Positions 1-64,000 of a DNA stretch of 64,000 nt are shown one piece after another. Source of the DNA: a virus. The notes beneath the pieces are model-generated. The model worked only from the letters and a program-made list of their open reading frames with translations. It searched no databases and was not told where the DNA came from. The translations under genes and the position numbers were made by a program. The DNA lies in IMG/VR virus record IMGVR_UViG_3300002132_000107, positions 1-64,000 of that record; one strand, given 5' to 3'. Position 1 is the stretch's first letter, and each line of letters starts with the position of its first letter.

Positions 1-2711
1 ACATATAAGTTGTTCTTGCTTGCTGTAGTACTAGTAGATATTGTATTAACACCGTAGTTTACTATTTCATTTTGAACCAGTGATACGTTAGATATTATAA
101 TCACCTCTATTTCGTCACTATTAGCCGGAGCTTCAGAAAAAGATAAGGTTGTACCAACAATTGTAAATGTATCTTTGTTTTGGTATGTACCACTTACATA
201 TACATCTACAAAGTTAATACTGGAAGGTGCAACTGTTAATGTATAATCAGTTTGACTACCCGTACCAGTGAAATCATTCCTTGTAATTGTATTAGCCCCA
301 GGGGATATATTTGAAACAACCACTGACATAACCTCAACAGATCCATTGTTTGGAGGAGCTGTAGTAAAGGTAAGTGTAGTACCAGTTATTGAGTATGTTT
401 CTTTTTCTTGGTAAACACCAGCAATAAACACACTAGTAAATAATGTTGAGAATGGTGTTACAGATAAAGTAAAAGCAACCGTAGTACCATCACCTACAAA
501 ATCATCTTTAGCAATTGAACTTGAAGAAGATGCTGCAATAGTTACATTGTTACTACCATCATCAGTAAGGGTTACCCCAGCTCCAGCAACAAGCTTAACC
601 GTATCAACGGTTCCGCTTGAAGGCGTAAGGTTTAAATCTACATCCGTACCAGACTGTATACTTGAATAATCGTATGTTGTACCAGCTACAGTTACCCATG
701 CATTATCGCCGCGAAGAAAAGTAGTTGCATCAGGTGTACCAGTAGCAGATAAGTCCCCTGTAAGGGTCGCTGCACCAGATTGTGTAGTAGTAGGCGTTAA
801 TGTAATAAAAGAGCCGTTAGAAGCCGTGAATGAAGTTACACCACCTGCAGCGCCATTCGATGCTAAGGTAATTCTACCTTGTTGATCAACCGTTATATTG
901 GCATTTGTATATGCGCCAGCAGTAACCGCTGTATTGGCAAGAGCTATTGTCCCGGTTGTTGTTATAGTACCACCAGTAAGTCCAGTGCCAGCAGTAATAC
1001 TTGTTACTCCTTCGTTATCTGTTGTAGCTATATTAAAACTAGGATACGTACCTGTAACCGTAGCACCACCTGTTCCCGTGATTACCACCGTTTGGTCAGG
1101 TAAGGTATTTGTTACAATAGGGTTTTTTGGATCTGAAGCATCTATGCTTATAGCAGTTCCAGCAACTACGGACTGCACTATATTAGAAGGTATAATATCA
1201 CCTACTTTTAAGTTTACAAATCCATTAACAACCGTAAAATTGTCTGTGTCAAAACCAGCTAATCCTCTTACCGCTGTTGCCGTAGTACCAGCAGTAGCTA
1301 AATCAATATTACTTTGGACCGTAGTCCAATCTGTTAAAGCGCCTGTACCGGCCACTAAATCTATTTCAGCAATAAGTACATCACCAACTTTGACCGTTTC
1401 ACCATAAAACGTTCCGTCCACTGTAACCGTGTATGTCCAACCCTTTGTAACAGCAATCTGCGTGCCCCTGCTATCAAGAACTGGTGTATTTGTAGTAGCG
1501 TCATACGCTCCTTGATATATTAGTCCTCCAACAACAGCATTGTCAACATAAGTTTTTATTGCTAATTGAGAAGATAATACAGTATCTGAAGAAGTACCGC
1601 CTCCTAAAGCAACGTCTTCTGAAACAAACTGCATGTTTGCTGTAGAAGTTTCAACGTAAGGTATTAGTCCTGGAGCGCCAACAGTAACGTTCCCTAATCC
1701 ACTTATTGGGCTTAGAGTAACATTATCACCCGCTACAATTGAAGTAACACCACCCTGTGAAGTAGAATTTATTGTTACAATACCCGTGCCCCCACCAGGG
1801 GATATGGATATATCCGTACCCGCTAATATTTGTGTTACCCCAGAGTCTGAGGAAATATTAAAGCTAGGGTATGTGCCGGTTACTACTGTATCACCAGTTC
1901 CTGTAATTACAACTGTTTGGTCAGGCGCAGTGTTTGTTATTGTTGAATTACCAGTTGCACTACTTATAGATATACCAGTTCCAGCAATATTAGATAACAC
2001 GCCTGTGTTACTGATTATAGGATCAGCAGGGTTTGAATTATCAACCGCAATTCCTGTTCCAGCATTTACAGAAGTAACAGTACCACCACCAGCAGGTACA
2101 GCCCACACATTATCACCTCTTAAAAATGTTAATGAATTTGGCACGCCTGTAGCAGAAAATGCAGCCGTTATAGTAACAGCACCATTACTAGACGAGTTAG
2201 GTGTTAAATTTATGAATTGGCTATCCTGTGTACTTATTGTAGTTACAGGGGTAGACCATGTATTATCCCCTCTTAAATAGTTTAAATTACTAGGCGAGCC
2301 AGTGGCAGAAAGACTTGAGGATATACTTACATTACCAATAGATGATAAAACTGGCGTTGAACTAACGAACGTTGAATTAGTAGAAATAATTGACAACACT
2401 CCAATATTCCCTATTGTTATACTATTTGCACCATTTAGGTTACTGTTTGATATAGATATACCAGCGCCTCTTAAAAGGTTCACAGCGCTTATATTACCTA
2501 TGTTACTAGTCAATACAATATTTGCATTCAATCCAGCCGATTGGCTTGATAATGTATAACCACCTAATAAATCAGCTATATCACCTATGTTAAACGTCCT
2601 TGTTGGATTACCATCTACCGGCGTGGCTGAGGTACCATCATATGTAACGGTACCAAGCAGTAAGTCTGACGCTTTAGGCGTAGCCGTTGGATAACTATAT
2701 ATTATTGCCAT
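1..2711 (-). CDS. Tail-fibre-like structural protein, 3' end cut by window edge
   Basis: An open frame starts at ATG 2711 (MAIIYSYPTATP...) and runs without a stop to position 1, so about 903 residues are visible and the C-terminus is missing. The N-terminus is paralogous to the next gene (both have MAI.YSY, then a DLLLGT segment). Typical phage fibre repeats carry an LRGDNxW motif, encoded near 2270, 2120 and 700. Toward the visible C-end there are two tandem modules of about 70 residues with the pattern DDFVGDGTTVAFTL ... VYQEKETY ... LTFTTAPP. Ser, Thr, Gly and Val dominate, as in beta-rich fibres. Probably part of the host-recognition apparatus. The fold is inferred from composition and repeats. 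Confidence 0.8.
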   Translation of the reverse strand, partial: MAIIYSYPTATPKASDLLLGTVTYDGTSATPVDGNPTRTFNIGDIADLLGGYTLSSQSAGLNANIVLTSNIGNISAVNLLRGAGISISNSNLNGANSITIGNIGVLSIISTNSTFVSSTPVLSSIGNVSISSSLSATGSPSNLNYLRGDNTWSTPVTTISTQDSQFINLTPNSSSNGAVTITAAFSATGVPNSLTFLRGDNVWAVPAGGGTVTSVNAGTGIAVDNSNPADPIISNTGVLSNIAGTGISISSATGNSTITNTAPDQTVVITGTGDTVVTGTYPSFNISSDSGVTQILAGTDISISPGGGTGIVTINSTSQGGVTSIVAGDNVTLSPISGLGNVTVGAPGLIPYVETSTANMQFVSEDVALGGGTSSDTVLSSQLAIKTYVDNAVVGGLIYQGAYDATTNTPVLDSRGTQIAVTKGWTYTVTVDGTFYGETVKVGDVLIAEIDLVAGTGALTDWTTVQSNIDLATAGTTATAVRGLAGFDTDNFTVVNGFVNLKVGDIIPSNIVQSVVAGTAISIDASDPKNPIVTNTLPDQTVVITGTGGATVTGTYPSFNIATTDNEGVTSITAGTGLTGGTITTTGTIALANTAVTAGAYTNANITVDQQGRITLASNGAAGGVTSFTASNGSFITLTPTTTQSGAATLTGDLSATGTPDATTFLRGDNAWVTVAGTTYDYSSIQSGTDVDLNLTPSSGTVDTVKLVAGAGVTLTDDGSNNVTIAASSSSSIAKDDFVGDGTTVAFTLSVTPFSTLFTSVFIAGVYQEKETYSITGTTLTFTTAPPNNGSVEVMSVVVSNISPGANTITRNDFTGTGSQTDYTLTVAPSSINFVDVYVSGTYQNKDTFTIVGTTLSFSEAPANSDEIEVIIISNVSLVQNEIVNYGVNTISTSTTASKNNLY

Positions 2712-2740
2712 TTTATATTTTTAGTTAGTTTTTTTAATTA

Positions 2741-5674
2741 TTAAATACATAGTCCTGATTCTATAACTACACTAGATGAGTTTGTTACAACATAAGTTCC
2801 ATTAACTAGACCCCAGTAACCAGCTCCCATAGGAGCGCCAAAATTATTGGTTTGATACAATGTATCTCCGTCTGTTGGATATGTTCCACTACCCGTGTGG
2901 TATCTTGTTGCTCCATGTCCTGCAGCGCAAGCGCTTGCTGTAGAGGTTTCAGGACTTGCATTTGTTAAGAATGAAGTAAGAGCAGGTTGCACAACACCTG
3001 AAACAGATTGCGTTATTGTAATATTTGAACTAGGTATTGTTCCGTTTATAGTACCAGTCCCGTTATTGCTTGCTGAATCAGTCCAAGTAGGCCCTGACGT
3101 AAATGCATAACCTGAATTAGCAGTTATAGTATGAACAAATTGATATGCATCACCTGCGTCACCTGTTATAGTGGCACTAGGAGTTAGACTAGTTGTGGTG
3201 TTTGCAAAACCAGTTACATTATTGCTAAATGCTAAAGTAACCGTATATTGTACCGGTGGTACTGGGCACACTAAACAAGATCCAACTGATACAGCTACTG
3301 AACCTGCTGATTGTTTTTGGAATGGCATGTATACACCTTGATATTTAACTTGTACCACATCATTTATATTCATACTACTCACAAACGATGCATCTATTGA
3401 TGTTGCCCCACAAATATCACACACTCCTACGTGATACATTGTTATTGGTGTAGTTTCTGCTGCATTACATATTGTGAATATTGAAAACGTATATCCAACA
3501 TTTATATTACAACTTGGTGGAGGCGCAACTGCAATAGTACCAGACACATTGGTAGTAACCGTAGTGTTTGCAGTAATAGTACCCGTGTTAGGATTAGGTG
3601 AAACTGTAGGTCCTGATGTCCACACATAACCGTTAGGTATTGAAGCCCCAGAGCTAAACGAATATGTAAACGGAGATGCGCCAGATTGCGTAGCACCAGT
3701 TTGGTCACCAGTTGGTGTATACACTTGCGCCCCTGCTATATTATAATTAACTTGCAATGTAGCGTCAACCGGCGGCGTATAAGCAGCTATTGTACCTAAT
3801 ATTGATGTTGTTTCATTGTAAGTTCCACCCACTTGTTTTTGGCCAGAAGCATCGGTAATGTAAGGGCCATCTGTCCATGCATAATTAGCGTTTGCAGGGG
3901 CAGTAGTAGTAAACGAATAATTAAATGGTACAGGACCAATTTGCTGCGCACCATTTAAATCACCTGTTAAAGTATACCATGAAGTGTTCCCAACAACTTG
4001 GCTTTCATCTATAGTCAAGTTAACAATTGCATTACTTGTTTGTAGTGCTAACGTACCTGTTATGTATGTAAATACAGTTTGCGAGCCTGATATACTACCA
4101 GAAGCATTGGTTATGGTTGGTCCAGATGAAAAGTAATATCCGTTATCAGCGGTAATCCCTGTTGTGAAAGAATAACTAAGTGGGCAGTTGCCAGATTGAG
4201 TGGCCCCTGTTTGATCACCACTTAAAGTAAATTGACCACCAGATATGCCACTAGTATCTACACTAAGTGTTGCTACGCATGGTGGTGGAGGAATAACTTG
4301 TACCTGTCCACTTATTGATGTAACCACTGTTTGATCTCCAGTCAATGTACCACTAGCATTTGATATAGTAGGACCCGTTACAAACTCATAGCCAGCAATT
4401 GGTGTAACCGTAGTATTAAAAGCATAAGCTAGTGGGGAAGCACCGGATTGTGTAGCGCCATTTAGATCGCCACCTATTGTATAGGCTGTTCCAGCAGAAC
4501 CGCCGGTAATGGTATTAGATATACTAAGGGTGGCTGTAACCGGTGGCACTACAATAGCCTCTACAGTACCCGCTAATATAGTATATACAGTTTCATCCAC
4601 ACTGAATGTTCCAGTGGCGTTTGTAACCGTAGGGCCTGAAGAAAAGAAGAATCCAGCGTTAGGGGTAATTGAAGTACTGTATGCATAGGATGCCCCCGCT
4701 ATCCCCATTTTGGTAGTTCCGACTTGGTCACCACCTATTGTGTATTCCGTACCAGATATATTATTAGTAAATGCCAATGTAGTCATATACTGGCTTGCAG
4801 CCGCCACCACTACATATAATGTATTTGCGTTCTTTGTAACTAGTGCCGCATATTCCGTCCCACTTAGACTTACCACTTGTTGTACTGCACCAGTACTTGT
4901 AAATGTATCCGTGTCATTTCTAATATCCCCTGTGTCGCCAGCATCAATATATGCTTTAACATTTGTAAGTGCATTTATTGGTAAAGCCGCTAATGTAGTT
5001 GTTTTTACATCTGTAGAAGAACTTTGATTAAACGCTATAAAATCATTGCTTATAGCCGTTGTTTGGTTTTCACTAAACTTAATATAGTTATTTAAACCCG
5101 TTAGGTCAACACCTATAACAGGGTTAACAGTGGCAGATCCACTAACTATATATAAACCACTACCAGTGGTAACACTTGTAACTGTTCCAACCGGTAGTCC
5201 AGACACCCCAATTGTAATCGCATTTGATCCGTTATTTGTCAATGCAATATTTGGACCAGCCAATAAAGAAACTATAGTTTGTGAGGAATCACTTCCATTC
5301 AACCTAATGTTATTATTCAAACCAGCTTGTACGCTGTTTATTGTATATGTAGTATTTGTGCCCCCAGGTACAGCAGCCCAGACATTATCACCTCTAAGAT
5401 AGTTTGAAGCAGATGGTGTACCAGAAGCAGTTAGACTAGCGCTTAAACTACCCGTAGTGGTTATATTACCCCCAATCAAACTAATAAAAGTAGTGGCAGT
5501 AGTATCAATACTAGTTACAGTTCCACCACCCGGTACACCTGTTTGTACTAAGTCTACAATGCTCTGTATTGAGAATGATTTTGTCGGTTTTCCCGATGCA
5601 CTAACATCCGTACCTAATAATAGGTCACCAAATGCTGGCTGTGTTGCTTGCTCGTAACTATATACTATTGCCAT
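2741..5674 (-). CDS. Tail-fibre-like protein with Ig-like tandem repeats
   Basis: 977 residues, starting MAIVYSYEQATQ with a DLLLGTDVSASG segment that mirrors the neighbouring paralogue. An LRGDNVW fibre motif lies near residue 93. From about residue 300 to 725 there are five modules of roughly 80-88 residues with the recurring pattern TYTIGGDxxGATQSG ... YSF ... GYxFxSGPTxTNASG ... ISG, and a divergent further copy near 815-905. A Cys-rich insert (CNAAE, CDICG, CLVCP) separates them. The repeats look like extracellular beta-sandwich modules. Likely a distal tail fibre or adhesin. The receptor is unknown. Confidence 0.78.
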   Translation of the reverse strand: MAIVYSYEQATQPAFGDLLLGTDVSASGKPTKSFSIQSIVDLVQTGVPGGGTVTSIDTTATTFISLIGGNITTTGSLSASLTASGTPSASNYLRGDNVWAAVPGGTNTTYTINSVQAGLNNNIRLNGSDSSQTIVSLLAGPNIALTNNGSNAITIGVSGLPVGTVTSVTTGSGLYIVSGSATVNPVIGVDLTGLNNYIKFSENQTTAISNDFIAFNQSSSTDVKTTTLAALPINALTNVKAYIDAGDTGDIRNDTDTFTSTGAVQQVVSLSGTEYAALVTKNANTLYVVVAAASQYMTTLAFTNNISGTEYTIGGDQVGTTKMGIAGASYAYSTSITPNAGFFFSSGPTVTNATGTFSVDETVYTILAGTVEAIVVPPVTATLSISNTITGGSAGTAYTIGGDLNGATQSGASPLAYAFNTTVTPIAGYEFVTGPTISNASGTLTGDQTVVTSISGQVQVIPPPPCVATLSVDTSGISGGQFTLSGDQTGATQSGNCPLSYSFTTGITADNGYYFSSGPTITNASGSISGSQTVFTYITGTLALQTSNAIVNLTIDESQVVGNTSWYTLTGDLNGAQQIGPVPFNYSFTTTAPANANYAWTDGPYITDASGQKQVGGTYNETTSILGTIAAYTPPVDATLQVNYNIAGAQVYTPTGDQTGATQSGASPFTYSFSSGASIPNGYVWTSGPTVSPNPNTGTITANTTVTTNVSGTIAVAPPPSCNINVGYTFSIFTICNAAETTPITMYHVGVCDICGATSIDASFVSSMNINDVVQVKYQGVYMPFQKQSAGSVAVSVGSCLVCPVPPVQYTVTLAFSNNVTGFANTTTSLTPSATITGDAGDAYQFVHTITANSGYAFTSGPTWTDSASNNGTGTINGTIPSSNITITQSVSGVVQPALTSFLTNASPETSTASACAAGHGATRYHTGSGTYPTDGDTLYQTNNFGAPMGAGYWGLVNGTYVVTNSSSVVIESGLCI

Positions 5675-5677
5675 GTC

Positions 5678-5947
5678 TTATGCTCTTCTTGATTGTTCCT
5701 TTTCTTGTTTTGTTCCGTCAGGTCTATTTTGAGCCTGTGTACCGCCTCTATTAAAAGCCATAGGCACAAACCTGCGGGTATTGTGGTCAAAATCCTTACC
5801 TTTTATATCCTTGCCATCTTTAATGGCCTCTCTTCTCTTCATTTGGCTCTCTCTACGCTTTTTTTCCCTGTCAGGAGTATTCGCCGCAGCCAAATCACGC
5901 TTCTTTTTATCAGCAGCACCCTTAGGTGATAGTTTTTGCTTCCCCAT
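5678..5947 (-). CDS. Small basic phage protein (89 aa)
   Basis: A Lys/Arg-rich, soluble 89-residue protein starting MGKQKLSPKGAADKKKRDL. It has no membrane segment or known catalytic motif. It sits directly upstream of the 977-residue fibre gene in the same direction, and its start codon lies 4 bases from the stop of the 31-residue gene before it. The composition fits a nucleic-acid- or scaffold-interacting protein, but no family was recognised. A rightward frame covering the same bases is treated as a shadow. Confidence 0.6.
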   Translation of the reverse strand: MGKQKLSPKGAADKKKRDLAAANTPDREKKRRESQMKRREAIKDGKDIKGKDFDHNTRRFVPMAFNRGGTQAQNRPDGTKQEKEQSRRA

Positions 5948-5950
5948 AAC

Positions 5951-6046
5951 TTATATAACCTGCTCAGTACCTAAATATATAGCCACAACAGTCTCATTCC
6001 CTAAATATAAGGTGGCAACCACTTCATTTCCTAAATTAATAGCCAT
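5951..6046 (-). CDS. 31-residue protein made of YLG repeats
   Basis: ATG 6046 to TAA 5951 encodes 31 residues, nearly all of it a threefold repeat: NLGNEVVAT, YLGNETVVAI, YLGTEQVI. It is the first gene of the leftward unit after the divergent region and ends 3 bases before the next start. Similar LYLGxxxV strings occur in small phage structural proteins, as far as I can recall. The internal periodicity and tight spacing argue for a real gene. Function unknown. Confidence 0.5.
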   Translation of the reverse strand: MAINLGNEVVATLYLGNETVVAIYLGTEQVI

Positions 6047-6111
6047 ATTTCAATGTTTTGTATACTATATATACTTACACAACAACCCCACAATTTACAC
6101 CATAGACATAA

Positions 6112-6164
6112 AGTGGGACATTAGCCCCCTACTATTTATATTAACACCCTAACGTCGCACTTTT
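6112..6164. repeat. Palindromic element, copy 1 of 3
   Basis: An imperfect inverted repeat. The left arm AAGTGGGACATTAG and right arm CTAACGTCGCACTTT flank an AT-rich core (CTACTATTTATATTAAC). Closely related copies lie at 8756 and, in opposite orientation, at 13031. This copy sits in the divergent region just upstream of the leftward genes. It could be an operator, a bidirectional terminator or a replication element. Confidence 0.65.
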
Positions 6165-6482
6165 ACACCGTACCTTATATAATACGCGTAGCGTTTTTTA
6201 AAAAAAAATTTATAATTTTTACCTTTTTTATATAAAACAGCCAGGTGGAAAAAAAATTGTTGTGAATATTGAGGTGTGGTATAACACCTATATTTTACGG
6301 TGCGGTACCGAAAAGGTTTTGCGTTTCGTTTTAACCGGGTCCCCCATTTCCCTGACGTTTTGGCGTTATCGTTTTGCCTTTCGGCAGGTTTTCCGTGCAC
6401 GTTTGGGGTATTCTATGTTGGCCTACTGCCGCTGCGATCGGTACACCGTTTGAGTTGTCGTTTCGGTATCGGTAATGGTCTG

Positions 6483-6649
6483 ACCTCACGGCTTCTGCCC
6501 GAGCAAACCTCACGGCATTCTTCCGAGCGATCGGTATCGGTGTCGGTAACGGTATCGGGATCGGGATTGTTATCGGTTTCGGGGTGGTATCGGTGCCGGT
6601 GCCGGTGTTGGTGCCGGTATCGGCAGACCTCACGGTCCTTATTGCGAGC
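6483..6649 (+). repeat. Three direct repeats ACCTCACGG-N8/9-CGAGC
   Basis: Three copies at 6483-6504, 6507-6528 and 6627-6649 share ACCTCACGG, then 8 or 9 variable pyrimidine-rich bases, then CGAGC. The first two are almost adjacent. The third follows the GGTNNC tandem block. Iteron-like spacing suggests protein-binding sites, but no binding protein can be named. Confidence 0.6.
6533..6623 (+). repeat. Degenerate GGTNNC hexamer tandem repeat
   Basis: About 15 consecutive degenerate hexamers (GGTATC, GGTGTC, GGTAAC, GGGATC, GGTGCC and similar). The block is GC-rich in an AT-rich genome. The long reading frames on both strands here come from the repeat period and lack protein-like composition, so I treat this as non-coding. 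Confidence 0.7.
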
Positions 6650-6672
6650 ATTCTCTTAGCATTTTTAAAAGG

Positions 6673-6710
6673 GTTGATACGAGTCTTTATTGATAATATA
6701 TATGTAACTA
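6673..6710 (+). promoter_or_regulatory. Early promoter repeat P1
   Basis: TTGATA, 17-base spacer beginning CGA and ending TTGATAA, then TATATA, followed by TGTAACTA. This is the first of nine near-identical sigma70-type promoters that drive the rightward early genes. Confidence 0.75.
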
Positions 6711-6713
6711 AAA

Positions 6714-6740
6714 AATAATAATAATAATAATAATAATAAT
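6714..6740 (+). repeat. (AAT)9 microsatellite in the P1 leader
   Basis: Nine perfect AAT units lie between promoter P1 and the 34-residue gene at 6755, followed by a short ACT triplet run. It falls in the untranslated leader, where copy-number change could alter spacing or translation. Confidence 0.85.
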
Positions 6741-6754
6741 TAAATACTACTACT

Positions 6755-6859
6755 ATGCAAACTATTAAAATTAAATTAATTCTTTTATTAATAAATATAA
6801 TAAGACCCCTTAGAAGATTATTAAAATCTATAGACTATAAATTAATAGACTTAGTCTAA
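6755..6859 (+). CDS. 34-residue hydrophobic early peptide
   Basis: The frame opens at ATG 6755 in the same ACTATG context used by the neighbouring early genes and ends at TAA 6859. The N-terminal half (IKLILLLINII) could form a short membrane helix and is followed by a basic stretch. It lies downstream of promoter P1 and upstream of P2. Short length makes this a tentative gene. Function unknown. Confidence 0.4.
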   Translation: MQTIKIKLILLLINIIRPLRRLLKSIDYKLIDLV

Positions 6860-6870
6860 ATAAAAAAAAA

Positions 6871-6908
6871 GTTGACACGAGTTCACTTTGATAATATAAA
6901 TGTAACTA
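6871..6908 (+). promoter_or_regulatory. Early promoter repeat P2
   Basis: TTGACA (6872-6877), 17-base spacer, TATAAA (6895-6900), then TGTAACTA. Matches the shared early-promoter consensus. It drives the 57-residue gene at 6924. Confidence 0.8.
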
Positions 6909-6923
6909 ATAAAAATTATACTT

Positions 6924-7097
6924 ATGACTTCTATTCAAAAACAATTTAAACTTACAACATCATTCCAAATTATTTACTCACATGAACATAAACTATATGA
7001 CTTTACAATATTTGACTTAGCTACTAAAAAAGTTTTATATCACTATCACTTTGAAAACTTAAAAGATATTAATAAATTAATTCAACAATATAAATAA
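6924..7097 (+). CDS. Small early protein, 57 aa
   Basis: ATG 6924 to TAA 7097, placed 24 bases after the -10 box of P2. Soluble, rich in aromatic residues, His and Lys (FQIIYSHEHKLYDFTIF). No recognised family. Position directly behind a strong early promoter suggests a host-takeover or regulatory role, which is inference only. Confidence 0.6.
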   Translation: MTSIQKQFKLTTSFQIIYSHEHKLYDFTIFDLATKKVLYHYHFENLKDINKLIQQYK

Positions 7098-7104
7098 TAC
7101 AACT

Positions 7105-7287
7105 ATGATACCATACAAAATTAAAACAAGCCCTAAGTCTAACTACACATGGATTGACTATGTAGATAATGGAGTACCAACAAGATCAATGACACACAAA
7201 CCAATATACACTTGTAAAGAGTCTAAAGCTATGCAAGACTATGAGAATGGAATTGCATTATTCTTAGATAGTTTACTACAAAGATAA
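7105..7287 (+). CDS. Small early protein, 60 aa
   Basis: Begins MIPYKIKTSPKSNYTWIDYV, 8 bases after the stop of the preceding gene, so it is probably cotranscribed from P2. Soluble mixed alpha/beta composition, no membrane helix, no known motif. Unrecognised. Confidence 0.6.
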   Translation: MIPYKIKTSPKSNYTWIDYVDNGVPTRSMTHKPIYTCKESKAMQDYENGIALFLDSLLQR

Positions 7288-7305
7288 ATGCTATGCATAA
7301 AAAAG

Positions 7306-7342
7306 CTTGACACGAATGCATTTTGATAATATAAACGTAACT
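7306..7342 (+). promoter_or_regulatory. Early promoter repeat P3
   Basis: TTGACA (7307-7312), 17-base spacer ending TTGATAA, TATAAA (7330-7335), then CGTAACTA. Preceded by ATGCTATGCATAA, a variant of the DnaA-box-like repeat. Confidence 0.8.
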
Positions 7343-7356
7343 AAAATAAATAAATT

Positions 7357-7479
7357 ATGACTAACGAAATTAAAAGCGAAATAATCGCAACGATCGACGA
7401 ATTAAACCAATATTTAAATGGCAACGTAACTAAAACTAGTATACAAATTACGCTTGACGAATTAATAAATAAATTATAA
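7357..7479 (+). CDS. Small early protein, 40 aa
   Basis: ATG 7357 to TAA 7479, 21 bases after the -10 box of P3. A short acidic helix-forming peptide (EIIATIDELNQYL ... LDELINKL). No family recognised. The next gene starts 2 bases after its stop, indicating an operon. Confidence 0.5.
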   Translation: MTNEIKSEIIATIDELNQYLNGNVTKTSIQITLDELINKL

Positions 7480-7481
7480 CT

Positions 7482-7643
7482 ATGCAAACACTAAGAGAAT
7501 TAACAAACGAATCATTTGATGCTATACATAACATCTTATATAACCACCTCATCGAAACTAAAGGCGAGTGTGATCATGATAAACATGGAGAACTATTAGT
7601 GGATGTAATATGGGAACTTAAAAAAAGGTTGACACGAGAGTAA
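7482..7643 (+). CDS. Small early protein, 53 aa, 3' end overlaps promoter P4
   Basis: ATG 7482 to TAA 7643. Acidic, with a Cys/His-containing segment (ECDHDKH). Its last six codons (AAA AGG TTG ACA CGA GAG) contain the -35 box of the following promoter P4, so coding and promoter sequence are shared. It also contains a DnaA-box-like repeat (7519-7530, read as DAIH). Function unknown. Confidence 0.55.
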   Translation: MQTLRELTNESFDAIHNILYNHLIETKGECDHDKHGELLVDVIWELKKRLTRE

Positions 7644-7665
7644 ATTGATAATATAAATGTAACTA
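7628..7665 (+). promoter_or_regulatory. Early promoter repeat P4
   Basis: TTGACA (7629-7634), 17-base spacer, TATAAA (7652-7657), TGTAACTA. The -35 box lies inside the end of the upstream gene. Confidence 0.8.
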
Positions 7666-7678
7666 AAAAATATAAATT

Positions 7679-7786
7679 ATGACTTACAATGGAATTGCAA
7701 ACGACGAATTTGGTATGGACTATAATCAACTAGGCCCTAATGAAAAAGAATGGGTACAAGAAGTATATGAAGAATTTAACAACTAA
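7679..7786 (+). CDS. Small early protein, 35 aa
   Basis: ATG 7679 to TAA 7786, 22 bases after the -10 box of P4. A very acidic soluble peptide (for example EKEWVQEVYEEF). No family recognised. Cotranscribed with the next gene, which starts 12 bases later. Confidence 0.45.
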   Translation: MTYNGIANDEFGMDYNQLGPNEKEWVQEVYEEFNN

Positions 7787-7797
7787 AAAATATAACT

Positions 7798-7959
7798 ATG
7801 CAAACACAAGAACAAATACTAGACAACATCGTACAAATTATGGATAATTACATAAACAAAGGAAGCATATTTTGGACGGCAAAAACAACACTTAACGAAA
7901 TACAAACACTCCTTGAAGAAAACTATATCCACGGATCCTTAGACAATAACTATAAATAA
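7798..7959 (+). CDS. Small early protein, 53 aa
   Basis: ATG 7798 (context ATAACTATG) to TAA 7959. Predicted alpha-helical (ILDNIVQIMDNYINKG ... LNEIQTLLEE). No known motif. Promoter P5 begins right at its stop codon. Confidence 0.55.
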   Translation: MQTQEQILDNIVQIMDNYINKGSIFWTAKTTLNEIQTLLEENYIHGSLDNNYK

Positions 7960-7960
7960 G

Positions 7961-7993
7961 GTTAACACGAAACTAAATTGATAATAAATATGA
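7961..7993 (+). promoter_or_regulatory. Early promoter repeat P5
   Basis: TTAACA (7962-7967), 17-base spacer starting CGA and ending TTGATAA, TAAATA (7985-7990). The -35 box differs by one base from the consensus and the downstream TGTAACTA is diverged. Confidence 0.65.
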
Positions 7994-8013
7994 ACAATAA
8001 AAATAATATAACT

Positions 8014-8256
8014 ATGACAAAATTTAACTTAACAAAGTACTACAACAACGAAGAAAAACTTGGACCTCAAGGAGGTGGTTGGGCAGAACCAAATACAACT
8101 GTACAACAAATAGCTCATGCAATCTATACCGAATGGCAAGATAAAAGTGATCTTAAGAATTGGAAGCAAGATCCAAGATATGTGCACAACACAAGAACTA
8201 ATCAAGATGCTATACATAACATAATAAATAACTTTATCCGTCAAGACTACTTCTAA
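8014..8256 (+). CDS. Small early protein, 80 aa
   Basis: I take ATG 8014 (ATAACTATG context like its neighbours) rather than an in-frame upstream codon at 7978, which would sit inside promoter P5. The 80-residue product starts MTKFNLTKYYNNEEKL, has a Gly-rich turn (QGGGW) and helical remainder. A DnaA-box-like repeat at 8207-8218 is read as DAIHN, the same peptide as in the gene at 7482. No family recognised. Confidence 0.6.
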   Translation: MTKFNLTKYYNNEEKLGPQGGGWAEPNTTVQQIAHAIYTEWQDKSDLKNWKQDPRYVHNTRTNQDAIHNIINNFIRQDYF

Positions 8257-8261
8257 AAAAG

Positions 8262-8299
8262 GTTGACACGAGATCCAATTGATAATAAACATGTAACTA
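8262..8299 (+). promoter_or_regulatory. Early promoter repeat P6
   Basis: TTGACA (8263-8268), 17-base spacer ending TTGATAA, TAAACA (8286-8291), then TGTAACTA. Good -35 box, diverged -10 box. Confidence 0.7.
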
Positions 8300-8311
8300 A
8301 AATATAAAACT

Positions 8312-8455
8312 ATGCAACTAAACTCAGAAGAATTAGCTATCATTTATAGCGCACTTGAAGACTGTTTAAACTCAGACGACTGGAAAAACCTTGGCTTACC
8401 TATTCAAGAAATTATGAGCAAAGTAAAACTACAACTAAAACAACCTCGACAATAA
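8312..8455 (+). CDS. Small early protein, 47 aa
   Basis: ATG 8312 in TATGCAACT context, following P6, to TAA 8455. Helical, amphipathic (EELAIIYSALEDCL ... IQEIMSKVKLQL). No recognised family. Only supporting evidence is promoter spacing and consistent start context. Confidence 0.5.
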   Translation: MQLNSEELAIIYSALEDCLNSDDWKNLGLPIQEIMSKVKLQLKQPRQ

Positions 8456-8480
8456 ATAATATGCTATACACAAAATAAAG

Positions 8481-8518
8481 GTTAACACGAAACACATTTG
8501 ATAATATATACGTAACTA
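8481..8518 (+). promoter_or_regulatory. Early promoter repeat P7
   Basis: TTAACA (8482-8487), 17-base spacer, TATATA (8505-8510), CGTAACTA. An intergenic DnaA-box-like repeat (8461-8472) lies just upstream. Confidence 0.75.
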
Positions 8519-8530
8519 AAAAACACAATT

Positions 8531-8752
8531 ATGAAAACATTAAAACAAAGACTTCGCCCTCAGTACAAAAAACGACTAACACTATACCAAAGCCATTATC
8601 CAACACTTGGCGAACGTATAAACAATGAACTCAACACACTCGAATGGATCGGCGATCTAAGACTAACCGTCCTAATCGATATGCGGCTAGCATTCAAACT
8701 AAAAGATATAGCCGACGTCTACAACATATTCGACGAGCAACATATTGACTAA
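8531..8752 (+). CDS. Small early protein, 73 aa
   Basis: Starts MKTLKQRLRPQYKKRLTLYQ, 20 bases after the -10 box of P7. N-terminal third is strongly basic, the rest is helical with Leu/Ile heptad-like spacing (LDYNTLEWIGDLRL region). No family recognised. The palindromic element copy 2 begins 4 bases after its stop and may terminate its transcript. Confidence 0.6.
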   Translation: MKTLKQRLRPQYKKRLTLYQSHYPTLGERINNELNTLEWIGDLRLTVLIDMRLAFKLKDIADVYNIFDEQHID

Positions 8753-8755
8753 AAA

Positions 8756-8808
8756 AGTGGGACGTTAGCCTACTACTATAATAATTAACAGGCTAATGTC
8801 ACTGTTTT
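8756..8808. repeat. Palindromic element, copy 2 of 3
   Basis: Arms AGTGGGACGTTAGCCT and AGGCTAATGTCACTG flank a 17-base AT core. An A-tract precedes and a T-tract follows, so in the rightward RNA it could also act as a terminator for the gene ending at 8752. It is the most symmetric of the three copies. The stretch 8809-8923 after it holds no gene I can support. Confidence 0.7.
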
Positions 8809-8923
8809 TCACACGAAGAAATGATGTGACAGAGTACGAGACTCTTCATTATACCTACAACACTTTTATTTCTAACAAATAATTAACAACCTTTACAACA
8901 ATATAAATAAAACTGATATAACT

Positions 8924-9106
8924 ATGGAAAACAATAACTTAGGCTTATATAGAACAGAGTTCAAAGCTGTCCAAGACAATAAACAATTAATTGAGTATAG
9001 TTTTTATGCTGAGGATATACATGCTGCATATGATGAAGCAAAGAAATTTACTGCAAGACAGGATGAGGAATATGAATTAAAGTATTTAATTCGGGTATGG
9101 TCATGA
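8924..9106 (+). CDS. Small early protein, 60 aa
   Basis: First gene after palindromic copy 2, starting MENNNLGLYRTEFKAVQDNK at ATG 8924 (ATAACTATG context). Predicted beta-alpha fold with acidic residues. Its stop overlaps the next start (ATGA), as in a translationally coupled operon. No family recognised. Confidence 0.6.
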   Translation: MENNNLGLYRTEFKAVQDNKQLIEYSFYAEDIHAAYDEAKKFTARQDEEYELKYLIRVWS

Positions 9107-9276
9107 GTTTATATAAAGATAAGATCCGTGAGTATGCTATACACGCTGCGGTTAAAAAGTCAGAACCTTTGGAAGGTTTTATAGGGTTGAAGATTGAGTA
9201 CAAATATGTACTAAAAGAATTGATCATTGAAATGCAAAAAGAGATTAACAAAATAAATAACGATTTAGAATTATGA
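9103..9276 (+). CDS. Small early protein, 57 aa
   Basis: ATG 9103 overlaps the previous stop and TGA 9276 overlaps the next start. The product is helical with a coiled-coil-like C-terminus (ELIIEMQKEINKINNDLEL). Contains a DnaA-box-like repeat at 9134-9145 (read as YAIHA). Unrecognised. Confidence 0.6.
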   Translation: MSLYKDKIREYAIHAAVKKSEPLEGFIGLKIEYKYVLKELIIEMQKEINKINNDLEL

Positions 9277-9473
9277 GAACAACACAAAATTGGGTATTTT
9301 ATACCGGCAGACACAAATACGGACGAGTAAAAGCATTTTGTTTTAAAGCGTGTAAACGCCCTGAGATTACAAATGTTTGGAAGGATATTAATATGCTACT
9401 TGATAAAAATATAGTTGAACAGGTTGGCTATATGACAGAACAAGAGTGGGCTAGACACATGTGGAGGGAATAG
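9273..9473 (+). CDS. Small early protein, 66 aa
   Basis: Coupled to the gene before by an ATGA overlap. Basic and aromatic-rich (WVFYTGRHKYGRVKAFCF). No membrane helix. No family recognised. Followed after 2 bases by the next start. Confidence 0.6.
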   Translation: MRTTQNWVFYTGRHKYGRVKAFCFKACKRPEITNVWKDINMLLDKNIVEQVGYMTEQEWARHMWRE

Positions 9474-9475
9474 CT

Positions 9476-9607
9476 ATGAGATATACAAAAGAACAATTAG
9501 ATAATTTGGTAGGCCTTTTTGATGCGGATTTTGTGTGGGCACAAATGCAAGATGAGGGTTTAGACGACGAGAGTTTTTACATTGAACAAAGATATTTTAA
9601 TTTATAA
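9476..9607 (+). CDS. Small early protein, 43 aa
   Basis: ATG 9476, 2 bases after the previous stop, to TAA 9607. Acidic (DADFVWAQMQDEGLDDESFY). No known motif. Accepted because it fills the operon without gaps. Confidence 0.5.
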   Translation: MRYTKEQLDNLVGLFDADFVWAQMQDEGLDDESFYIEQRYFNL

Positions 9608-9611
9608 CATT

Positions 9612-9818
9612 ATGAGAAGCACAAACTATTTAACAATACTTGACCACAACTCTGGAGTTGTATGGCAAATTGATATGGAAGAGGTTGACGGGTTCGACTA
9701 CGACTGGGGAACATCAGCTTTTGAAAATTATATAACCAAAGACCTTAAGTTTTATTTGCATGAGATAGATTATATGTTGCATGCAGATGAAGATATAAGA
9801 AGGAACCGAGATATTTAA
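9612..9818 (+). CDS. Small early protein, 68 aa
   Basis: ATG 9612 (4 bases after the previous stop) is preferred over an upstream in-frame ATG at 9582 that would overlap the gene before. Starts MRSTNYLTILDHNSGVVWQI; beta-rich N-terminus, acidic C-terminus (MLHADEDIRRNRDI). Unrecognised. Confidence 0.55.
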   Translation: MRSTNYLTILDHNSGVVWQIDMEEVDGFDYDWGTSAFENYITKDLKFYLHEIDYMLHADEDIRRNRDI

Positions 9819-9822
9819 TAGA

Positions 9823-9859
9823 CTTAGCACGAACAACTATTGATAATATAAATGTAACA
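9823..9859 (+). promoter_or_regulatory. Early promoter repeat P8
   Basis: TTAGCA (9824-9829), 17-base spacer starting CGA and ending TTGATAA, TATAAA (9847-9852), TGTAAC. Weaker -35 box than P1-P4. Confidence 0.7.
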
Positions 9860-9875
9860 ACTAAAACATATAACT

Positions 9876-10175
9876 ATGACACACTTTGAAAGACTTTACA
9901 CTGAACGAATTTTATTAAACTTAAAAGATTATACTATTCAAGATCTAGACGACTACCACGATGCTATACACGAGATTGTTGACAATATGTGTATTTACAC
10001 TAAAGATTGCAAAGATGCAGTTGAAGAATTAGACTACGATGTATTTCAAGAAGACGATTTATTTGGCAAAGCTAGAAACTATAGTGAAGCAGCTTATGCA
10101 GCAATCTATCAAAACTTTTACGAAAACGGGCCATGCTTTGAAGAGTATGCAGCCAACAACTTAATCGCACAATAA
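9876..10175 (+). CDS. Small acidic early protein, 99 aa
   Basis: First gene after promoter P8. Strongly acidic and helical (DLDDYHDAIHEIVDNM, AVEELDYDVFQEDD). Acidic early phage proteins can be DNA mimics that block host nucleases, but nothing here identifies this one as such. Contains a DnaA-box-like repeat (9961-9972). Its stop shares a base with the next start (TAATG). Confidence 0.6.
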   Translation: MTHFERLYTERILLNLKDYTIQDLDDYHDAIHEIVDNMCIYTKDCKDAVEELDYDVFQEDDLFGKARNYSEAAYAAIYQNFYENGPCFEEYAANNLIAQ

Positions 10176-10363
10176 TGAAAAAACCAGAATATCAAGAACT
10201 ATCTAGCGAACTATACGAACTTACTTGCGACTTTGTAAGCGAGCAATTACTTGAAATGCTTTACAACAAAAATATAATTAAAGAAACAGACGACGAAGCA
10301 ATGGAAATATTTAACAAAACATTAAAACAATATTATAACACACACTTAACAAAATCATGGTAA
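10175..10363 (+). CDS. Small early protein, 62 aa
   Basis: Starts MKKPEYQELSSELYELTCDF with its ATG overlapping the previous stop by one base. Helical and acidic, no known motif. Overlaps the next short gene by 7 bases, indicating coupling. Confidence 0.6.
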   Translation: MKKPEYQELSSELYELTCDFVSEQLLEMLYNKNIIKETDDEAMEIFNKTLKQYYNTHLTKSW

Positions 10364-10485
10364 TAAATAATTATAACGAAGCATCTTTTAATTACTTTTT
10401 AGATAAGTTAGATGCGTTTGAAAACGAAGAAATAAACAAACAACAATTTATAGATTTAATGGAAAACTATTTTAAAAAATATTAA
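10357..10485 (+). CDS. Small early protein, 42 aa
   Basis: ATG 10357 overlaps the end of the gene before, and its TAA at 10485 is 2 bases from the next start. Sequence is helical and polar (FLDKLDAFENEEINKQQF). No family recognised. Supported mainly by operon fit. Confidence 0.5.
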   Translation: MVINNYNEASFNYFLDKLDAFENEEINKQQFIDLMENYFKKY

Positions 10486-10487
10486 TT

Positions 10488-10829
10488 ATGTCACACTATA
10501 AAAAATTAGTAATTGAAAAGTCAGGTGCAATACTTGACACCGAACACAGAGGATCAGACTACGATGTCACATTTGAATCCATATTAACTGCTGATGGCCA
10601 CGATATTTATGTAGCCTTAGATCAAGGCGAGTGGGTGAATGTAGTAACAGACAGAGACATGTACATTGAAGCATCAATGCTATACACAGAGATTGAATCT
10701 GCAATTAACTTAGGGTCTAATATATATGTTGATCAGTACATACTTGACGCATGCGAATTAGATGACGATAGCGACCGCTGGGAATACCTATGGAATGAGT
10801 GGTATATAGATAACCTTGGATTTTTATAA
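10488..10829 (+). CDS. Acidic early protein, 113 aa
   Basis: One of the longest of the early set. Begins MSHYKKLVIEKSGAILDTEH and is rich in Asp, Glu, Tyr and Trp. Predicted mixed alpha/beta, soluble, no recognised motif. A DnaA-box-like repeat (10677-10688) is read here as MLYT, a different frame from the AIH-type copies, which suggests DNA-level conservation of the repeat. Confidence 0.6.
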   Translation: MSHYKKLVIEKSGAILDTEHRGSDYDVTFESILTADGHDIYVALDQGEWVNVVTDRDMYIEASMLYTEIESAINLGSNIYVDQYILDACELDDDSDRWEYLWNEWYIDNLGFL

Positions 10830-10840
10830 TAATATATACG

Positions 10841-11029
10841 ATGACTAAAGAAGAATTTTTACAATACCAAGAAAAGCAGCGCAAGCAAGCAGCTTATGCA
10901 CGTATCAAAAAATTAGCAGGCCTTGGCGAATGCAAAGGATTAACTGACGAAGAGTGGGATAGCATTGAAACACCCGGTAAGTCAAGATTTAAAAATAGCT
11001 TAATTAAACAAAGTTCATTTAAAAAATAA
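10841..11029 (+). CDS. Small basic early protein, 62 aa
   Basis: Starts MTKEEFLQYQEKQRKQAAYA, 11 bases after the previous stop. Lys/Arg-rich helix in the first half, then EEWDSIETPGKSRFK. Unrecognised. Promoter P9 begins immediately behind it. Confidence 0.55.
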   Translation: MTKEEFLQYQEKQRKQAAYARIKKLAGLGECKGLTDEEWDSIETPGKSRFKNSLIKQSSFKK

Positions 11030-11030
11030 A

Positions 11031-11066
11031 CTTAGCACGAATATTAATTGATAATATAATTGTATG
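11031..11066 (+). promoter_or_regulatory. Early promoter repeat P9
   Basis: TTAGCA (11032-11037), 17-base spacer starting CGA and ending TTGATAA, TATAAT (11055-11060). The last of the nine copies. The gene it drives starts only 4 bases after the -10 box, so its transcript would be nearly leaderless. Confidence 0.7.
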
Positions 11067-11186
11067 AACAAACAACTTATAACACCTGAAAATAAGCGTG
11101 CTGCAATAATAGAAAAAATAGCTAAAGCTTTATTTTTAGTAGCATGGATCATATTAAATTACATACTATACTTACAATACAAATAG
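11064..11186 (+). CDS. Single-span membrane peptide, 40 aa
   Basis: ATG 11064 to TAG 11186, directly behind P9. A basic N-terminus is followed by a hydrophobic helix (ALFLVAWIILNYILYL, residues about 22-37), so a small inner-membrane protein is likely. If P9 is used, translation would start almost at the RNA 5' end. Function unknown. Confidence 0.5.
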   Translation: MNKQLITPENKRAAIIEKIAKALFLVAWIILNYILYLQYK

Positions 11187-11210
11187 CTTTACACAAAAAA
11201 TATAAAACTT

Positions 11211-11324
11211 ATGGAAGAAATATTAAAATTATCAGCAAGTAATGAACAATTAATTCGTATCTTAGCATCAATGCACGAACGCATAACCGATCTGGAAACG
11301 CAAAATGATAGAGAATGGATATAA
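11211..11324 (+). CDS. Small coiled-coil-like peptide, 37 aa
   Basis: ATG 11211 to TAA 11324, helical throughout (ILKLSASNEQLIRILASMHE). Its end overlaps the start of the next gene by 10 bases. No family recognised. Short length keeps confidence modest. Confidence 0.45.
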   Translation: MEEILKLSASNEQLIRILASMHERITDLETQNDREWI

Positions 11325-11563
11325 AAGAAAAAGCATATAATAAAATATATTCAAAGCTACATAGTGCTATACACAAGTGGCAAGCCGCGAAGGCTGGTGA
11401 CTGGCAGTGGATGGGTATAGATGAAGCACCTACTGTCAGGCTAAACCAAATTAAACAGCACAAACAACAAGTAGAAATTTATGAATACATTGAAAAACTA
11501 ATAGCAAATGACAGAATCAGAAATGCAGCGACTATCTACACTGATAGCAGAGAAAATATTTGA
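11315..11563 (+). CDS. Small early protein, 82 aa
   Basis: Starts MDIKEKAYNKIYSKLHSAIH. The central WQAAKAGDWQWMGIDEAP segment is Trp-rich and followed by long helices. Overlaps neighbours on both sides. Contains a DnaA-box-like repeat (11364-11375). Unrecognised. Confidence 0.55.
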   Translation: MDIKEKAYNKIYSKLHSAIHKWQAAKAGDWQWMGIDEAPTVRLNQIKQHKQQVEIYEYIEKLIANDRIRNAATIYTDSRENI

Positions 11564-11780
11564 TCTTGGCGAAAAGCAAGTGGCTAAAGAGCCAAGTAAA
11601 TTTTATGCTGTGGACGAGCATGGTGACAAATACGAGATCACTGAATATGAATTCATTAGCTTTCAAATAGATGATCTAGAAGCTATTGAACGCGAACATG
11701 TAAATAAAGAAGAATACACAGAAGCATTATTAATACAAAAAAAAATACAAACATTAGAAACCAAAAGAAACCAATTATGA
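11508..11780 (+). CDS. Small early protein, 90 aa
   Basis: Begins MTESEMQRLSTLIAEKIFDL and overlaps the previous gene by 56 bases in another frame. A short beta segment (SKFYAVDEHGDKYEI) separates two helices. The C-terminal helix is coiled-coil-like (LLIQKKIQTLETKRNQL). Ends with an ATGA overlap to the next gene. No family recognised. Confidence 0.55.
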   Translation: MTESEMQRLSTLIAEKIFDLGEKQVAKEPSKFYAVDEHGDKYEITEYEFISFQIDDLEAIEREHVNKEEYTEALLIQKKIQTLETKRNQL

Positions 11781-12001
11781 AAGTAACTAAAGAAAAACTA
11801 AATGTAAATTCAAGTGCAATCCTAACAATGTCTTATGACTTTGAAGCTAAGCTATTAACCGTTAAGTTTGCAAACAGCAGAGTATACCAATTTGAAAATG
11901 TAACTACTGAAATATTTTACGCAATGAAACATTCAGAATCAATTGGCAAGTTCTTTAATAAGTATATTAAATGGAACTATAAATTTGATCACATTGGGTA
12001 A
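11777..12001 (+). CDS. KTSC-domain protein
   Basis: 74 residues that match the KTSC domain pattern almost end to end: NSSAI near residue 11, an LLTVKF strand, VYQFENV, an aromatic FYAM segment and SIGKFFNKYIK near the end. KTSC proteins are small, widespread in phages and bacteria, and have been linked to nucleic-acid binding, with the function not firmly settled. Coupled to the previous gene by an ATGA overlap. Confidence 0.75.
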   Translation: MKVTKEKLNVNSSAILTMSYDFEAKLLTVKFANSRVYQFENVTTEIFYAMKHSESIGKFFNKYIKWNYKFDHIG

Positions 12002-12143
12002 GCTTATTATAATTGATAGCAATGGTCGTCATGAGTATCTGATCAATACAAGACTGGCTGACCATGTTATCGATGACATCACAAATAAAATATTAAAAGA
12101 CTTTCCACAAGATGCAGTGGTGGATTTTGAACAACTATATTAA
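11994..12143 (+). CDS. Small early protein with non-ATG start, 49 aa
   Basis: The frame ends at TAA 12143. No ATG is available. TTG 11994 gives a minimal 8-base overlap with the KTSC gene, whereas TTG 11943 would overlap it by 59 bases. The product (GKLIIIDSNGRHEYLINTRL, then a helical acidic tail) is beta-alpha-like. Unrecognised. Start uncertain. Confidence 0.45.
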   Translation: MGKLIIIDSNGRHEYLINTRLADHVIDDITNKILKDFPQDAVVDFEQLY

Positions 12144-12148
12144 ATATT

Positions 12149-12658
12149 ATGACGGTACAACTAGAAACTATAAAAGATTATATTGAAGCTAATATAAAAG
12201 TTAGTTTAAAAAAGAAAACAAGGGAAAGAGATATGTGTTATGCTAGAGCTGTATACTATAAGCTTGCTAAAAGATACACGGTACAATCATTATCATCAAT
12301 TGGTAAATTAGTAGGTAGAGATCACGCGACAGTATTACACGGCTTAAAACTATTTGATGAAGCTATTATGTATTCAGAACCACTTAAAATTGTATATGAT
12401 TCATTCTCTATTAATGTAGAGAATAAAAACTTAGAAGATGCTGACTCTAATATGCTGGATATTAAAAACTTAGCAGAACAAAACAAAAGACTAAAAAGAA
12501 AAGTATTTAAACAAAACCTTGAAATAGATATTTTAAAGAAACAAAAAATACAACCTACAAATAAAACCGAAGAGTTTATAGATTTAATTAATTCAGTAGA
12601 CGAGAATAAGCTTGATATGCTATACACACGTCTTGACGCAATTGTAAAAATGATATGA
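12149..12658 (+). CDS. DnaA domain IV-like DNA-binding protein
   Basis: 169 residues. The N-terminal about 80 residues match the C-terminal (domain IV) DnaA-box-binding domain: a helix with RERDMCYARAVYYKL, then SSIGKLVGRDHATVLHGLK, close to the DnaA signature GRDHTTVxxA. No AAA+ ATPase domain is present. The C-terminal half is a coiled coil (NKRLKRKVFKQNLEIDILK). Such a protein could mark an origin or control transcription by binding DnaA-type boxes. Box-like repeats lie upstream and inside this gene. Ends with an ATGA overlap with the next gene. Confidence 0.8.
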   Translation: MTVQLETIKDYIEANIKVSLKKKTRERDMCYARAVYYKLAKRYTVQSLSSIGKLVGRDHATVLHGLKLFDEAIMYSEPLKIVYDSFSINVENKNLEDADSNMLDIKNLAEQNKRLKRKVFKQNLEIDILKKQKIQPTNKTEEFIDLINSVDENKLDMLYTRLDAIVKMI

Positions 12659-12996
12659 TAAAATTAATAGTAAGTATAGTAGTATGCGTAACAGCAACTG
12701 TTTACAATGCAGTGCCTGAACAAACGAATGAAGATCCAGGGCACACGGCATCAATGTATGAAATAGATTTAGAAAACCCATATAAACATCGCATCTTAGC
12801 TGTATCGCGAGATTTATACAAATTAGGATATAAGTTCGGCACTAAAGTAAAAGTGTCTTGTGGGTGCCCGTACGAAGGCATATGGGTAGTCAGAGACTTA
12901 ATGAATAAAAGATACAAAAGAAGCATTGATTTTTTAATTAATGAAGATATGCCAATTGGCAAATGGGATAAAGTTCAAATAACTAAAATAAATTAA
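12655..12996 (+). CDS. 3D/RlpA-like double-psi barrel protein, exported
   Basis: 113 residues. The N-terminal hydrophobic segment (LIVSIVVCVTATVYNA) could be a signal peptide. The body carries the 3D-type pattern: TATVYNAVPEQTNEDPGHTA, ILAVSRDLY, FGTKVKV, GIWVVRD and a final RSIDFL. 3D-domain proteins are linked to peptidoglycan cleavage. A role at the cell envelope is therefore plausible, although it lies in the replication block and not with the lysis genes. Cys residues (SCGCPYEG) may be redox-active or structural. Confidence 0.65.
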   Translation: MIKLIVSIVVCVTATVYNAVPEQTNEDPGHTASMYEIDLENPYKHRILAVSRDLYKLGYKFGTKVKVSCGCPYEGIWVVRDLMNKRYKRSIDFLINEDMPIGKWDKVQITKIN

Positions 12997-13030
12997 CAAC
13001 TTTAAAAAAAAATTACTACTTTCACAAAAA

Positions 13031-13080
13031 AACAGTGACAATAGGTAGTTAATATAAATAGTAATAGGCTAATGTCGCAC
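13031..13080. repeat. Palindromic element, copy 3 of 3 (inverted)
   Basis: Reverse-complement relative to copy 1. The shared core GTTAATATAAATAGTA and arm GGCTAATGTCGCAC are present; the other arm (CAGTGACAATAGG) is diverged. The start codon of the gene at 13072 lies inside the conserved arm, so a protein bound here could control that gene directly. Confidence 0.65.
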
Positions 13081-13731
13081 GAAAGATTGCTTGATTATTT
13101 AAATCAAAGACGGATAATTTATAGGAGATTGCCTATATCAGACAAGCCAACAGCATGTTTTGATTGGGGTTACTTTTATGAAGATGGTACTCATGAGTGT
13201 TATGATTTATTTAGAAGCAAAGCTAAAATAACAAGTTATAGATCTTTAAAATGGCACTTATTAGTTTTATGGTATTTAAATCCTCAGCTTGATCAAAAAG
13301 CTTTTAATAATCTAGCGGAGTATATTTGTAATAAAAAAAATGGATTTATAACATTTGAACCGCCTGATGATTCAGTAAGCAAAATTGTTTACGATGTTAG
13401 CATAAAAGATTTAGAACAACCCCCTAAAAATAAAACACGTAAAATAATATTTAAATACCAATGTAAATTATCATTATCAGAAAAGCTTAGCATTGTAGGC
13501 CAAATGATAGGTAAAACAAAAAGAGTAACAGAAGCAGATATATACGACATGATGCTTTATATAAATGATAATGGCGAAAAAATAACAATAACAAAAATAG
13601 CTAAGCTATTAAGCTGTGCAACTAGAACCATACACCGAAACATAACCAAAAAACTTAAAGATGAAAAAGAACTATTAAATCAACAAAATGAAAAAGTACA
13701 ACATTCGCAATTATGTGAGGTACAAGGATGA
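13072..13731 (+). CDS. Helix-turn-helix phage protein, possible regulator or replication protein
   Basis: 219 residues, starting MSHERLLDYLNQRRIIYRRL inside palindromic copy 3. The N-terminal two thirds match no family I recognise. Near the C-terminus ITKIAKLLSCATRTIHRNIT looks like a helix-turn-helix. Its position (start codon within a repeated palindrome, just upstream of a sigma factor) fits an autoregulated transcription regulator or an initiator-like protein. Overlaps the sigma gene by 44 bases. Confidence 0.6.
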   Translation: MSHERLLDYLNQRRIIYRRLPISDKPTACFDWGYFYEDGTHECYDLFRSKAKITSYRSLKWHLLVLWYLNPQLDQKAFNNLAEYICNKKNGFITFEPPDDSVSKIVYDVSIKDLEQPPKNKTRKIIFKYQCKLSLSEKLSIVGQMIGKTKRVTEADIYDMMLYINDNGEKITITKIAKLLSCATRTIHRNITKKLKDEKELLNQQNEKVQHSQLCEVQG

Positions 13732-14449
13732 TGTTAAAATATCAATTAATTTAATTGAGTTTAAAGCATTTCAAGACTACACGCGAGACGAACTAATTGT
13801 TACTTTCCTACCATTGGTAGAGAACATAGCGCGGAAGTTTTCAACTTCAGATCAAGCATCAGGTGTTATGGATATTACGGATTTAATTCAAGACGGAAGT
13901 TTAGGATTAATAAAAGCAGTAGACAAAATAATATGGGATACCGTAACGGGATCTAATGATCCAGAAAAAACATTAAAGTCTTTCCTATCAAAGAGAATAA
14001 AAGGGGCAATACGAAGGGCTATTGATATTAACAGAGGTGATATACGAATACCAGAACACAAACTAACCGAAATAAGAAAAGATAACGGCAAAGATAAGAC
14101 TATGGTAGCAATGTTTTTTAATTCCATTTTTCTTAGCATTGACGAGCAAGTAAATGAAGATGATGACAATATAATGCATCAAATACCGGATCAGACTGAG
14201 CCATACAATATAACTTTATTGAATTTATATTTAACAAGCCTATTAAAAAAGCATTTAGACGAAAAAGAATTTGAAGTATTAAGATTAAGCTATGGGCTTA
14301 ATTGTGATAAACACTCCGCAAATAAAATAGCAGAGATATTAAATATAGAAGGATCAAGCGCTTATGTTAGGATTTCAGAGATTAAAAAACAAGCAGTGCA
14401 AAAATTAATAGAAAATGTAGATTCTTCGCAAGTAATTGACTATCTTTAA
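13688..14449 (+). CDS. Phage RNA polymerase sigma-70 family factor
   Basis: 253 residues. Region 2 is clear: TFLPLVENIARKFS, then DLIQDGSLGLIKAVDK (core-polymerase contact), FLSKRIKGAIRRAI and RIPEHK. The C-terminal half contains a region 4-like unit (LDEKEFEVLRLSYGL followed by SANKIAEILNIEGSSAYVRI) that would read the -35 box. It probably redirects host RNA polymerase to phage promoters. Which promoters (the nine early ones or unseen late ones) is unknown. The start overlaps the preceding gene, which may couple their expression. Confidence 0.9.
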   Translation: MKKYNIRNYVRYKDDVKISINLIEFKAFQDYTRDELIVTFLPLVENIARKFSTSDQASGVMDITDLIQDGSLGLIKAVDKIIWDTVTGSNDPEKTLKSFLSKRIKGAIRRAIDINRGDIRIPEHKLTEIRKDNGKDKTMVAMFFNSIFLSIDEQVNEDDDNIMHQIPDQTEPYNITLLNLYLTSLLKKHLDEKEFEVLRLSYGLNCDKHSANKIAEILNIEGSSAYVRISEIKKQAVQKLIENVDSSQVIDYL

Positions 14450-14474
14450 CATATATAACTAAATTAAATTAATT

Positions 14475-14999
14475 ATGAAACTACACGAAAAATTAAGTAA
14501 AATCCAAGTAGAGTTTAAATCTAAAAAAAGTAGGTTTAATGCATTTGGCAAGTACAACTTCAGATCAGCTGAAGACATCCTAGAAGGGTTAAAACCATTT
14601 AATGAAAAGTATAGTGTATACTTTAAAGTGGATGAAGAGCTAATAGTTTCTGATCCCTTCCCAATGTTTAAATCTGTTGCCACTATATCAGATGGTACAG
14701 ATACAATACAAGCTACCGCTGTTGTGGGTGTTGATCTTGAACAAAAAGGAATGCAAATGCCACAAAAATTTGGTAGTGGTTCTTCTTATGGGAAAAAATA
14801 TGCTCTTGGAAATTTATTACTAATAGATGACACAGCAGATTCAGATGCAACAAATAACCATGACAAAACAATAACAAAGCCAAAGCTTGAAGGGGCAGCT
14901 TTAATAAAAGCAAAAGAATTTTTAGCCTCTGGCAAAGGAACTATCGAAGACATTAAAAAGAAATATCAAATTGATACATCAATTTTAAGCACGTTATAA
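14475..14999 (+). CDS. erf: ERF-family single-strand annealing protein
   Basis: 174 residues. Typical ERF features: a YNFRSAEDI motif near residue 30, SVATISDGTDTIQATA, and the diagnostic SSYGKKYALGNLLLIDD near residue 105. ERF proteins anneal complementary single strands in phage recombination and genome circularisation. The stop shares a base with the start of the adjacent nuclease gene, the usual annealase-exonuclease pairing. The C-terminus is Lys-rich and helical. Confidence 0.85.
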   Translation: MKLHEKLSKIQVEFKSKKSRFNAFGKYNFRSAEDILEGLKPFNEKYSVYFKVDEELIVSDPFPMFKSVATISDGTDTIQATAVVGVDLEQKGMQMPQKFGSGSSYGKKYALGNLLLIDDTADSDATNNHDKTITKPKLEGAALIKAKEFLASGKGTIEDIKKKYQIDTSILSTL

Positions 15000-15739
15000 T
15001 GAAGAAAGCACAGTTAAAAGATATACTTAAAAAATTAGAGGACGACGAAAACTATTACGGCGATTTCGGCAAACAGTTTTTGTCAAATTCAAATATTGGT
15101 ACGCTTTTAACTGACCCTTTGTCTTTACATCAACCTCAGCCTGCTAATTCAAATTTAATAAAAGGTGCTTACTTTCATACATTAGTGTTGGAGCCAGAAA
15201 AATTAAATAGATATAAAATTATTGATGCAAAAACACGCAACAATAATGAATATAGAGAATTAACTAACCCTGAAATATGTTTATTGCAGCATGAAGCTGA
15301 TATGCTACAAGCTTTAAATGAAACACTAATGGCTAATGAAACAGCCAATGGGTTAATTAGAGATATAGATGTTGAGTATGAAATACCCGGACTTATGGAA
15401 TTAGCGGGTGAATGGTGGAAGTGTAAAACAGATATTAAAAATAATACACAAGGTATTATTGTTGATCTTAAAACATCTGGAGACATAACCAGATTTGAGC
15501 AAAGTGCACGAAACTATAACTATGATAGCCAAGCGTATATATATTCAAGCTATTTTAAAATGGATTTTATTTTCTTGGTTATAGACAAAAAAACAAAAAA
15601 AATTGGTATCTTTGATTGTTCGCCTCAATTTTTAGAGCGGGGCAAATTTAAAGTTGAAGAAGCCGCTGAACAGTACAGGTTGTACTACAAGGATCTGAGT
15701 TTTGATCCTAAGAATTATTTTATATCAAAAACACTTTAA
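14999..15739 (+). CDS. RecE-like PD-(D/E)XK exonuclease
   Basis: 246 residues. Motifs of the phage RecE/YqaJ-type nuclease fold: AYFHTLVLEP near residue 60, WKCKTD (C142-D145), IVDLKTS (D156, K158) and YNYDSQAYIY. These acid and Lys residues form the metal site that degrades one strand of dsDNA ends. Adjacent to the ERF annealase, with which it would form a two-component recombination system. Confidence 0.82.
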   Translation: MKKAQLKDILKKLEDDENYYGDFGKQFLSNSNIGTLLTDPLSLHQPQPANSNLIKGAYFHTLVLEPEKLNRYKIIDAKTRNNNEYRELTNPEICLLQHEADMLQALNETLMANETANGLIRDIDVEYEIPGLMELAGEWWKCKTDIKNNTQGIIVDLKTSGDITRFEQSARNYNYDSQAYIYSSYFKMDFIFLVIDKKTKKIGIFDCSPQFLERGKFKVEEAAEQYRLYYKDLSFDPKNYFISKTL

Positions 15740-15758
15740 TTAATTAAAACTAAGAATT

Positions 15759-16076
15759 ATGGCATCAATTATTAAAACAAGTATCAACTTAAACATGATA
15801 CCAAAAGGAAAAATCATTGAAGGTAAAAAAGGAAAGTATTTACCTATTACAATTACATTAAATGACGCATTAGATAACTACGGCAATCAAGGACCAGTAG
15901 TTGTAGAACAGTCAAAAGAAGATCGCGAGAATAAAATAGACAAAGTGTATCTTGGTAACGCAAAAGTTGTTTGGACTAATGGAATAAATGTGGATGCAGC
16001 ACCTAGAGACAATCAAACACAACAAGCAGCTCCAGTGGCGGCGGCACCTGCCCCTCAAGATGATTTACCGTTTTAA
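15759..16076 (+). CDS. SSB-like single-stranded DNA-binding protein
   Basis: 105 residues. Compact N-terminal beta-rich part (TSINLNMIPKGKII, KYLPITITLNDALD), an Ala/Pro/Gln-rich linker and the acidic hydrophobic tip DDLPF at the C-terminus. That tail is the hallmark of bacterial and phage SSB, where it recruits replication partners. The body is too short and diverged to recognise a classic OB fold by eye. Placed between the recombination pair and the primase-helicase, and followed by a terminator. Confidence 0.7.
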   Translation: MASIIKTSINLNMIPKGKIIEGKKGKYLPITITLNDALDNYGNQGPVVVEQSKEDRENKIDKVYLGNAKVVWTNGINVDAAPRDNQTQQAAPVAAAPAPQDDLPF

Positions 16077-16095
16077 TGCTTTTATAATGTGTGTC

Positions 16096-16128
16096 AATAG
16101 GGGGAGTTTTAAAAGCTTCCCTTATTTT
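16096..16128 (+). terminator. Intrinsic terminator after the SSB-like gene
   Basis: Stem AATAGGGGGAG paired with CTTCCCTTATT (11 pairs including two G-T) around a 9-base loop, followed by T-rich sequence. It separates the recombination/SSB genes from the primase-helicase transcription unit. Confidence 0.7.
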
Positions 16129-16152
16129 AATTAACTACTAATTTCTTACCCG

Positions 16153-17874
16153 ATGCAAACAACGGAGATAAACGGATTTCAAATAGAACATTTTAATCAA
16201 TACGATCTACCAACCGGTAAGCCTGAAGGCACTTGCCCGGTTTGTTCCGAACATAGAAAACCTGAAAACAAGAAAGCTAAATGTGCTTCTTATGATTGGG
16301 AAAGAGGGCTAGGCACTTGCCATCATTGCTCTAATACATTTCAACTTCACACATACCAGCGCAAAGGAAACGCTGAAAAGATCTACATCAAGCCAGAACC
16401 AATACAACTTAAAGAAGTAAGCACTAAGGTTCAAGAATGGTTTCAAAGTAGAGGAATATCAAACAATACATTAAAAGCTCTTAAAGTTACAGAAGGCAAA
16501 GAATTTATGCCTCAAACCGGTAAAGAAGAAAATGTTATTCATTTTAATTACTTTATGGGTGATGACCTTATAAATGTAAAATACAGAGATGGACGCAAAA
16601 ACTTTAAGCTTTATAAAGGTGCTGAAAAAGTTTTTTATAACATAAATGCAATAGTGGGTTATGAGTATTGCGTGATTGTAGAAGGCGAAATGGATGCTCT
16701 TAGTTTGTATGAAGCTGGTATACCAAATGTTGTATCTGTACCAAATGGAGCTACTCTTGGAACAAACAATTTAGATTATTTAGATAACTGTATAGATTAC
16801 TTTACTGATAAAGAAAAAGTAATACTTGCATTAGACGGAGACGAGGCTGGTCAAGCCTTGCAGAACGAGTTTATTAGAAGACTCGGGGCTGAAGTTTGCT
16901 TTATAGCAACTTTTGATGACTGCAAAGATTCAAACGAATATTTATTAAAACATGGAAAAGAAAAATTATCGCAGCGTATTACCTCAGCCAAGCCCGTACC
17001 TTTGGAACACGTCACCACTTTTAAGGACATTGAAGGGGAGGTTACTGATTTCGTTACAAATGGCTTTAAGCCCGGATTTCAGATTGGCTTATCTAACTTT
17101 GATGAAATCTTTTCAACTTACACTGGTCAATTTATTACTGTCACTGGTATACCTTCTTCCGGAAAAAGTGATTTCGTCGACCAAATGGTTGTTGGCTATA
17201 ACGCTAAGTATGGATGGAAAACGGCATATGCTAGTCCTGAGAATGCGCCAACTTATCTTCACGCACATAAGCTTATGCGAAAGGTATGGCAAGGCATGCC
17301 CACTAAAGAAGACATTGGTACGAGCAAATGGAATCAAGTAGCTAATCATATAAATGATAATTTCTTTTTTATTGACATGGAACGTTATACACTCGAGTCT
17401 GTGTTACGTAAAGGTGCTGAGCTAGTAAAGCGTAAAGGAATTAAATGTTTAGTTATAGACCCTTTTAATAAAGTTAGAGACTATGAGGGAAACTTTGGAG
17501 ACGTTAATGCATACACCTTAGAATATTTAACTAAAATTGAAATTTTTGCTAAAAAATATGATGTATTAGTTATTGTTGTTGCACACCCTACTAAAATGTA
17601 TAAGGATGCCACTGGCAAAATCGAAGAACCCACAATGTACAGTATTAAAGGCGGGGGAGAATGGTATGATGCCTCTTATCACGGGTTATTAGTCCATAGA
17701 GACTACGTAAACAAAACAGTAAAAGTTAAAGTTCTAAAAGTTAAATTTCAGAATTTAGGGGAAAACGGAGCTGAAGCCTATTTTAAGTGGGAATATAAAT
17801 CTGGATGCTTTTTACCTATTAGAGATCCTAACCAATCTATTGCAAGTGCGGATAAAATGCCTTGGGACTTATAA
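16153..17874 (+). CDS. Bifunctional primase-helicase (T7 gp4-like)
   Basis: 573 residues. N-terminal zinc-binding module with C28, C31, C56 and C59; TOPRIM primase motifs VEGEMDA (E177, E179) and LALDGDEAG (D228, D230); then a RecA-like helicase domain with Walker A GIPSSGKS (332-339) and Walker B LVIDP (D436), plus a VIVVAHPTK motif. It would unwind DNA at the fork and lay primers. Start follows a T-rich region after the terminator. A small gene starts at the last base of its stop codon. Confidence 0.92.
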   Translation: MQTTEINGFQIEHFNQYDLPTGKPEGTCPVCSEHRKPENKKAKCASYDWERGLGTCHHCSNTFQLHTYQRKGNAEKIYIKPEPIQLKEVSTKVQEWFQSRGISNNTLKALKVTEGKEFMPQTGKEENVIHFNYFMGDDLINVKYRDGRKNFKLYKGAEKVFYNINAIVGYEYCVIVEGEMDALSLYEAGIPNVVSVPNGATLGTNNLDYLDNCIDYFTDKEKVILALDGDEAGQALQNEFIRRLGAEVCFIATFDDCKDSNEYLLKHGKEKLSQRITSAKPVPLEHVTTFKDIEGEVTDFVTNGFKPGFQIGLSNFDEIFSTYTGQFITVTGIPSSGKSDFVDQMVVGYNAKYGWKTAYASPENAPTYLHAHKLMRKVWQGMPTKEDIGTSKWNQVANHINDNFFFIDMERYTLESVLRKGAELVKRKGIKCLVIDPFNKVRDYEGNFGDVNAYTLEYLTKIEIFAKKYDVLVIVVAHPTKMYKDATGKIEEPTMYSIKGGGEWYDASYHGLLVHRDYVNKTVKVKVLKVKFQNLGENGAEAYFKWEYKSGCFLPIRDPNQSIASADKMPWDL

Positions 17875-18155
17875 TGGGTAGTGGATATAAAAATAAAAAG
17901 AAAAACAATTTACCAGATAGTTATATTGTAAATAAGCAAGAAGCGGCCGCGTATACTTGGTGCCTTAAAAACAATATAAGAATAAGTTTACAAGCAATAG
18001 ATTACGTTCAAAATCCTGACAAATGGAAAATAGCCATAAGTATAGGTGAGAACTATAAAGCGTTTCATTTGTCACCTAGTGTATACACAAAAGACAATGT
18101 ATGGCAAGAGTATTATAAAGCATGTTTATATTATTACAACAAACACAATAAATAA
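17874..18155 (+). CDS. Small protein between primase-helicase and thymidylate synthase, 93 aa
   Basis: ATG 17874 is preferred (TAATG overlap with the previous gene) over an upstream in-frame codon at 17862. Starts MGSGYKNKKKNNLP; basic N-terminus, then helical segments and aromatic-rich end (EYYKACLYYYNKHNK). No family recognised. Coupled by overlaps to both neighbours. Confidence 0.65.
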   Translation: MGSGYKNKKKNNLPDSYIVNKQEAAAYTWCLKNNIRISLQAIDYVQNPDKWKIAISIGENYKAFHLSPSVYTKDNVWQEYYKACLYYYNKHNK

Positions 18156-18970
18156 TGGATATACAAGAAGATTACCAGTTATTAATGTCTCAAGCTTTAT
18201 ATAAAGGCAAAAAGAAAACTGATCGTACAGGAACAGGTACATTAAGTCTGTTTGGTAAAACAATCGAGCATGATATGAGTAAAGGTTTTCCTTTGCTTAC
18301 TACAAAAAAAGTTTGGTTTAATGCTGCTTTAACGGAAATACTTTGGATTTTACAAGGCAGAACCGATATAGGATACTTGCACGAGCATAAAGTTCATTAT
18401 TGGGATGCTGATTATGAAAGATCTGGTAGAACAGATATGACTTTAGGTCCTGTGTATGGCAAGCAATGGCGTGATTTTGGCGGCGTAGACCAGCTTAAAA
18501 ACCTTTTAATTGAGATCAAGTCTAATCCAGATTCAAGACGTCTTATAATCAGCGCATGGAACCCAATTGAAATGAATGATATGGTTTTACCACCTTGTCA
18601 TTACGGTTTTCAAGTATATATTAATGATGGGGTTATAGATTTAATGTGGCAACAGCGTTCTGTAGATATATTTTTAGGTTTACCTTACGATATTGCAATG
18701 TATGGGTTATTATTAGAGTTTTTAGCAAAAGGCAATAAATTAAAAGCAGGTAAACTAATTGGACAACTTGGTGATTGCCATTTATATAGTAATCATTTAG
18801 GGCAAGCTTCTGAGCAATTAGAAAGATATGCTTATGAGTTACCAACAATTAATGTTGAACACGGTTTGTATTTTAATGAAGGGACTATCTTCATGCCAGT
18901 ACATAATTCCGTATCTTTAAATAACTATAGATCTCACCCCCCAATTTTAGCGCCGTTATCGGTAGGGTAA
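18155..18970 (+). CDS. thyA: Thymidylate synthase
   Basis: 271 residues, the usual ThyA length. Family motifs in order: KTDRTGTGTLSLFG, FPLLTTKKV, GRTDIGYLHEHKVHYWD, LGPVYGKQWRDFGG, SRRLIISAWNP, then the catalytic Cys148 in LPPCHYGFQ, and LGDCHLYSNH. It would convert dUMP to dTMP with methylenetetrahydrofolate, supplying dTTP for an AT-rich genome. Lies in a nucleotide-metabolism run with ribonucleotide reductase downstream. Confidence 0.95.
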   Translation: MDIQEDYQLLMSQALYKGKKKTDRTGTGTLSLFGKTIEHDMSKGFPLLTTKKVWFNAALTEILWILQGRTDIGYLHEHKVHYWDADYERSGRTDMTLGPVYGKQWRDFGGVDQLKNLLIEIKSNPDSRRLIISAWNPIEMNDMVLPPCHYGFQVYINDGVIDLMWQQRSVDIFLGLPYDIAMYGLLLEFLAKGNKLKAGKLIGQLGDCHLYSNHLGQASEQLERYAYELPTINVEHGLYFNEGTIFMPVHNSVSLNNYRSHPPILAPLSVG

Positions 18971-18981
18971 AACAAATTATT

Positions 18982-19743
18982 ATGTATCATATATATCATA
19001 TACCTGGTAAAAAAATCGGCGTTACACGTAATCTTGAATTAAGGGTTACTCAAGCTCAAGGGTACAATTCTGATGAATATGAAGTCATTGAATCTTCCGA
19101 TGATATTCATTATGTATCTAAAAAAGAAATTGCTTTACAGAAGTCTTATGGATATAAGGTTGATAGGCAATTATACAAAGACTTAATAAACAAAAAATCA
19201 AATCAAATGAAAATTAATGTAACCGAACAGACTACAACTTTCCCTGTTCAAAAAGACAAACTTAAAGGCCATTTAATGGAAACCATTGGTATGAAATGGG
19301 AAACATCATTAGGTGAATTTGAATTGACATTAGAATCAATTAGGTGGATTGAACAAAACGCTGTTGTTTCTATGTATGACACTCAAAGATCCTTTATATA
19401 TAACAAAGCATTTCACGAGGCCTTCACTGAAAACTTTGAAGAACACAAGCCTACCGTATATGATGATATACGTCTTTGGGCAGCCGCTAAAGGCATCTAC
19501 ACTAAAGGGGACAGCAAAACACAATACATCAAGCTTCTGGAAGAAGTAGGGGAATTAGCAAAAGCTATACTTAATAACGACAAGCCTGAAATAATAGACG
19601 CTATTGGCGACTGTGTGGTTGTTCTTACAAACTTAGCTAAGCTTGAAGATCTTAAAATTGAAGATTGTATACAATCAGCTTATAATGTAATTCAAAACAG
19701 AAAAGGCAAAATGATTAATGGAACATTTGTTAAAGAATCTTAA
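18982..19743 (+). CDS. MazG-like nucleotide pyrophosphohydrolase with extra N-terminal domain
   Basis: 253 residues. The C-terminal domain has the MazG-type metal-binding pattern: KLLEEVGELAKAI and EIIDAIGDCVVVLTNLA. Enzymes of this fold hydrolyse NTPs to NMPs. The N-terminal about 70 residues (MYHIYHIPGKKIGVTRNLEL) resemble a GIY-YIG-like start without an obvious complete active site. The middle shows no known motif. In phages such enzymes are thought to adjust nucleotide or alarmone pools. The next gene is also pyrophosphohydrolase-like. Confidence 0.75.
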   Translation: MYHIYHIPGKKIGVTRNLELRVTQAQGYNSDEYEVIESSDDIHYVSKKEIALQKSYGYKVDRQLYKDLINKKSNQMKINVTEQTTTFPVQKDKLKGHLMETIGMKWETSLGEFELTLESIRWIEQNAVVSMYDTQRSFIYNKAFHEAFTENFEEHKPTVYDDIRLWAAAKGIYTKGDSKTQYIKLLEEVGELAKAILNNDKPEIIDAIGDCVVVLTNLAKLEDLKIEDCIQSAYNVIQNRKGKMINGTFVKES

Positions 19744-19744
19744 T

Positions 19745-20032
19745 ATGAATAAAAAAGAATTTACATTTCGTGATCCAGTTATTGAAAGCGTTGTGAATAA
19801 GTTTGTAGCACGATCTGACGTAGGCTTTAAAAAATATGGTGTAACATTAGATGAAGACCCTGGCAATCTTAATGTATGGATGACACACCTTCAAGAAGAA
19901 CTTATGGATGCTGTTAACTATATAGAAAAGCTAAAGCGTGTTACTACTGAAGTTCTACAAGATAAACTTGTACAGAAGTACGAAGCCTCCCATGATGGGC
20001 ATATGTTAGACAGTGATGACATATGGCAATAA
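19745..20032 (+). CDS. Putative all-alpha NTP pyrophosphohydrolase-like protein, 95 aa
   Basis: ATG 19745 lies 1 base after the previous stop; an in-frame upstream codon at 19718 would overlap. Key segment: FKKYGVTLDEDPGN then WMTHLQEELMDAVNYIEKL, reminiscent of phage dATP/MazG-like helical hydrolases, where the EELxDAxxY helix carries metal ligands. Being adjacent to a MazG protein supports this, but the family call is tentative. Confidence 0.55.
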   Translation: MNKKEFTFRDPVIESVVNKFVARSDVGFKKYGVTLDEDPGNLNVWMTHLQEELMDAVNYIEKLKRVTTEVLQDKLVQKYEASHDGHMLDSDDIWQ

Positions 20033-20475
20033 AACGGCGTACTAGAAAAAAAGGTCCAGTAAGAGCAAACAAAGTGTCATATGATGGCATTGACTTTGCT
20101 TCAGGTCTTGAAAAATATATGTATATGGCTTTAAAGCAAGCTAAAATACGCGTAAAATACGAAGGTGAAACATTTGTTTTACTTAATGGTTTTCATTTTG
20201 AAAACGAAGTTTATGAAAGACAATCTAATGGAAAAGGAGGCTATATAAATAGAGGTTGTAAAAGAATATTGCCAATAAAATATACTCCAGACTTTATAGG
20301 TGAAGACTTTATAATAGAAACAAAGGGCCGAGCTAATGAATCATTCCCAATGCGTTGGAAGCTATTTAAACAGTTAGTAGTTAATCAATTTCCAAATGTA
20401 ACCTTATATAAACCACAAAATCAACAAGAATGCAACGAGACAATACGCTTGATCCTATCAAAGCAAAAAAAATAG
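20023..20475 (+). CDS. PD-(D/E)XK endonuclease (phage Holliday-junction/T7 endonuclease-like)
   Basis: 150 residues. Pattern YDGIDFASGLEKYMY (conserved Glu), LPIKYTPDFIGEDFIIETKG (metal-binding Asp, Glu and Lys) and FPMRWKLFKQ. This is the small phage nuclease type related to DUF1064 or T7 endonuclease I, which acts on branched or damaged DNA. N-terminus is strongly basic. Overlaps the previous gene by 10 bases. Confidence 0.75.
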   Translation: MAIKRRTRKKGPVRANKVSYDGIDFASGLEKYMYMALKQAKIRVKYEGETFVLLNGFHFENEVYERQSNGKGGYINRGCKRILPIKYTPDFIGEDFIIETKGRANESFPMRWKLFKQLVVNQFPNVTLYKPQNQQECNETIRLILSKQKK

Positions 20476-20600
20476 CTCGCCAAAAATACACTCAAAGACA
20501 GATTGACAAATGGATTAAGTGGAGTTGGGAAGTAAAAGGAAAAATCAAATGGAGGGAGCTTGTAGAGATGCAAGATAAATATAACATAAAAGTAGAATAA
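20430..20600 (+). CDS. Small basic protein, 56 aa
   Basis: ATG 20430 overlaps the end of the nuclease gene in another frame, TAA at 20600. Basic and Trp-rich (WIKWSWEVKGKIKWREL). Its stop shares a base with the next start. No family recognised. Confidence 0.5.
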   Translation: MQRDNTLDPIKAKKIARQKYTQRQIDKWIKWSWEVKGKIKWRELVEMQDKYNIKVE

Positions 20601-20740
20601 TGGCAGCAAAAAAAGCAGCGGGTACAGGAGGTGCTTATGCAAAAGTTAAAGTTAGAAGAAAAGGGGTTCACGCTAAGTCTAAAACGTCTAAGTTAAAAAC
20701 TAGCAAAAACTATGTTAAACAATATAAATCACAAGGATAA
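20600..20740 (+). CDS. Small Lys-rich protein, 46 aa
   Basis: ATG 20600 to TAA 20740, linked to both neighbours by one-base stop/start overlaps. Very basic: RRKGVHAKSKTSKLKTSKNY. The composition suggests RNA or DNA binding, and I associate this kind of HAKSKTSK peptide with other phages of this type, but no function is known. Confidence 0.6.
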   Translation: MAAKKAAGTGGAYAKVKVRRKGVHAKSKTSKLKTSKNYVKQYKSQG

Positions 20741-20880
20741 TGGCAGATTGGGAATTAACTATTGGATTGTATCCTGGAATTTTGTTAGGAATTAGAACAT
20801 ATCCTCAGCCGGCATCGTCGTTACATGTATTATATTTACCTTTTGTAGACATATGTTTAGAGATATTTAAAGATGAATAA
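20740..20880 (+). CDS. Small phage protein with YPGxLLGIRTY motif, 46 aa
   Basis: ATG 20740 to TAA 20880. Contains LYPGILLGIRTYPQPA followed by LHVLYLPFVDICLEIF, a pattern I recognise from small conserved proteins of aquatic phages. Hydrophobic C-terminal part, possibly a compact beta domain or membrane-associated. Function unknown. Overlaps the next gene. Confidence 0.6.
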   Translation: MADWELTIGLYPGILLGIRTYPQPASSLHVLYLPFVDICLEIFKDE

Positions 20881-21034
20881 CGATAAATCATCCGCTATTG
20901 AATGGTGGGTAGACGATATGCTTGAAGAAATAAAAGCAATAAAGAATAAGGGGGTTACTAAAAAAGACCTCCTTTTATATCTAGACTCGTGGGAGTCAAC
21001 ATTAAAAACAATTAAAAATATAACAAAAGACTAA
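20873..21034 (+). CDS. Small protein before nrdB, 53 aa
   Basis: ATG 20873 overlaps the preceding gene by 8 bases and its TAA shares a base with the nrdB start. Helical and charged (EWWVDDMLEEIKAIKNKG). No family recognised. Tight overlaps imply coupled translation with the reductase gene. Confidence 0.55.
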   Translation: MNNDKSSAIEWWVDDMLEEIKAIKNKGVTKKDLLLYLDSWESTLKTIKNITKD

Positions 21035-22005
21035 TGGGATTATTTACACCAAGAATTGAATACAAACCTTTTGAATACCCAATATACTTCACTGAAGGCT
21101 GGCTAAAGCAAGCACAAGCGTTTTGGTTGCATACTGAAATAAGTATGTCTGGAGACGTTAAAGATTGGAACGAAAAATTAAACTCTAAAGAAAAAAGTTT
21201 AGTAGGTAATATATTATTAGGCTTTGCACAAACAGAATGTGCTGTGTCTGATTACTGGACGCAGAAAGTAGTGGGCTGGTTTCCTAAGCATGAAATACAA
21301 CAAATGGCAATGATGTTTGGATCACAAGAAACAATACACGCTGTTGCTTATTCTTATTTAAATGAAACACTTGGACTGGAGGATTTTAAAGCTTTTTTGC
21401 AAGATGAAGCTACTATGGAAAGATTTAATGCACTCGTTTCTTATGAAGGCGCTGATACTCGTGGTATTGCTAATTCTTTGGCCGTATTTTCTGCTTTTGC
21501 TGAGGGTGTTTCTCTTTACTCTGCTTTTGCTGTACTTTATAGTTTTCAACTTCGAAATCTTTTAAAAGGCGTAGGACAACAAATGAAATGGAGTGTGCGT
21601 GATGAATCTTTACATTCTAAAATGGGTTGCCAGTTATTTAGGCACATGTGCGAAGAAGACCCAAAATTATTAAATGATTGTAAAAAAGAAATACTTGATG
21701 CAGCTGAACACATGCTCAACGCAGAAGAAAACTATATTGACAAAATGTTCGAGCTGGGAGACATCGAAAACCTTAAAGCTTACGACCTCAAACAATTTAT
21801 TAGAAAACGACTCAATGAAAAAATTGCTGAACTCGGCTACAGGGACAGTAGGGAGCACTTTGAATTTAACGAAAAAGCAGCAAGCAATCTTGACTGGTTC
21901 TATCATCTTACCGGGGGGGTTACTCATACTGATTTTTTTGCTATTAGGCCGACTGACTATAGTAAAGCGGGTGAAGGCGAAGATTTTGAAGATATGTGGG
22001 ATTAA
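21034..22005 (+). CDS. nrdB: Class I ribonucleotide reductase, beta (radical) subunit
   Basis: 323 residues. Di-iron ligand motifs: WLHTEISMSGD, the SQETIHAVAYSYL pair (ExxH with a Tyr four residues after His, the usual radical Tyr position), FSAFAEGVSLYSAF, and RDESLHSKMG. The C-terminal peptide (GEDFEDMWD) resembles the tail that docks on the alpha subunit. With the alpha gene downstream it converts ribonucleoside diphosphates to dNDPs. Confidence 0.93.
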   Translation: MGLFTPRIEYKPFEYPIYFTEGWLKQAQAFWLHTEISMSGDVKDWNEKLNSKEKSLVGNILLGFAQTECAVSDYWTQKVVGWFPKHEIQQMAMMFGSQETIHAVAYSYLNETLGLEDFKAFLQDEATMERFNALVSYEGADTRGIANSLAVFSAFAEGVSLYSAFAVLYSFQLRNLLKGVGQQMKWSVRDESLHSKMGCQLFRHMCEEDPKLLNDCKKEILDAAEHMLNAEENYIDKMFELGDIENLKAYDLKQFIRKRLNEKIAELGYRDSREHFEFNEKAASNLDWFYHLTGGVTHTDFFAIRPTDYSKAGEGEDFEDMWD

Positions 22006-22019
22006 TTAAATTAAATAAT

Positions 22020-22250
22020 ATGAAAGGACAAAAACAAAGTAGACAAGACCTATTAGAAAAAAGAGTAAAAGCATTAATAAACGTAGTACAACAATTGTTA
22101 AATGAAAACTCATACCTTAAAGATTTATCAGTTGGTACATTGGAAGCTGTTAAACTTATGCCAGGATATGAAGAAGCAATACAACAATTGACTGAAAAAC
22201 TTAAAGAAGAAAAAGAAACTAAATTAGATCTTGGGGATGGGCTGGAATAA
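22020..22250 (+). CDS. Small coiled-coil protein between RNR subunits, 76 aa
   Basis: ATG 22020 is chosen over an in-frame upstream codon (21996) that overlaps nrdB. Starts MKGQKQSRQDLLEKRVKALI and is entirely helical with leucine spacing. Overlaps the start of nrdA. No family recognised. It could be a reductase accessory factor only by position. Confidence 0.6.
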   Translation: MKGQKQSRQDLLEKRVKALINVVQQLLNENSYLKDLSVGTLEAVKLMPGYEEAIQQLTEKLKEEKETKLDLGDGLE

Positions 22251-24009
22251 TGATTGGATAAAAGGAATTGACTACCCTGAGTGGGGGAATACAGAAGTAT
22301 ATAAGAAAACTATTATTGGTGGCTACCTAATACAAGATGAATCGCCAAGAAATGCATATATGAGGGTTGCATCAACTGTTGCGAAGCGTTTATACAAGCC
22401 AGAATTGACCGAAAAGTTTTTCCAGCATATATGGAAGGGGTGGCTTAATTTAGCTTCACCAGTGCTCTCTAATACTGGTACAGACAGAGGTTTACCTATA
22501 TCATGCTTTGGTATTGATGTTGGTGATAGTATTGCTGATATTGGGCAGAAAAATTTAGAAATGATGCTTTTGGCTAAGCACGGAGGAGGAGTTGGTATTG
22601 GAATTAATATGATCAGAGCCGCAGGGGCTAGGATTACAGGTAATGGTACCTCGGATGGGGTTGTTCCTTTCTGTAAAATATATGATTCAACTATACTAGC
22701 AACGTCTCAAGGCTCTGTTAGAAGGGGTGCGGCAAGTGTAAATATTAGCATTGACCACAAAGACTTTGAAGATTGGCTGGAGATTAGGGAACCTAAAGGA
22801 GATGTCAATAGACAATCGCTTAATTTGCATCAATGCGCCGTTGTTGGCGATAAGTTTATGCGAAAGCTTGAAGAAGGGGATCCTGAGTCAAGAAAAAAGT
22901 GGAGCAAGTTATTGCAGAAGCGCAAAGCAACTGGAGAACCTTATATTCTCTTTAAAGGAAATACAAACAAAGCTAACCCAGAAGCATATAAAAAAAATGG
23001 ACTAAAAGTGCATATGACTAATATCTGCAGCGAAATAGCTTTGCACACAGATGAGAACCATAGTTTTGTATGTTGCTTGTCATCATTAAATCTTACAAAA
23101 TATGAAGAGTGGAAAGATACTAACCTTATTTATGACGCAATTTGGTTCCTTGATGGAGTACTTGAAGAGTTTATTCAAAAGGCTAAAGGCCTTAAAGGAT
23201 TTGAAAACTCAGTTCGTTCTGCGGAAAAAGGAAGAGCGCTTGGTCTTGGAGTCCTTGGGTGGCACACTTACCTCCAGCAAAATGGAATACCTTTCGAAGG
23301 GCTTCAAGCTCAGTTTGAGACTAGGAGAATATTTAGCCAGATTAAAATCGAAAGTGAAAGGGCGTCGAGAGCACTTGCCGAGGTATATGGAGAACCTCTT
23401 TGGTGTCGTGATACTGGATATAGGAATACTCACCTTAGGGCTATTGCACCTACTGTATCAAATAGTAAACTATCTGGTAATGTGTCTCCAGGTATTGAGC
23501 CTTGGGCTGCTAATGTTTTTACGGAGCAATCTGCAAAAGGTACGTTTATTAGAAAAAATAAAGAACTTATTAAAGTTTTAAAGAAAGCAGGAATTGATAC
23601 AGAGGAAACCTGGAACAAAATACTTGAAGATGGAGGAAGTATTCAAGATATAAATAGTTTAGATGATTGGGGATATATAAATAAAAAATTAGTATATTTA
23701 CCAGATACATCAGAGCAAGACATGCTAAATGGTTATGATGCCGTTAAAGATGTGTTTAAAACGTTTAAAGAAATAAACCAGTTAGAGTTAGTTAATCAAG
23801 CTGGTATACGTCAACAATATATAGACCAATCGGTCAGCTTAAATCTTGCCTTCCCAAGCATTGCTACCCCAAAGTGGATTAATCAAGTTCACTTTGAAGC
23901 ATGGAAGAAAGGAGTAAAAACATTGTACTACACAAGAACAGAATCTGTGTTAAGGGGAGATATTGCCGCTAAAGCAATGGACCCTGATTGCTTATCCTGC
24001 GACGGGTAG
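22237..24009 (+). CDS. nrdA: Class I ribonucleotide reductase, alpha (catalytic) subunit
   Basis: About 590 residues from ATG 22237 (an in-frame TTG lies 6 bases upstream). Motifs: SPVLSNTGT and PISCFG (catalytic Cys), NMIRAAGARITGNG, RRGAASVNISIDH, ICSEIAL plus CCLSSLNL, LGLGVLGWHTYLQ, and a DCLSCDG C-terminal thiol pair. It is shorter than typical NrdA and lacks the N-terminal ATP-cone, so dATP feedback inhibition may be absent. Last rightward gene before the convergent terminator. Confidence 0.93.
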   Translation: MGWNNDWIKGIDYPEWGNTEVYKKTIIGGYLIQDESPRNAYMRVASTVAKRLYKPELTEKFFQHIWKGWLNLASPVLSNTGTDRGLPISCFGIDVGDSIADIGQKNLEMMLLAKHGGGVGIGINMIRAAGARITGNGTSDGVVPFCKIYDSTILATSQGSVRRGAASVNISIDHKDFEDWLEIREPKGDVNRQSLNLHQCAVVGDKFMRKLEEGDPESRKKWSKLLQKRKATGEPYILFKGNTNKANPEAYKKNGLKVHMTNICSEIALHTDENHSFVCCLSSLNLTKYEEWKDTNLIYDAIWFLDGVLEEFIQKAKGLKGFENSVRSAEKGRALGLGVLGWHTYLQQNGIPFEGLQAQFETRRIFSQIKIESERASRALAEVYGEPLWCRDTGYRNTHLRAIAPTVSNSKLSGNVSPGIEPWAANVFTEQSAKGTFIRKNKELIKVLKKAGIDTEETWNKILEDGGSIQDINSLDDWGYINKKLVYLPDTSEQDMLNGYDAVKDVFKTFKEINQLELVNQAGIRQQYIDQSVSLNLAFPSIATPKWINQVHFEAWKKGVKTLYYTRTESVLRGDIAAKAMDPDCLSCDG

Positions 24010-24042
24010 TATAATATTTAGTTATTTTAGTTAGTTATATTA

Positions 24043-24074
24043 AAAAAGGGGAGGCCGTGAAGCTTCCCCTTTTT
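24043..24074. terminator. Bidirectional terminator between the convergent blocks
   Basis: A 13-pair stem (AAAAAGGGGAGGC with GCTTCCCCTTTTT, one G-T) and a 6-base loop. A-tract and T-tract on the two sides make it usable for both directions, stopping rightward transcription after nrdA and leftward transcription after the gene at 24108. Confidence 0.85.
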
Positions 24075-24107
24075 CGGTTACAGGAACGATTGGGTATGGT
24101 GCCCATT

Positions 24108-24224
24108 TTATTTTGTTCCTTTCTTTTTAATAGGTACACAATTAGGTACTTTTTTAGACCCTTTCATTTTAAAACCTATTGCTTCGTAGCCTGACCAGCA
24201 GGCTTTTACTTTTTTCTCAGCCAT
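24108..24224 (-). CDS. Small phage protein with GYEAIGFKMKG/VPNCVP motif, 38 aa
   Basis: ATG 24224 to TAA 24108. Sequence MAEKKVKACWSGYEAIGFKM, then SKKVPNCVPIKKK. The GYE-IG-K-KG-KxVPNCVP pattern is one I recognise from many small proteins of marine phages. Overlaps the preceding gene by one base. Last gene of the leftward late block. Function unknown. Confidence 0.6.
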   Translation of the reverse strand: MAEKKVKACWSGYEAIGFKMKGSKKVPNCVPIKKKGTK

Positions 24225-24496
24225 TACTTTCTACCTTTTCTAGTTTTACCTTTAGCTGCATCTGGCAAATCCCCAATTTGATTACCAACTTCTTTGATAG
24301 CTGCACCTACATCGGCTAACTCTTCTTTAATTCTTCCTAAACGATGCATGGTTTGTTCTTTTACCTTAGCTGTTTTATCTTCAATAGCATCTGGTATAAA
24401 GTTTTTATCGGCATCTTTAATTTTGCCTAAGTGCATAAAGCCTAATACAATATTTACTAATACTGATAATCCTAAAATAATAATTAATGGTTCCAT
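24224..24496 (-). CDS. Small membrane-anchored protein, 90 aa
   Basis: N-terminal hydrophobic helix (LIIILGLSVLVNIVLGFM, residues 4-21) followed by a charged amphipathic region and a basic tail (KGKTRKGRK). A single-pass membrane protein or a virion component that inserts into the host envelope. Placed downstream of the giant virion-type gene. No family recognised. Confidence 0.65.
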   Translation of the reverse strand: MEPLIIILGLSVLVNIVLGFMHLGKIKDADKNFIPDAIEDKTAKVKEQTMHRLGRIKEELADVGAAIKEVGNQIGDLPDAAKGKTRKGRK

Positions 24497-24517
24497 AGTT
24501 ATTTGTTTTTATTTATT

Positions 24518-27500
24518 TTAAAAATCTAAATTTTTACTAGAAGATCTTCTTCTTCTTTTTTTAGCATTCCTAGCTTTTTCAATTTCTGGATCTTTTAATC
24601 CAATATCCCAAGAATTATAACCTAAAAATAAAGCCGTACGCTGCCATGCCTCCGCGTCTTGTTGAGTAATAGCTTTTATATTTGAAACTTTAGTAAGAAC
24701 TCTATCTAATGGAAAATTAAATGCGGCCGAAACTAAATTACCACCTATTTGATAATATGGATGATTAGGATTGTCATAGCCAATTTTGTCAAGTATTTTT
24801 TTATTAAACTTGTAACTTTCCATTGCTCCATAAATTTTCCTGGCTTTAATTCCTACAGCTGGAGATATGTTTAATAGCTCTATAATAACTTTTCCGTTTT
24901 GCCCAGTAAATCCTTTATCATTTTCACGCATCCATGCAATCGTTGCATTTTTTAAAGTAGCTAAAGCTGCTCCGCCAATTCCAGATCCACGTAATGCGCT
25001 ATCTAACATTGTATTTATAGCTCTTTCTGTTTTTTTATCTATTTTTAAATCTTCATCTTCGTCATCTCCAAATACACCTGCAAATAAAGCATTTTGTAAA
25101 AATGCAAATATAGTGTTTTGTATTGCGCCATAATAAACAAGCCTAGCCACATTAGCTTTAAAACTGCCTCTTCTATTTATTAAATCCAACATAGCTTTCT
25201 TTTGTATGCGTGTCATCTGCATAGTTGTGTTTTGGAATGCTAAGAATATTCTTCCAATAACACTAACCTGCTGGTTAGATAATAAATCCTGTCTTGAAGA
25301 TTGTTGAGTGCGCTCTGCTATTTCTTGAAAATCTAAAAAAGCCTCTTCTTTGGCTTTTGCTTCAGACATTCCCTCTTTAATATATTTTTGTTCTCTATTA
25401 TATAAAAATGGCGCGCCTCCAGTTGCTACTGCAATATTATCTCCATATTTAGTAAGAGAAAAACCTTTTTCTAAAATATAAGATAATAAAGCTTTATTTT
25501 TATTTTTGCTACCCTCTAATCTAGCAACAAGCTCAGACTCATTTATATCTGTTTTTAAGCCTTGTCTACGCTCTTTCATCCAATCAGAGTTAAATATATC
25601 AACCCAATATTTTGCGTATGTTGCGGGGCTTCCTGCAATAAATTTACCTTGAGCAAAAATATTATTATCTTCCCAGTTTGTAAAGTTAACAATAGAAAGT
25701 TGTTGTAGCAATGCCGATCTAGTGTTAAAAAACATGGTAACCCCAACAGAACCTCTTACCCAATCTAAATATGCGTTAGCTAATTTGTTATTACCTATTT
25801 GTCTTGCGCGCCCGTTTTTAATTCTATAAAGCATATCTTCTAATGCTGATCTTAAATCAGGACCATAAGCTGCCTCAATTTTGTTTATATTTTCTTTAGA
25901 AAATATTATATCAGCATTTGTAATAAATTTTTCAAATATTCTTGCTCTACCAATTTTACTTAATATTTCTTGCAAGTCCATTTCAATGGTACTAGCTGTC
26001 CAATCTTCTTCTGGTTTTAGCCAACTTTCTTTTTTATTTGGAACATTAATAAGATCTTCAGCAAAAGTAAGTAAAGACATATCAGAAACAACTGATTTTA
26101 TTAAAGCATTTTTGTCTGTTTGACTTATTCCGGGAACATCGTACCCTAGTTTTGACCACATATAAACTCTAACCGCGTCATCATTGCTGTAGTATTTATA
26201 ATCACTTTCTGCTCTTAATTTTTTTGTTATTCCTTTATTTGCTTTAATTAAATTATGATAACTTTGTTTTATTAATTGTCTTTCAGCATTTAAATTAAAG
26301 TTAGCTCTTGCTAATGGTTTAAGGAGTTTTTCATCCATAAATTTCATGTCAGCATCTCCTTGCTTGCCTGTACCATAAAAATTATATAATAAACCAGCAA
26401 AATCATCAGCTCCGGGCGGTATAAATATTTTTAATTTGCCTTTACCTTCTCCTATTTTTTTAGCGGTTGCATTAGATATTAATTCATTTTCACTAATACC
26501 TTTTTTGCGCTCAAGCATTTTATTAAATTCAATGCTCATTCCTAAAGATGCTTTTGAAGTTTCTTTATTATTATAACTTTCTTTAGTTATAATTTCTCCA
26601 TTAGTCATTCCAGGTAATCCTATTATTTGTAAATTAATATTTGACGGTAAATTTTCAAAATATCTTTGTAATACATCTAATGGTGTTGCATTAAAAAAAT
26701 CAAAGCCTTTGTTCATTGAATTTTTAACATTCATTTCAGAATTTAAAGTAGTATCAAAGCTTTTTTGCGTTAAAGATGCAATCCTTAATTTTTTAATATT
26801 TTTAAATTGTTCATCGGATATTCTGCCTATAACATTTCCTATAGATAAATTAGCAAATAACAAAGCGGGTAGCATGTGCTCATAAACATATTTAATTCCT
26901 TTGCTATTTAAATTTTTAGTTATATAACTTAAATCATAAGAATTTTTTAATGGCGTGGACATATGCTTTAGCTGCCCAGCATATATTAAACCAACTGTAG
27001 TTAGATCTATTTTTAAATTAGGATCTTTTGAATTGTATAATTTTTTTACAGTAGCATGCAAATCATCGAACAAAACTTTAGACTTATTTACTTCTAATGT
27101 TCTTCCTTCTACGTTAATTTGTTTTGGGTCTGCACCAATTAAATCATCTGATCCAGGAAATGGTTTTAATGGTGTAAATTTATAAATATTTTTATTTTTA
27201 TAATATATTGATGTACCTATAATCTCTTTTGTTTTAGAATCTAAAACATTTTCAGCTTTAAAATTTTTTGTTAATATACCATCAAACGCATCTAAAAGAC
27301 CTTGATTATTTCCAAACAAAGTTTTGTTAACACCACTAGCCCAAGGTTTATTAAGGGTTTTAAGCATAGAAATCATTTGCGTTTCTTTCTGGCTTTTAGT
27401 GGCATTAGGTGTTTTAAAAGAATATAAATTCCACCACTTTTGTATAAATGCTTTGCCTCGATCTTTGTTTTCTTGTTTATTAGGGCTAAGTCCAAAATAT

Positions 27501-30500
27501 GGCAATCCAACCACCGCGGAAACAACTTGATCTGGATCAAAATCTTTTTTATCAATTTCATCAATAAAATCTAAAAATTCATTTGTTGATTTGTATTTTT
27601 GGTTTATTAATTTTCTTCCAATATCAATATAATTATCTTTAATTGCTCCAACAAGATTTAATATGTTATTTTTTTCAATGTCCGAAAACTTATTACTAAA
27701 AATAATTTTATAAGCTTCTTCAAAATTTCCATCATTTAAAGCTGTCCTTAAAACATTTTTAAATCCATTTAAAAATAAAGCTTGTTTTTCTGGAGATAAA
27801 TCTTTAAGAAATTCTATATCCGCACCTAAAGATAGTTTGGCTATACCTCTTGGCAATGTTTTTTCCATTCCGTCTATTACTTCCTCAGCTTTTATTTCAG
27901 TATAAAGTTCTGATATATTTGCTATAGATTCAGTAAGAATTCCTCCTTCACTTAAATCTTTTAGTATAACTTCAAAACCTTTTTCAGAAGCAATTTGCCG
28001 AGCTAAAGAAAAAATAGCATTAGTTTTTATTTTATTACGTAACGCTCCATCTTGAAAATGATAATCTACATATTCATTTTCTTTTACCGCTTCTTTAATT
28101 TTTGGATTTCTTTTAATAAACTCAGGCCCTGAAGTCATACCCCTCCCGGCTGCATTATCTCTATCTATTTTAAGCTTATTGCCTTTTTTATCAATCCAAT
28201 CATATTTATATTCTGAAATTTTAGTAGGGGCAACCCATTCTCCGTTAACTCTTTTGAGTATGCCTTTTCTAAAAAATGGATGTTTAGATAAAAATGTAGT
28301 TGTAAAATTATTTAAAAAAGCTTCCCTATTATCTATTAAAAATTGCTCTAATCCTTTTTCTTTTATAAATTTAATAATATCTTTTTCAGCAAAATCAGCA
28401 ATATCTTTTTTTAAGTCAGCTACAAAAGGGGTTATAGTTCTATTTTTAGTTGTTTCAATATTAAATTTCTTTATATTTAAAACAATTGCTTTGTTTATGT
28501 TTTTTACAAAACTTTCATCTAACTCTTTTGTAAATTTAATTTTTTCTGATAGTAATGCTTTTTTCTGAACGGGCTTTTCTTTAGCGATTTCTTCTGAAGC
28601 TAACATTGAATCTTCGGCGGTTTCATCGGACATTAAGTCTTTTTGTAAGGTGGCATCAGATGTAAAACCTAAACCTCCCTTTTCTTGAGTAGATTCTACA
28701 CCAATTTCTTTAGCTAAAGAATTTGCACGGGCATTCATAATAAATGACATGTACTGGTCTACGGTTTGCCCCTTGCCGGGTTTAAAATCAGCCATTTGCA
28801 GGGAAGCATTGGTTATAATTGCCCTTAAGTATTCTGTTTTTGTTACCCCCCTCAACGAGTCAGGGTTAATTTTACTAAATAAACGCTGTGTAATTGATGT
28901 TGCTAGCTTTATCACTTGTGTGCCAAATATTGAGTCCTCAACTCTCCCCTTAACATCTTTGCCTTTACTGTTATAAGTTAATGTTTCATTAACTAGTTTA
29001 GTTACATTGCCGTCGTATTTATCATATAGTTCTTGCAAGTTATTATATTGAGGTTTATTAGAATCATCTATTTGGTTTTGAGGTACATTATTTGCTAATG
29101 AAAGCTTTTTGTCTTGTAATTCTTCTTTGTAAAATTTAATTTTTTTACCTCTTTGAATAAAATTATTAAAAGAATTTAAATGCAAAATAACATCTTGCGC
29201 TCTTCCTACAATTTCACTTGCTCCGGCGTTAATGCCGAATGCTCCTAAAGCTTGTGATCTAATGCCGCTTATATAATTAGAAAATTGATAAGCTTTGTTT
29301 TCTAAATCGCTTTGTTTTATATAACCATTTTGTAAAAGCTCATAATAAAGATTTTGAAATTCTTCATTTAATTGTGTATCTGAAATTTTAGTGTCTTTAT
29401 ATTTTTGCATTCTTGCTAAAGCAAAGTCGTATACGCTTCCTTTAATTTCTTCATTTTCTTTTTTATTTTTTAAAATATTTTTTAATTCTTCAACTGCTTC
29501 GTTAAAACGTTTTTTGTCTTTAAAAATAAAGTTTTTAGAAGAAGTATATTCATGCAGTGTTTCATGTAAAGGGGTCATAGCTGCGGTGGCAGCATCAAAT
29601 TCGATAGATTCCGCTTCGCTTATAGCCGCAGTTATAGCGGCAGAGTTTAATAATTTTGTTTTACCGTCGTCTGCAATTATACCATATGAGCTTTTTATCT
29701 TTCTTTTCCCTGTTTTAGGATCTATTTCAACAAACATTAAATCTTTGACTTCTGCGTCAATATCCTCATCTGATTTTTCCCTAAAATAATCATTCTTTTT
29801 TAATTTAGCAAGTCCTTTATTAGAAAGCGCCGTTATATCAAAAGCCTCAAGTGCTATTAAATCAAAATCATCCAACTCTAATTCAATTAAAGCATTTCCA
29901 GATGCTTGACTAAGTTTTTTATTAATTTGGTATTTTTGCCAAAGAAAAATAGATTCGGCAGATTTAATTTCTTCTGGTACAGTTGCTTTTTCAACGGATT
30001 TTATAATTGCATTTTTTTTATTAGAAAGCCCCTGTAGTTGATCTTTTAAATTTTTTACACGTTTTCTCGTAGCTTCATCACCAATTTTAAAATTATCAGT
30101 AGAGGCTAATTGTGCTACTTCTCTATATATTTTATTTATTTTTGCATCTACATCAAATAATTCTTTTGCTTGTGACTCGCTAAAATTATCTAAGTTTGTG
30201 GCAATATATTGATTTAAAGTAGCTGCTTTTTTAAGAACATTCCCCATTTGTTCTTGAACATCTTTTTGATTCTCTGGATTTAGAGATTCCTGAAGATTAT
30301 AGTATTCTTTTAAATATTTTTTAAACAATACTTGATCCACTTTAGATTTTCCGGCATTAACTAAACTATTGGTTAACGTCATTGAATTTATCCCGCCGCC
30401 AACTAACAAAGTTGAAAAAGTAGTACCAGCAAAAAATTCAGGCGTAAATCCGTCTAAAAGAGACACATCCATTCCCATTATATATCTATCCCCTAAATTT

Positions 30501-32677
30501 TGAAAATATTGAGTACCCATTTCTTCTATATTTTCTACTCCAGACATAACGCTCCTGCCAATGGCTATTCTACCTAGTTTAGGCAAAACTCCTTTTACTC
30601 CAGCCGTCGTTAAAAATCTTCTTGCAGATTTACCAATAAGTACATTACCAAATTGTTCAAACCCAGCTTCTAAACCACCATGAGCTATAGCTGAGCCTCC
30701 TGTCCTTATGAGCCCATAATCTTGTAATTCTATTTGATAATTTAATTCTTTTTTAATTTGATTAACTTCAAATTCAGTTAAATTTGTATTTTTTAATTGC
30801 TCTTGTAAAGCTATAACTACTTGCGAAGCTAATCCTTGAGCTTCTTTAATATCATTGTATTTTGTACCAGTAGAAGATATAAAAAACGTAGGAATGGTTG
30901 TTTTCCCTATTTCAGACAACGCTGTTCCTACTTTACCTAACAACCCAACGCCTTTAGCGGCAGCGCCTAAACCGCCTAATCCACTTAAAATTGTAGAAGG
31001 AGCATTATCTGCGCCTATTTCTAAAAGAACATCCATAAATGACGCCCCATATTTTTGATCCTTAAATTCTAACGGAGCCGGTATTTTTTTGCCTTCCTCT
31101 TTTATGCCTTTAGAAATTATAGACGCTTCATTTGAAATTATATCAAACACGCTTGTCGCTGAGGCGGTTGGTAATCCAAATTTAGCGCTCGAATAATTTT
31201 TATCTAAAGCAGAAAGAATATCGGCGGCTAATTTTACTGTACCAGCTACTCCTCCCACGGTAAATTCTGCGGTTCTTTGCGAAACTCTTGAAAAAAGATT
31301 ATAATCATAATCCAAGGCCTCCTTCATTAGCCCCTCATCTTTTAAATTGCCTATTTTATCATAATAAGCCTCAATATCTTTACTTTGCCTTTGTTTTATA
31401 TTAACTAAGTTATTTACAGAATATATTAAATCTTTATTTTTATTAAACAAATTTGTAATTTCTTCTACTTTTTGAGCATGAAGAGCTAATAAATCTTTTG
31501 AATTAGGTTCTTTTAATAATTGTTTATTAATTTTTTGAAGCTCCGATGACAAATTATCTAACCCTGCAACAAAAGGGGCTGCTTGTTCAGTTAAATCCTT
31601 ATTTAATTTTACTAAATATTTATTATTGTCTTGTAACTCTTTTCCTACTTCTTCGGCATATTTGTTAGCTTGTTGCGGTGTTTCAAAATCAAAATTTTCA
31701 TTAAAAATTCGCATATCTTCTTGCTGACCTTCCGGGAGATCGTCTATTGCGTTTCTTAATTTTCTTTTTTGAAGAGTATTTTCTGCTATTTTTTCTGCAG
31801 TATTTTGTGATTGTTCATCTGATATTTCAAATACGCCAGTTTCTTTCCAAGAAACGTAATCATCATATTTGTTGCCTAAAATGTTTTTATAAAATTTGTC
31901 TTTATTAATATCTAGATCTACCCCAGGGGCTGGTCCTTTTGATGTTAGTACAACTTTATTTTGAAAATCTTTTTTGTATTCTTTTTCAATAGCGTCAAGG
32001 CCAAAATAAACATTAGCGGCTTCTTCAGCTATTTCTGTTTCAGAATGGATTTTACTTTTATTATTTATTTCGTCAAATATTTTTTTATTATTTTTTCTTT
32101 TTAAAGAAGTGTTTTTAGGGGTTCCAATAACCTCGTCAAGCTTTGTAACAATTTCTGGGTATATTATTTCAACCCTACTGCGCATACCAGCCGTTTTCTC
32201 TGTCCTTGACCTATCTCTTTGTAAACTATTTAGGTACTGATTAAGTGTTAAATTATATTGTTTTGCTGTGTTTTCAATTTCTTCAAAAGAATAGGGCGTG
32301 CCATCTATTTTTATTATTGTTTTGTCTTTTAACTCTTTTTTTTCAAAATCTGGGTCTCCTTCTTTGGTTTGAGGAAGAACCCCTAATCTACTAGCCGTAA
32401 TAGGGCTTTTTTCTTGGCCATTTATTTGTACAAAGCTATTTTGTAATTCCGAAGAACCATTTTCCAATGTGGAATCCGTACTTTGCACTTGAATTTCGGG
32501 TGCTGCAGTTCCCGCCGCAGGCGCACCCTGTCCCTGGCTTGTTTGCTTTCCCGTAGCGTCTTCAATTTTTTTTAAGTTTGGATTTTTAGCAAAAAGCTCA
32601 TCCATTGTGTATCCTTTACTTGACGCAACTTGCTCTAATTGCTCGTATGAATATGTTTTGCCATTAAGTTCGTACAT
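24518..32677 (-). CDS. Giant internal-virion-type polyvalent protein (2719 aa)
   Basis: The largest gene of the window. N-terminal duplication: NGKTYSYEQLEQVASSKGYT (residues 5-24) recurs as DGTPYSFEEIENTAKQYNLT near 120-140. Glycine-rich hydrophobic stretches near 530-600 and 770-790 could insert in membranes. A zinc-protease-like HETLH lies at 1038-1042. About 1290-1330 reads like a compact helical module (VDQYMSFIMNARANSLAKEI). The C-terminal third (MFFNTRSALLQQLSIVNF, IFLAFQNTTMQMTRIQKKAM) matches what I recall of giant ORFs in marine phages. Such proteins are probably packaged and ejected with DNA. Confidence 0.8.
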   Translation of the reverse strand: MYELNGKTYSYEQLEQVASSKGYTMDELFAKNPNLKKIEDATGKQTSQGQGAPAAGTAAPEIQVQSTDSTLENGSSELQNSFVQINGQEKSPITASRLGVLPQTKEGDPDFEKKELKDKTIIKIDGTPYSFEEIENTAKQYNLTLNQYLNSLQRDRSRTEKTAGMRSRVEIIYPEIVTKLDEVIGTPKNTSLKRKNNKKIFDEINNKSKIHSETEIAEEAANVYFGLDAIEKEYKKDFQNKVVLTSKGPAPGVDLDINKDKFYKNILGNKYDDYVSWKETGVFEISDEQSQNTAEKIAENTLQKRKLRNAIDDLPEGQQEDMRIFNENFDFETPQQANKYAEEVGKELQDNNKYLVKLNKDLTEQAAPFVAGLDNLSSELQKINKQLLKEPNSKDLLALHAQKVEEITNLFNKNKDLIYSVNNLVNIKQRQSKDIEAYYDKIGNLKDEGLMKEALDYDYNLFSRVSQRTAEFTVGGVAGTVKLAADILSALDKNYSSAKFGLPTASATSVFDIISNEASIISKGIKEEGKKIPAPLEFKDQKYGASFMDVLLEIGADNAPSTILSGLGGLGAAAKGVGLLGKVGTALSEIGKTTIPTFFISSTGTKYNDIKEAQGLASQVVIALQEQLKNTNLTEFEVNQIKKELNYQIELQDYGLIRTGGSAIAHGGLEAGFEQFGNVLIGKSARRFLTTAGVKGVLPKLGRIAIGRSVMSGVENIEEMGTQYFQNLGDRYIMGMDVSLLDGFTPEFFAGTTFSTLLVGGGINSMTLTNSLVNAGKSKVDQVLFKKYLKEYYNLQESLNPENQKDVQEQMGNVLKKAATLNQYIATNLDNFSESQAKELFDVDAKINKIYREVAQLASTDNFKIGDEATRKRVKNLKDQLQGLSNKKNAIIKSVEKATVPEEIKSAESIFLWQKYQINKKLSQASGNALIELELDDFDLIALEAFDITALSNKGLAKLKKNDYFREKSDEDIDAEVKDLMFVEIDPKTGKRKIKSSYGIIADDGKTKLLNSAAITAAISEAESIEFDAATAAMTPLHETLHEYTSSKNFIFKDKKRFNEAVEELKNILKNKKENEEIKGSVYDFALARMQKYKDTKISDTQLNEEFQNLYYELLQNGYIKQSDLENKAYQFSNYISGIRSQALGAFGINAGASEIVGRAQDVILHLNSFNNFIQRGKKIKFYKEELQDKKLSLANNVPQNQIDDSNKPQYNNLQELYDKYDGNVTKLVNETLTYNSKGKDVKGRVEDSIFGTQVIKLATSITQRLFSKINPDSLRGVTKTEYLRAIITNASLQMADFKPGKGQTVDQYMSFIMNARANSLAKEIGVESTQEKGGLGFTSDATLQKDLMSDETAEDSMLASEEIAKEKPVQKKALLSEKIKFTKELDESFVKNINKAIVLNIKKFNIETTKNRTITPFVADLKKDIADFAEKDIIKFIKEKGLEQFLIDNREAFLNNFTTTFLSKHPFFRKGILKRVNGEWVAPTKISEYKYDWIDKKGNKLKIDRDNAAGRGMTSGPEFIKRNPKIKEAVKENEYVDYHFQDGALRNKIKTNAIFSLARQIASEKGFEVILKDLSEGGILTESIANISELYTEIKAEEVIDGMEKTLPRGIAKLSLGADIEFLKDLSPEKQALFLNGFKNVLRTALNDGNFEEAYKIIFSNKFSDIEKNNILNLVGAIKDNYIDIGRKLINQKYKSTNEFLDFIDEIDKKDFDPDQVVSAVVGLPYFGLSPNKQENKDRGKAFIQKWWNLYSFKTPNATKSQKETQMISMLKTLNKPWASGVNKTLFGNNQGLLDAFDGILTKNFKAENVLDSKTKEIIGTSIYYKNKNIYKFTPLKPFPGSDDLIGADPKQINVEGRTLEVNKSKVLFDDLHATVKKLYNSKDPNLKIDLTTVGLIYAGQLKHMSTPLKNSYDLSYITKNLNSKGIKYVYEHMLPALLFANLSIGNVIGRISDEQFKNIKKLRIASLTQKSFDTTLNSEMNVKNSMNKGFDFFNATPLDVLQRYFENLPSNINLQIIGLPGMTNGEIITKESYNNKETSKASLGMSIEFNKMLERKKGISENELISNATAKKIGEGKGKLKIFIPPGADDFAGLLYNFYGTGKQGDADMKFMDEKLLKPLARANFNLNAERQLIKQSYHNLIKANKGITKKLRAESDYKYYSNDDAVRVYMWSKLGYDVPGISQTDKNALIKSVVSDMSLLTFAEDLINVPNKKESWLKPEEDWTASTIEMDLQEILSKIGRARIFEKFITNADIIFSKENINKIEAAYGPDLRSALEDMLYRIKNGRARQIGNNKLANAYLDWVRGSVGVTMFFNTRSALLQQLSIVNFTNWEDNNIFAQGKFIAGSPATYAKYWVDIFNSDWMKERRQGLKTDINESELVARLEGSKNKNKALLSYILEKGFSLTKYGDNIAVATGGAPFLYNREQKYIKEGMSEAKAKEEAFLDFQEIAERTQQSSRQDLLSNQQVSVIGRIFLAFQNTTMQMTRIQKKAMLDLINRRGSFKANVARLVYYGAIQNTIFAFLQNALFAGVFGDDEDEDLKIDKKTERAINTMLDSALRGSGIGGAALATLKNATIAWMRENDKGFTGQNGKVIIELLNISPAVGIKARKIYGAMESYKFNKKILDKIGYDNPNHPYYQIGGNLVSAAFNFPLDRVLTKVSNIKAITQQDAEAWQRTALFLGYNSWDIGLKDPEIEKARNAKKRRRRSSSKNLDF

Positions 32678-32691
32678 ATTATTTAATTTTA

Positions 32692-34200
32692 TTAATTGAA
32701 GTCAGAGGTTAGGTCGTTAATTTTTAAATCTAATAAAGCGTCTTTTCTACTTCCACCATATCCAGAAAATTTAACATAGTATTCATATAAGCTTTTTACA
32801 CTATTTGGATCTGATAAATCGTAAGTTTTAATTTTTGCTGGTTCTGCAGCAAATTTGTCTGTAGCGGGTTTTGCTTTTTCTATTTCAATTTCAATTATAT
32901 TTGGTTTTGCATTAGGGAAATGTGGGTCACTAATTACGGATTTAACTCGATCAGCAAATCCTGTTTCTTTTAAAAAGCCTAAAGGATCTTTCATAAAATT
33001 ATTATAAATTTTTTGGGCTGTTGCATCCTTCGTAGATGGTGGCGGAGATGTAACTTCTTTTAAAGGAGTTACAGATCTAAAATAAACTTTTTGACCATCT
33101 TTTTCGTATGATTCAAATTGCTCTCCAATGCCCTCAATCGTTTTTTCTTTAAACATTTGAGAAATTATTTTGTCTTGCTCGCTTGGATTTTTTACTTGTT
33201 CTAAAAAGTCATTGTAACTTCTGTAGGGAGCATCTAATTGGTTTGAAAAAATAGCATTTTTTTCTAGCGGAGGCAAAGTGTTAAACCCGGCAACAGATGC
33301 TGAAATTTCTTTTCCAATTAAATTATCTATTACTGATTGATTAATTTCCTCAATTTGTCCTTCTACAAGTTTCCTACCTATTTTTTTACCATCAGCATTA
33401 ACAACGTCTTGATATATTCTTTTTGTAACTACTTCCCCTACTACCTCTGGCAACAACTCGCCTTTGGGGTTGGTTATAATTTTTGTAGATGATTTTATAA
33501 TATTTTCTGTCATTTGAGGTATTTCATAAAACAACTCACTTCCTGAAGCTAAATAATTATTACTATTAAATCCTTCAACTTTCCAGTTTTCTTTACCTAT
33601 TTTTCCGTAAGCATTTAAATTTAATGAATTTGAGTCGGGGTCGTATTGTAAATCTATGTCTCCAGTTGAATCTCCTGCCAATAAATTAAGCAAACCTAAT
33701 CTGTTGGCTCTATCTGCTTCGTCTACGCCTGTGACACCATATGTTTTGTTTAAATCCCCTGGATTCCTACCTTTCCACGCCCCAGCCTCGCCTTTTATTT
33801 CTTCCAAAAAAGCACCAGTGTTTATTAAAAAACTATCTGCATTTTGAATAGTTTTTAAAAGCTCACCCCTTGCTTTGGGGTCTGATTCATTGTATAAATC
33901 CATTTGCGCGTCTCCAGCAGCTTTAATTCTTTCGTCTATAATAGAATTAAGCTTTGTGTTTAAAGATGTCTTAGGCAGGTTAGATTTAAATTCAGCCGCT
34001 CTTTTGCCACTTTCAATATCAATTTCAGTCTGTAGCTCTCTTAGCCTTGCTGTTTCAGCTTCTCTTTGCTTTTTTATTTGATCAGCTTTTTCAATAGCTG
34101 TAGCAACGCCTCTTGCCATACTTTGACCAAATGAAGCAAAGCCTTGTGCTAATATTTCCCCTGACTTATCAGTTATTATTTCTGGATTTCTATAACTCAT
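32692..34200 (-). CDS. Virion-associated protein, 502 aa
   Basis: Starts MSYRNPEIITDKSGEILAQG. Residues about 18-60 form a long helix (ADQIKKQREAETARLRELQT). The rest is polar with many Asn, Lys and Ser, without known motif. Lies between the giant protein and the small internal protein, 14 bases upstream of the giant gene, so an internal-core or DNA-ejection component is likely by analogy with T7 gp14-gp15-gp16 order. Sequence similarity to those is not evident. Confidence 0.6.
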   Translation of the reverse strand: MSYRNPEIITDKSGEILAQGFASFGQSMARGVATAIEKADQIKKQREAETARLRELQTEIDIESGKRAAEFKSNLPKTSLNTKLNSIIDERIKAAGDAQMDLYNESDPKARGELLKTIQNADSFLINTGAFLEEIKGEAGAWKGRNPGDLNKTYGVTGVDEADRANRLGLLNLLAGDSTGDIDLQYDPDSNSLNLNAYGKIGKENWKVEGFNSNNYLASGSELFYEIPQMTENIIKSSTKIITNPKGELLPEVVGEVVTKRIYQDVVNADGKKIGRKLVEGQIEEINQSVIDNLIGKEISASVAGFNTLPPLEKNAIFSNQLDAPYRSYNDFLEQVKNPSEQDKIISQMFKEKTIEGIGEQFESYEKDGQKVYFRSVTPLKEVTSPPPSTKDATAQKIYNNFMKDPLGFLKETGFADRVKSVISDPHFPNAKPNIIEIEIEKAKPATDKFAAEPAKIKTYDLSDPNSVKSLYEYYVKFSGYGGSRKDALLDLKINDLTSDFN

Positions 34201-34210
34201 TTTTTTTTAT

Positions 34211-34320
34211 TTAACTTAACCCATAATCGTTACTAGCGCTGCTTGTTGAATATATGCTAGGATTTCTATATGTTTCTAGTGCTTTATTGTTAACATTCAA
34301 CCCCCTGCTCGGGGTTGCTA
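34211..34320 (-). CDS. Predicted -1 frameshift extension of the internal virion protein (36 residues)
   Basis: In the -1 frame, reading continues past the TAG for 36 codons (VATPSRGLNVNNKALETYRN, then PSIYSTSSASNDYGLS) to TAA 34211. It has no ATG of its own and fills the otherwise unusually long gap to the next gene. The composition is protein-like. I infer a minor C-terminally extended product. An independent gene would have to use TTG. Confidence 0.55.
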
Positions 34321-34327
34321 CTTTCCC
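34298..34327 (-). promoter_or_regulatory. Candidate -1 programmed frameshift signal
   Basis: On the leftward RNA: slippery heptamer G GGA AAG in the zero frame (34321-34327), TAG stop, then after 3 bases a perfect 7-pair stem CAACCCC/GGGGTTG with a 6-base loop. XXXYYYZ plus stop plus stem is the classic layout. The spacer is shorter than the usual 5-9 bases. No T-tract follows, so it is not a terminator. Confidence 0.6.
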
Positions 34328-35037
34328 GCCAGTGCCCCCGCAATACCTCCAATGGAACTTATAGCTCCACTCCATGCCGCTGCGCCTGCTTGGTTGGCTT
34401 GGGCTACATTGGCTCTTGATTGGCTTTCTTGACCAGAGAACCTATCTAATTTCGCATCGTCTCTTTGCTCTTGAGTTTGGAATTTAAATTGCTTGCCAGC
34501 AGCTTCCGCTTGTTGAACTCTTTGAGCTTCGCTTATTTGAACACCCTGAACTCTTTGTTGTTCTGACATTTTTGCCTGCTGTAATTGGCTTTCTCCTTGA
34601 GCCCTTAGTTTTTCATTTTGAGCCTCTTGTTGTTCAATGCTCGCAGAAACACCTTTTTTACTTTGCAAAGCAGCTTGCGCTAATGCTGTTGCTCCTCCTG
34701 CCCCAGACCCAGTAGCTCTAATTGTGTCTAAAGTATTAGCTAAAGCTATATCGGCTTCTTCAATTTGCATTTCAGCGGCTTGAGTAGCTACACCTAAACT
34801 TTGGAAAGGATTGCTTAATTGACCACTTAAATCAGCGGCAAGGCCACTAACATTTGTAACACTTTCATACGGGTTTACAACCGGCTGACGAGTATTTTCT
34901 AAATAATTAATTTTAGCTTCTGCTACTTTTCTTTGCTTTTCGGCGTTTTTCGCTTGTTTTTTAGCTTTAGCACTACCTAATATACCTCCTAATAAAGATA
35001 TTCCAGCGCCAATACCAGCTGCAATAATTCCTGCCAT
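34318..35037 (-). CDS. Internal virion protein (T7 gp14-like architecture), frame 0 product
   Basis: ATG 35037 (MAGIIAAGIGAG) is chosen; an upstream in-frame start at 35067 would overlap the cupin gene. 239 residues: a glycine-rich hydrophobic N-terminus (GIGAGISLLGGILGSA), then a long Ala/Gln/Glu-rich coiled region (QQAKMSEQQRVQGVQISEAQ), and a Gly/Ala-rich end. This matches the size and composition of short-tail-phage ejection proteins. The frame ends in TAG at 34318 right after a slippery GGGAAAG and before a hairpin, suggesting a longer frameshifted form. Confidence 0.72.
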   Translation of the reverse strand: MAGIIAAGIGAGISLLGGILGSAKAKKQAKNAEKQRKVAEAKINYLENTRQPVVNPYESVTNVSGLAADLSGQLSNPFQSLGVATQAAEMQIEEADIALANTLDTIRATGSGAGGATALAQAALQSKKGVSASIEQQEAQNEKLRAQGESQLQQAKMSEQQRVQGVQISEAQRVQQAEAAGKQFKFQTQEQRDDAKLDRFSGQESQSRANVAQANQAGAAAWSGAISSIGGIAGALAGK

Positions 35038-35038
35038 A

Positions 35039-35485
35039 TTATTTATTTTTTTTATTATATTCTTCAAGAGTCATAGAATATAAAAAATCTTCTATTTCCT
35101 CCATGTTTTCTGTATTTGTTGGATTTTTATGTACATTTATAAATAAGCAATCTTCTACACAGTAAATTAATCGCTTAGCTCCTTTCTTTGACTTTTCATA
35201 GCACGGAGCAATATGCTCAACTACTTCGCCGCAATCATTAACAATTATTCTACCTTTTAATAAAAACCAAAAATGATCTGTATGATGTATTGCGCTAACT
35301 ACTATGCTTCCAGCTTTCATTTCCATTTTGCGCATATATAATTGATCTGAAAAATCATGCGTAATAGGGAAGTCTTCGTTATTAACTAAGCTTTCGCCGT
35401 CACCGTATAAACCTTCTTTATCGTTATTTGCTATAATAATATCTTGAAAATTTTCTAATTTTTTATAAAATTGAGTTAATTTCAT
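35039..35485 (-). CDS. Cupin-like protein
   Basis: 148 residues. Central segment MKAGSIVVSAIHHTDHFWFLLKG followed by IIVNDCGEVV and RLIYCVEDCLFINVHKNP has the strand and His/Glu pattern of a small cupin barrel (ligand-type His near HHTDH and the later VHKNP). Cupins bind metals or small ligands. Its position between tail-hub and internal-protein genes suggests a virion part or assembly factor, but no role is established. Confidence 0.6.
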   Translation of the reverse strand: MKLTQFYKKLENFQDIIIANNDKEGLYGDGESLVNNEDFPITHDFSDQLYMRKMEMKAGSIVVSAIHHTDHFWFLLKGRIIVNDCGEVVEHIAPCYEKSKKGAKRLIYCVEDCLFINVHKNPTNTENMEEIEDFLYSMTLEEYNKKNK

Positions 35486-35495
35486 TTAATTTCGT

Positions 35496-36920
35496 TTAAT
35501 ACGAAGATACAACAAAATTTGATCCAACGCTCCAAAGCTCTTTTGGCCCTCCAACATTAGTTATATTATCTGTTGAAAAAGTAACAGTAGCGAAAAATCC
35601 TTTAATACCAGACATTTCATTACCCCATACAACTTCGCCATCTCTGGCTGGACTATTATTTACTAAATTAGCAAAATATTTGTTTTCTTTTCTATCAAAA
35701 CCTAATCTATAAATAACACCACCATCATTGTATGTTTGATTATAACTAGGTACTTGAGCGGTTGTGTCGTCATAACTAACCCAGCCATTATTTACATAAT
35801 CATATCTTTGAGCATCAGATGTAAAACTAGTTACTTGCCAACCATTATCCCCTTCGTAATTTACTGTCTGAAAGTTTTTAGATACAGATGAGTTTTGATT
35901 AAATACAAAAGTTATATTTGATGGTGCATAGGCGCCGTAAAAAGTACCTCTATTGGTTCCGTTAACATTACTATAGTGTTCATATATAGAGCCATTCTTA
36001 AAGCTATAGAATTTATTCTTAAGACTTGTTATATATGTTGGCTTATAGGTAAAGAAGCTATTCCAACCATTAACTAATTCGTCAAATGTTAAAGTAGCAT
36101 AAGTAGAAGCGCTATCGGAACTGCCTTGTAAAGCCCTGGTTTTTTGTATAGACAGGGTGTAGTTTTTATTATGTATGTCATATGCTCCAACCATAGCCCC
36201 ATTGTCGCTTAGAGCAGTCATGGTGTCTCTAAAGTAATCCACCATACCATAAGCAGATATTTCTGTTAAACCATCCATAGAAAGCCTTAAAACAGCGTTT
36301 CTATCTTTATCTGTAAAGTATTTTTGATAACCATAAACAGCAAAGCTTTCTGGGTTTCTACTAATACCATAATTTCCTGCATAAGGAACAATTTGGCCTA
36401 TAACTAGTTGTGTCGATGTTATCGCTGCATTACCCTCAGCAGAGTATATAGCGTCTTTATCTATTAAAGCCCTACTAACTTTACTTTCTTGAAATACTAT
36501 TAGGTTTGTATCTTCCGCAAATAGCTTTTGTATTGAACCATTAACGGGATCTAATGATCTAGTAATGCTTTCGCCAACAGAGAATTGATTAGTGTTGTTT
36601 ACACCTGTTCTTGAATTAAATATACCAGAGTATATTAAAGAGTTTTGTCTTACTTGTTGTTCTGGAAATTCTTCCGTTATATAAGCCCTAACTCCTAGGT
36701 CAACTTGTGTATTGTTATACCCTCCTCTAATCCTTGATTCTTCTACAAACCAATTATTGTCTCCATTAGTTCCATTACCAGGAAAAGCCACAACGCCAAT
36801 TATTGGAATATCCTCATTATAAGGGTATCCATTTGGCCATACCGGATCATTCCCGATACCATCCCGAATCTGTTTTGCCCAAAACGAATTAAAGTATGAT
36901 ATTTCTATTGATGCTGCCAT
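35496..36920 (-). CDS. Tail-hub/tail-tubular protein, 474 aa
   Basis: Starts MAASIEISYFNSFWAKQIRD. Beta-rich with many Asn, Ser, Thr and Tyr. Repeating strands such as YQKYFTDKDRNAVLRLSMDG and IYRLGFDRKENKYFANLVNN suggest a beta-propeller-like or jelly-roll body. It follows the 1109-residue stabilisation-like protein and probably forms part of the short tail. Not assignable to a named family by eye. Confidence 0.65.
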   Translation of the reverse strand: MAASIEISYFNSFWAKQIRDGIGNDPVWPNGYPYNEDIPIIGVVAFPGNGTNGDNNWFVEESRIRGGYNNTQVDLGVRAYITEEFPEQQVRQNSLIYSGIFNSRTGVNNTNQFSVGESITRSLDPVNGSIQKLFAEDTNLIVFQESKVSRALIDKDAIYSAEGNAAITSTQLVIGQIVPYAGNYGISRNPESFAVYGYQKYFTDKDRNAVLRLSMDGLTEISAYGMVDYFRDTMTALSDNGAMVGAYDIHNKNYTLSIQKTRALQGSSDSASTYATLTFDELVNGWNSFFTYKPTYITSLKNKFYSFKNGSIYEHYSNVNGTNRGTFYGAYAPSNITFVFNQNSSVSKNFQTVNYEGDNGWQVTSFTSDAQRYDYVNNGWVSYDDTTAQVPSYNQTYNDGGVIYRLGFDRKENKYFANLVNNSPARDGEVVWGNEMSGIKGFFATVTFSTDNITNVGGPKELWSVGSNFVVSSY

Positions 36921-36949
36921 AATTTATAATCACTTATTTTATTCATTAT

Positions 36950-39900
36950 TTAAAAACAAACCCCCGCTACTATAACTGAATTTGCTCCGGTAGGCGTGGT
37001 AGTAGAACACTGGTAAAATTCTGTGGCTGTTAGGACAGAGCCTGAAGAGCCGTCGCAGTTTGTCCATTGTATTGTGGACATTCCAATAGGCGTTATTCTA
37101 TAATTTTGGCAAAAGTTGCCAATTACATTTGCTTCGCAAAGATCCGCAGAGTCTATAATACCTGTAAATGTATGAGTAACAACTGAACTTTCTCCAGCAG
37201 CCTTAATAATAGTATTCACATTACCGTTTGGATCTGTAAATTCATACTTATGATTGCTACTTAAAATCCCTCCTCCGAATGTTTGTAGTGTTAAACTTAC
37301 AGCATTTGATACTGGAATAGCACCACTGCTAGTTACTATAGTGTCTTGATAAATTGTTTGTGTATTGCTATCTGACCAAATAGCCAACCAAGATGGTGAA
37401 TAAACTAAAGAACTAGTTGTAACGCTTCTAGGGGCCATAGCCACAGCACCAAAAGTAACATTAAAAGCACAAGTAGAAGGAGCCACCGCTCCGCCATCAT
37501 CCGCTAAACTAACGTTTACAGCATATTCTTTGTTATTTGTATGCACGTTATTTGGGTTTGTAATAATACCAGTATTGGGATCTATAGAAAATATTCCTTG
37601 GCTAGTTACATCTAAGCCATCTAATATTACACTTCCAATGCTCCATACTAGCCCTTGTATTCTATTTGCATACAAAGCATTTATGTTTAATCCATTTTCA
37701 CCAAGCGCGGTTGCAACATAATAATTATTGCCCGCGTTGCCCCCATAAATTAAGTTTGATCCACATGGAAAACTATATGTAGGGCTAATATTACTAAAAT
37801 TACCTAAGAAAGATAATTGAGTGGTTTCAGTACCTACAATGCAGTTTACATAAAACACAAAATTTATTAAAGCAGGATCACCTACTCCATAATAAAAGAA
37901 ATCATTTGTTTTTATATCAAAAGTGCCTGTTCCGTTGTCAACTAAGCTAAATCTACTTGTTATATTTGTTGGATTACCAGATATAGAATTTTCTACTTTA
38001 GCGAGAGTAAACGCTGCTCCAGCAACCGGTTGTCCTTGGGCGTCTAAAATAGACGCTGCAGACACAACAGTAGCCCCTATATTCATGCCTTCATTTTGAG
38101 AATATCCCGCATTTAAATCTATTGCCGCAGGAGCAGATGTTCCTTCTGCTATAAGAGCATTTAAATCACTTATTAACCCAACAGAACTAGTTTCCCAATA
38201 TATGTCTAAAAGAGATTCCACTGGGGAAGTTTCATAAACACCAAGTGTTAAATTAAAATTAGAATTTGTTACACCTATAGCTTTAGATGTATTTATCCTA
38301 CCTATTAACGGATTTGTTTCACTTTGATAAAATTCAGGATAAACTAAGCTTGCCCCTTGGGAAACATTGTAATTAGTGTCGGCTACCGTAGATATAGAAA
38401 CCACCGTGTCTGAATTAGTGCCAGGATAATATTGATTGTTTAATGCCACTGTAGGATTAACCCTTCCAAATAACTGAACACTACTTCTATACTGTCTTTG
38501 GTCTGGTCCAACTTCAGATAAATCTCTTGGTACTTTATTTATATTATCATTTATTAATACTATGTTAGCTATACTGTTTTGATCAATTGTGCCTATTGGA
38601 TAACCATTTAATATTCCCGGCAGATATACATTATAATAATCTTGTTCCGTTTGTTTAACAACTATTTTATATGAATACCAACCCAATGGGTTTGTTTCAC
38701 TATATAACCCTGGTTCTCCTTGAGTATTTACGTCACTAATAATGCCGGGGCTATCAAATACAACTCTTAATGCATACCCGGGCCAATGAAGTATAGTAGA
38801 CGGCGCTGATTTATAGTAAGGCACAAAAATTGTAGACCCCCCATAAGCTACTAGCCCAACGGTTTGCCCTAAACTTTCATCATCTTTGGAGGATAATATA
38901 ACGGAGGATTGTCTGCCAAATTTATCACAAAGCACTATTCCAACTTGATAGTTCCTATTTTGTTTCAAAGTATGATTAGGATATTCTATTGAACTATATA
39001 TTTTATTTGGTTCAGAAAAATTAAATTCTTTAGAGTAATATCCAACCCCATAATTTATGGATTCAGGAGGGGTATTTTTGTCTACAAAGTTACCATACAT
39101 AACCCTGTTCCCAGCGACTTCTTGTGCTAAAGCTCTTACGGGTACCATATCATAAACCCTTGTTGTTTGGTCAGAGGGTAAAGTTTTATATGGCTTGCTA
39201 GATATATAAGTAAAGTTGTAAATGTTTTCTACTGTAAATGCCTTATTATAAGCAACAACACTGTTAACAATGCTAATAGGAATAGACTCAACTGCTTTAA
39301 TAATGGTTGAATCTGATTCTTTACAAAGTATTTCAATATCTGTTACATGCTGGGCAACACCCATATCCTCATAGGGCAGCTGTATATTTAAACCTATTTC
39401 TGTAACGTTATTTTCAAAAAATTGTACTACTGTACTTCTATAGGCTTCTTCTTGATCGCCGTCTAAAAAATAACCTTGTTGTTTAGGAATAAAACAAATT
39501 TGAGTAAATGGGGCTATTAAAGAATACTCCCCATCATCAAACTTATACCTATAGCTAAATCTTATAAGCCTGTCTTTTAAATAATTTGGGTCTCCTGCCC
39601 AATTAGATAAATAATCCGGGTTTTCAGGTGAAGGCGGTGCCGGAGGGTAACCGGGAAGGTATCGTTGAGAGGGGTTAACCATTGTAGAAACTAACGGTTG
39701 ATTTTCAGCTAAATTAACTAACTTAATTGGATTAATTGGTAAAGGTTTTGCTACAGAGATAGTGTCTTCAGACATATAATACCCTGTTGAATTAGCTGCG
39801 GACTGTACGTTTATTTTTCTTGGTTGGTTTCTATTATCAGTCCAAAATAATAAATCCTCTAATAAGTTTACGCCTATTATTGGGCTGCTCTTTGAAAAGT

Positions 39901-40279
39901 TTAAAAATCTACCTTCAGCAAGTTTTGTTGGTGGTGTGTTGGCAGTAGACGGATTATATCTGTATATAAAACATTTAGCATCTACTGGGGCAAATACGTT
40001 ATTAAGAGCTGACGAATCCGTATAGTCTGTTAAAAATAAATAAATATAGTTTGTTGCGTTATCGGCTAAAAAACCAATAACGTCTAAATTTGCAATACCT
40101 AAATTAGTAACATCTATTTGAGAGTTACCCAATATATTTTCTAAAGCGCCAACATCAGAACCTTCTGACCTACTTATAGAAATATTTTGTGCATTTCTGT
40201 ATTCTCCAGTTGGAACAAGCCTGTCATCCAGGTCTTTGTTCATTTTAGATTTTATAAAAGTATTTTGAATTTCAGCCAT
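36950..40279 (-). CDS. Tail stabilisation protein (P22 gp10-like hub), 1109 aa
   Basis: N-terminus MAEIQNTFIKSKMNKDLDDR followed by LVPTGEYRNAQNISISRSEG and VGALENILGN is the pattern of podovirus tail-stabilisation proteins (MNxDLDxRLxPxGEYRxAxN). The following several hundred residues are beta-rich. The C-terminal part is rich in Ser, Thr and Gly with Cys pairs near the end and may be an exposed receptor-facing region. It probably seals the connector and carries fibres. Assigned from N-terminal motif and gene order. Confidence 0.75.
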   Translation of the reverse strand: MAEIQNTFIKSKMNKDLDDRLVPTGEYRNAQNISISRSEGSDVGALENILGNSQIDVTNLGIANLDVIGFLADNATNYIYLFLTDYTDSSALNNVFAPVDAKCFIYRYNPSTANTPPTKLAEGRFLNFSKSSPIIGVNLLEDLLFWTDNRNQPRKINVQSAANSTGYYMSEDTISVAKPLPINPIKLVNLAENQPLVSTMVNPSQRYLPGYPPAPPSPENPDYLSNWAGDPNYLKDRLIRFSYRYKFDDGEYSLIAPFTQICFIPKQQGYFLDGDQEEAYRSTVVQFFENNVTEIGLNIQLPYEDMGVAQHVTDIEILCKESDSTIIKAVESIPISIVNSVVAYNKAFTVENIYNFTYISSKPYKTLPSDQTTRVYDMVPVRALAQEVAGNRVMYGNFVDKNTPPESINYGVGYYSKEFNFSEPNKIYSSIEYPNHTLKQNRNYQVGIVLCDKFGRQSSVILSSKDDESLGQTVGLVAYGGSTIFVPYYKSAPSTILHWPGYALRVVFDSPGIISDVNTQGEPGLYSETNPLGWYSYKIVVKQTEQDYYNVYLPGILNGYPIGTIDQNSIANIVLINDNINKVPRDLSEVGPDQRQYRSSVQLFGRVNPTVALNNQYYPGTNSDTVVSISTVADTNYNVSQGASLVYPEFYQSETNPLIGRINTSKAIGVTNSNFNLTLGVYETSPVESLLDIYWETSSVGLISDLNALIAEGTSAPAAIDLNAGYSQNEGMNIGATVVSAASILDAQGQPVAGAAFTLAKVENSISGNPTNITSRFSLVDNGTGTFDIKTNDFFYYGVGDPALINFVFYVNCIVGTETTQLSFLGNFSNISPTYSFPCGSNLIYGGNAGNNYYVATALGENGLNINALYANRIQGLVWSIGSVILDGLDVTSQGIFSIDPNTGIITNPNNVHTNNKEYAVNVSLADDGGAVAPSTCAFNVTFGAVAMAPRSVTTSSLVYSPSWLAIWSDSNTQTIYQDTIVTSSGAIPVSNAVSLTLQTFGGGILSSNHKYEFTDPNGNVNTIIKAAGESSVVTHTFTGIIDSADLCEANVIGNFCQNYRITPIGMSTIQWTNCDGSSGSVLTATEFYQCSTTTPTGANSVIVAGVCF

Positions 40280-40283
40280 CTAA

Positions 40284-41507
40284 TTAATGTTTAATCCATT
40301 TAGATTGTCCTCTCATAACTTGAACAATCTCACTTAATTTAATATTGGATAATCTTATTTTTGCATTTCTGAGTGCAGCAGATTTTTCTCTTTTAAATCT
40401 TTGTACTACATATTCTGGTTGATTAGCTCTTGTGGCTAATATACTATATACTAAATGCAAGTACATAGCCTCTTCCGCCATCTTAGGAACTTTTGTGTCC
40501 ATATCATAGGCTAACCCATCAGATATGTATTCTAATATAATTAAAGCGCCTACAAGATCACTTGAGAAAGATATTTTACCTTCTCTTTCGTTTATTGTAA
40601 ACCACCCGTTTACATTAGCATTTTGTGGATCTAGCCCATAAGCCCTTCCAAAGAAATTGCCGTTGGCCCATGCCGCATTATTAGAATCCAGTCCTTTGTT
40701 GTAATCGTTTAATGAAGCTATGTTGTTTACAAGCATAGTGTTTGCAATATCCCACCTTTTTTCTGTTTGAGAAGACCCTTGTAGGTTTTCTTCGTAGTTA
40801 TCTTGAACAGGAACACCCTCGTTATCCTGTAAAGGTGTTGTATAAGGATTACTAGTTAATTGTGTAGGATATATTTGGTGCTTTACGCCTAAGTTATCTA
40901 CCCAAGACATTTTAACATAATTAACAAAGTCTTGTGGTATAACTACACTAAGGCTTGGGGGTACATTTAACTCTTGTGATTTTATACTTTTTAAAGTATC
41001 ATAGCTAAACTCTTGTAATCCTCTTTTAGCATGAAATACTACATCAGTTCTTTTAACATCTAATATTAGCTTTCCTGCTCCTACATAAGCAACTAAAAAG
41101 TTGTTTATTATATCATTTAAAGTTACATAAGAATAACCGCCGTAATTATTTTCAACAGCGTCGCCAAAAGCATTTTCATTGCCGTAGTTTCCGCCGCTGT
41201 TACTTTTAAGTTGTATTACTAAATAACTGTTAGCAGAAAGTCCTGTAGCTAATGTGATAACATTATCTACAACAGTATAAGGCAAAGTATATTCGCCAAA
41301 AGTTCCTGGTAATCCTGATCCGCTAGTATATAAAACAAAATTATTTAATCCATAATCTGATGTATTAGGATTATAAGAACCAAAAACTAAATTGGTATTA
41401 AAAGTTGAAGTAAATGCTATCTGACCATTAGTTGCAGTAAAGCTCTGTGAACCAGCGTAGTATTGACTATTTGTTTCGGTTATTAAACCATTATTAGGTT
41501 GCGCCAT
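40284..41507 (-). CDS. Head-tail connector/tail-adaptor protein, 407 aa
   Basis: Starts MAQPNNGLITETNSQYYAGS with a beta-rich, Asn/Gly-rich N-terminal domain. From about residue 165 the conserved-looking core FSYDTLKSIKSQELNVPPSL and VNYVKMSWVDNLGVKHQIYP appears, and the C-terminus is helical. The position between the ring protein and the tail-hub gene suits an adaptor such as tail tubular protein A. Family is inferred, not matched. Confidence 0.65.
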   Translation of the reverse strand: MAQPNNGLITETNSQYYAGSQSFTATNGQIAFTSTFNTNLVFGSYNPNTSDYGLNNFVLYTSGSGLPGTFGEYTLPYTVVDNVITLATGLSANSYLVIQLKSNSGGNYGNENAFGDAVENNYGGYSYVTLNDIINNFLVAYVGAGKLILDVKRTDVVFHAKRGLQEFSYDTLKSIKSQELNVPPSLSVVIPQDFVNYVKMSWVDNLGVKHQIYPTQLTSNPYTTPLQDNEGVPVQDNYEENLQGSSQTEKRWDIANTMLVNNIASLNDYNKGLDSNNAAWANGNFFGRAYGLDPQNANVNGWFTINEREGKISFSSDLVGALIILEYISDGLAYDMDTKVPKMAEEAMYLHLVYSILATRANQPEYVVQRFKREKSAALRNAKIRLSNIKLSEIVQVMRGQSKWIKH

Positions 41508-41513
41508 AATCTA

Positions 41514-42245
41514 TTAGCTTTTTTGATTTACGTCCTCTGCTTGTGCTTGTTGAGCAGCTACTTGGATTATTTGTGGATCTTTAATGACAATACCCATATA
41601 AAGTAACACGTTTGTTATAACCGTTGTTTGTTCTGTAGCATCTAACTCAAATTGTGTAGATGTTGCAGGATTATATATATAAGGTCCTGATGCCCAAGTG
41701 CCCCCTCCTAATTGTTGATAACCCCAAATAACATTAGCCGGTTTTCTAACATAAGAAACCGTAATATCAGCAGCAGTTGTGATTGTTTTTGGATAAACAT
41801 ATATACGTGGTGGATTTGTAGTGGTTCCATCTTCGTAGACGTATATAGGATAAATAGTAGTTGGCTTAGTTAAAGAAGAAAGATTTATAGTTAACAATTC
41901 GTTTCTTTGAACTCTTTGTAATTCTTTTTCGTCCTTGTATATTACTGTGCCAATTCTATGCGTATTACCTGGTGGCAAAAAATAACCCCCAGCATTATAA
42001 GTACAATTACCCATAGTTTTAAATATGGATATATTATTGTCAATGTTTTTTTGTCTGTCAGCATATTCGCTGTCAACTTGCGGCACACGGAGTTGTTGAT
42101 TAAGATCTTCAAAGTACTTTTCAAATATTTCTAATTGAACTTGTGTACCTATCTTATTAAACTCATCAGGCGTTACATAACCCCTTTGTTCTTTATTTAG
42201 TATTAACAAGACTGTTTTGTAAACTGTATCTACGTTTATTGCCAT
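41514..42245 (-). CDS. Head-tail ring/adaptor protein, 243 aa
   Basis: Begins MAINVDTVYKTVLLILNKEQ and contains RGYVTPDEFNKIGTQVQLEI, then beta strands with PPRIYVYP, and a helical end (FELDATEQTTVITNVLLYMG). This helix-strand-helix layout resembles phage connector rings that bind the portal. It follows a 278-residue structural gene and precedes the connector. Similar proteins in aquatic phages have no detailed annotation. Confidence 0.65.
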   Translation of the reverse strand: MAINVDTVYKTVLLILNKEQRGYVTPDEFNKIGTQVQLEIFEKYFEDLNQQLRVPQVDSEYADRQKNIDNNISIFKTMGNCTYNAGGYFLPPGNTHRIGTVIYKDEKELQRVQRNELLTINLSSLTKPTTIYPIYVYEDGTTTNPPRIYVYPKTITTAADITVSYVRKPANVIWGYQQLGGGTWASGPYIYNPATSTQFELDATEQTTVITNVLLYMGIVIKDPQIIQVAAQQAQAEDVNQKS

Positions 42246-42307
42246 TTTATATTGTTGTTATAATATAAGGGGCGAAATGAATCACCCCATATATTTAGTA
42301 TTACGTA

Positions 42308-43144
42308 CTATTTAAATTTTTTCTCTATAGACCTGAAGATTTCAACACCTTCGTCTGTCTTAAAGAAAGCTGCCATTGCAGAGTATGGATTTTCATCAAA
42401 AGGAACAGTCATTAGTTTGGCATTATTAGTGCCCCACATAAATGTTCTTTGGTCTTGTGATAGTTTTATAATTCCAGCCTCTGAAGCTTTGATTGCAAAA
42501 TTCCTTAGCTGTACATTTTCGTCATTAGCTAATTCCATAAATAAGTATGGATTTCTTTTTGCAAATAATAATAGATCTCTTTTTATTTCTTTAGAGCTCA
42601 TAGTAGAAACAGCAGACCCAACTTCAACTCTTAATATAGCCTCCGCTTGGTCAACATCTATTTCTCTAGCCGCCACTAAAGCATCTATTTGAATATCTAA
42701 ATCTTCCAGTTCATTATTAGCGGTTTGCACCGCATCAAATTCAGCATACTTTCCGTTTAAACCCGGATGGTACATTGATAATAATTTCTGTAAGTTTTGT
42801 TTTTCTTTTGGAACAAATAATGTACCGTTTTTAAATATAACATGCCCTAACGTAGCCTCACCTTTCTGTTCTTGAACAAACGGGGAGTTTTGATTAGTTG
42901 CATATCTAATTTCTTTTTGATTACCAGTTTCTTTATCAAACCATAAAAGCGGGTATCTTGATGTATGTCTAGATGCTAACGAGTAAGTCAATGGACTGTG
43001 CGAGCCTTTTAGAAAATAACTTCTATCTTTAATTTCCCACTCCGGTTTTGCTGGAGTCTTAATTTCTTTAACTGGTTTTTCAACTACAGTTACTACTGTT
43101 TCTTCAAAAGCTTCTTCTTGAGAAGCTATAAATTTTTTAGCCAT
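42308..43144 (-). CDS. Structural protein downstream of the capsid, 278 aa
   Basis: Starts MAKKFIASQEEAFEETVVTV, with a charged low-complexity N-terminus, then KDRSYFLKGSHSPLTYSLAS and IRYATNQNSPFVQEQKGEAT as compact beta elements, and a helical C-half (SKEIKRDLLLFAKRNPYLFM). Placed right after the capsid terminator and before the connector genes, so a head decoration, plug or head-closure protein is possible. No family assigned. Confidence 0.6.
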   Translation of the reverse strand: MAKKFIASQEEAFEETVVTVVEKPVKEIKTPAKPEWEIKDRSYFLKGSHSPLTYSLASRHTSRYPLLWFDKETGNQKEIRYATNQNSPFVQEQKGEATLGHVIFKNGTLFVPKEKQNLQKLLSMYHPGLNGKYAEFDAVQTANNELEDLDIQIDALVAAREIDVDQAEAILRVEVGSAVSTMSSKEIKRDLLLFAKRNPYLFMELANDENVQLRNFAIKASEAGIIKLSQDQRTFMWGTNNAKLMTVPFDENPYSAMAAFFKTDEGVEIFRSIEKKFK

Positions 43145-43167
43145 AATATGATAAAATTAAATAAATA

Positions 43168-43208
43168 ATAAAAATAAAAATTACCCCCAATTTTATATCA
43201 GGGGTAAT
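43168..43208 (-). terminator. Intrinsic terminator after the capsid gene
   Basis: On the leftward RNA the stem ATTACCCC pairs with GGGGTAAT around a loop of about 12 bases (one extra G) and is followed by a T-rich run. It probably lets more transcript cover the capsid gene than the genes after it. Confidence 0.75.
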
Positions 43209-43223
43209 AATTACAAAGTTTGA

Positions 43224-44666
43224 TTATGCAGATGCAGTAAACAATACAAAATTGTTAGCCGCTTGAACTACAAGACATCTTTCAGAAAGGAAGTGTACTT
43301 CCATAGCATCAAGAGCAGAAGTGTAAGCTCCACCTACAGAACCAGTGATCCAAGATTTCATTCTTCTGTCGTCAGCTTGAGAAGCTCTGTATCGTACGTG
43401 TAAGAATGGTCTTCTAATATTTGTTCCTAAGATTTGATCGTAAACTGTAGAAGTTCCAGCAGGAACTAATATACCATCAATACCAGATCCTACTTGTCCA
43501 GCTCCGTTAGAAGCACCACGAGTAGAAGCATCGTTTAAGTATTTCCAGTCAGTTTTATAGAAATCGTAAGAACCTCTTCTGAATCCAGTGAAACCTAAGT
43601 TTAACGCCATTTCAGCAGAGTTTTCGAATAATCCGTAAGCAGTACCACCGTTTGCACCAGAAGATAAACTAGCTAACATATCATCAAAATCTAATGAAGT
43701 TTGTCTGTTTAAGAATAACATGTTTTCTTCAATAGCTCCTTGAGTATCTAAGTTTTTCAAGATGCTATCAAATTCAGCTAACCCAGCATTTGCTGTAAAG
43801 TTGTTTAATACGTTACCTCTTGATTGTACTGCGGCAAATAAACCTTCAGTACCTTTGTAACCATCAGCTCCTAAAGTAGAAGTTCCAGAAACTAATTCAC
43901 CTTCAACTACTGCCATTTCTAAGTAATCCTCAAAACGCAACCTAGTTTCAGATTCAGCTTTTAAGTACCATAAGTATCCAGATGCTCCATCTTCAGTGGC
44001 TACTTCAACCCATCCAATTTGTGCAGTATCAGATCCAGAGATAGCATATTTCTCTTTGATAATAATTGGAGAGTTAGAGAACTGAGTAAAAGAAGGAGTT
44101 ACAGACTTAATATCAGAATCTGTAGTTCCTTTTTTGTATTCAGAACCATAAACGAAGATCTTAAGAGCCCCAGCTGTTGCGGATAAAGCTGTCATATCAG
44201 CCGCAGTATAAGGCTTAACTGTAATAGTAGCTAAAGTAGCTGATGTGTTAACACTATTAGTAACAAAAACTTTGATGTCTTGTCCTGTTGCAGGATCAAT
44301 AACTACTAAAGTTTGATTTTTAGAGATAACGTTAGCCACAAAGCTAGGGCCTGCAGTTGCATTTAATGCAAAAGTTAAAGTGGTTTCTGTAGCTTTAGTT
44401 ACAGTATCATAAGCGATATGTAATCTGTTTTGCTCTGACCATACTACCTGATCTGAAGACATTGGCATTTCAGCGCCAACCATCCTTAAGAATCCAGATA
44501 GAGTTCTATTTCCATAACGCTCTACTTCAGCCTCATAGATTTCTGGTAAATATTGTTGTGCGAAATCATTTCCAGATCCGTCTGTAAAGTTTAAATAATT
44601 GCTCTCAAGAAGTTGTTGTTTTTGAGATGGTTTAATTGACCCATAAACGGGTGCGACTACTGCCAT
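43224..44666 (-). CDS. Major capsid protein
   Basis: 480 residues, immediately downstream of the scaffold gene and followed by a strong terminator, the usual place for the most abundant structural gene. N-terminus MAVVAPVYGSIKPSQKQQLL; a central SYLWYLKAESETRLRFEDYL-type helical segment; C-terminus RRPFLHVRYRASQADDRRMK and MEVHFLSERCLVVQAANNFV, resembling capsid ends in uncultured Bacteroidota phages as I recall. An HK97-like fold is inferred from gene order. Confidence 0.85.
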   Translation of the reverse strand: MAVVAPVYGSIKPSQKQQLLESNYLNFTDGSGNDFAQQYLPEIYEAEVERYGNRTLSGFLRMVGAEMPMSSDQVVWSEQNRLHIAYDTVTKATETTLTFALNATAGPSFVANVISKNQTLVVIDPATGQDIKVFVTNSVNTSATLATITVKPYTAADMTALSATAGALKIFVYGSEYKKGTTDSDIKSVTPSFTQFSNSPIIIKEKYAISGSDTAQIGWVEVATEDGASGYLWYLKAESETRLRFEDYLEMAVVEGELVSGTSTLGADGYKGTEGLFAAVQSRGNVLNNFTANAGLAEFDSILKNLDTQGAIEENMLFLNRQTSLDFDDMLASLSSGANGGTAYGLFENSAEMALNLGFTGFRRGSYDFYKTDWKYLNDASTRGASNGAGQVGSGIDGILVPAGTSTVYDQILGTNIRRPFLHVRYRASQADDRRMKSWITGSVGGAYTSALDAMEVHFLSERCLVVQAANNFVLFTASA

Positions 44667-44677
44667 AATAAATTTTT

Positions 44678-45856
44678 TTAATTGTTAAATTTCTTTGTTT
44701 TAATTTTAAGTTTTGAAGAATCAAGACCGCTAATTGCTTTAACTTTTAATCCATTAATAAATACATCCCCCGCCGTTGTTTGTCTAGGCGTTGTAGATGG
44801 ATTTTTAGAATTAGTAACAACTTCTTTTACTGCATCGGATTTTCCTTGCTCATAAAAGTGTGCTGCTATTTTGTCAATGTTCTCAGCGGCATACATAGCT
44901 TTGTGATAACCTTTTGTATCTACAACTTCACCATTATCATTTAAGAACTTCTTAATTAGGTTATTGATGTTTGATTGGTTTTCAGCTACTCGTTCAACAT
45001 TTTGAATGCCATACCTAAATTTCTTTTCTCCTACATTGATGTCAAAACCTTTGAAATCATCAGAAAAAAGTTTTTGGGTATCAGCTTTGAATTTCTCATG
45101 TTGCTGAGCCGCCATGCTTTGCTCTTCGTTATATCGGTTGAAAAAGTCCATTGCTTTCTTTTGCTCTTGGGTAACACCAGGTCTCAACTTGATTTCCTCG
45201 TAATATTTACCTTTAATAGTTTCCAGATAGTCTTTGGCTTTTGCAACTTCTTCTTTAAAAGCGAGTTTTCTTTTTCTTATATCTCGCTCTTCGTCAAGTT
45301 CCTCATCATAGCTAAAGTTGTCTTCCATTAGGAATTCTATTTCTTCAGCGTCTAAATGCGGTCTTGTTTTTTTGTAATATTCTTTAAGTAATGTATTGTT
45401 ATCTACATTTGTGTAATCAGCATTTAACCTAACATAGTCTTCAACCGTTCCACCAGTCTCTTCCATAAAAGAAACTAATTTTTCAATGTTTTCAGGTAAC
45501 GCCCTTCCCGTTTCTTTTGATTCAGCAATTGCTTCCTGTACGTCTTCGGTTAATTTTTGTGTTTCTTCAACAACTTCTTCATCAGTTATTTCTTGAATAA
45601 CTACTGGCTCTTCTTCAACAACCTCTTTGGCAACGACTTTTTGTTCTTCGTTTCCTTCGACCACTTCTTGCAATCCCAATTCGGGTTGTTCTGCGCGTAA
45701 CACGCTTTCATCTGTGACTTGCTCTTGAATGGCATCCTCTTCTTTTTTAGGTGTTAAATCAACTTTAGTAACATTGCTATTACTATTTAGTTTTTTCATT
45801 GCAGGTTTTTTCTTTTGCAATTTGAAATTCCCTTCTTGTTTTACTGTTTCTGACAT
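44678..45856 (-). CDS. Scaffolding protein
   Basis: 392 residues, highly charged (Glu and Lys repeats such as EEQVTDESVLRAEQPELGLQ) with long coiled helices and almost no hydrophobic core. Its place between portal and major capsid genes, and its composition, are typical of tailed-phage scaffolds that guide prohead assembly and are later released. C-terminal basic end (DSSKLKIKTKKFNN) may contact the capsid protein. Confidence 0.8.
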   Translation of the reverse strand: MSETVKQEGNFKLQKKKPAMKKLNSNSNVTKVDLTPKKEEDAIQEQVTDESVLRAEQPELGLQEVVEGNEEQKVVAKEVVEEEPVVIQEITDEEVVEETQKLTEDVQEAIAESKETGRALPENIEKLVSFMEETGGTVEDYVRLNADYTNVDNNTLLKEYYKKTRPHLDAEEIEFLMEDNFSYDEELDEERDIRKRKLAFKEEVAKAKDYLETIKGKYYEEIKLRPGVTQEQKKAMDFFNRYNEEQSMAAQQHEKFKADTQKLFSDDFKGFDINVGEKKFRYGIQNVERVAENQSNINNLIKKFLNDNGEVVDTKGYHKAMYAAENIDKIAAHFYEQGKSDAVKEVVTNSKNPSTTPRQTTAGDVFINGLKVKAISGLDSSKLKIKTKKFNN

Positions 45857-45887
45857 GATATGATAATATAAAATTAATTAGTGTTTT

Positions 45888-48299
45888 TTATCTAGGCATA
45901 AACTGCTCTAGATTAAATCCTCCAAGGCCGTCGTTTCCTTGTGATTCAAAATCTTTAGGTAATAAATCATTTTTTCTTTGATCTATTAATTCAGACTGTT
46001 GTGTTGCTTGTATTTTTGTTCTTTTATCTTTGCGATCTTCAACTTCTTTTATTTTACCAGCTTCAGCATTTGCTCTTATTTGAGCTAATTGCATTTGATA
46101 ATTAAATTCTTCAGCCATAAGCTCTCTTTTAATTTGAGCTTCTGTTTGCATTCTTTGTATTTCAAATTGAGATTTAGCTTGTTCAACATTAACTTTTTCT
46201 TGTGTAAGAGCTTGTTGTTTTTGAACTTCAGCAAACGCGGCTTTTTCAGCGGTTTCAGCATTTGCTTGCGCTTGAGCTTGTATATTAGCAAGTTGCGCAG
46301 CTTCCATTGCAGCTTGCTTCTTTTTTCTTTTTAATTTAAGTAATTGATTTGCAAGCTTTAAGTTTTTAATTTGTCTTATATCTATTGCGTCTTCTAAATC
46401 AATACCGCCAGATTGTAATGCTATTTGAATATTTTGTTCCACCTGTGCTTTTTCTTCGTCATCAGGTTCTAATTCTAAATAAATTCCAAAGTCATGCAAG
46501 TTTAGATTCTTTATTTCTTTTAAAGTTTCAACATTAAAAGTAGATATACTATTAGCTAACGAGTTTGAAGTTAATTCAAAATCTAAGCAATCAGCAATTC
46601 TAAGAGATATGTTTTCACAAGCTCTAAGAGTTAAATACAGACTTGACTGTAATATATGCCTTGTGGCAACGTTGGATTGATTAGCAGCCATCTTTTGTAG
46701 CCCTAGTAAAGCATCTTTATCTGGATTACTTCCATCTCTTGCTTCATTTAATCCAGTCACATCTCTTATCATTTGTAGATAATAGTTGTATGTATTAATT
46801 AGTGAAGCAATTTTGCCTTGACCAGATGATGAAGATAATTCTTGAACAGGTACTTTACCTCTATTCATATCCCCGTCTTGAGTAAGCGATCTACCTACTA
46901 CACTACCCGTTTGAAAGTACATATTTAACGCTTCTGCTGGATTATAGTTTGTTCCGTTACCAAGATCAACTTCAGCTAAACCATCCATATCTAAGAATAC
47001 ACCGTCTGGTACTATTCTTGACATTACTTGTTGTAGCTTTAAATGCGTTAATTGAATCATATCAGCAAAGCCTGTAACTTTACTAACTATAGATTCAATT
47101 CTACCTTTATACATTCTAGGAGCCGTAATAGCGTAACTCATTTCTACTTTAGTAGTATCAGCATATGGCCTAGTCATGTTCTCTGCTAACTTCCATTCTA
47201 GCATAGTATTATTTCCTAATACTTTTGCTCCAGAATACAATACTTCTATTGTTCTAGATACTTTTTGGAAGTTGTCATTTTCAGGCGGATTAAAACTATC
47301 ATCTTTTTGTATAGTTTTTTCTAATCCAAATTCTGTTTGTTTTATTTTAAATACTTGATTTGAATATGTTTTATATTCAAAGTATAAAACTTGAACTGTA
47401 TTTTCATCATAATTGCCCCATCCAGTTATATACTGGTTGTTACCAGGCATGTTTTGAATATTTTTTAATTCTTCTTCTGTTATGTTAGGGAATTGTTTTT
47501 TAAGTTCTGGTATAGTAATTGCTTTTACTTCACCAACATAATATATATCTTCAAAGTTTGGATCCTCTGTATATGAATAAACCATATAAGCAGGATCAAC
47601 ATAATCCACAACAATGCCGTTAGCTTTATTAAAAGAAGTTTTAACAGCGGCAATACCTAATACTGTGAGATCATAATTTAATCTTCTTCTTACTAAATCA
47701 TATTTATTTGCAGCTAATACATTATTAATAGCTTCTTCTTCTGCAATTTCAACAGATTGCTTGTAGCTAAGCTGCATATGTAATTCAAGCTCTTCTCTTG
47801 TTTCCGGTAATTCATTAGCCGATAAAGATGAATTAGCAAAGTTACCACCAGTTATTTGATTAGCCTTTTGTATTAAATCTTGAGTATACATATCACGCAT
47901 TATTGCTAATGCATAATTTGTTCTTTTCTTTAAAGACTCTGGATCTTGTGAAAAAGCTTTTATATCATATGTCTTTTGTGACATACCATTAACTACAATA
48001 TCTACAAACTTAGATATAACAGGCACTGGTTTCCAATCTAAATTAAGATAAGACAAGTCGCCATTAATAGCAAGCTCATCTTTGTATTTTTGTATTGACT
48101 GTTCACCTCTAGCGTATAATCTTAATTGATGAAAGCTATTATAATTAGTTTGATACCTATTAGCGTTAGTCCTTCCTTGGTCAAACCATTCCTGTTCAAT
48201 GGCTCTGGCCACTTGAATACCATACTCTAATGATGCTTTTTCTGCATCGCTAACCACTTGGCTTGGAAAGGAACTATTGGTATTTGTGTATATGTTCAT
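45888..48299 (-). CDS. Portal protein
   Basis: 803 residues. N-terminal body with motifs seen in large podovirus portals (EEWFDQGRTNANRYQTNYNS, LNLDWKPVPVISKFVDIVV). The central part carries helices around QMIRDVTGLNEARDGSNPDK. The C-terminal about 150 residues are a Lys/Gln/Ala coiled-coil (AAQLANIQAQAQANAETAEK). It sits directly behind the terminase gene. A dodecameric ring for DNA packaging and exit is inferred from family knowledge. Confidence 0.85.
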   Translation of the reverse strand: MNIYTNTNSSFPSQVVSDAEKASLEYGIQVARAIEQEWFDQGRTNANRYQTNYNSFHQLRLYARGEQSIQKYKDELAINGDLSYLNLDWKPVPVISKFVDIVVNGMSQKTYDIKAFSQDPESLKKRTNYALAIMRDMYTQDLIQKANQITGGNFANSSLSANELPETREELELHMQLSYKQSVEIAEEEAINNVLAANKYDLVRRRLNYDLTVLGIAAVKTSFNKANGIVVDYVDPAYMVYSYTEDPNFEDIYYVGEVKAITIPELKKQFPNITEEELKNIQNMPGNNQYITGWGNYDENTVQVLYFEYKTYSNQVFKIKQTEFGLEKTIQKDDSFNPPENDNFQKVSRTIEVLYSGAKVLGNNTMLEWKLAENMTRPYADTTKVEMSYAITAPRMYKGRIESIVSKVTGFADMIQLTHLKLQQVMSRIVPDGVFLDMDGLAEVDLGNGTNYNPAEALNMYFQTGSVVGRSLTQDGDMNRGKVPVQELSSSSGQGKIASLINTYNYYLQMIRDVTGLNEARDGSNPDKDALLGLQKMAANQSNVATRHILQSSLYLTLRACENISLRIADCLDFELTSNSLANSISTFNVETLKEIKNLNLHDFGIYLELEPDDEEKAQVEQNIQIALQSGGIDLEDAIDIRQIKNLKLANQLLKLKRKKKQAAMEAAQLANIQAQAQANAETAEKAAFAEVQKQQALTQEKVNVEQAKSQFEIQRMQTEAQIKRELMAEEFNYQMQLAQIRANAEAGKIKEVEDRKDKRTKIQATQQSELIDQRKNDLLPKDFESQGNDGLGGFNLEQFMPR

Positions 48300-50525
48300 T
48301 TATATTATAATTTTTGAGGTACTACCATCATTATTGTATCTTTTTAAACCTAGATTAACAGGCTGTCTTTCTATTCTATTAACAGGAACGTATCTATGTT
48401 TATTGCAAGCCATTAAAGCTAAACCAGAACTAATAGATGCATCATGACTTGTTCTATTGTTTATGTTAAATCTAGCCCAATCTTCTAAGGTTCTTTGAAA
48501 ATACATATCTCCATAACCAGTATCTGATAAACCTATAAATTGTTCAACATAAGTTTCTATAGCAGCAGCATGTGCTTGCTTAATATCTTCACTAGAATTT
48601 GGTATTCCCCCTATTTCTTTTTCAGTAACAGATAGTTTATTCCAAATTTTGTCAGGTCTATTCATTGAAAAACCTCTATAACCTCTTCTTTTAAAATGAT
48701 ATAAAAGCCTTGGCTTGTTATTTTCAGCTAGTATTGGCATACCATAAAATACACATGCCATTAAAACATCTTCAAAAAATATTTCTGCTGTTTGCGGTCT
48801 AGCTATATATTCTAAAAAGAAATGATTAGGAGGCACATCTTCCATAGAAAACTTAGTTAAACCATGCAAAGAACCATTAGATCCTCTTTGGTCAACTGTA
48901 CCTGATATATCATAACTATCACAACCAAATGCACCAAGGTGTTCATTACCCGGCCATTTAGTACCATTCTTTATTATCACTTGGTTTTGAAGATGTTTAG
49001 CTGGAACCCAAGTTATTTTAAACCTTCCATCTTTATGCGGATTAAATACTACTCTTGTATCAGGCATTCCATTCTCCCAAGCAAAACTACCAGTAGTTAC
49101 AATTGCAGTATTTCTAAGGTCTTCATTGTAATCTATTTGCTGGTATATTTTTGTTAGATTAAAAAGCGATTGTTTCGCTTCATCTCTAAACGCATGCTGT
49201 TCTGTTCTTGGAAACTGACGGTAAAATTCATTCAAACCATCTTGGTCTGATTTTAATCCATCAACTTCATTTTGCCAGTGTTCTATAACACCGTAATCTA
49301 TTTCATTCTTGTCAACCCCTTTAACTGGATTTTTTGGCGTGTCGAATACAGGTAGCCCATGAGTATCAATGAATCCTTCGAAGTTCCATTCCATAGGTAT
49401 AAACAAAGAATATAATCCTGAGCTAGTCTGTCCATTGCGGTTTCTTTTTGCAACATCTGAATCATAATACAATCTTTTAAAATTCTCCCCTCCTTTTGCT
49501 AAAGCATTTGAAGTAGACCCCATCATACATTTACCAATAATCTTACTGCCTAACCTTAATGTTGTTTTTGTTACCCTCCAGTTATTTAATATATTATCTG
49601 GTCTCTCCCACTTTCCTGATTCGTCATGTACTAAAAGTTTGAGCTTTTCACCGTCGTAGGAGTTATCACCGGTGTTCTTCCAGTCGATGGTCGTATCAAG
49701 TCCTTGTAATTCGTTTTTGGCAATGGATACCTTATCGACGGACTTTCTGGTAATTTTGGACGCGGGTACACGGTAGGCGAGCTCGGTCTTCGGTCTGTCC
49801 ATTCCGTCCTGAATTGGTTTGAAGAAGAAAGGATAGTTGATTGATATAGGTACCACCTTATCTGTAAACATTTTCTTAGCATCTGCTCCTGATTTAGATA
49901 AGATCCCGAATCTCGCATCAGAAGATATTGTTGCCATATTAACTGCTGTTCCGCTGGCCATGAAGCTAAAACCGGACCTCCTATTCTTAAGGTAGCACAT
50001 TCCGAAACATCTGTTATCTGCTTGGCAAGCTTCCCAGAATATAAAGAATAATCTGTTTGCTTCCCTAAAATCTGCTCTCCCAACATCAATCTTGGTCCAC
50101 TGCAAGTACATGTAGTGATTACCAGTAATGTAAGTAGAAACACCTTTGTTGTAAAACGAAAAACCTTTTTCCCTATATTCAAACTCTTGATCGATATACT
50201 CATACCATTTGTTTTTAAAGTGATCAGGGTAAGTGTCCCACTCAAATATTGTTTTAATCTTTGACAATTCTTTTGGAATGTTATGAGCTTCCCAATACTG
50301 ATCTAGTTTGTTTTCTGATCTTGAATAAGCATTCTCTATAAAAGGTAATGCTATTTTTAATCCTTGTATTTCGTATATTTCTCCAATTTTACCAGTCTTA
50401 CTTATAACAACAACATCGTGTTCTTTGTTATAACCATACTCCCATTTGTTATACCTATTTTGTATTTTAATGGTTTTAGACTTAATATGATCAGGCAGTA
50501 CTTTGTATAGTGTTTGTTCGTACAT
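48300..50525 (-). CDS. terL: Terminase large subunit
   Basis: 741 residues. A deviant Walker A-like segment NRRSGFSFMASGTA near residue 180, Walker B-like LLVHDESGKW with acidic pair near 301, coupling-type GSTSNALAKGGENF, and an RNase H-like nuclease part with GCDSYDISG near 533. It would pump DNA into proheads through the portal encoded next to it. The 90-residue gene before it shares one base with its start and may be the small subunit. Confidence 0.85.
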   Translation of the reverse strand: MYEQTLYKVLPDHIKSKTIKIQNRYNKWEYGYNKEHDVVVISKTGKIGEIYEIQGLKIALPFIENAYSRSENKLDQYWEAHNIPKELSKIKTIFEWDTYPDHFKNKWYEYIDQEFEYREKGFSFYNKGVSTYITGNHYMYLQWTKIDVGRADFREANRLFFIFWEACQADNRCFGMCYLKNRRSGFSFMASGTAVNMATISSDARFGILSKSGADAKKMFTDKVVPISINYPFFFKPIQDGMDRPKTELAYRVPASKITRKSVDKVSIAKNELQGLDTTIDWKNTGDNSYDGEKLKLLVHDESGKWERPDNILNNWRVTKTTLRLGSKIIGKCMMGSTSNALAKGGENFKRLYYDSDVAKRNRNGQTSSGLYSLFIPMEWNFEGFIDTHGLPVFDTPKNPVKGVDKNEIDYGVIEHWQNEVDGLKSDQDGLNEFYRQFPRTEQHAFRDEAKQSLFNLTKIYQQIDYNEDLRNTAIVTTGSFAWENGMPDTRVVFNPHKDGRFKITWVPAKHLQNQVIIKNGTKWPGNEHLGAFGCDSYDISGTVDQRGSNGSLHGLTKFSMEDVPPNHFFLEYIARPQTAEIFFEDVLMACVFYGMPILAENNKPRLLYHFKRRGYRGFSMNRPDKIWNKLSVTEKEIGGIPNSSEDIKQAHAAAIETYVEQFIGLSDTGYGDMYFQRTLEDWARFNINNRTSHDASISSGLALMACNKHRYVPVNRIERQPVNLGLKRYNNDGSTSKIII

Positions 50526-50797
50526 TACTTAGATCTACCTTCAGCGAAACCTCTGAAATTTTTTTGTGGTGTATCAGCGGATTCATCATTTAACAATTGT
50601 TCTTCTTGTTCAATACGTGAAAGTATTTCAAAAGCATCGAATATTGCTAATTTCTTTGTAGCAGCCGCATTTTTTAATCTATCAGCTGATATATCATCAT
50701 CTGAATCAACAATTTTTTCTCTAGCTACTTTTATTAATTCCTCAACTGCTTTTTGCCCAGCTAGGATTATTTTCCTCTTCGTTTCCTTGGTATTCAT
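50525..50797 (-). CDS. Candidate terminase small subunit, 90 aa
   Basis: A helical 90-residue protein (MNTKETKRKIILAGQKAVEE) with an internal DDDISADRLKNAAATKKLAI and FDAFEILSRIEQEE helix. Its last base overlaps the terL start. Small DNA-recognition terminase subunits commonly sit here and are helical, so this is my best guess. No helix-turn-helix is obvious. It overlaps the GroES-like gene by 56 bases. Confidence 0.5.
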   Translation of the reverse strand: MNTKETKRKIILAGQKAVEELIKVAREKIVDSDDDISADRLKNAAATKKLAIFDAFEILSRIEQEEQLLNDESADTPQKNFRGFAEGRSK

Positions 50798-51347
50798 ATT
50801 TAATTACAATATCATTAGATTTCATACAGTACAATTTCTTTTCGTCAACTACAAACTCAAACTCTCCACCCGGTGTATAACCAATAAGGTCCCCAGGATT
50901 GATTTCTAGCGCTTGTAAGGAACTATTACCATATTTAAGTATACCAATAAGCTTTTGCTCTTTTTCAAGAGAGAAGCTGTCTTTATTTTTAATTGGAACA
51001 ACAAAACATCTATCATTAAAAGTTTTCCATTTTTTTGGTTGTCCATATAAATATATTTGATCTGGTGCACAAAAATATAAATCATCCATAAACATAGATC
51101 TACTATCTTTTTGTTCACCTCTCATGTCGTAAAATCTTCTAAAAACATTATGGTGTATTACAATTATATCACCAACACTTATTCCTGTATCATACGCTAA
51201 TGGCGTAGCTACAACTTCTGCAAAATTATTTACAGATTTAAATGTTTCTATTGATGAGTTTGTAATTAATGTTTTATCCCCTACTTTTTTCTCATTATCA
51301 TAGCGCTTCCCAACTGGCTTCACAATGAAGTCGTAAATACTTCTCAT
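50742..51347 (-). CDS. GroES-like (chaperonin-10 fold) protein, 201 aa
   Basis: 201 residues. GroES-type segments: an early KPVGKRYDNEKKVGDKTL, then VVATPLAYDTGISVGDIIVI, and a repeat of the fold at ALEINPGDLIGYTPGGEFEF with KLYCMKSNDIVIKYEY. It looks like two related Cpn10-like parts. Phage co-chaperonins replace host GroES for folding of large capsid proteins. A separate canonical GroES occurs at 55760, and GroEL at 56004, so this one is probably a divergent paralogue. Confidence 0.65.
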   Translation of the reverse strand: MRSIYDFIVKPVGKRYDNEKKVGDKTLITNSSIETFKSVNNFAEVVATPLAYDTGISVGDIIVIHHNVFRRFYDMRGEQKDSRSMFMDDLYFCAPDQIYLYGQPKKWKTFNDRCFVVPIKNKDSFSLEKEQKLIGILKYGNSSLQALEINPGDLIGYTPGGEFEFVVDEKKLYCMKSNDIVIKYEYQGNEEENNPSWAKSS

Positions 51348-51574
51348 TAGTACTCGAGATCATACTCAACAGATATTGCCATGTTAGAATTAAACTTCTT
51401 CCATGGCATTACCTCATCATTTTTCTTTATATGAATGTTATAAGAGTTATCATTTTCTTCAAATATTATGTAAGCTATTTCGTGGCCGCCATAAACGGAC
51501 TGCCCTATAGCGTAATGCATAGCCTCATTTTTATAATCAGAACCTATACTTATTTTTCTTATAACAGAAGACAT
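51347..51574 (-). CDS. Small protein, 75 aa
   Basis: Starts MSSVIRKISIGSDYKNEAMH. Beta-rich (GHEIAYIIFEENDNSYNIHI) with a short helix. Its stop shares a base with the start of the GroES-like gene, and it begins 1 base after the gene before. No family recognised. Likely cotranscribed with packaging genes. Confidence 0.6.
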   Translation of the reverse strand: MSSVIRKISIGSDYKNEAMHYAIGQSVYGGHEIAYIIFEENDNSYNIHIKKNDEVMPWKKFNSNMAISVEYDLEY

Positions 51575-51575
51575 T

Positions 51576-51818
51576 TTATTCTTCTTTTTTAATTTCAGTA
51601 TAATTACCAGTTTCTATATCAATAGTAATGGCACCATACTCTTTTTCTAATTCCGCTTTAAATTCTTCGATGTCTTGATTAAGACCAGCTTGCTTGTGTA
51701 ATAAAGCATGCTTCTGAACTTCAACAAAACCAATATCTTTTAAAAGATTGGTTAATTCTTTTTGTTGTTCTTGAATTTTAACTAATTGTTCTTCTGTGAT
51801 TGTTTTTACTTTTTTCAT
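51576..51818 (-). CDS. Coiled-coil protein, 80 aa
   Basis: Starts MKKVKTITEEQLVKIQEQQK. Leucine/isoleucine heptads across most of the length and a short acidic beta tail (AITIDIETGNYTEI). No known motif. Belongs to the run of small leftward genes between the holin and packaging genes. Confidence 0.6.
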   Translation of the reverse strand: MKKVKTITEEQLVKIQEQQKELTNLLKDIGFVEVQKHALLHKQAGLNQDIEEFKAELEKEYGAITIDIETGNYTEIKKEE

Positions 51819-51843
51819 TTGATTTGATTTGATTTAATTGTTT

Positions 51844-52299
51844 TTATTTATTATCTTTTATGGCTGAGCCAAAATAATATCCAAATATGCTTAATGCAAC
51901 TCCTTCAACTATTCCTAGCAAATGTATAAAAATTTCTTTATTAGAAGCAGGAACTTCTGTAGTAACTACAGTATAAACTAAAAAAGCAAAAGCTGTTAAT
52001 CCAACTATGCCAGTAAGATTAAACATCCAGTCTGTTCCGTACTTTCTTAAGTTTACCTCTCTTTTCCTAGCCGAATCCCTGTCTTCTACTTCTAACCTAT
52101 AAAGTTCCACCAATCTATTGTGAGCTTCAGACTTTTGATCTTCGTTTAAATCAGGATCTTTATCTATTAAGTTTTTAACTACACCTAAAAGACCTTTATC
52201 AGGAAGCGCATCTCCTACTACATCTATAATAGTAGAGCCAGCACCTAATAGAAATTTACCAAGTCCTGTTTCTTTAAAAGGTTTTTTGTTTTTAGACAT
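51844..52299 (-). CDS. Holin (GTA-type 3TM family)
   Basis: 151 residues. An amphipathic N-terminal helix (LLGAGSTIIDVVGDALPD) is followed by a helical PDLNEDQKSEAHNRLVELYR segment and two clear membrane helices (WMFNLTGIVGLTAFAFLVYT, then LLGIVEGVALSIFGYYFG), ending with a charged tail. This layout matches the phage/gene-transfer-agent holin family. It would open the inner membrane late in infection so that the peptidase encoded at 54248 can reach the cell wall. Confidence 0.75.
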   Translation of the reverse strand: MSKNKKPFKETGLGKFLLGAGSTIIDVVGDALPDKGLLGVVKNLIDKDPDLNEDQKSEAHNRLVELYRLEVEDRDSARKREVNLRKYGTDWMFNLTGIVGLTAFAFLVYTVVTTEVPASNKEIFIHLLGIVEGVALSIFGYYFGSAIKDNK

Positions 52300-52637
52300 T
52301 ATCTATAACTAAACTTAGCTTTAATATTAGGATTTTGTTTTTTTATTTGATTAGCGTAGTTTTCAAATTGCTGTGGCGTAATTCCCCCAGCGGCATTGTA
52401 CGTTGGAATAGCACCACCTTCTTCTAGTCTATTGCTACTTCTTTTTACATATTTAGAAAACTTACCAAGATTAGCCCCCGTGGGAGTAGGTATTTTTTCA
52501 CCATACTTTTCATTAATAGCTCCAACTAAATCTTTAGTTTGAGATTCAGTTAATTTACCTTTGCTTTTTTTAGTATCATCACCAGGTCCTTCGTTTATTT
52601 TACTTAAAGGACTTGAATATTTCATTTTAAACGGCAT
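52299..52637 (-). CDS. Small protein with PFKMK N-terminal motif, 112 aa
   Basis: Starts MPFKMKYSSPLSKINEGPGD. It shares the short PFKMKxSPL start with the gene at 53323 and resembles the MGSPMKMG repeats at 53108. The rest is polar and low-complexity. One base overlap with the holin gene. Possibly a virion-bound small protein. Function unknown. Confidence 0.6.
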   Translation of the reverse strand: MPFKMKYSSPLSKINEGPGDDTKKSKGKLTESQTKDLVGAINEKYGEKIPTPTGANLGKFSKYVKRSSNRLEEGGAIPTYNAAGGITPQQFENYANQIKKQNPNIKAKFSYR

Positions 52638-52639
52638 AG

Positions 52640-52960
52640 TTATTTTGTTTTAGATTTACTATAAGCTTCTTTTTCCCAAGGAAGATTTTTTGCGCCTTCC
52701 TTCATTTGCGCTCTTAAATATTTTTTACCTTTCCAAAAAACTGCATTGTCGTTATAATCTAAGTCACCTCTTTCTATTTGATCAAGGTGGACTTTCTCAT
52801 GTTTTATAACGTCGTTTATTTGTTTTTCGTCGGTTATGTTTTTATTTACTAATATACTACCATTTTTATTAGCTTTACCTAATATGCCATTACCTAAGTC
52901 TACGTTGTATATAGGTGTGTTATCGATATAGTATGGTGGATTACTTAGTTTAAACGCCAT
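52640..52960 (-). CDS. Small metallopeptidase-like protein (HExxH), 106 aa
   Basis: Starts MAFKLSNPPYYIDNTPIYNV. Contains VIKHEKVHLDQIERG with HEKVH at 54-58, the zinc-binding HExxH signature (H54, E55, H58), and a PWEKEA segment near the end, where a third ligand could be. Other fold elements are minimal, so it would be a very small peptidase or a degenerate one. Sits among the small late genes. Confidence 0.55.
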   Translation of the reverse strand: MAFKLSNPPYYIDNTPIYNVDLGNGILGKANKNGSILVNKNITDEKQINDVIKHEKVHLDQIERGDLDYNDNAVFWKGKKYLRAQMKEGAKNLPWEKEAYSKSKTK

Positions 52961-53108
52961 TATAAGGAAACATGTTGTTTAAAGCTTCTTTTCTTTTTTG
53001 GCAACCACAAGGAATATTAAGACCCTCTGACACTTTATCAACAACGGATTTAATACCAGTTGCTGTAGTTATCTTTTCTATAGTGTCACCCAAACCTTTT
53101 GATTCCAT
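52950..53108 (-). CDS. Small phage protein with CGC motif, 52 aa
   Basis: ATG 53108 to TAA 52950. MESKGLGDTIEKITTATGIK and then IPCGCQKRKEALNNMFPY. The CGC-KR-E-LN-FPY ending is one I recognise from small conserved proteins of aquatic phages. Two Cys in CGC might bind metal. Overlaps the gene at 52640 by 11 bases and the gene at 53108 by 1 base. Function unknown. Confidence 0.6.
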   Translation of the reverse strand: MESKGLGDTIEKITTATGIKSVVDKVSEGLNIPCGCQKRKEALNNMFPYNGV

Positions 53109-53317
53109 TATTTAGAGCAGTGTTTACTCATCCAAGATCCACCCATTTTCATAGGAGAACCACTCATTTTTGCTGGAGATCCATACATAGACATTGGGCT
53201 ATCGTCTTTTATTCCTTTTTCTGCATTTTTAGCATAGTTTTTTATAGCAGATGCTTTTAAAGACGGATTACTTGCTTCTTTAACGTCGTAAGCTGTTTTT
53301 TCACTAATGTTTGGCAT
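53108..53317 (-). CDS. Small Ser/Met/Lys-rich protein with GSPMKM repeats, 69 aa
   Basis: 69 residues. The C-terminal third is built of SPMSMYGSPAKMSGSPMKMG-type repeats. The first half is helical and polar (KASAIKNYAKNAEKGI). Probably one of a paralogous family of tiny virion or capsid-associated proteins, by motif. Role unknown. Confidence 0.6.
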   Translation of the reverse strand: MPNISEKTAYDVKEASNPSLKASAIKNYAKNAEKGIKDDSPMSMYGSPAKMSGSPMKMGGSWMSKHCSK

Positions 53318-53322
53318 AATAT

Positions 53323-53934
53323 TTATTTTTTATTTTTTTTAGCAATTCTTTCTTCTATTCTATCAGCTCTTTTATTTAACCTGTCATGTTTAGCTCTTGC
53401 TGCTTTACCTTCCATTGGACCTTTAGAACCAGCGTTATAATCAGATTTCACTTTAGCAGCTTTGTTTTTAGTCTTAGCTAATCTCATTTCTTTTCTGCTC
53501 TTTGGAGCATCAGAAACTTTATTAGCCATTTTATCTACTTTCATTTCTTTTCTACTCTTTGGAGTTTCAGTTGATTTAGTAGTATTAGGATCTTTAACAC
53601 CTAATTTACTAGCTGCTTTTTGAAACGCATTACCAGAAGATTCTGATCCTGTAATATCTCCAACTGCGTTTAACGGAGTGCCAGTAATGGCATCAATAGC
53701 ACCAATAGAGGTAGCTCTAATTTTTGTAGCTTTAAGTCTTTGGATAGGTTTTAAGTGTTTAGACATAGTTGCTGCTACTTCTCCTCTGGTTTCGCTAGGC
53801 GTAAGCATATTTTGTGGCATGGGACCTTGCATTGGACCAGTTGTTTTTGTTTTAGCTGAACTTGGCACCCTTATAATTCCTTTTTTTTTATCTCCAAGCG
53901 CGTTTAATGGAGAACCTTTCATTTTAAATGGCAT
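53323..53934 (-). CDS. Basic low-complexity protein starting MPFKMKGSPL, 203 aa
   Basis: N-terminus MPFKMKGSPLNALGDKKKGI shares the FKMKGSP motif. The rest is Lys/Arg/Ala/Ser-rich with tandem KSRKEMKVDK/KSRKEMRLAK segments near 120-150 and a basic C-terminal helix (KHDRLNKRADRIEERIAKKN). Such composition suggests DNA or RNA contacts or a packaged basic protein. No family recognised. Confidence 0.6.
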   Translation of the reverse strand: MPFKMKGSPLNALGDKKKGIIRVPSSAKTKTTGPMQGPMPQNMLTPSETRGEVAATMSKHLKPIQRLKATKIRATSIGAIDAITGTPLNAVGDITGSESSGNAFQKAASKLGVKDPNTTKSTETPKSRKEMKVDKMANKVSDAPKSRKEMRLAKTKNKAAKVKSDYNAGSKGPMEGKAARAKHDRLNKRADRIEERIAKKNKK

Positions 53935-53958
53935 AGTTTTATTTTTTATATATTAATA

Positions 53959-54246
53959 TTAGCATTTCCATCTACGCCTAGCGGCACAAATTCTTTTATC
54001 TGGTGTTTTTGAACAATCTATATTATGCATATTCATTTGACCCTTAGATCTAGCACAATAGCTTTTTTTACGAGCACCACCTCCTGGCTGTGGGGCTTTT
54101 AAATCACCGCCGGTTTCTTTATTATAAGCTTTTCTTCCGGCAGCAGTCATACCAGCTCCTTCTTTAGCCGTTAAAAAATGGCGGCCTTTGCCTGTAGTTG
54201 TCTTTCTAAGTTTATTAAACGGAGAGTCTGACTGTTCGTATGCCAT
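53959..54246 (-). CDS. Small protein of a conserved phage family (DUF6321-like)
   Basis: 95 residues. Contains GKGRHFLTAKEGAGMTAAGR, KAYNKETGGDLKAPQPGG, KSYCARSKG and a final CAARRRWKC. The AGRxAxNxxTG plus ARxxG plus RRWKC layout is what I associate with a small conserved marine-phage family. The Cys-rich ends could bind zinc. Function unknown. Confidence 0.6.
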   Translation of the reverse strand: MAYEQSDSPFNKLRKTTTGKGRHFLTAKEGAGMTAAGRKAYNKETGGDLKAPQPGGGARKKSYCARSKGQMNMHNIDCSKTPDKRICAARRRWKC

Positions 54247-54247
54247 A

Positions 54248-54730
54248 CTATATTACTTTATAAATTGTTTTACCTTTTATTTTTTCAGCTTTTAGTACAA
54301 TTTGTCTATTTTCATCCGCAGACATGTAGCTCACATGTAGCCAATTAGGGTTTTTGTTATTGCCAAATTCCCAAATAAGTTGATCAAAATCTAAATTATT
54401 TTTAATGTAATTAAACATTTCGGCATTTGTTTTATGACCAAAGGTATCGTCTATATCTATAGCCCTGCCATTACAGTGTTGCGAGTTTTTACTCCCACCT
54501 ATTGCTGAATTTAATTTTACGCTTCTAAAAAAAGAATTTATTTTTATAGGACCACCAACCCATTCTCTTAAGGGCTCAAAAATTACTTCTGCTAATATTT
54601 GCATATTAACTAGTTCTTTTTTTGTTGGTTCATTATCTATGCCTAGCCTTAAGGCTGTGCTTGAGTAAATAGCCTCTTTTTCAGAGACGTGTTTACTTAT
54701 CATTTTTTTTTGCCATTTTTTCTTAGCCAC
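54248..54730 (-). CDS. Peptidase M15-like endolysin
   Basis: 160 residues, GTG start. Family motifs: SQHCNGRAIDIDD with H85, D92 and D94, and WLHVSY with H132, which together form the zinc site of M15-type D-Ala-D-Ala peptidases (VanY/DacD type). An FFRSVKLNSAIGGSK segment precedes it, as in the family. It would cut the peptide cross-bridges of peptidoglycan. No signal peptide is visible, so release relies on the holin. Overlaps a 54-residue membrane protein by 31 bases. Confidence 0.88.
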   Translation of the reverse strand: MAKKKWQKKMISKHVSEKEAIYSSTALRLGIDNEPTKKELVNMQILAEVIFEPLREWVGGPIKINSFFRSVKLNSAIGGSKNSQHCNGRAIDIDDTFGHKTNAEMFNYIKNNLDFDQLIWEFGNNKNPNWLHVSYMSADENRQIVLKAEKIKGKTIYKVI

Positions 54731-54864
54731 GATTCATGCCATTTTGACACAGTGTAACCTATAGTGACTACCAATAATAATACTTTTAATACGGGTTCTA
54801 TATTAGTCATACTCACAATAAAAGACAAAGCGTTTATTACATAAAGCTTTAAATCTGCAGTCAT
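54700..54864 (-). CDS. Small single-span membrane protein next to the endolysin, 54 aa
   Basis: ATG 54864 to TGA 54700. A hydrophobic helix VLKVLLLVVTIGYTV (residues about 26-40) precedes a basic C-terminal tail (WLRKNGKKK). It overlaps the endolysin start. Position and size fit a lysis accessory protein (second holin, antiholin or spanin-like), but no family match is claimed. Confidence 0.55.
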   Translation of the reverse strand: MTADLKLYVINALSFIVSMTNIEPVLKVLLLVVTIGYTVSKWHESWLRKNGKKK

Positions 54865-54866
54865 AG

Positions 54867-55088
54867 TTATCCTTGTGCTTTAGAAGTAATAGGTCCTGCT
54901 TTATAAGCAACATTGTCCTGTTTTACTTTCATTCCATTTTTACCACTGCTTGATCCGCTTCCCATAGGGAAATTGTCAGTGTTTAAAGGTCCATCCCATA
55001 AAGCGTTAGCCCCAGTAATGCCCTGCTCTTCTATTTTACTAACGGCTGGCGATGTTTTTTTCATAATTTCGTTTATTAATTTTAACAT
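54867..55088 (-). CDS. Small late protein, 73 aa
   Basis: Starts MLKLINEIMKKTSPAVSKIE. Glycine/serine-rich middle (FPMGSGSSSGKNGMKVKQDN). Short polar protein of unknown role. Overlaps the gene before it by 7 bases and ends 2 bases before the membrane protein gene. Confidence 0.5.
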   Translation of the reverse strand: MLKLINEIMKKTSPAVSKIEEQGITGANALWDGPLNTDNFPMGSGSSSGKNGMKVKQDNVAYKAGPITSKAQG

Positions 55089-55315
55089 TTCTTTTTAAAT
55101 AAAGGTGCTTTATTGCCAACAGACATTTGTCTTTGCTCTTGTGTTCCATAAATTCCTTGTGCGGCTTGAGTAACACTATCATTAAAGACAGGTTGAGCAG
55201 CGCCAAGTGTATTGCTAGGAGCAGGTGGGACCATAGTAGTCTCAACAGGCATACCCGTATTTGGGTCTACCATCTGTGTTGTTGGATCTATCATTTGTTG
55301 TGCCGGATTATACAT
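55082..55315 (-). CDS. Small late protein with Pro/Gln-rich start, 77 aa
   Basis: Starts MYNPAQQMIDPTTQMVDPNT; low-complexity Pro/Gln/Met/Thr segment, then GIYGTQEQRQMSVGNKAPLF. This mix recurs in small proteins of aquatic phages, as far as I recall. Ends with a basic KKKC tail. Function unknown. Confidence 0.55.
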   Translation of the reverse strand: MYNPAQQMIDPTTQMVDPNTGMPVETTMVPPAPSNTLGAAQPVFNDSVTQAAQGIYGTQEQRQMSVGNKAPLFKKKC

Positions 55316-55316
55316 A

Positions 55317-55763
55317 TTATCTATTTTTATCGTTATTAACGTTATTTATTGCAGTTTTTTTAACTATATCCATGTAAGTTTTACCTTTCATTATTTTATT
55401 TCTTCTATGACTTGTAGGTATATCTTCTCCTCCCAACATAATACGATACATTCTACTTATTAGTTGTCTGCACTTAAATGAAACTTTATATATATGATAT
55501 TTTTGCGTGGTATGGTTTCTTTTTCTCCAAACCGTAACCCACCCTTCTTTCAATAATCTGTTCCAGCGCGTGTTGTCCCAACTATAAGCATACGTACCGA
55601 TTTTATAATCTTGTTTGGTAAAAAAATCCATACAATCAAAGTAGATCAGTAATTCTAAGTCTGCATCAGTTAAGTCATTGTTTCTACCAGCCCATTGTCT
55701 TATTATCCGATAATGTTTTAACAAGTTTAACTCCCTAAGGTCACCTGCTTCTAGCCTTTTCAT
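55317..55763 (-). CDS. Conserved-looking phage protein, possibly winged-helix, 148 aa
   Basis: Starts MKRLEAGDLRELNLLKHYRI. Two helices, then DADLELLIYFDCMDFFTKQD, TRWNRLLKEGWVTVWRKRNH and KYHIYKVSFKCRQLI, an alternating helix-strand pattern that could be a winged-helix DNA-binding fold. It overlaps GroES by 4 bases. Could be a DNA-packaging or regulatory protein. Not identified. Confidence 0.55.
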   Translation of the reverse strand: MKRLEAGDLRELNLLKHYRIIRQWAGRNNDLTDADLELLIYFDCMDFFTKQDYKIGTYAYSWDNTRWNRLLKEGWVTVWRKRNHTTQKYHIYKVSFKCRQLISRMYRIMLGGEDIPTSHRRNKIMKGKTYMDIVKKTAINNVNNDKNR

Positions 55764-56020
55764 AGAACAACGACTACATCCTGTAGTTTTATAATATGAT
55801 AAACATTTTTTTTAATATCTATCTTGTGTCCAGCATGGCGATCATAATAAATTTTATCACCTTCTTTAATACCAGCTGTATCATTACCAACAGAAATTAC
55901 ATCAGCTAATATATACCTAATATCATCTCTTTGGTTTTCAGCAAGAAGTAAACCACCTTTTGTGGTTGTCGTACCTTCTTTAACTTTTTGTATGATTAAA
56001 TTACTACCTATTGCTTTCAT
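55760..56020 (-). CDS. groS: Co-chaperonin GroES
   Basis: 86 residues, close to the usual 95. Matches the fold in order: MKAIGSNLIIQKVKEGTTTT, a mobile-loop region, ILADVISVGNDTAGIKEGDK and IYYDRHAGHKIDIKKNVYHI. Its start overlaps the end of groL by 17 bases, so here groL precedes groS, opposite to the normal bacterial order. With GroEL it would help fold the capsid or the giant proteins. Confidence 0.85.
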   Translation of the reverse strand: MKAIGSNLIIQKVKEGTTTTKGGLLLAENQRDDIRYILADVISVGNDTAGIKEGDKIYYDRHAGHKIDIKKNVYHIIKLQDVVVVL

Positions 56021-57560
56021 TAACCCTTAAGTTATTAATTACACAATCCGTAGATAAAATAGTTGTAGCTACTGATGCTGCATTTCTTAATGCACTTTTG
56101 GTAACTAATAGAGGATCAATGATCCCGTGTTTAATCATATTAACTTTTTTGCCAGTTATCACATTTAGACCCATTCCATCCCCCATTGCGGATTCCTTAT
56201 ACTCTATACCCGCATTCTCTAATATGGTCTTAAACGGCGCCTTAATAGCGTCTAGGAGAGCTTGCTCCCCTACTGACTTAGCTTTTATATTTTCCGATGC
56301 GTTTAATAAAGCAATTCCACCACCAGGTACAATACCTTCTTTGATCGCAGCTTTAGTTGCGCAGATAGCATCTTCTACCCTATCTTTCTTTTCTTTTAAT
56401 TCTATTTCTGAATTAGCACCTACTTTTACTATAGCTATTTTAGCTGCTAGTCTTGCTAATCTTTTTTCAAGCTTTACTATTTCGTAAGGCTCTTTAGTTG
56501 TGACAAGTTTTTCTTTAATACCTTTTATAGTATTTTGAACCTCTTCTGAAACTTCTCCAACTTGTAATATTGTTTCTTCGTCTGTAGTTACACTTTTTAT
56601 ACAATTACCTAGGTATTGAGGATTAATTAAATCTAAATCATCTCCTAAGTCTTCGTTTATAATAGTAGCACCAGTTAGCATTGCAAGATCATCTAATGTT
56701 TCTTTTTTAGCTACACCATATGTTGGTGCATTGATAACATTAATCTTTAAATTACCTTTAACTTTATTCATTGCTAAAGTTGCAAGTACTGGTTGGTCTA
56801 TGTCTGCAATTACAAGTAAAGACTTATTACCTTTTATAACAAACTCTAGCACGCTTTGAATTTGTCTAATATTATCAATTGGTGATTCAACTAATAATAC
56901 ATAAGGGTTTTCTAATTCAGCAACTCTTTGACTTTTGCTTGTAACAAAATGTGAGTTCGTTAGCCCTTTGTTATATTGTACTCCGTCAACTATTTCTACT
57001 GCTGTAGTACCATCTGACGATGTTTCCATCATAACTACCCCCGTTTCATCAACTGCTCTAAAAGCATCACCGATTAGTTTACCGAGCTCTGCATCGTTGT
57101 TTGTTGATATAGTTGCAATTTGATCTATCATATCGCCACTAACATCTACTGAAATTGACTCTAAGTATTTAACTACTTTTTCAACAGCGTTGTCTATACC
57201 TATTTTTAAATCTCTTGAACTAATTTTATCAGCTACATTGTAAGCTTCAGTTAGTATAGAGTGCGCTAATACAGTTGCGGTTGTTGTACCATCACCTGCT
57301 TCGCTTACGGTTTTTCTAGCAGCTTCTTTTAAAAGTGTAGCCCCCATATTTTCTACAGGATCTAATAGTATAATACTATCTGCTACTGTTACACCGTCTT
57401 TTGTTATAATTGGTCTTCCATTTCCATCTTCTAGCATCACACATTTACCGCTAGCCCCGAGTGTGGAACTAACGGCTTTTGTGAGTTTTGTGATACCTTC
57501 AAATACTTTATCCTTAGCTTCATTACCGAAACTTAGGTTCTTGACAATTGCGTCTGACAT
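56004..57560 (-). CDS. groL: Chaperonin GroEL
   Basis: 518 residues (usual about 545). The nucleotide-binding motif GDGTTTAT is at 89-96, with GVTVADSIIL, GGGIALLNAS and other family blocks in order. The C-terminal GGM-rich tail of bacterial GroEL is missing. A full chaperonin in a phage suggests heavy demand for folding of large virion proteins such as the 2719-residue protein, or a need for a host-independent chaperonin. Confidence 0.93.
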   Translation of the reverse strand: MSDAIVKNLSFGNEAKDKVFEGITKLTKAVSSTLGASGKCVMLEDGNGRPIITKDGVTVADSIILLDPVENMGATLLKEAARKTVSEAGDGTTTATVLAHSILTEAYNVADKISSRDLKIGIDNAVEKVVKYLESISVDVSGDMIDQIATISTNNDAELGKLIGDAFRAVDETGVVMMETSSDGTTAVEIVDGVQYNKGLTNSHFVTSKSQRVAELENPYVLLVESPIDNIRQIQSVLEFVIKGNKSLLVIADIDQPVLATLAMNKVKGNLKINVINAPTYGVAKKETLDDLAMLTGATIINEDLGDDLDLINPQYLGNCIKSVTTDEETILQVGEVSEEVQNTIKGIKEKLVTTKEPYEIVKLEKRLARLAAKIAIVKVGANSEIELKEKKDRVEDAICATKAAIKEGIVPGGGIALLNASENIKAKSVGEQALLDAIKAPFKTILENAGIEYKESAMGDGMGLNVITGKKVNMIKHGIIDPLLVTKSALRNAASVATTILSTDCVINNLRVNESNR

Positions 57561-57590
57561 AATTTAATTTAATTTGATTGAAGTAGTATT

Positions 57591-57881
57591 TTATTTAAAG
57601 GTTTTAACGACTTTAGGCCCGTCTAAGAATTCCAGCTTTTTAGCGTAATGCTCTACTGTTGAATCAATAGCAGCTTCAGCACCAGTAACTGTTTCTCTTC
57701 TGGTTACGTCGTTCCAAGTATCTTTATTTTCTAGATCTTGGTATTCGGTTTGAAAAAAACCGTTTGGTAATTGGGTGATTCTCCAGTTAGCTTTAGTAGC
57801 AATATGCTTCCATAGCTCCTTGGTTTCATCGGTGATTTGTGGTTCACTACTCCACGAATGAGTGCGGTAAAAAAGTGTCAT
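57591..57881 (-). CDS. Small late protein, 96 aa
   Basis: Starts MTLFYRTHSWSSEPQITDET. Contains WRITQLPNGFFQTEYQDLEN and TRRETVTGAEAAIDSTVEHY. Predicted beta-alpha. It begins the gene run before GroEL, 30 bases upstream. Similar proteins occur in aquatic phages as far as I recall. Function unknown. Confidence 0.55.
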   Translation of the reverse strand: MTLFYRTHSWSSEPQITDETKELWKHIATKANWRITQLPNGFFQTEYQDLENKDTWNDVTRRETVTGAEAAIDSTVEHYAKKLEFLDGPKVVKTFK

Positions 57882-57932
57882 TGGTTTTGGTTTATTGTTA
57901 ATAGTTATAAGATTACGTGTTTTTTGGTTTTT

Positions 57933-58919
57933 TTAAGCAGTATATGTACCACTCGATGTATAAGTTAGTATTGTATCGCTTCCATATGTTGTTACAGCAG
58001 GCGAACCTGTTGTAGTGCCTGTATAGTTTGCAGTTGGTATACGGAGTATAACTACTCCTGAACCCCCTGCCATTCCAGATGCTGACTTTCTTCCTCCGCC
58101 GCCAGATCCTTTGTTTGTTGCTCCGTTTGTGTCCACAGGCGTAGCTCCATTTGAAGCGGTTCCATTATTACTGCCCCTTGCTGCTCCGCCACCAGCATAA
58201 TATATTGAAGATCCTGTAATATTATTTAAAATACCCTCGCCTCCGTTTCCTCCAGAAGATGAAGTTGCATTACCACCTACTGTTCCAGCTCCTCCGCCGC
58301 CTCCGCCGCCGATATAATTACTAGAAGCTGTACCTCCATTATTTCCTTGGCCAAGCGTGCCACCACCCCCAACACCCGCGTACAATGCTCCTCCACCACC
58401 TGAACCACCGTCTATACCTGCTCGAGCTGGGGTTGAATTACCAGCGCCACCTCCGCCACCGATAGAAATAATGGGTGTTTCATTAGCTGCTTGAATAGAA
58501 GAAGACCCTCCATTGCCTCCTTCATAACCAAAGTCTTCTAATTGTACGCCAGCTGCTCCGCCTGCTCCAACCGTTATTGTATAAGACGTTGGAGGAGTTA
58601 ATGAATATCCAGTTGAAGTAAGCAATCCTCCAGCTCCTCCACCTCCACTATAATATCCTGTCCGACCACCACCACCTGAGCCGCCACCTCCAGCAACTAC
58701 TAAATAGTCAACTGCATAAGGCAATGGAACAAGCGTATCCAAAGTCAACCACTCTGTGCCATCGTATGTTTCCATAACAACTTCAGTGGTGTTAAATCTA
58801 ATATACCCAGCTACAGGAGATACAGGACGCTGCCCTGTTGTTCCTTTAGGAAATGCAGTTGCACCTGTAGACGAATCTAACTCTAATAAATCTGGGTGGT
58901 TTATTTTTGTAGTCGCCAT
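57933..58919 (-). CDS. Glycine-rich tail adhesin A, 328 aa
   Basis: N-terminal head shared by three genes (MATTKINHPDLLELDSSTGA, then a PKGTTGQRPVSP motif and METYDGTEWLTL). The following region is packed with Gly-rich loops (VVAGGGGSGGGG, GGGGAGGLLTSTGY) likely forming a glycine-rich lattice, and the C-terminus has VVILRIPTANYTGTTTG and TYTSSGTYTA. Glycine-rich phage adhesins bind receptors through such loops, so this is probably a host-range protein. Confidence 0.72.
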   Translation of the reverse strand: MATTKINHPDLLELDSSTGATAFPKGTTGQRPVSPVAGYIRFNTTEVVMETYDGTEWLTLDTLVPLPYAVDYLVVAGGGGSGGGGRTGYYSGGGGAGGLLTSTGYSLTPPTSYTITVGAGGAAGVQLEDFGYEGGNGGSSSIQAANETPIISIGGGGGAGNSTPARAGIDGGSGGGGALYAGVGGGGTLGQGNNGGTASSNYIGGGGGGGAGTVGGNATSSSGGNGGEGILNNITGSSIYYAGGGAARGSNNGTASNGATPVDTNGATNKGSGGGGRKSASGMAGGSGVVILRIPTANYTGTTTGSPAVTTYGSDTILTYTSSGTYTA

Positions 58920-58920
58920 A

Positions 58921-59304
58921 TTACTCTTCTATAATTACTTCTTCCCAATTTAAAATTTCTTCATTCCATTTGTATAACTTACCGTCTGTTGGATAAGGTA
59001 CTGGTGAATCCCAAAGACAAGTGTCTTCGTTCAATGTCCAGCTATTAAATGGTTGAGGTGGAATAAAAGCATCTCTTGTAGAATCGTAAGTGTAACCAAT
59101 ACCAGCATAGTTTTTTCTAAGTACCTTAGATTGGTTTTTGCTTGGCTCGTTAGTGTTAGGGGCATAATGCACTCCACCTCTTGTATTATAAGAAGTCTGA
59201 ATCCATTGCCCTGGACTATCGTCTACGAAGTTGTTAAAAAAATCTGCTTCAGCTACAATTACCCTTGTAACTATTCCGTTTGAAACTTTTGCAAAGTGTC
59301 CCAT
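58921..59304 (-). CDS. Tail-fibre accessory protein, 127 aa
   Basis: Starts MGHFAKVSNGIVTRVIVAEA. Contains VHYAPNTNEPSKNQSKVLRK, GYTYDSTRDAFIPPQPFNSW and TLNEDTCLWDSPVPYPTDG, a pattern I recognise from tail-associated proteins of marine phages. It lies between two glycine-rich adhesin genes, suggesting an assembly or attachment role. No enzyme motif. Confidence 0.65.
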   Translation of the reverse strand: MGHFAKVSNGIVTRVIVAEADFFNNFVDDSPGQWIQTSYNTRGGVHYAPNTNEPSKNQSKVLRKNYAGIGYTYDSTRDAFIPPQPFNSWTLNEDTCLWDSPVPYPTDGKLYKWNEEILNWEEVIIEE

Positions 59305-59314
59305 ATATATATAT

Positions 59315-60304
59315 TTAAATTTGAAATCTTAATATCACTATTCCTGAACCACCCGAAGCAGAAACTCCACCTCCGTCAGATCCACTTCCACCGCCTCCAC
59401 CAGTATTAGGTGTGCCGGCTACTCCATTTCTATTATTAGGTTGAAATCCACCTCTTCCACCGCCACCTAGTCCTCCAATATTTCCACTTGTACTACCAAC
59501 AGGTATACCAGCGGCACCACCGCCTGCATAGTAGCCGTTATCTGCGCCAGTAGAAGTAGCTGTAGCCCATGCGGAATACGTGTTAATGCCATTCCCCCCA
59601 GGTGTTGCTATTCCGGTTGCGCTTGGGGGTGTTCCATTGTTTCCAGCCCCACCGCCTGATCCACCTACCCTTGAATCACCATTACCACCATCATTTCCTT
59701 GACCAGTAGTTCCGTTTCCAGCAGATCCAGATACAGGACCAGCTCCACCACCGGAACCCCCGTTGTTTCCGCTATCATTACTAGCTGCGCCGCCTGCTCC
59801 ACCTCCAATAGCAACATTTGAATTAAAAGATGAAGAATCTCCATTAGAATTTACTCCACCACCTCCGCCAACAACAACTGTATAATTTCCAGTGCTTAGT
59901 TCTTGTGAAGCATAAAGTAATCCACCAGCACCTCCGCCTCCACCGCAATTAGCGGTGCCATCAGAAGATCCCGCACCACCTCCGCCAGCTATAATTAAAG
60001 ATTGAATAGTTGCCGTTCCCGTTATTCCAAAAGTTCCTCCCGTTGTAAACGTGTGATACCTATACCCGTCACTTTCAACAATAGTTCCTCCTGTAGTAAT
60101 TGGTACATTTGAAACAGCATTAATCTTCCTCCACTCTGTACCATTATAGGTTTCAAGTTTTGTTTCGTCTATCTCAGAGTTATGGCGTAGTGTTCCTTCA
60201 ACAGGATTAGATGGTCTTTGAGCTGTAGTACCTTTAGGTAATCCTAATGCACCAGTGTCTGAACCTAAGTCTAATAAATCGTTTGTTATTTTAGTTAATG
60301 CCAT
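59315..60304 (-). CDS. Glycine-rich tail adhesin B, 329 aa
   Basis: Paralogue of the neighbouring glycine-rich genes: MALTKITNDLLDLGSDTGAL, LPKGTTAQRPSNPVEG and TYNGTEWRKI. Middle region is a dense glycine-rich array (GGGGAGGLLYASQELSTGNY, GGSGGGAGPVSGSAGNGTTG). The C-terminus (GSGIVILRFQI) is shorter than in the other two, lacking the YTSSGTYTA end. Likely receptor-binding. Confidence 0.72.
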   Translation of the reverse strand: MALTKITNDLLDLGSDTGALGLPKGTTAQRPSNPVEGTLRHNSEIDETKLETYNGTEWRKINAVSNVPITTGGTIVESDGYRYHTFTTGGTFGITGTATIQSLIIAGGGGAGSSDGTANCGGGGGAGGLLYASQELSTGNYTVVVGGGGGVNSNGDSSSFNSNVAIGGGAGGAASNDSGNNGGSGGGAGPVSGSAGNGTTGQGNDGGNGDSRVGGSGGGAGNNGTPPSATGIATPGGNGINTYSAWATATSTGADNGYYAGGGAAGIPVGSTSGNIGGLGGGGRGGFQPNNRNGVAGTPNTGGGGGSGSDGGGVSASGGSGIVILRFQI

Positions 60305-60307
60305 AAT

Positions 60308-61351
60308 CTATGCTGTATAAGTTCCAGAACTTGTATATTTTAATACTGTATAGCTTCCGTCAGTAGTTACAGTTGGTGCACCAGTTGTTGTACCAGAGTA
60401 TTGCGATGTTAAAAGTCTTAGTATTACTACTCCTGAACCGCCAGACCAACGAGATTGAATGTTTGCTATGCTTCCACCGCCTCCGCCTCCGCCTCCAGTG
60501 TTTGCTTGCCCTGCGCTTCCTTCTGTAATAACTCCTCCTGTAGATACAGAATGTCTTGAGCCATTTCCTCCGCCAGATGTAGCAACACCTCCAGTAGAAT
60601 CACCTCCAGTACCGCCGCCGCCGCCTGCTCTGCTTACTAAAGAACCTGTTATGTTTGAAGAAACTCCATTTCCTCCGTTTCCTCCGTTACTTGATGAATT
60701 AGCTGGGCTGCCGCCAATAGAACCCGCTCCGCCTCCTCCTGCGGAAGAATAATTTACTGCCATTGCAAAAGCATTTCCACCAGCATAACCTTGACCAGTT
60801 GTTCCAGCAGCGCCTAAAAGAGTATTACCTCCATTTGTAGAACTACCACCGCCTCCTCCTGACCCGCCGCTTAAAGCAGGTATATAAGTTGAATTACCAC
60901 CACCAGCACCACCTTGTCCTCCTCCTAAAGACTCTATTGTACTAAAAACAGAAGACGAACCAGAAGTTGTAGAGCTACCAGCTCCAATAGTTATAACATA
61001 AGAAGTACCAGGAATTAATGTAAGTGAACTTTCTGCGGCAGAACCACCTCCTGATGTTGCACCATAAGATGTTCTAAGACCTCCTGCTCCGCCGCCACCA
61101 CCAAAATATCCTGCTCCACCGCCACCACCAGCAATTACTAAGTAATCAACTAATATAGCCGGGCCTTGACTCTTAACCTGCTTCCATTGTGTTCCGTTAT
61201 AATACTCAATAACATTGTCATCGGTATTCTCACGAACCATACCAGCAACAGGAGATGAAGGCCTTTGTGCAGTAGTACCTTTAGGTAGGTTTAAACTGCT
61301 TGTGCTTTCACCAAGCGCTAATAAATCGTTTGTTACTTTTGTTAATGCCAT
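60308..61351 (-). CDS. Glycine-rich tail adhesin C, 347 aa
   Basis: Third paralogue: MALTKVTNDLLALGESTSSL, LPKGTTAQRPSSPVAG and YYNGTQWKQV, then glycine-rich loops (VIAGGGGGAGYFGGGGGAGG) and the C-terminal VVILRLLTSQYSGTTTG with YTSSGTYTA shared with gene A. Starts 9 bases before the partial LamG protein ends. Confidence 0.72.
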   Translation of the reverse strand: MALTKVTNDLLALGESTSSLNLPKGTTAQRPSSPVAGMVRENTDDNVIEYYNGTQWKQVKSQGPAILVDYLVIAGGGGGAGYFGGGGGAGGLRTSYGATSGGGSAAESSLTLIPGTSYVITIGAGSSTTSGSSSVFSTIESLGGGQGGAGGGNSTYIPALSGGSGGGGGSSTNGGNTLLGAAGTTGQGYAGGNAFAMAVNYSSAGGGGAGSIGGSPANSSSNGGNGGNGVSSNITGSLVSRAGGGGGTGGDSTGGVATSGGGNGSRHSVSTGGVITEGSAGQANTGGGGGGGGSIANIQSRWSGGSGVVILRLLTSQYSGTTTGAPTVTTDGSYTVLKYTSSGTYTA

Positions 61352-61359
61352 TGTTTTAT

Positions 61360-64000
61360 TTAAAATTGATTAGCAAATGCCATATAGATATAATTGTTTG
61401 TACCCGCGTCATTAACATCTCCAGATGTTCCGTTTACTGTGAAGCCTAATGGATTGAAGTCAACACTTAAGGTTGTAACATCGTTAGCCGCATTATTTAA
61501 GTTTGCATATAAATTATTAGTTACTGGATTTGTTGGATTTCTTTTATTGTCTTTCATTACCCAATTCCCTGCTCCACCACCACTTCTTTTAATCATTACA
61601 AAAGCTGGCTCAAATCCTGTTGCTACGTAATTACCCGAAGCATCTGTTCCTGAATAACTACCAAATTTACTGAACCCTGCAACCTCTGCAAAGCAGTAGG
61701 CTATGAAAGGAACATTTGCGGTAAAATACCATTGAGAATTTCCAACGCCTACAACAGAATCTGTTGATGACCATTTATCTGCTCCATAAGCGGTAATGGC
61801 TGCATCAGTACCATTTAACTTTAAAGCAACATCAAATCCATTTGCAATAGCACTTGTATAAGTGTACCACTCGCCTACTTGACTTGTGAATTTTGTAATT
61901 ACTAATTTAGGAGCGGAATCTAATCCGTGTCCAAAATTTAAGTAACCACTTCCATTTGATTTTGTAGAAACAATACTAAACCCAGCAGCAGGATTTGCAC
62001 TAACAACAGAAGGAATGCTACCGTTACTGTTTATAGCAGGTAGTTCTGCTCCTTTCCAAGCCCAAGCTACATAATTACTGCCTATTGTTTCAGTATAATT
62101 AACTGTAAAACCATCTGTGTCTAAACTTTGACTATATGAAACAGGTGTTGTCTCTGCAGATGTACTATTTGAATATAAAGTTTTAGGCAATCCTCTAACG
62201 CTGTCAACTATTTGGTGAAACCAAGTTGCTGTTCTATTTTTAGTCCAAAGTAAATCTGGTTGAAATCCTAAGCCTGTTACACTTTGACTGCCACCTGTTG
62301 AAGTAAACAAAACAGTATTAAAACTGTCCTCTAAAGAAGGTTCTATTGTAGTAGGGTCAGCAGCAAATGCCATATAGATGTATGAACCTCCATTAGCGTT
62401 TACTCCTGAATCAGTTGAAATAACATTAAATCCATTTTCTAAAAACGTAAATCCATTCCCTAAATTACCTATTTCTTCTGCAGCACTACTATTAGGAAAT
62501 AAAGCTAAATTAACAGGAGACGAAGGGCTTCTCTTATTATCAAATACAAGCCAATTATCGCCCGAATCAGTTCTTCTTACTAATAAAAAAGCAGGCTCAA
62601 ATCCCGTTACAATAGTATTACCACTTGCTCCTGTACCAACATACGAACCAAAGTTTGAGAAACCTTCTACTTCTGCAAAGCAGTAGGCTATGAATTGCAA
62701 AGTACTGCTGCTTGATATACTATAAAATAAATTATCTGTTGGTATATAATTTGAAGGATAATCGCCTTTTGCTGCTGTAGTATTTAAAAATAAATAATCA
62801 GCAGAACCATCAATAGCAGTAGTTAGTACTATCCAATCTCCAACAGCATTTCTGCCTTTGTAAATAATCATTTTAGGAGCTGAATCTAAACCGTGTCCAA
62901 CGCTTGCTCCATCTGTTCCATTAGCTGTATAACTAACAACACTAAATCCTGCTTCTGTATTAGCAGATACTTGACTTGTTATTGTTCCGTCTGTGTTTGA
63001 TACTGTCGCACCTCCTGCTTTCCAGTTCCAGCCAACCATTGAATATCCATTACCATTTACAGCGGAACCATTGCCAACTGTAAAACCATTTGAATCAAAA
63101 GAATTAACGCCATAAGTTCCACCAAAGTTGTTTTCAGCAGCAGTTGTATCTGATCTTAAAAACAAATCAACGCCTCTTACGGTGTCAAAAAGAGAATGAG
63201 ATTCAGTAAGTGTTCTTTGTTTTATCCAAACAAAATCAGGTTGAAACCCTACGCCTGTTATAGATTGCGTACCACCATTACCTGTATATAAAACAGTATT
63301 AAAATGCTCACTTGGTACAATAGTAGGTGTACAATATTCTTCTGTATATAAAGCCGCTACTTCGTAAGGTCTTAATGCTCTGTTGAATATTCTTACTTGG
63401 TCTATTGAGCCGTTTAAATAGTTTTGATAAACAGAAGAATTCGTGTAATAATTAGCTCCAATAGTAACCCTTTGGTTTGTTGTTCCGTTCCAAGCATTAG
63501 GTGTATTTTGTGAAGCTATAAAAATATTATCTACATAAAAGTTTAAATTATTTGTACCTGAATCAAAAGTAACTACAACATTGTGCCAAGAATTGTCATT
63601 ATAACTATTTGTAGAACTAATTACATAAGTAGTTCCGCTATATCTTGAAACAATATCTATTGTTCCATTTGAAGCCATCTCAATAATACAATTAAAAGAA
63701 TTTGTTGCAAAATCCGAAAACAAATCACTCATAGTTGTAGTGCCTGTTTTAAACCATAGCGAAACAGTAAAAGAATTTTTAGCACCAAATAAACCGCCTA
63801 AAGTACTAACTCCATTCCCTAAGTTGATGTAATTGTTAGAGCCATTCAATACTGCTGCTTGCCCAAATACGCCTGTTCCATAAGAAGCTGTACCGCCCCA
63901 AGTACCATCATAATTACCACTCTCATCAGTAGCATCGCCATTTAATTGATACAAAGCAACACCACCACCATCGGGAAATGGATTGTATAAATCTACTGTA
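61360..64000 (-). CDS. LamG-containing tail protein with tandem domains, 5' end cut by window edge
   Basis: The frame is open from the right edge to its stop at 61360, so the N-terminus is missing (about 880 residues visible). The first visible part is a concanavalin/LamG-type domain (YQLNGDATDESGNY, then FTVSLWFKTG and NSWHNVVVTF). It is followed by two tandem copies of a roughly 320-residue module (TVLYTGNGGTQSITGVGFQP and TVLFTSTGGSQSVTGLGFQP, then HGLDSAPKM/LVI and YIYMAFA), recalling DUF7483. A carbohydrate-binding tail protein is likely. Confidence 0.75.
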   Translation of the reverse strand, partial: TVDLYNPFPDGGGVALYQLNGDATDESGNYDGTWGGTASYGTGVFGQAAVLNGSNNYINLGNGVSTLGGLFGAKNSFTVSLWFKTGTTTMSDLFSDFATNSFNCIIEMASNGTIDIVSRYSGTTYVISSTNSYNDNSWHNVVVTFDSGTNNLNFYVDNIFIASQNTPNAWNGTTNQRVTIGANYYTNSSVYQNYLNGSIDQVRIFNRALRPYEVAALYTEEYCTPTIVPSEHFNTVLYTGNGGTQSITGVGFQPDFVWIKQRTLTESHSLFDTVRGVDLFLRSDTTAAENNFGGTYGVNSFDSNGFTVGNGSAVNGNGYSMVGWNWKAGGATVSNTDGTITSQVSANTEAGFSVVSYTANGTDGASVGHGLDSAPKMIIYKGRNAVGDWIVLTTAIDGSADYLFLNTTAAKGDYPSNYIPTDNLFYSISSSSTLQFIAYCFAEVEGFSNFGSYVGTGASGNTIVTGFEPAFLLVRRTDSGDNWLVFDNKRSPSSPVNLALFPNSSAAEEIGNLGNGFTFLENGFNVISTDSGVNANGGSYIYMAFAADPTTIEPSLEDSFNTVLFTSTGGSQSVTGLGFQPDLLWTKNRTATWFHQIVDSVRGLPKTLYSNSTSAETTPVSYSQSLDTDGFTVNYTETIGSNYVAWAWKGAELPAINSNGSIPSVVSANPAAGFSIVSTKSNGSGYLNFGHGLDSAPKLVITKFTSQVGEWYTYTSAIANGFDVALKLNGTDAAITAYGADKWSSTDSVVGVGNSQWYFTANVPFIAYCFAEVAGFSKFGSYSGTDASGNYVATGFEPAFVMIKRSGGGAGNWVMKDNKRNPTNPVTNNLYANLNNAANDVTTLSVDFNPLGFTVNGTSGDVNDAGTNNYIYMAFANQF

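Follow-up and report, generated by a model that had tools for sequence, protein, structure and literature searches.

An internal, ejection-type virion protein gene of a phage very probably carries a programmed -1 ribosomal frameshift signal at its 3' end, from which a minority, C-terminally extended form of the protein would be made. The window in which this gene lies is a stretch of 64,000 nucleotides that forms part of a 71,928-base virus record in IMG/VR (IMGVR_UViG_3300002132_000107) and has a GC content of 34.6%. An earlier note on this DNA had put the gene forward as a frameshift candidate, and the recurrence of the arrangement among homologues, together with signs of selection on the predicted extension, lends support to that proposal.

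The signal and its recurrence among homologues

The gene lies in a minus-strand operon, where terminase, portal and the capsid-region genes are followed by two large structural genes and a gene of 148 aa; after the gene itself come one of 502 aa and one of 2719 aa. The features discussed below are as follows.

34321..35037, minus strand: zero-frame coding sequence of the predicted internal (ejection-type) virion protein, 239 aa, likely start ATG at 35037 (the reading frame extends to 35067 if started at TTG), with a profile match to Cellulophaga, Flavobacterium and Tenacibaculum phage virion proteins
34321..34327, minus strand: slippery heptamer GGGAAAG, in frame as G_GGA_AAG, directly before the stop
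34318..34320, minus strand: zero-frame stop codon TAG
34298..34317, minus strand: predicted hairpin with stem CAACCCC (34317-34311), loop GAGCAG (34310-34305) and GGGGTTG (34304-34298)
34214..34321, minus strand: predicted -1 frame extension of 36 codons, VATPSRGLNVNNKALETYRNPSIYSTSSASNDYGLS
34211..34213, minus strand: stop codon TAA of the -1 frame
32692..34200, minus strand: next gene of the virion operon, 502 aa, with its ATG at 34200, positioned as the structural-annotated genes in Cellulophaga phages
43224-44666: likely major capsid gene (phrog_13704), in the same place as Calle_1 gp009, which is annotated as major capsid

The 3' end of the gene reads GCG GGA AAG TAG, and the elements described earlier (the zero-frame TAG, GGGAAAG directly upstream and a 7-pair stem 3 bases past the heptamer) are exact to the base on the minus strand. 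The hairpin is a perfect 7 bp stem with a 6-nt loop, begins 3 nt past the heptamer and stands out from shuffled sequences with z = -3.45 (p = 0.005, close to the floor for 400 shuffles). Its position and 6 of its 7 pairs are kept in L002, the nearest relative of the window, while the loop is changed. GGGAAAG occurs in frame 2 times in the 12,087 minus-strand codons of the window, one of them directly before this stop. The -1 frame opens at GTA (34321-34319) and, as had been claimed, stays open for 36 codons to 34211, ending 10 nt before the next gene. The accompanying statement that it contains no start codon holds for ATG and GTG and fails for TTG, which is found at codon 7 (counted from 0).

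Seven IMG/VR scans yielded 192 distinct homologues besides the window, for a family of 193 members (labels such as L002 refer to these sequences). The downstream gene is known for 189 members, which we split at a gap of 50 nt into 32 members with at least 50 nt and 157 with less. A heptamer, defined as GGGAAAN or AAAAAAG in phase and within 2 codons of the stop, is present in 24 of the 32 gap-bearing members versus none of the 157 others (Fisher p = 7e-24, which is too small because the sequences are related and not independent), and among the sequences compared this association is not a matter of chance. The same heptamers occur in frame elsewhere in these genes only 9 times in 47,386 codons. 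All 24 heptamer members have at least 14 open codons in the -1 frame, whose stop, with one exception, falls in the range from 8 nt inside the next gene to 31 nt ahead of it, and mostly 2-31 nt ahead, near normal operon spacing. Members without the feature have a median spacing of 13 nt between stop and next gene. The rule having been fixed, an eighth scan added 14 new sequences, in which heptamer and tail were found in 2 of 2 with a gap and the heptamer in 0 of 12 without one. Together with L381, whose next gene lies beyond the contig, about 27 distinct sequences from many samples thus carry the arrangement (24 + 2 + L381), and the shift is always -1. The earlier note had asked whether heptamer and extension are conserved, and had regarded homologues with a normal stop and no extension as evidence against frameshifting. 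Beyond the window, the combination of heptamer, stop and -1 extension is found in about 26 distinct homologues, mostly together with a hairpin; homologues of the second kind are also numerous, as 157 of the 189 members lack any such arrangement, but these lack the heptamer and the gap as well.

The canonical heptamer is missing in 8 of the 32 gap-bearing members, and variants such as GCT TTT TAG (L027) and GAT TTT TAA (L223) are seen at the gene end. Three further loci depart from the pattern in other ways. L387 (about 3570-3730), and also L385, has a 123-nt gap in which the +1 frame rather than the -1 frame is open for 39 codons past TTT GGG TAA C and closes ahead of the next gene; this may be a +1 counterpart of the arrangement or else an indel. 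In L085, near 3648, a TGA lies just upstream of an otherwise canonical GGGAAAG-TAG arrangement. L084 is identical to L085 in its body over the tree columns, yet has GGGGGAG-TAA and a different tail.

We also assessed the downstream structure in 25 strict-heptamer members by taking the best perfect stem starting 2-9 nt downstream. The mean stem score was 11.7; shuffles averaged 6.2 (combined p = 1.7e-10) and control positions 7.1, and 60% of the 25 members scored at least 12 versus 14% of control positions. The stems lie mostly 3-7 nt past the heptamer, and their sequence varies (GCCCA/TGGGC, AGGGGC/GCCCCT, AGCCG/CGGCT and others) while the distance to the heptamer is kept. A predicted hairpin at short distance thus accompanies the in-phase heptamer near the zero-frame stop in most members, and is absent or weak in a minority comprising L154 and L009 and L383, the last two having no stem of the tested type.

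On this basis, most ribosomes would stop at UAG and produce the 239-aa protein, while for a minority a one-base backward slip at G_GGA_AAG would lengthen the product by 36 residues, to 275 aa. The most likely route would be a tandem -1 slip over the heptamer, promoted by the hairpin that follows and probably also by the stop codon right after the heptamer. Because the stop directly adjoins the heptamer in most members, slippage of the P-site tRNA with the stop in the A site is a possible alternative, which the variants in L027 and L223 would fit. The zero-frame stop is TAG in 18 of 24 frameshift members versus 17 of 157 others, an excess that hints at a role for termination speed. In E. coli, G_GGA_AAG is a highly shift-prone heptamer (PMC5009743), and for phage Privateer the longer capsid protein predicted from GGGAAAG was detected by mass spectrometry (PMC7881722).

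A -1 product could also arise through slippage of RNA polymerase rather than of the ribosome, a known alternative at runs of one base (PMC5009743). The A_AAA_AAG members, with their runs of six or seven A, would suit such an origin, but most sites are GGGAAAN with runs of only three or four, the heptamers are in phase for tandem tRNA slippage, and the hairpins lie 3-7 nt downstream; we therefore consider polymerase slippage very unlikely. Readthrough of the stop codon was rejected, as the zero frame stays open past the stop for a median of 8 codons, versus 31 for the -1 frame.

Coding character of the extension

The substitutions in the extension are those of a protein read in the -1 frame. 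Between the window and L002 this frame shows pS 0.38 and pN 0.06, and comparable values were obtained for L027-L342 (pS 0.50, pN 0.07) and L233-L397 (pS 0.35, pN 0.08), while purifying selection is not evident in the close pair L009-L383 (pS 0.05, pN 0.07). In three of the four closest pairs, then, the extension appears to be under purifying selection in the -1 frame. Pooled over eight pairs selected for their similarity, substitutions at the three -1 frame codon positions number 46/29/70 (p = 1.5e-4), and gaps in the extension alignments are mostly multiples of three. The protein-like content ascribed to the extension from the window alone is thus borne out by both selection and codon-position bias. 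A counterpart read in frame also exists: the -1 extension of L176, RPPVEVGEEWGSYTPSL, matches the in-frame C-terminus of L179, KPPTEVGETWGSYTPTL, its near neighbour on the tree, with a score of 84 that exceeds all 14,670 shuffled comparisons (maximum 59). A weaker likeness, with a score inside the shuffled range, is seen between the extension of L008 and the in-frame tail of L030. For the window, the predicted peptide across the junction of the zero and -1 frames is AGALAGKVATPSR, and the predicted C-terminal tryptic peptide of the extension is NPSIYSTSSASNDYGLS.

These results bear on three further explanations. The extension might be a separate small gene with its own start or with re-initiation after the stop, in keeping with the ATGA over the stop of L154 and with the ATG, GTG or TTG contained in several extensions, including the TTG at codon 7 in the window. 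However, 12 of 25 -1 frames contain none of these three codons, L002 among them, and a separate gene leaves unexplained both the heptamer pattern (24 of 32 versus 0 of 157) and the in-frame version of the L176 peptide in L179, which makes it highly improbable. A hairpin that acts as transcription terminator, as RNA-processing site or in some other intergenic role, with the heptamer there by coincidence, would fit the presence of a GC-rich stem between two genes of an AT-rich window, but no T run follows the stem, an Rfam search gave no match, the stems of the homologues hold their distance to the heptamer despite their differing sequences, and codon bias and selection act in the -1 frame; we regard this possibility as extremely unlikely. 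Finally, although relatives L179 and L030 do have in-frame tails, we give next to no credence to a sequencing error, which the earlier note had allowed for, or a recent frameshift mutation that split a longer gene and left a decaying remnant, as about 27 distinct sequences from many samples share the -1 direction, the heptamer and mostly the hairpin, the -1 frame is under purifying selection, and the fused homologue L179 is a different, diverged phage.

Gain, loss and exchange of tails

With programmed frameshifting as the preferred reading, the two forms of the protein would share their body and probably co-assemble in the virion; how many of the subunits bear the variable C-terminal tail would then depend on the slip rate, with a fixed minority being long. 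We infer this ratio of long to short forms, the incorporation of the long form into virions and a role of the tail as a minority docking or interaction peptide. Such an arrangement suggests that these phages need the tail on only some copies of the protein, which would call for a structural reason such as a symmetry mismatch or a single contact point.

The frameshift trait is scattered on a quick tree built without bootstrap, with 20 changes, at least 10 of them forced by well-supported branches. The clearest case of exchange is the pair L233 and L397, whose DNA is 91% identical from heptamer to stop, compared with 56% upstream and 64% downstream; at the protein level identity is 86% in the tail, 52% in the body and 32% over the first part of the next gene product. 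Conversely, L375 and L397 have nearly the same body and different tails. Body, tail and next gene therefore seem to have been inherited partly independently, and in the case of L233 and L397 the alignments show signal and tail moving together between diverged phages by lateral exchange. Simple docking of the tail to the next gene product was not supported, since tail type does not follow that product, and no copy of a tail was found in another gene within the fetched loci.

It is possible, though we hold it only tentatively, that signal and tail travel between diverged phages as a mobile recoding cassette that extends from the heptamer as far as the next start codon, a reading supported by L233 and L397. 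Through this cassette a small share of the ejection-protein subunits would receive a single interchangeable peptide at the C-terminus, and the gene would alternate in evolution between frameshifted, in-frame and no tail. If so, the tail would be a rapidly changing point of contact with a partner specific to the host or the phage. In either case, the scattered distribution and the swapped tails offer natural experiments on the gain, loss and exchange of such signals. Separately, L018, L021 and L035 have an in-frame C-terminal extension starting SDRRLKENIK or SDRRLKKNIK, which we take to resemble the intramolecular chaperone (peptidase S74 type) domain of tail spikes and which is odd on a small internal protein.

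Identity of the protein and comparison with known systems

The terminase and portal of the window match those of Flavobacterium, Cellulophaga, Tenacibaculum and Maribacter phages and of the uncultured podophage MW202828 (terminase 63%), and the host is therefore probably a member of the Bacteroidota; the family of uncultured phages to which the window belongs is related to phages of marine Bacteroidota. We take the Flavobacterium and Cellulophaga relatives to be of the short-tailed type, partly from their record names. Gene UOF82505 of MW202828, in a similar place, was considered as a counterpart and is not similar to the protein. GroEL-like and GroES-like genes are also found in the window (56004-57560 and 50742-51347) and in Flavobacterium and Cellulophaga relatives. 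The 2719-aa protein (24518-32677) sits where Cellulophaga phages have a very large structural protein, and gave no PHROG match and no significant Pfam match.

Pfam and PDB sequence searches with the frameshifted protein gave no significant match, and tblastn of the protein against 50,697 phage records gave none, nor did one homologue used as query with E up to 1; isolates were thus reached by gene order only, and no cultured phage with this frameshift arrangement was found among those records. The predicted structure, with a mean pLDDT of 79.8, is helical and contains long helices spanning residues 81-109 and 113-238. A PDB fold search returned generic helices only, and the best viral fold match is named 'internal virion protein' (E = 1.4e-3), as are several weaker ones, helical proteins being prone to match loosely. 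Profile comparison with the same-place gene of cultured phages gave 97.8% (E = 9e-13), a score that helical composition may inflate. Cellulophaga phage phi18:3 gp120 is annotated from MS/MS, and phi38:1 gp099 from its similarity to phi18:1. Likeness in profile to a family one of whose members is annotated from MS/MS, combined with conserved gene order, thus supports assignment as an internal virion (structural) protein of Bacteroidota phages, the label that had been proposed from the window alone.

To our knowledge, recoding signals have been little studied in this host phylum. Frameshift-extended virion proteins from capsid and tail genes are well established (T7 and T3 gene 10, A2, Listeria phages, phiEco32-like phages), and the present case would extend phage programmed frameshifting to an internal, ejection-type virion protein. 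A literature search covering open-licence papers found no description of frameshifting in such a protein, an absence that is itself weak evidence.

The closest cultured counterparts, phi38:1 gp099, phi18:3 gp120 and Flavobacterium phage elemo gp20, share the place in gene order and the profile similarity; they lack the frameshift arrangement and end within 3 nt of the next gene. A relationship to the T7 internal core (ejection) protein gp14 is at most suggestive: gp14 is likewise small and helical and is followed by a protein of about 500 aa and a very large one, an order analogous to T7 14-15-16, although the match is weak (best E 1.4e-3). We know of no frameshifting in T7 gene 14.

The lambda-like tail chaperones G/GT also rely on a -1 shift, late in a short ORF, with G_GGA_AAG-type heptamers among those employed (PMC5009743). 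However, the lambda chaperones act in the tape-measure assembly of a long tail and are not found in the mature virion, whereas the homologous family here is annotated as virion protein in phages taken as short-tailed; no resemblance to a T domain was noticed. The MS/MS-based annotation of phi18:3 and the short-tailed type of the relatives argue against identity as a G/GT chaperone. In Lactobacillus phage A2 and Listeria phages A118, A500 and PSA, frameshifting likewise adds a C-terminal part to a structural protein, with direction -1 or +1 among relatives (PMC5009743). Those are major head or tail proteins, some with Ig-like extensions, compared with 15-49 residues of no recognised fold on an internal protein here.

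T7 gene 10 (10A/10B), T3 gene 10 and the capsid genes of phiEco32-like phages and Privateer are parallels in that a virion protein gene, through a -1 shift close to its 3' end, also yields a C-terminally extended second form found in the virion (PMC7881722, PMC9965538, PMC5009743), the corresponding product here being predicted from sequence. The capsid genes of Privateer and YF01 even use the same heptamer, GGGAAAG (PMC7881722, PMC9965538). A capsid frameshift of the 10A/10B type was nevertheless rejected for the window, where the frameshifted gene is distinct from the likely capsid gene and lies seven genes downstream of it. In T7, T3 and phiEco32-like phages the frameshift lies in the major capsid gene, while here it would act on an internal protein that is small and helical, with a short tail that varies and appears to be swapped from phage to phage.
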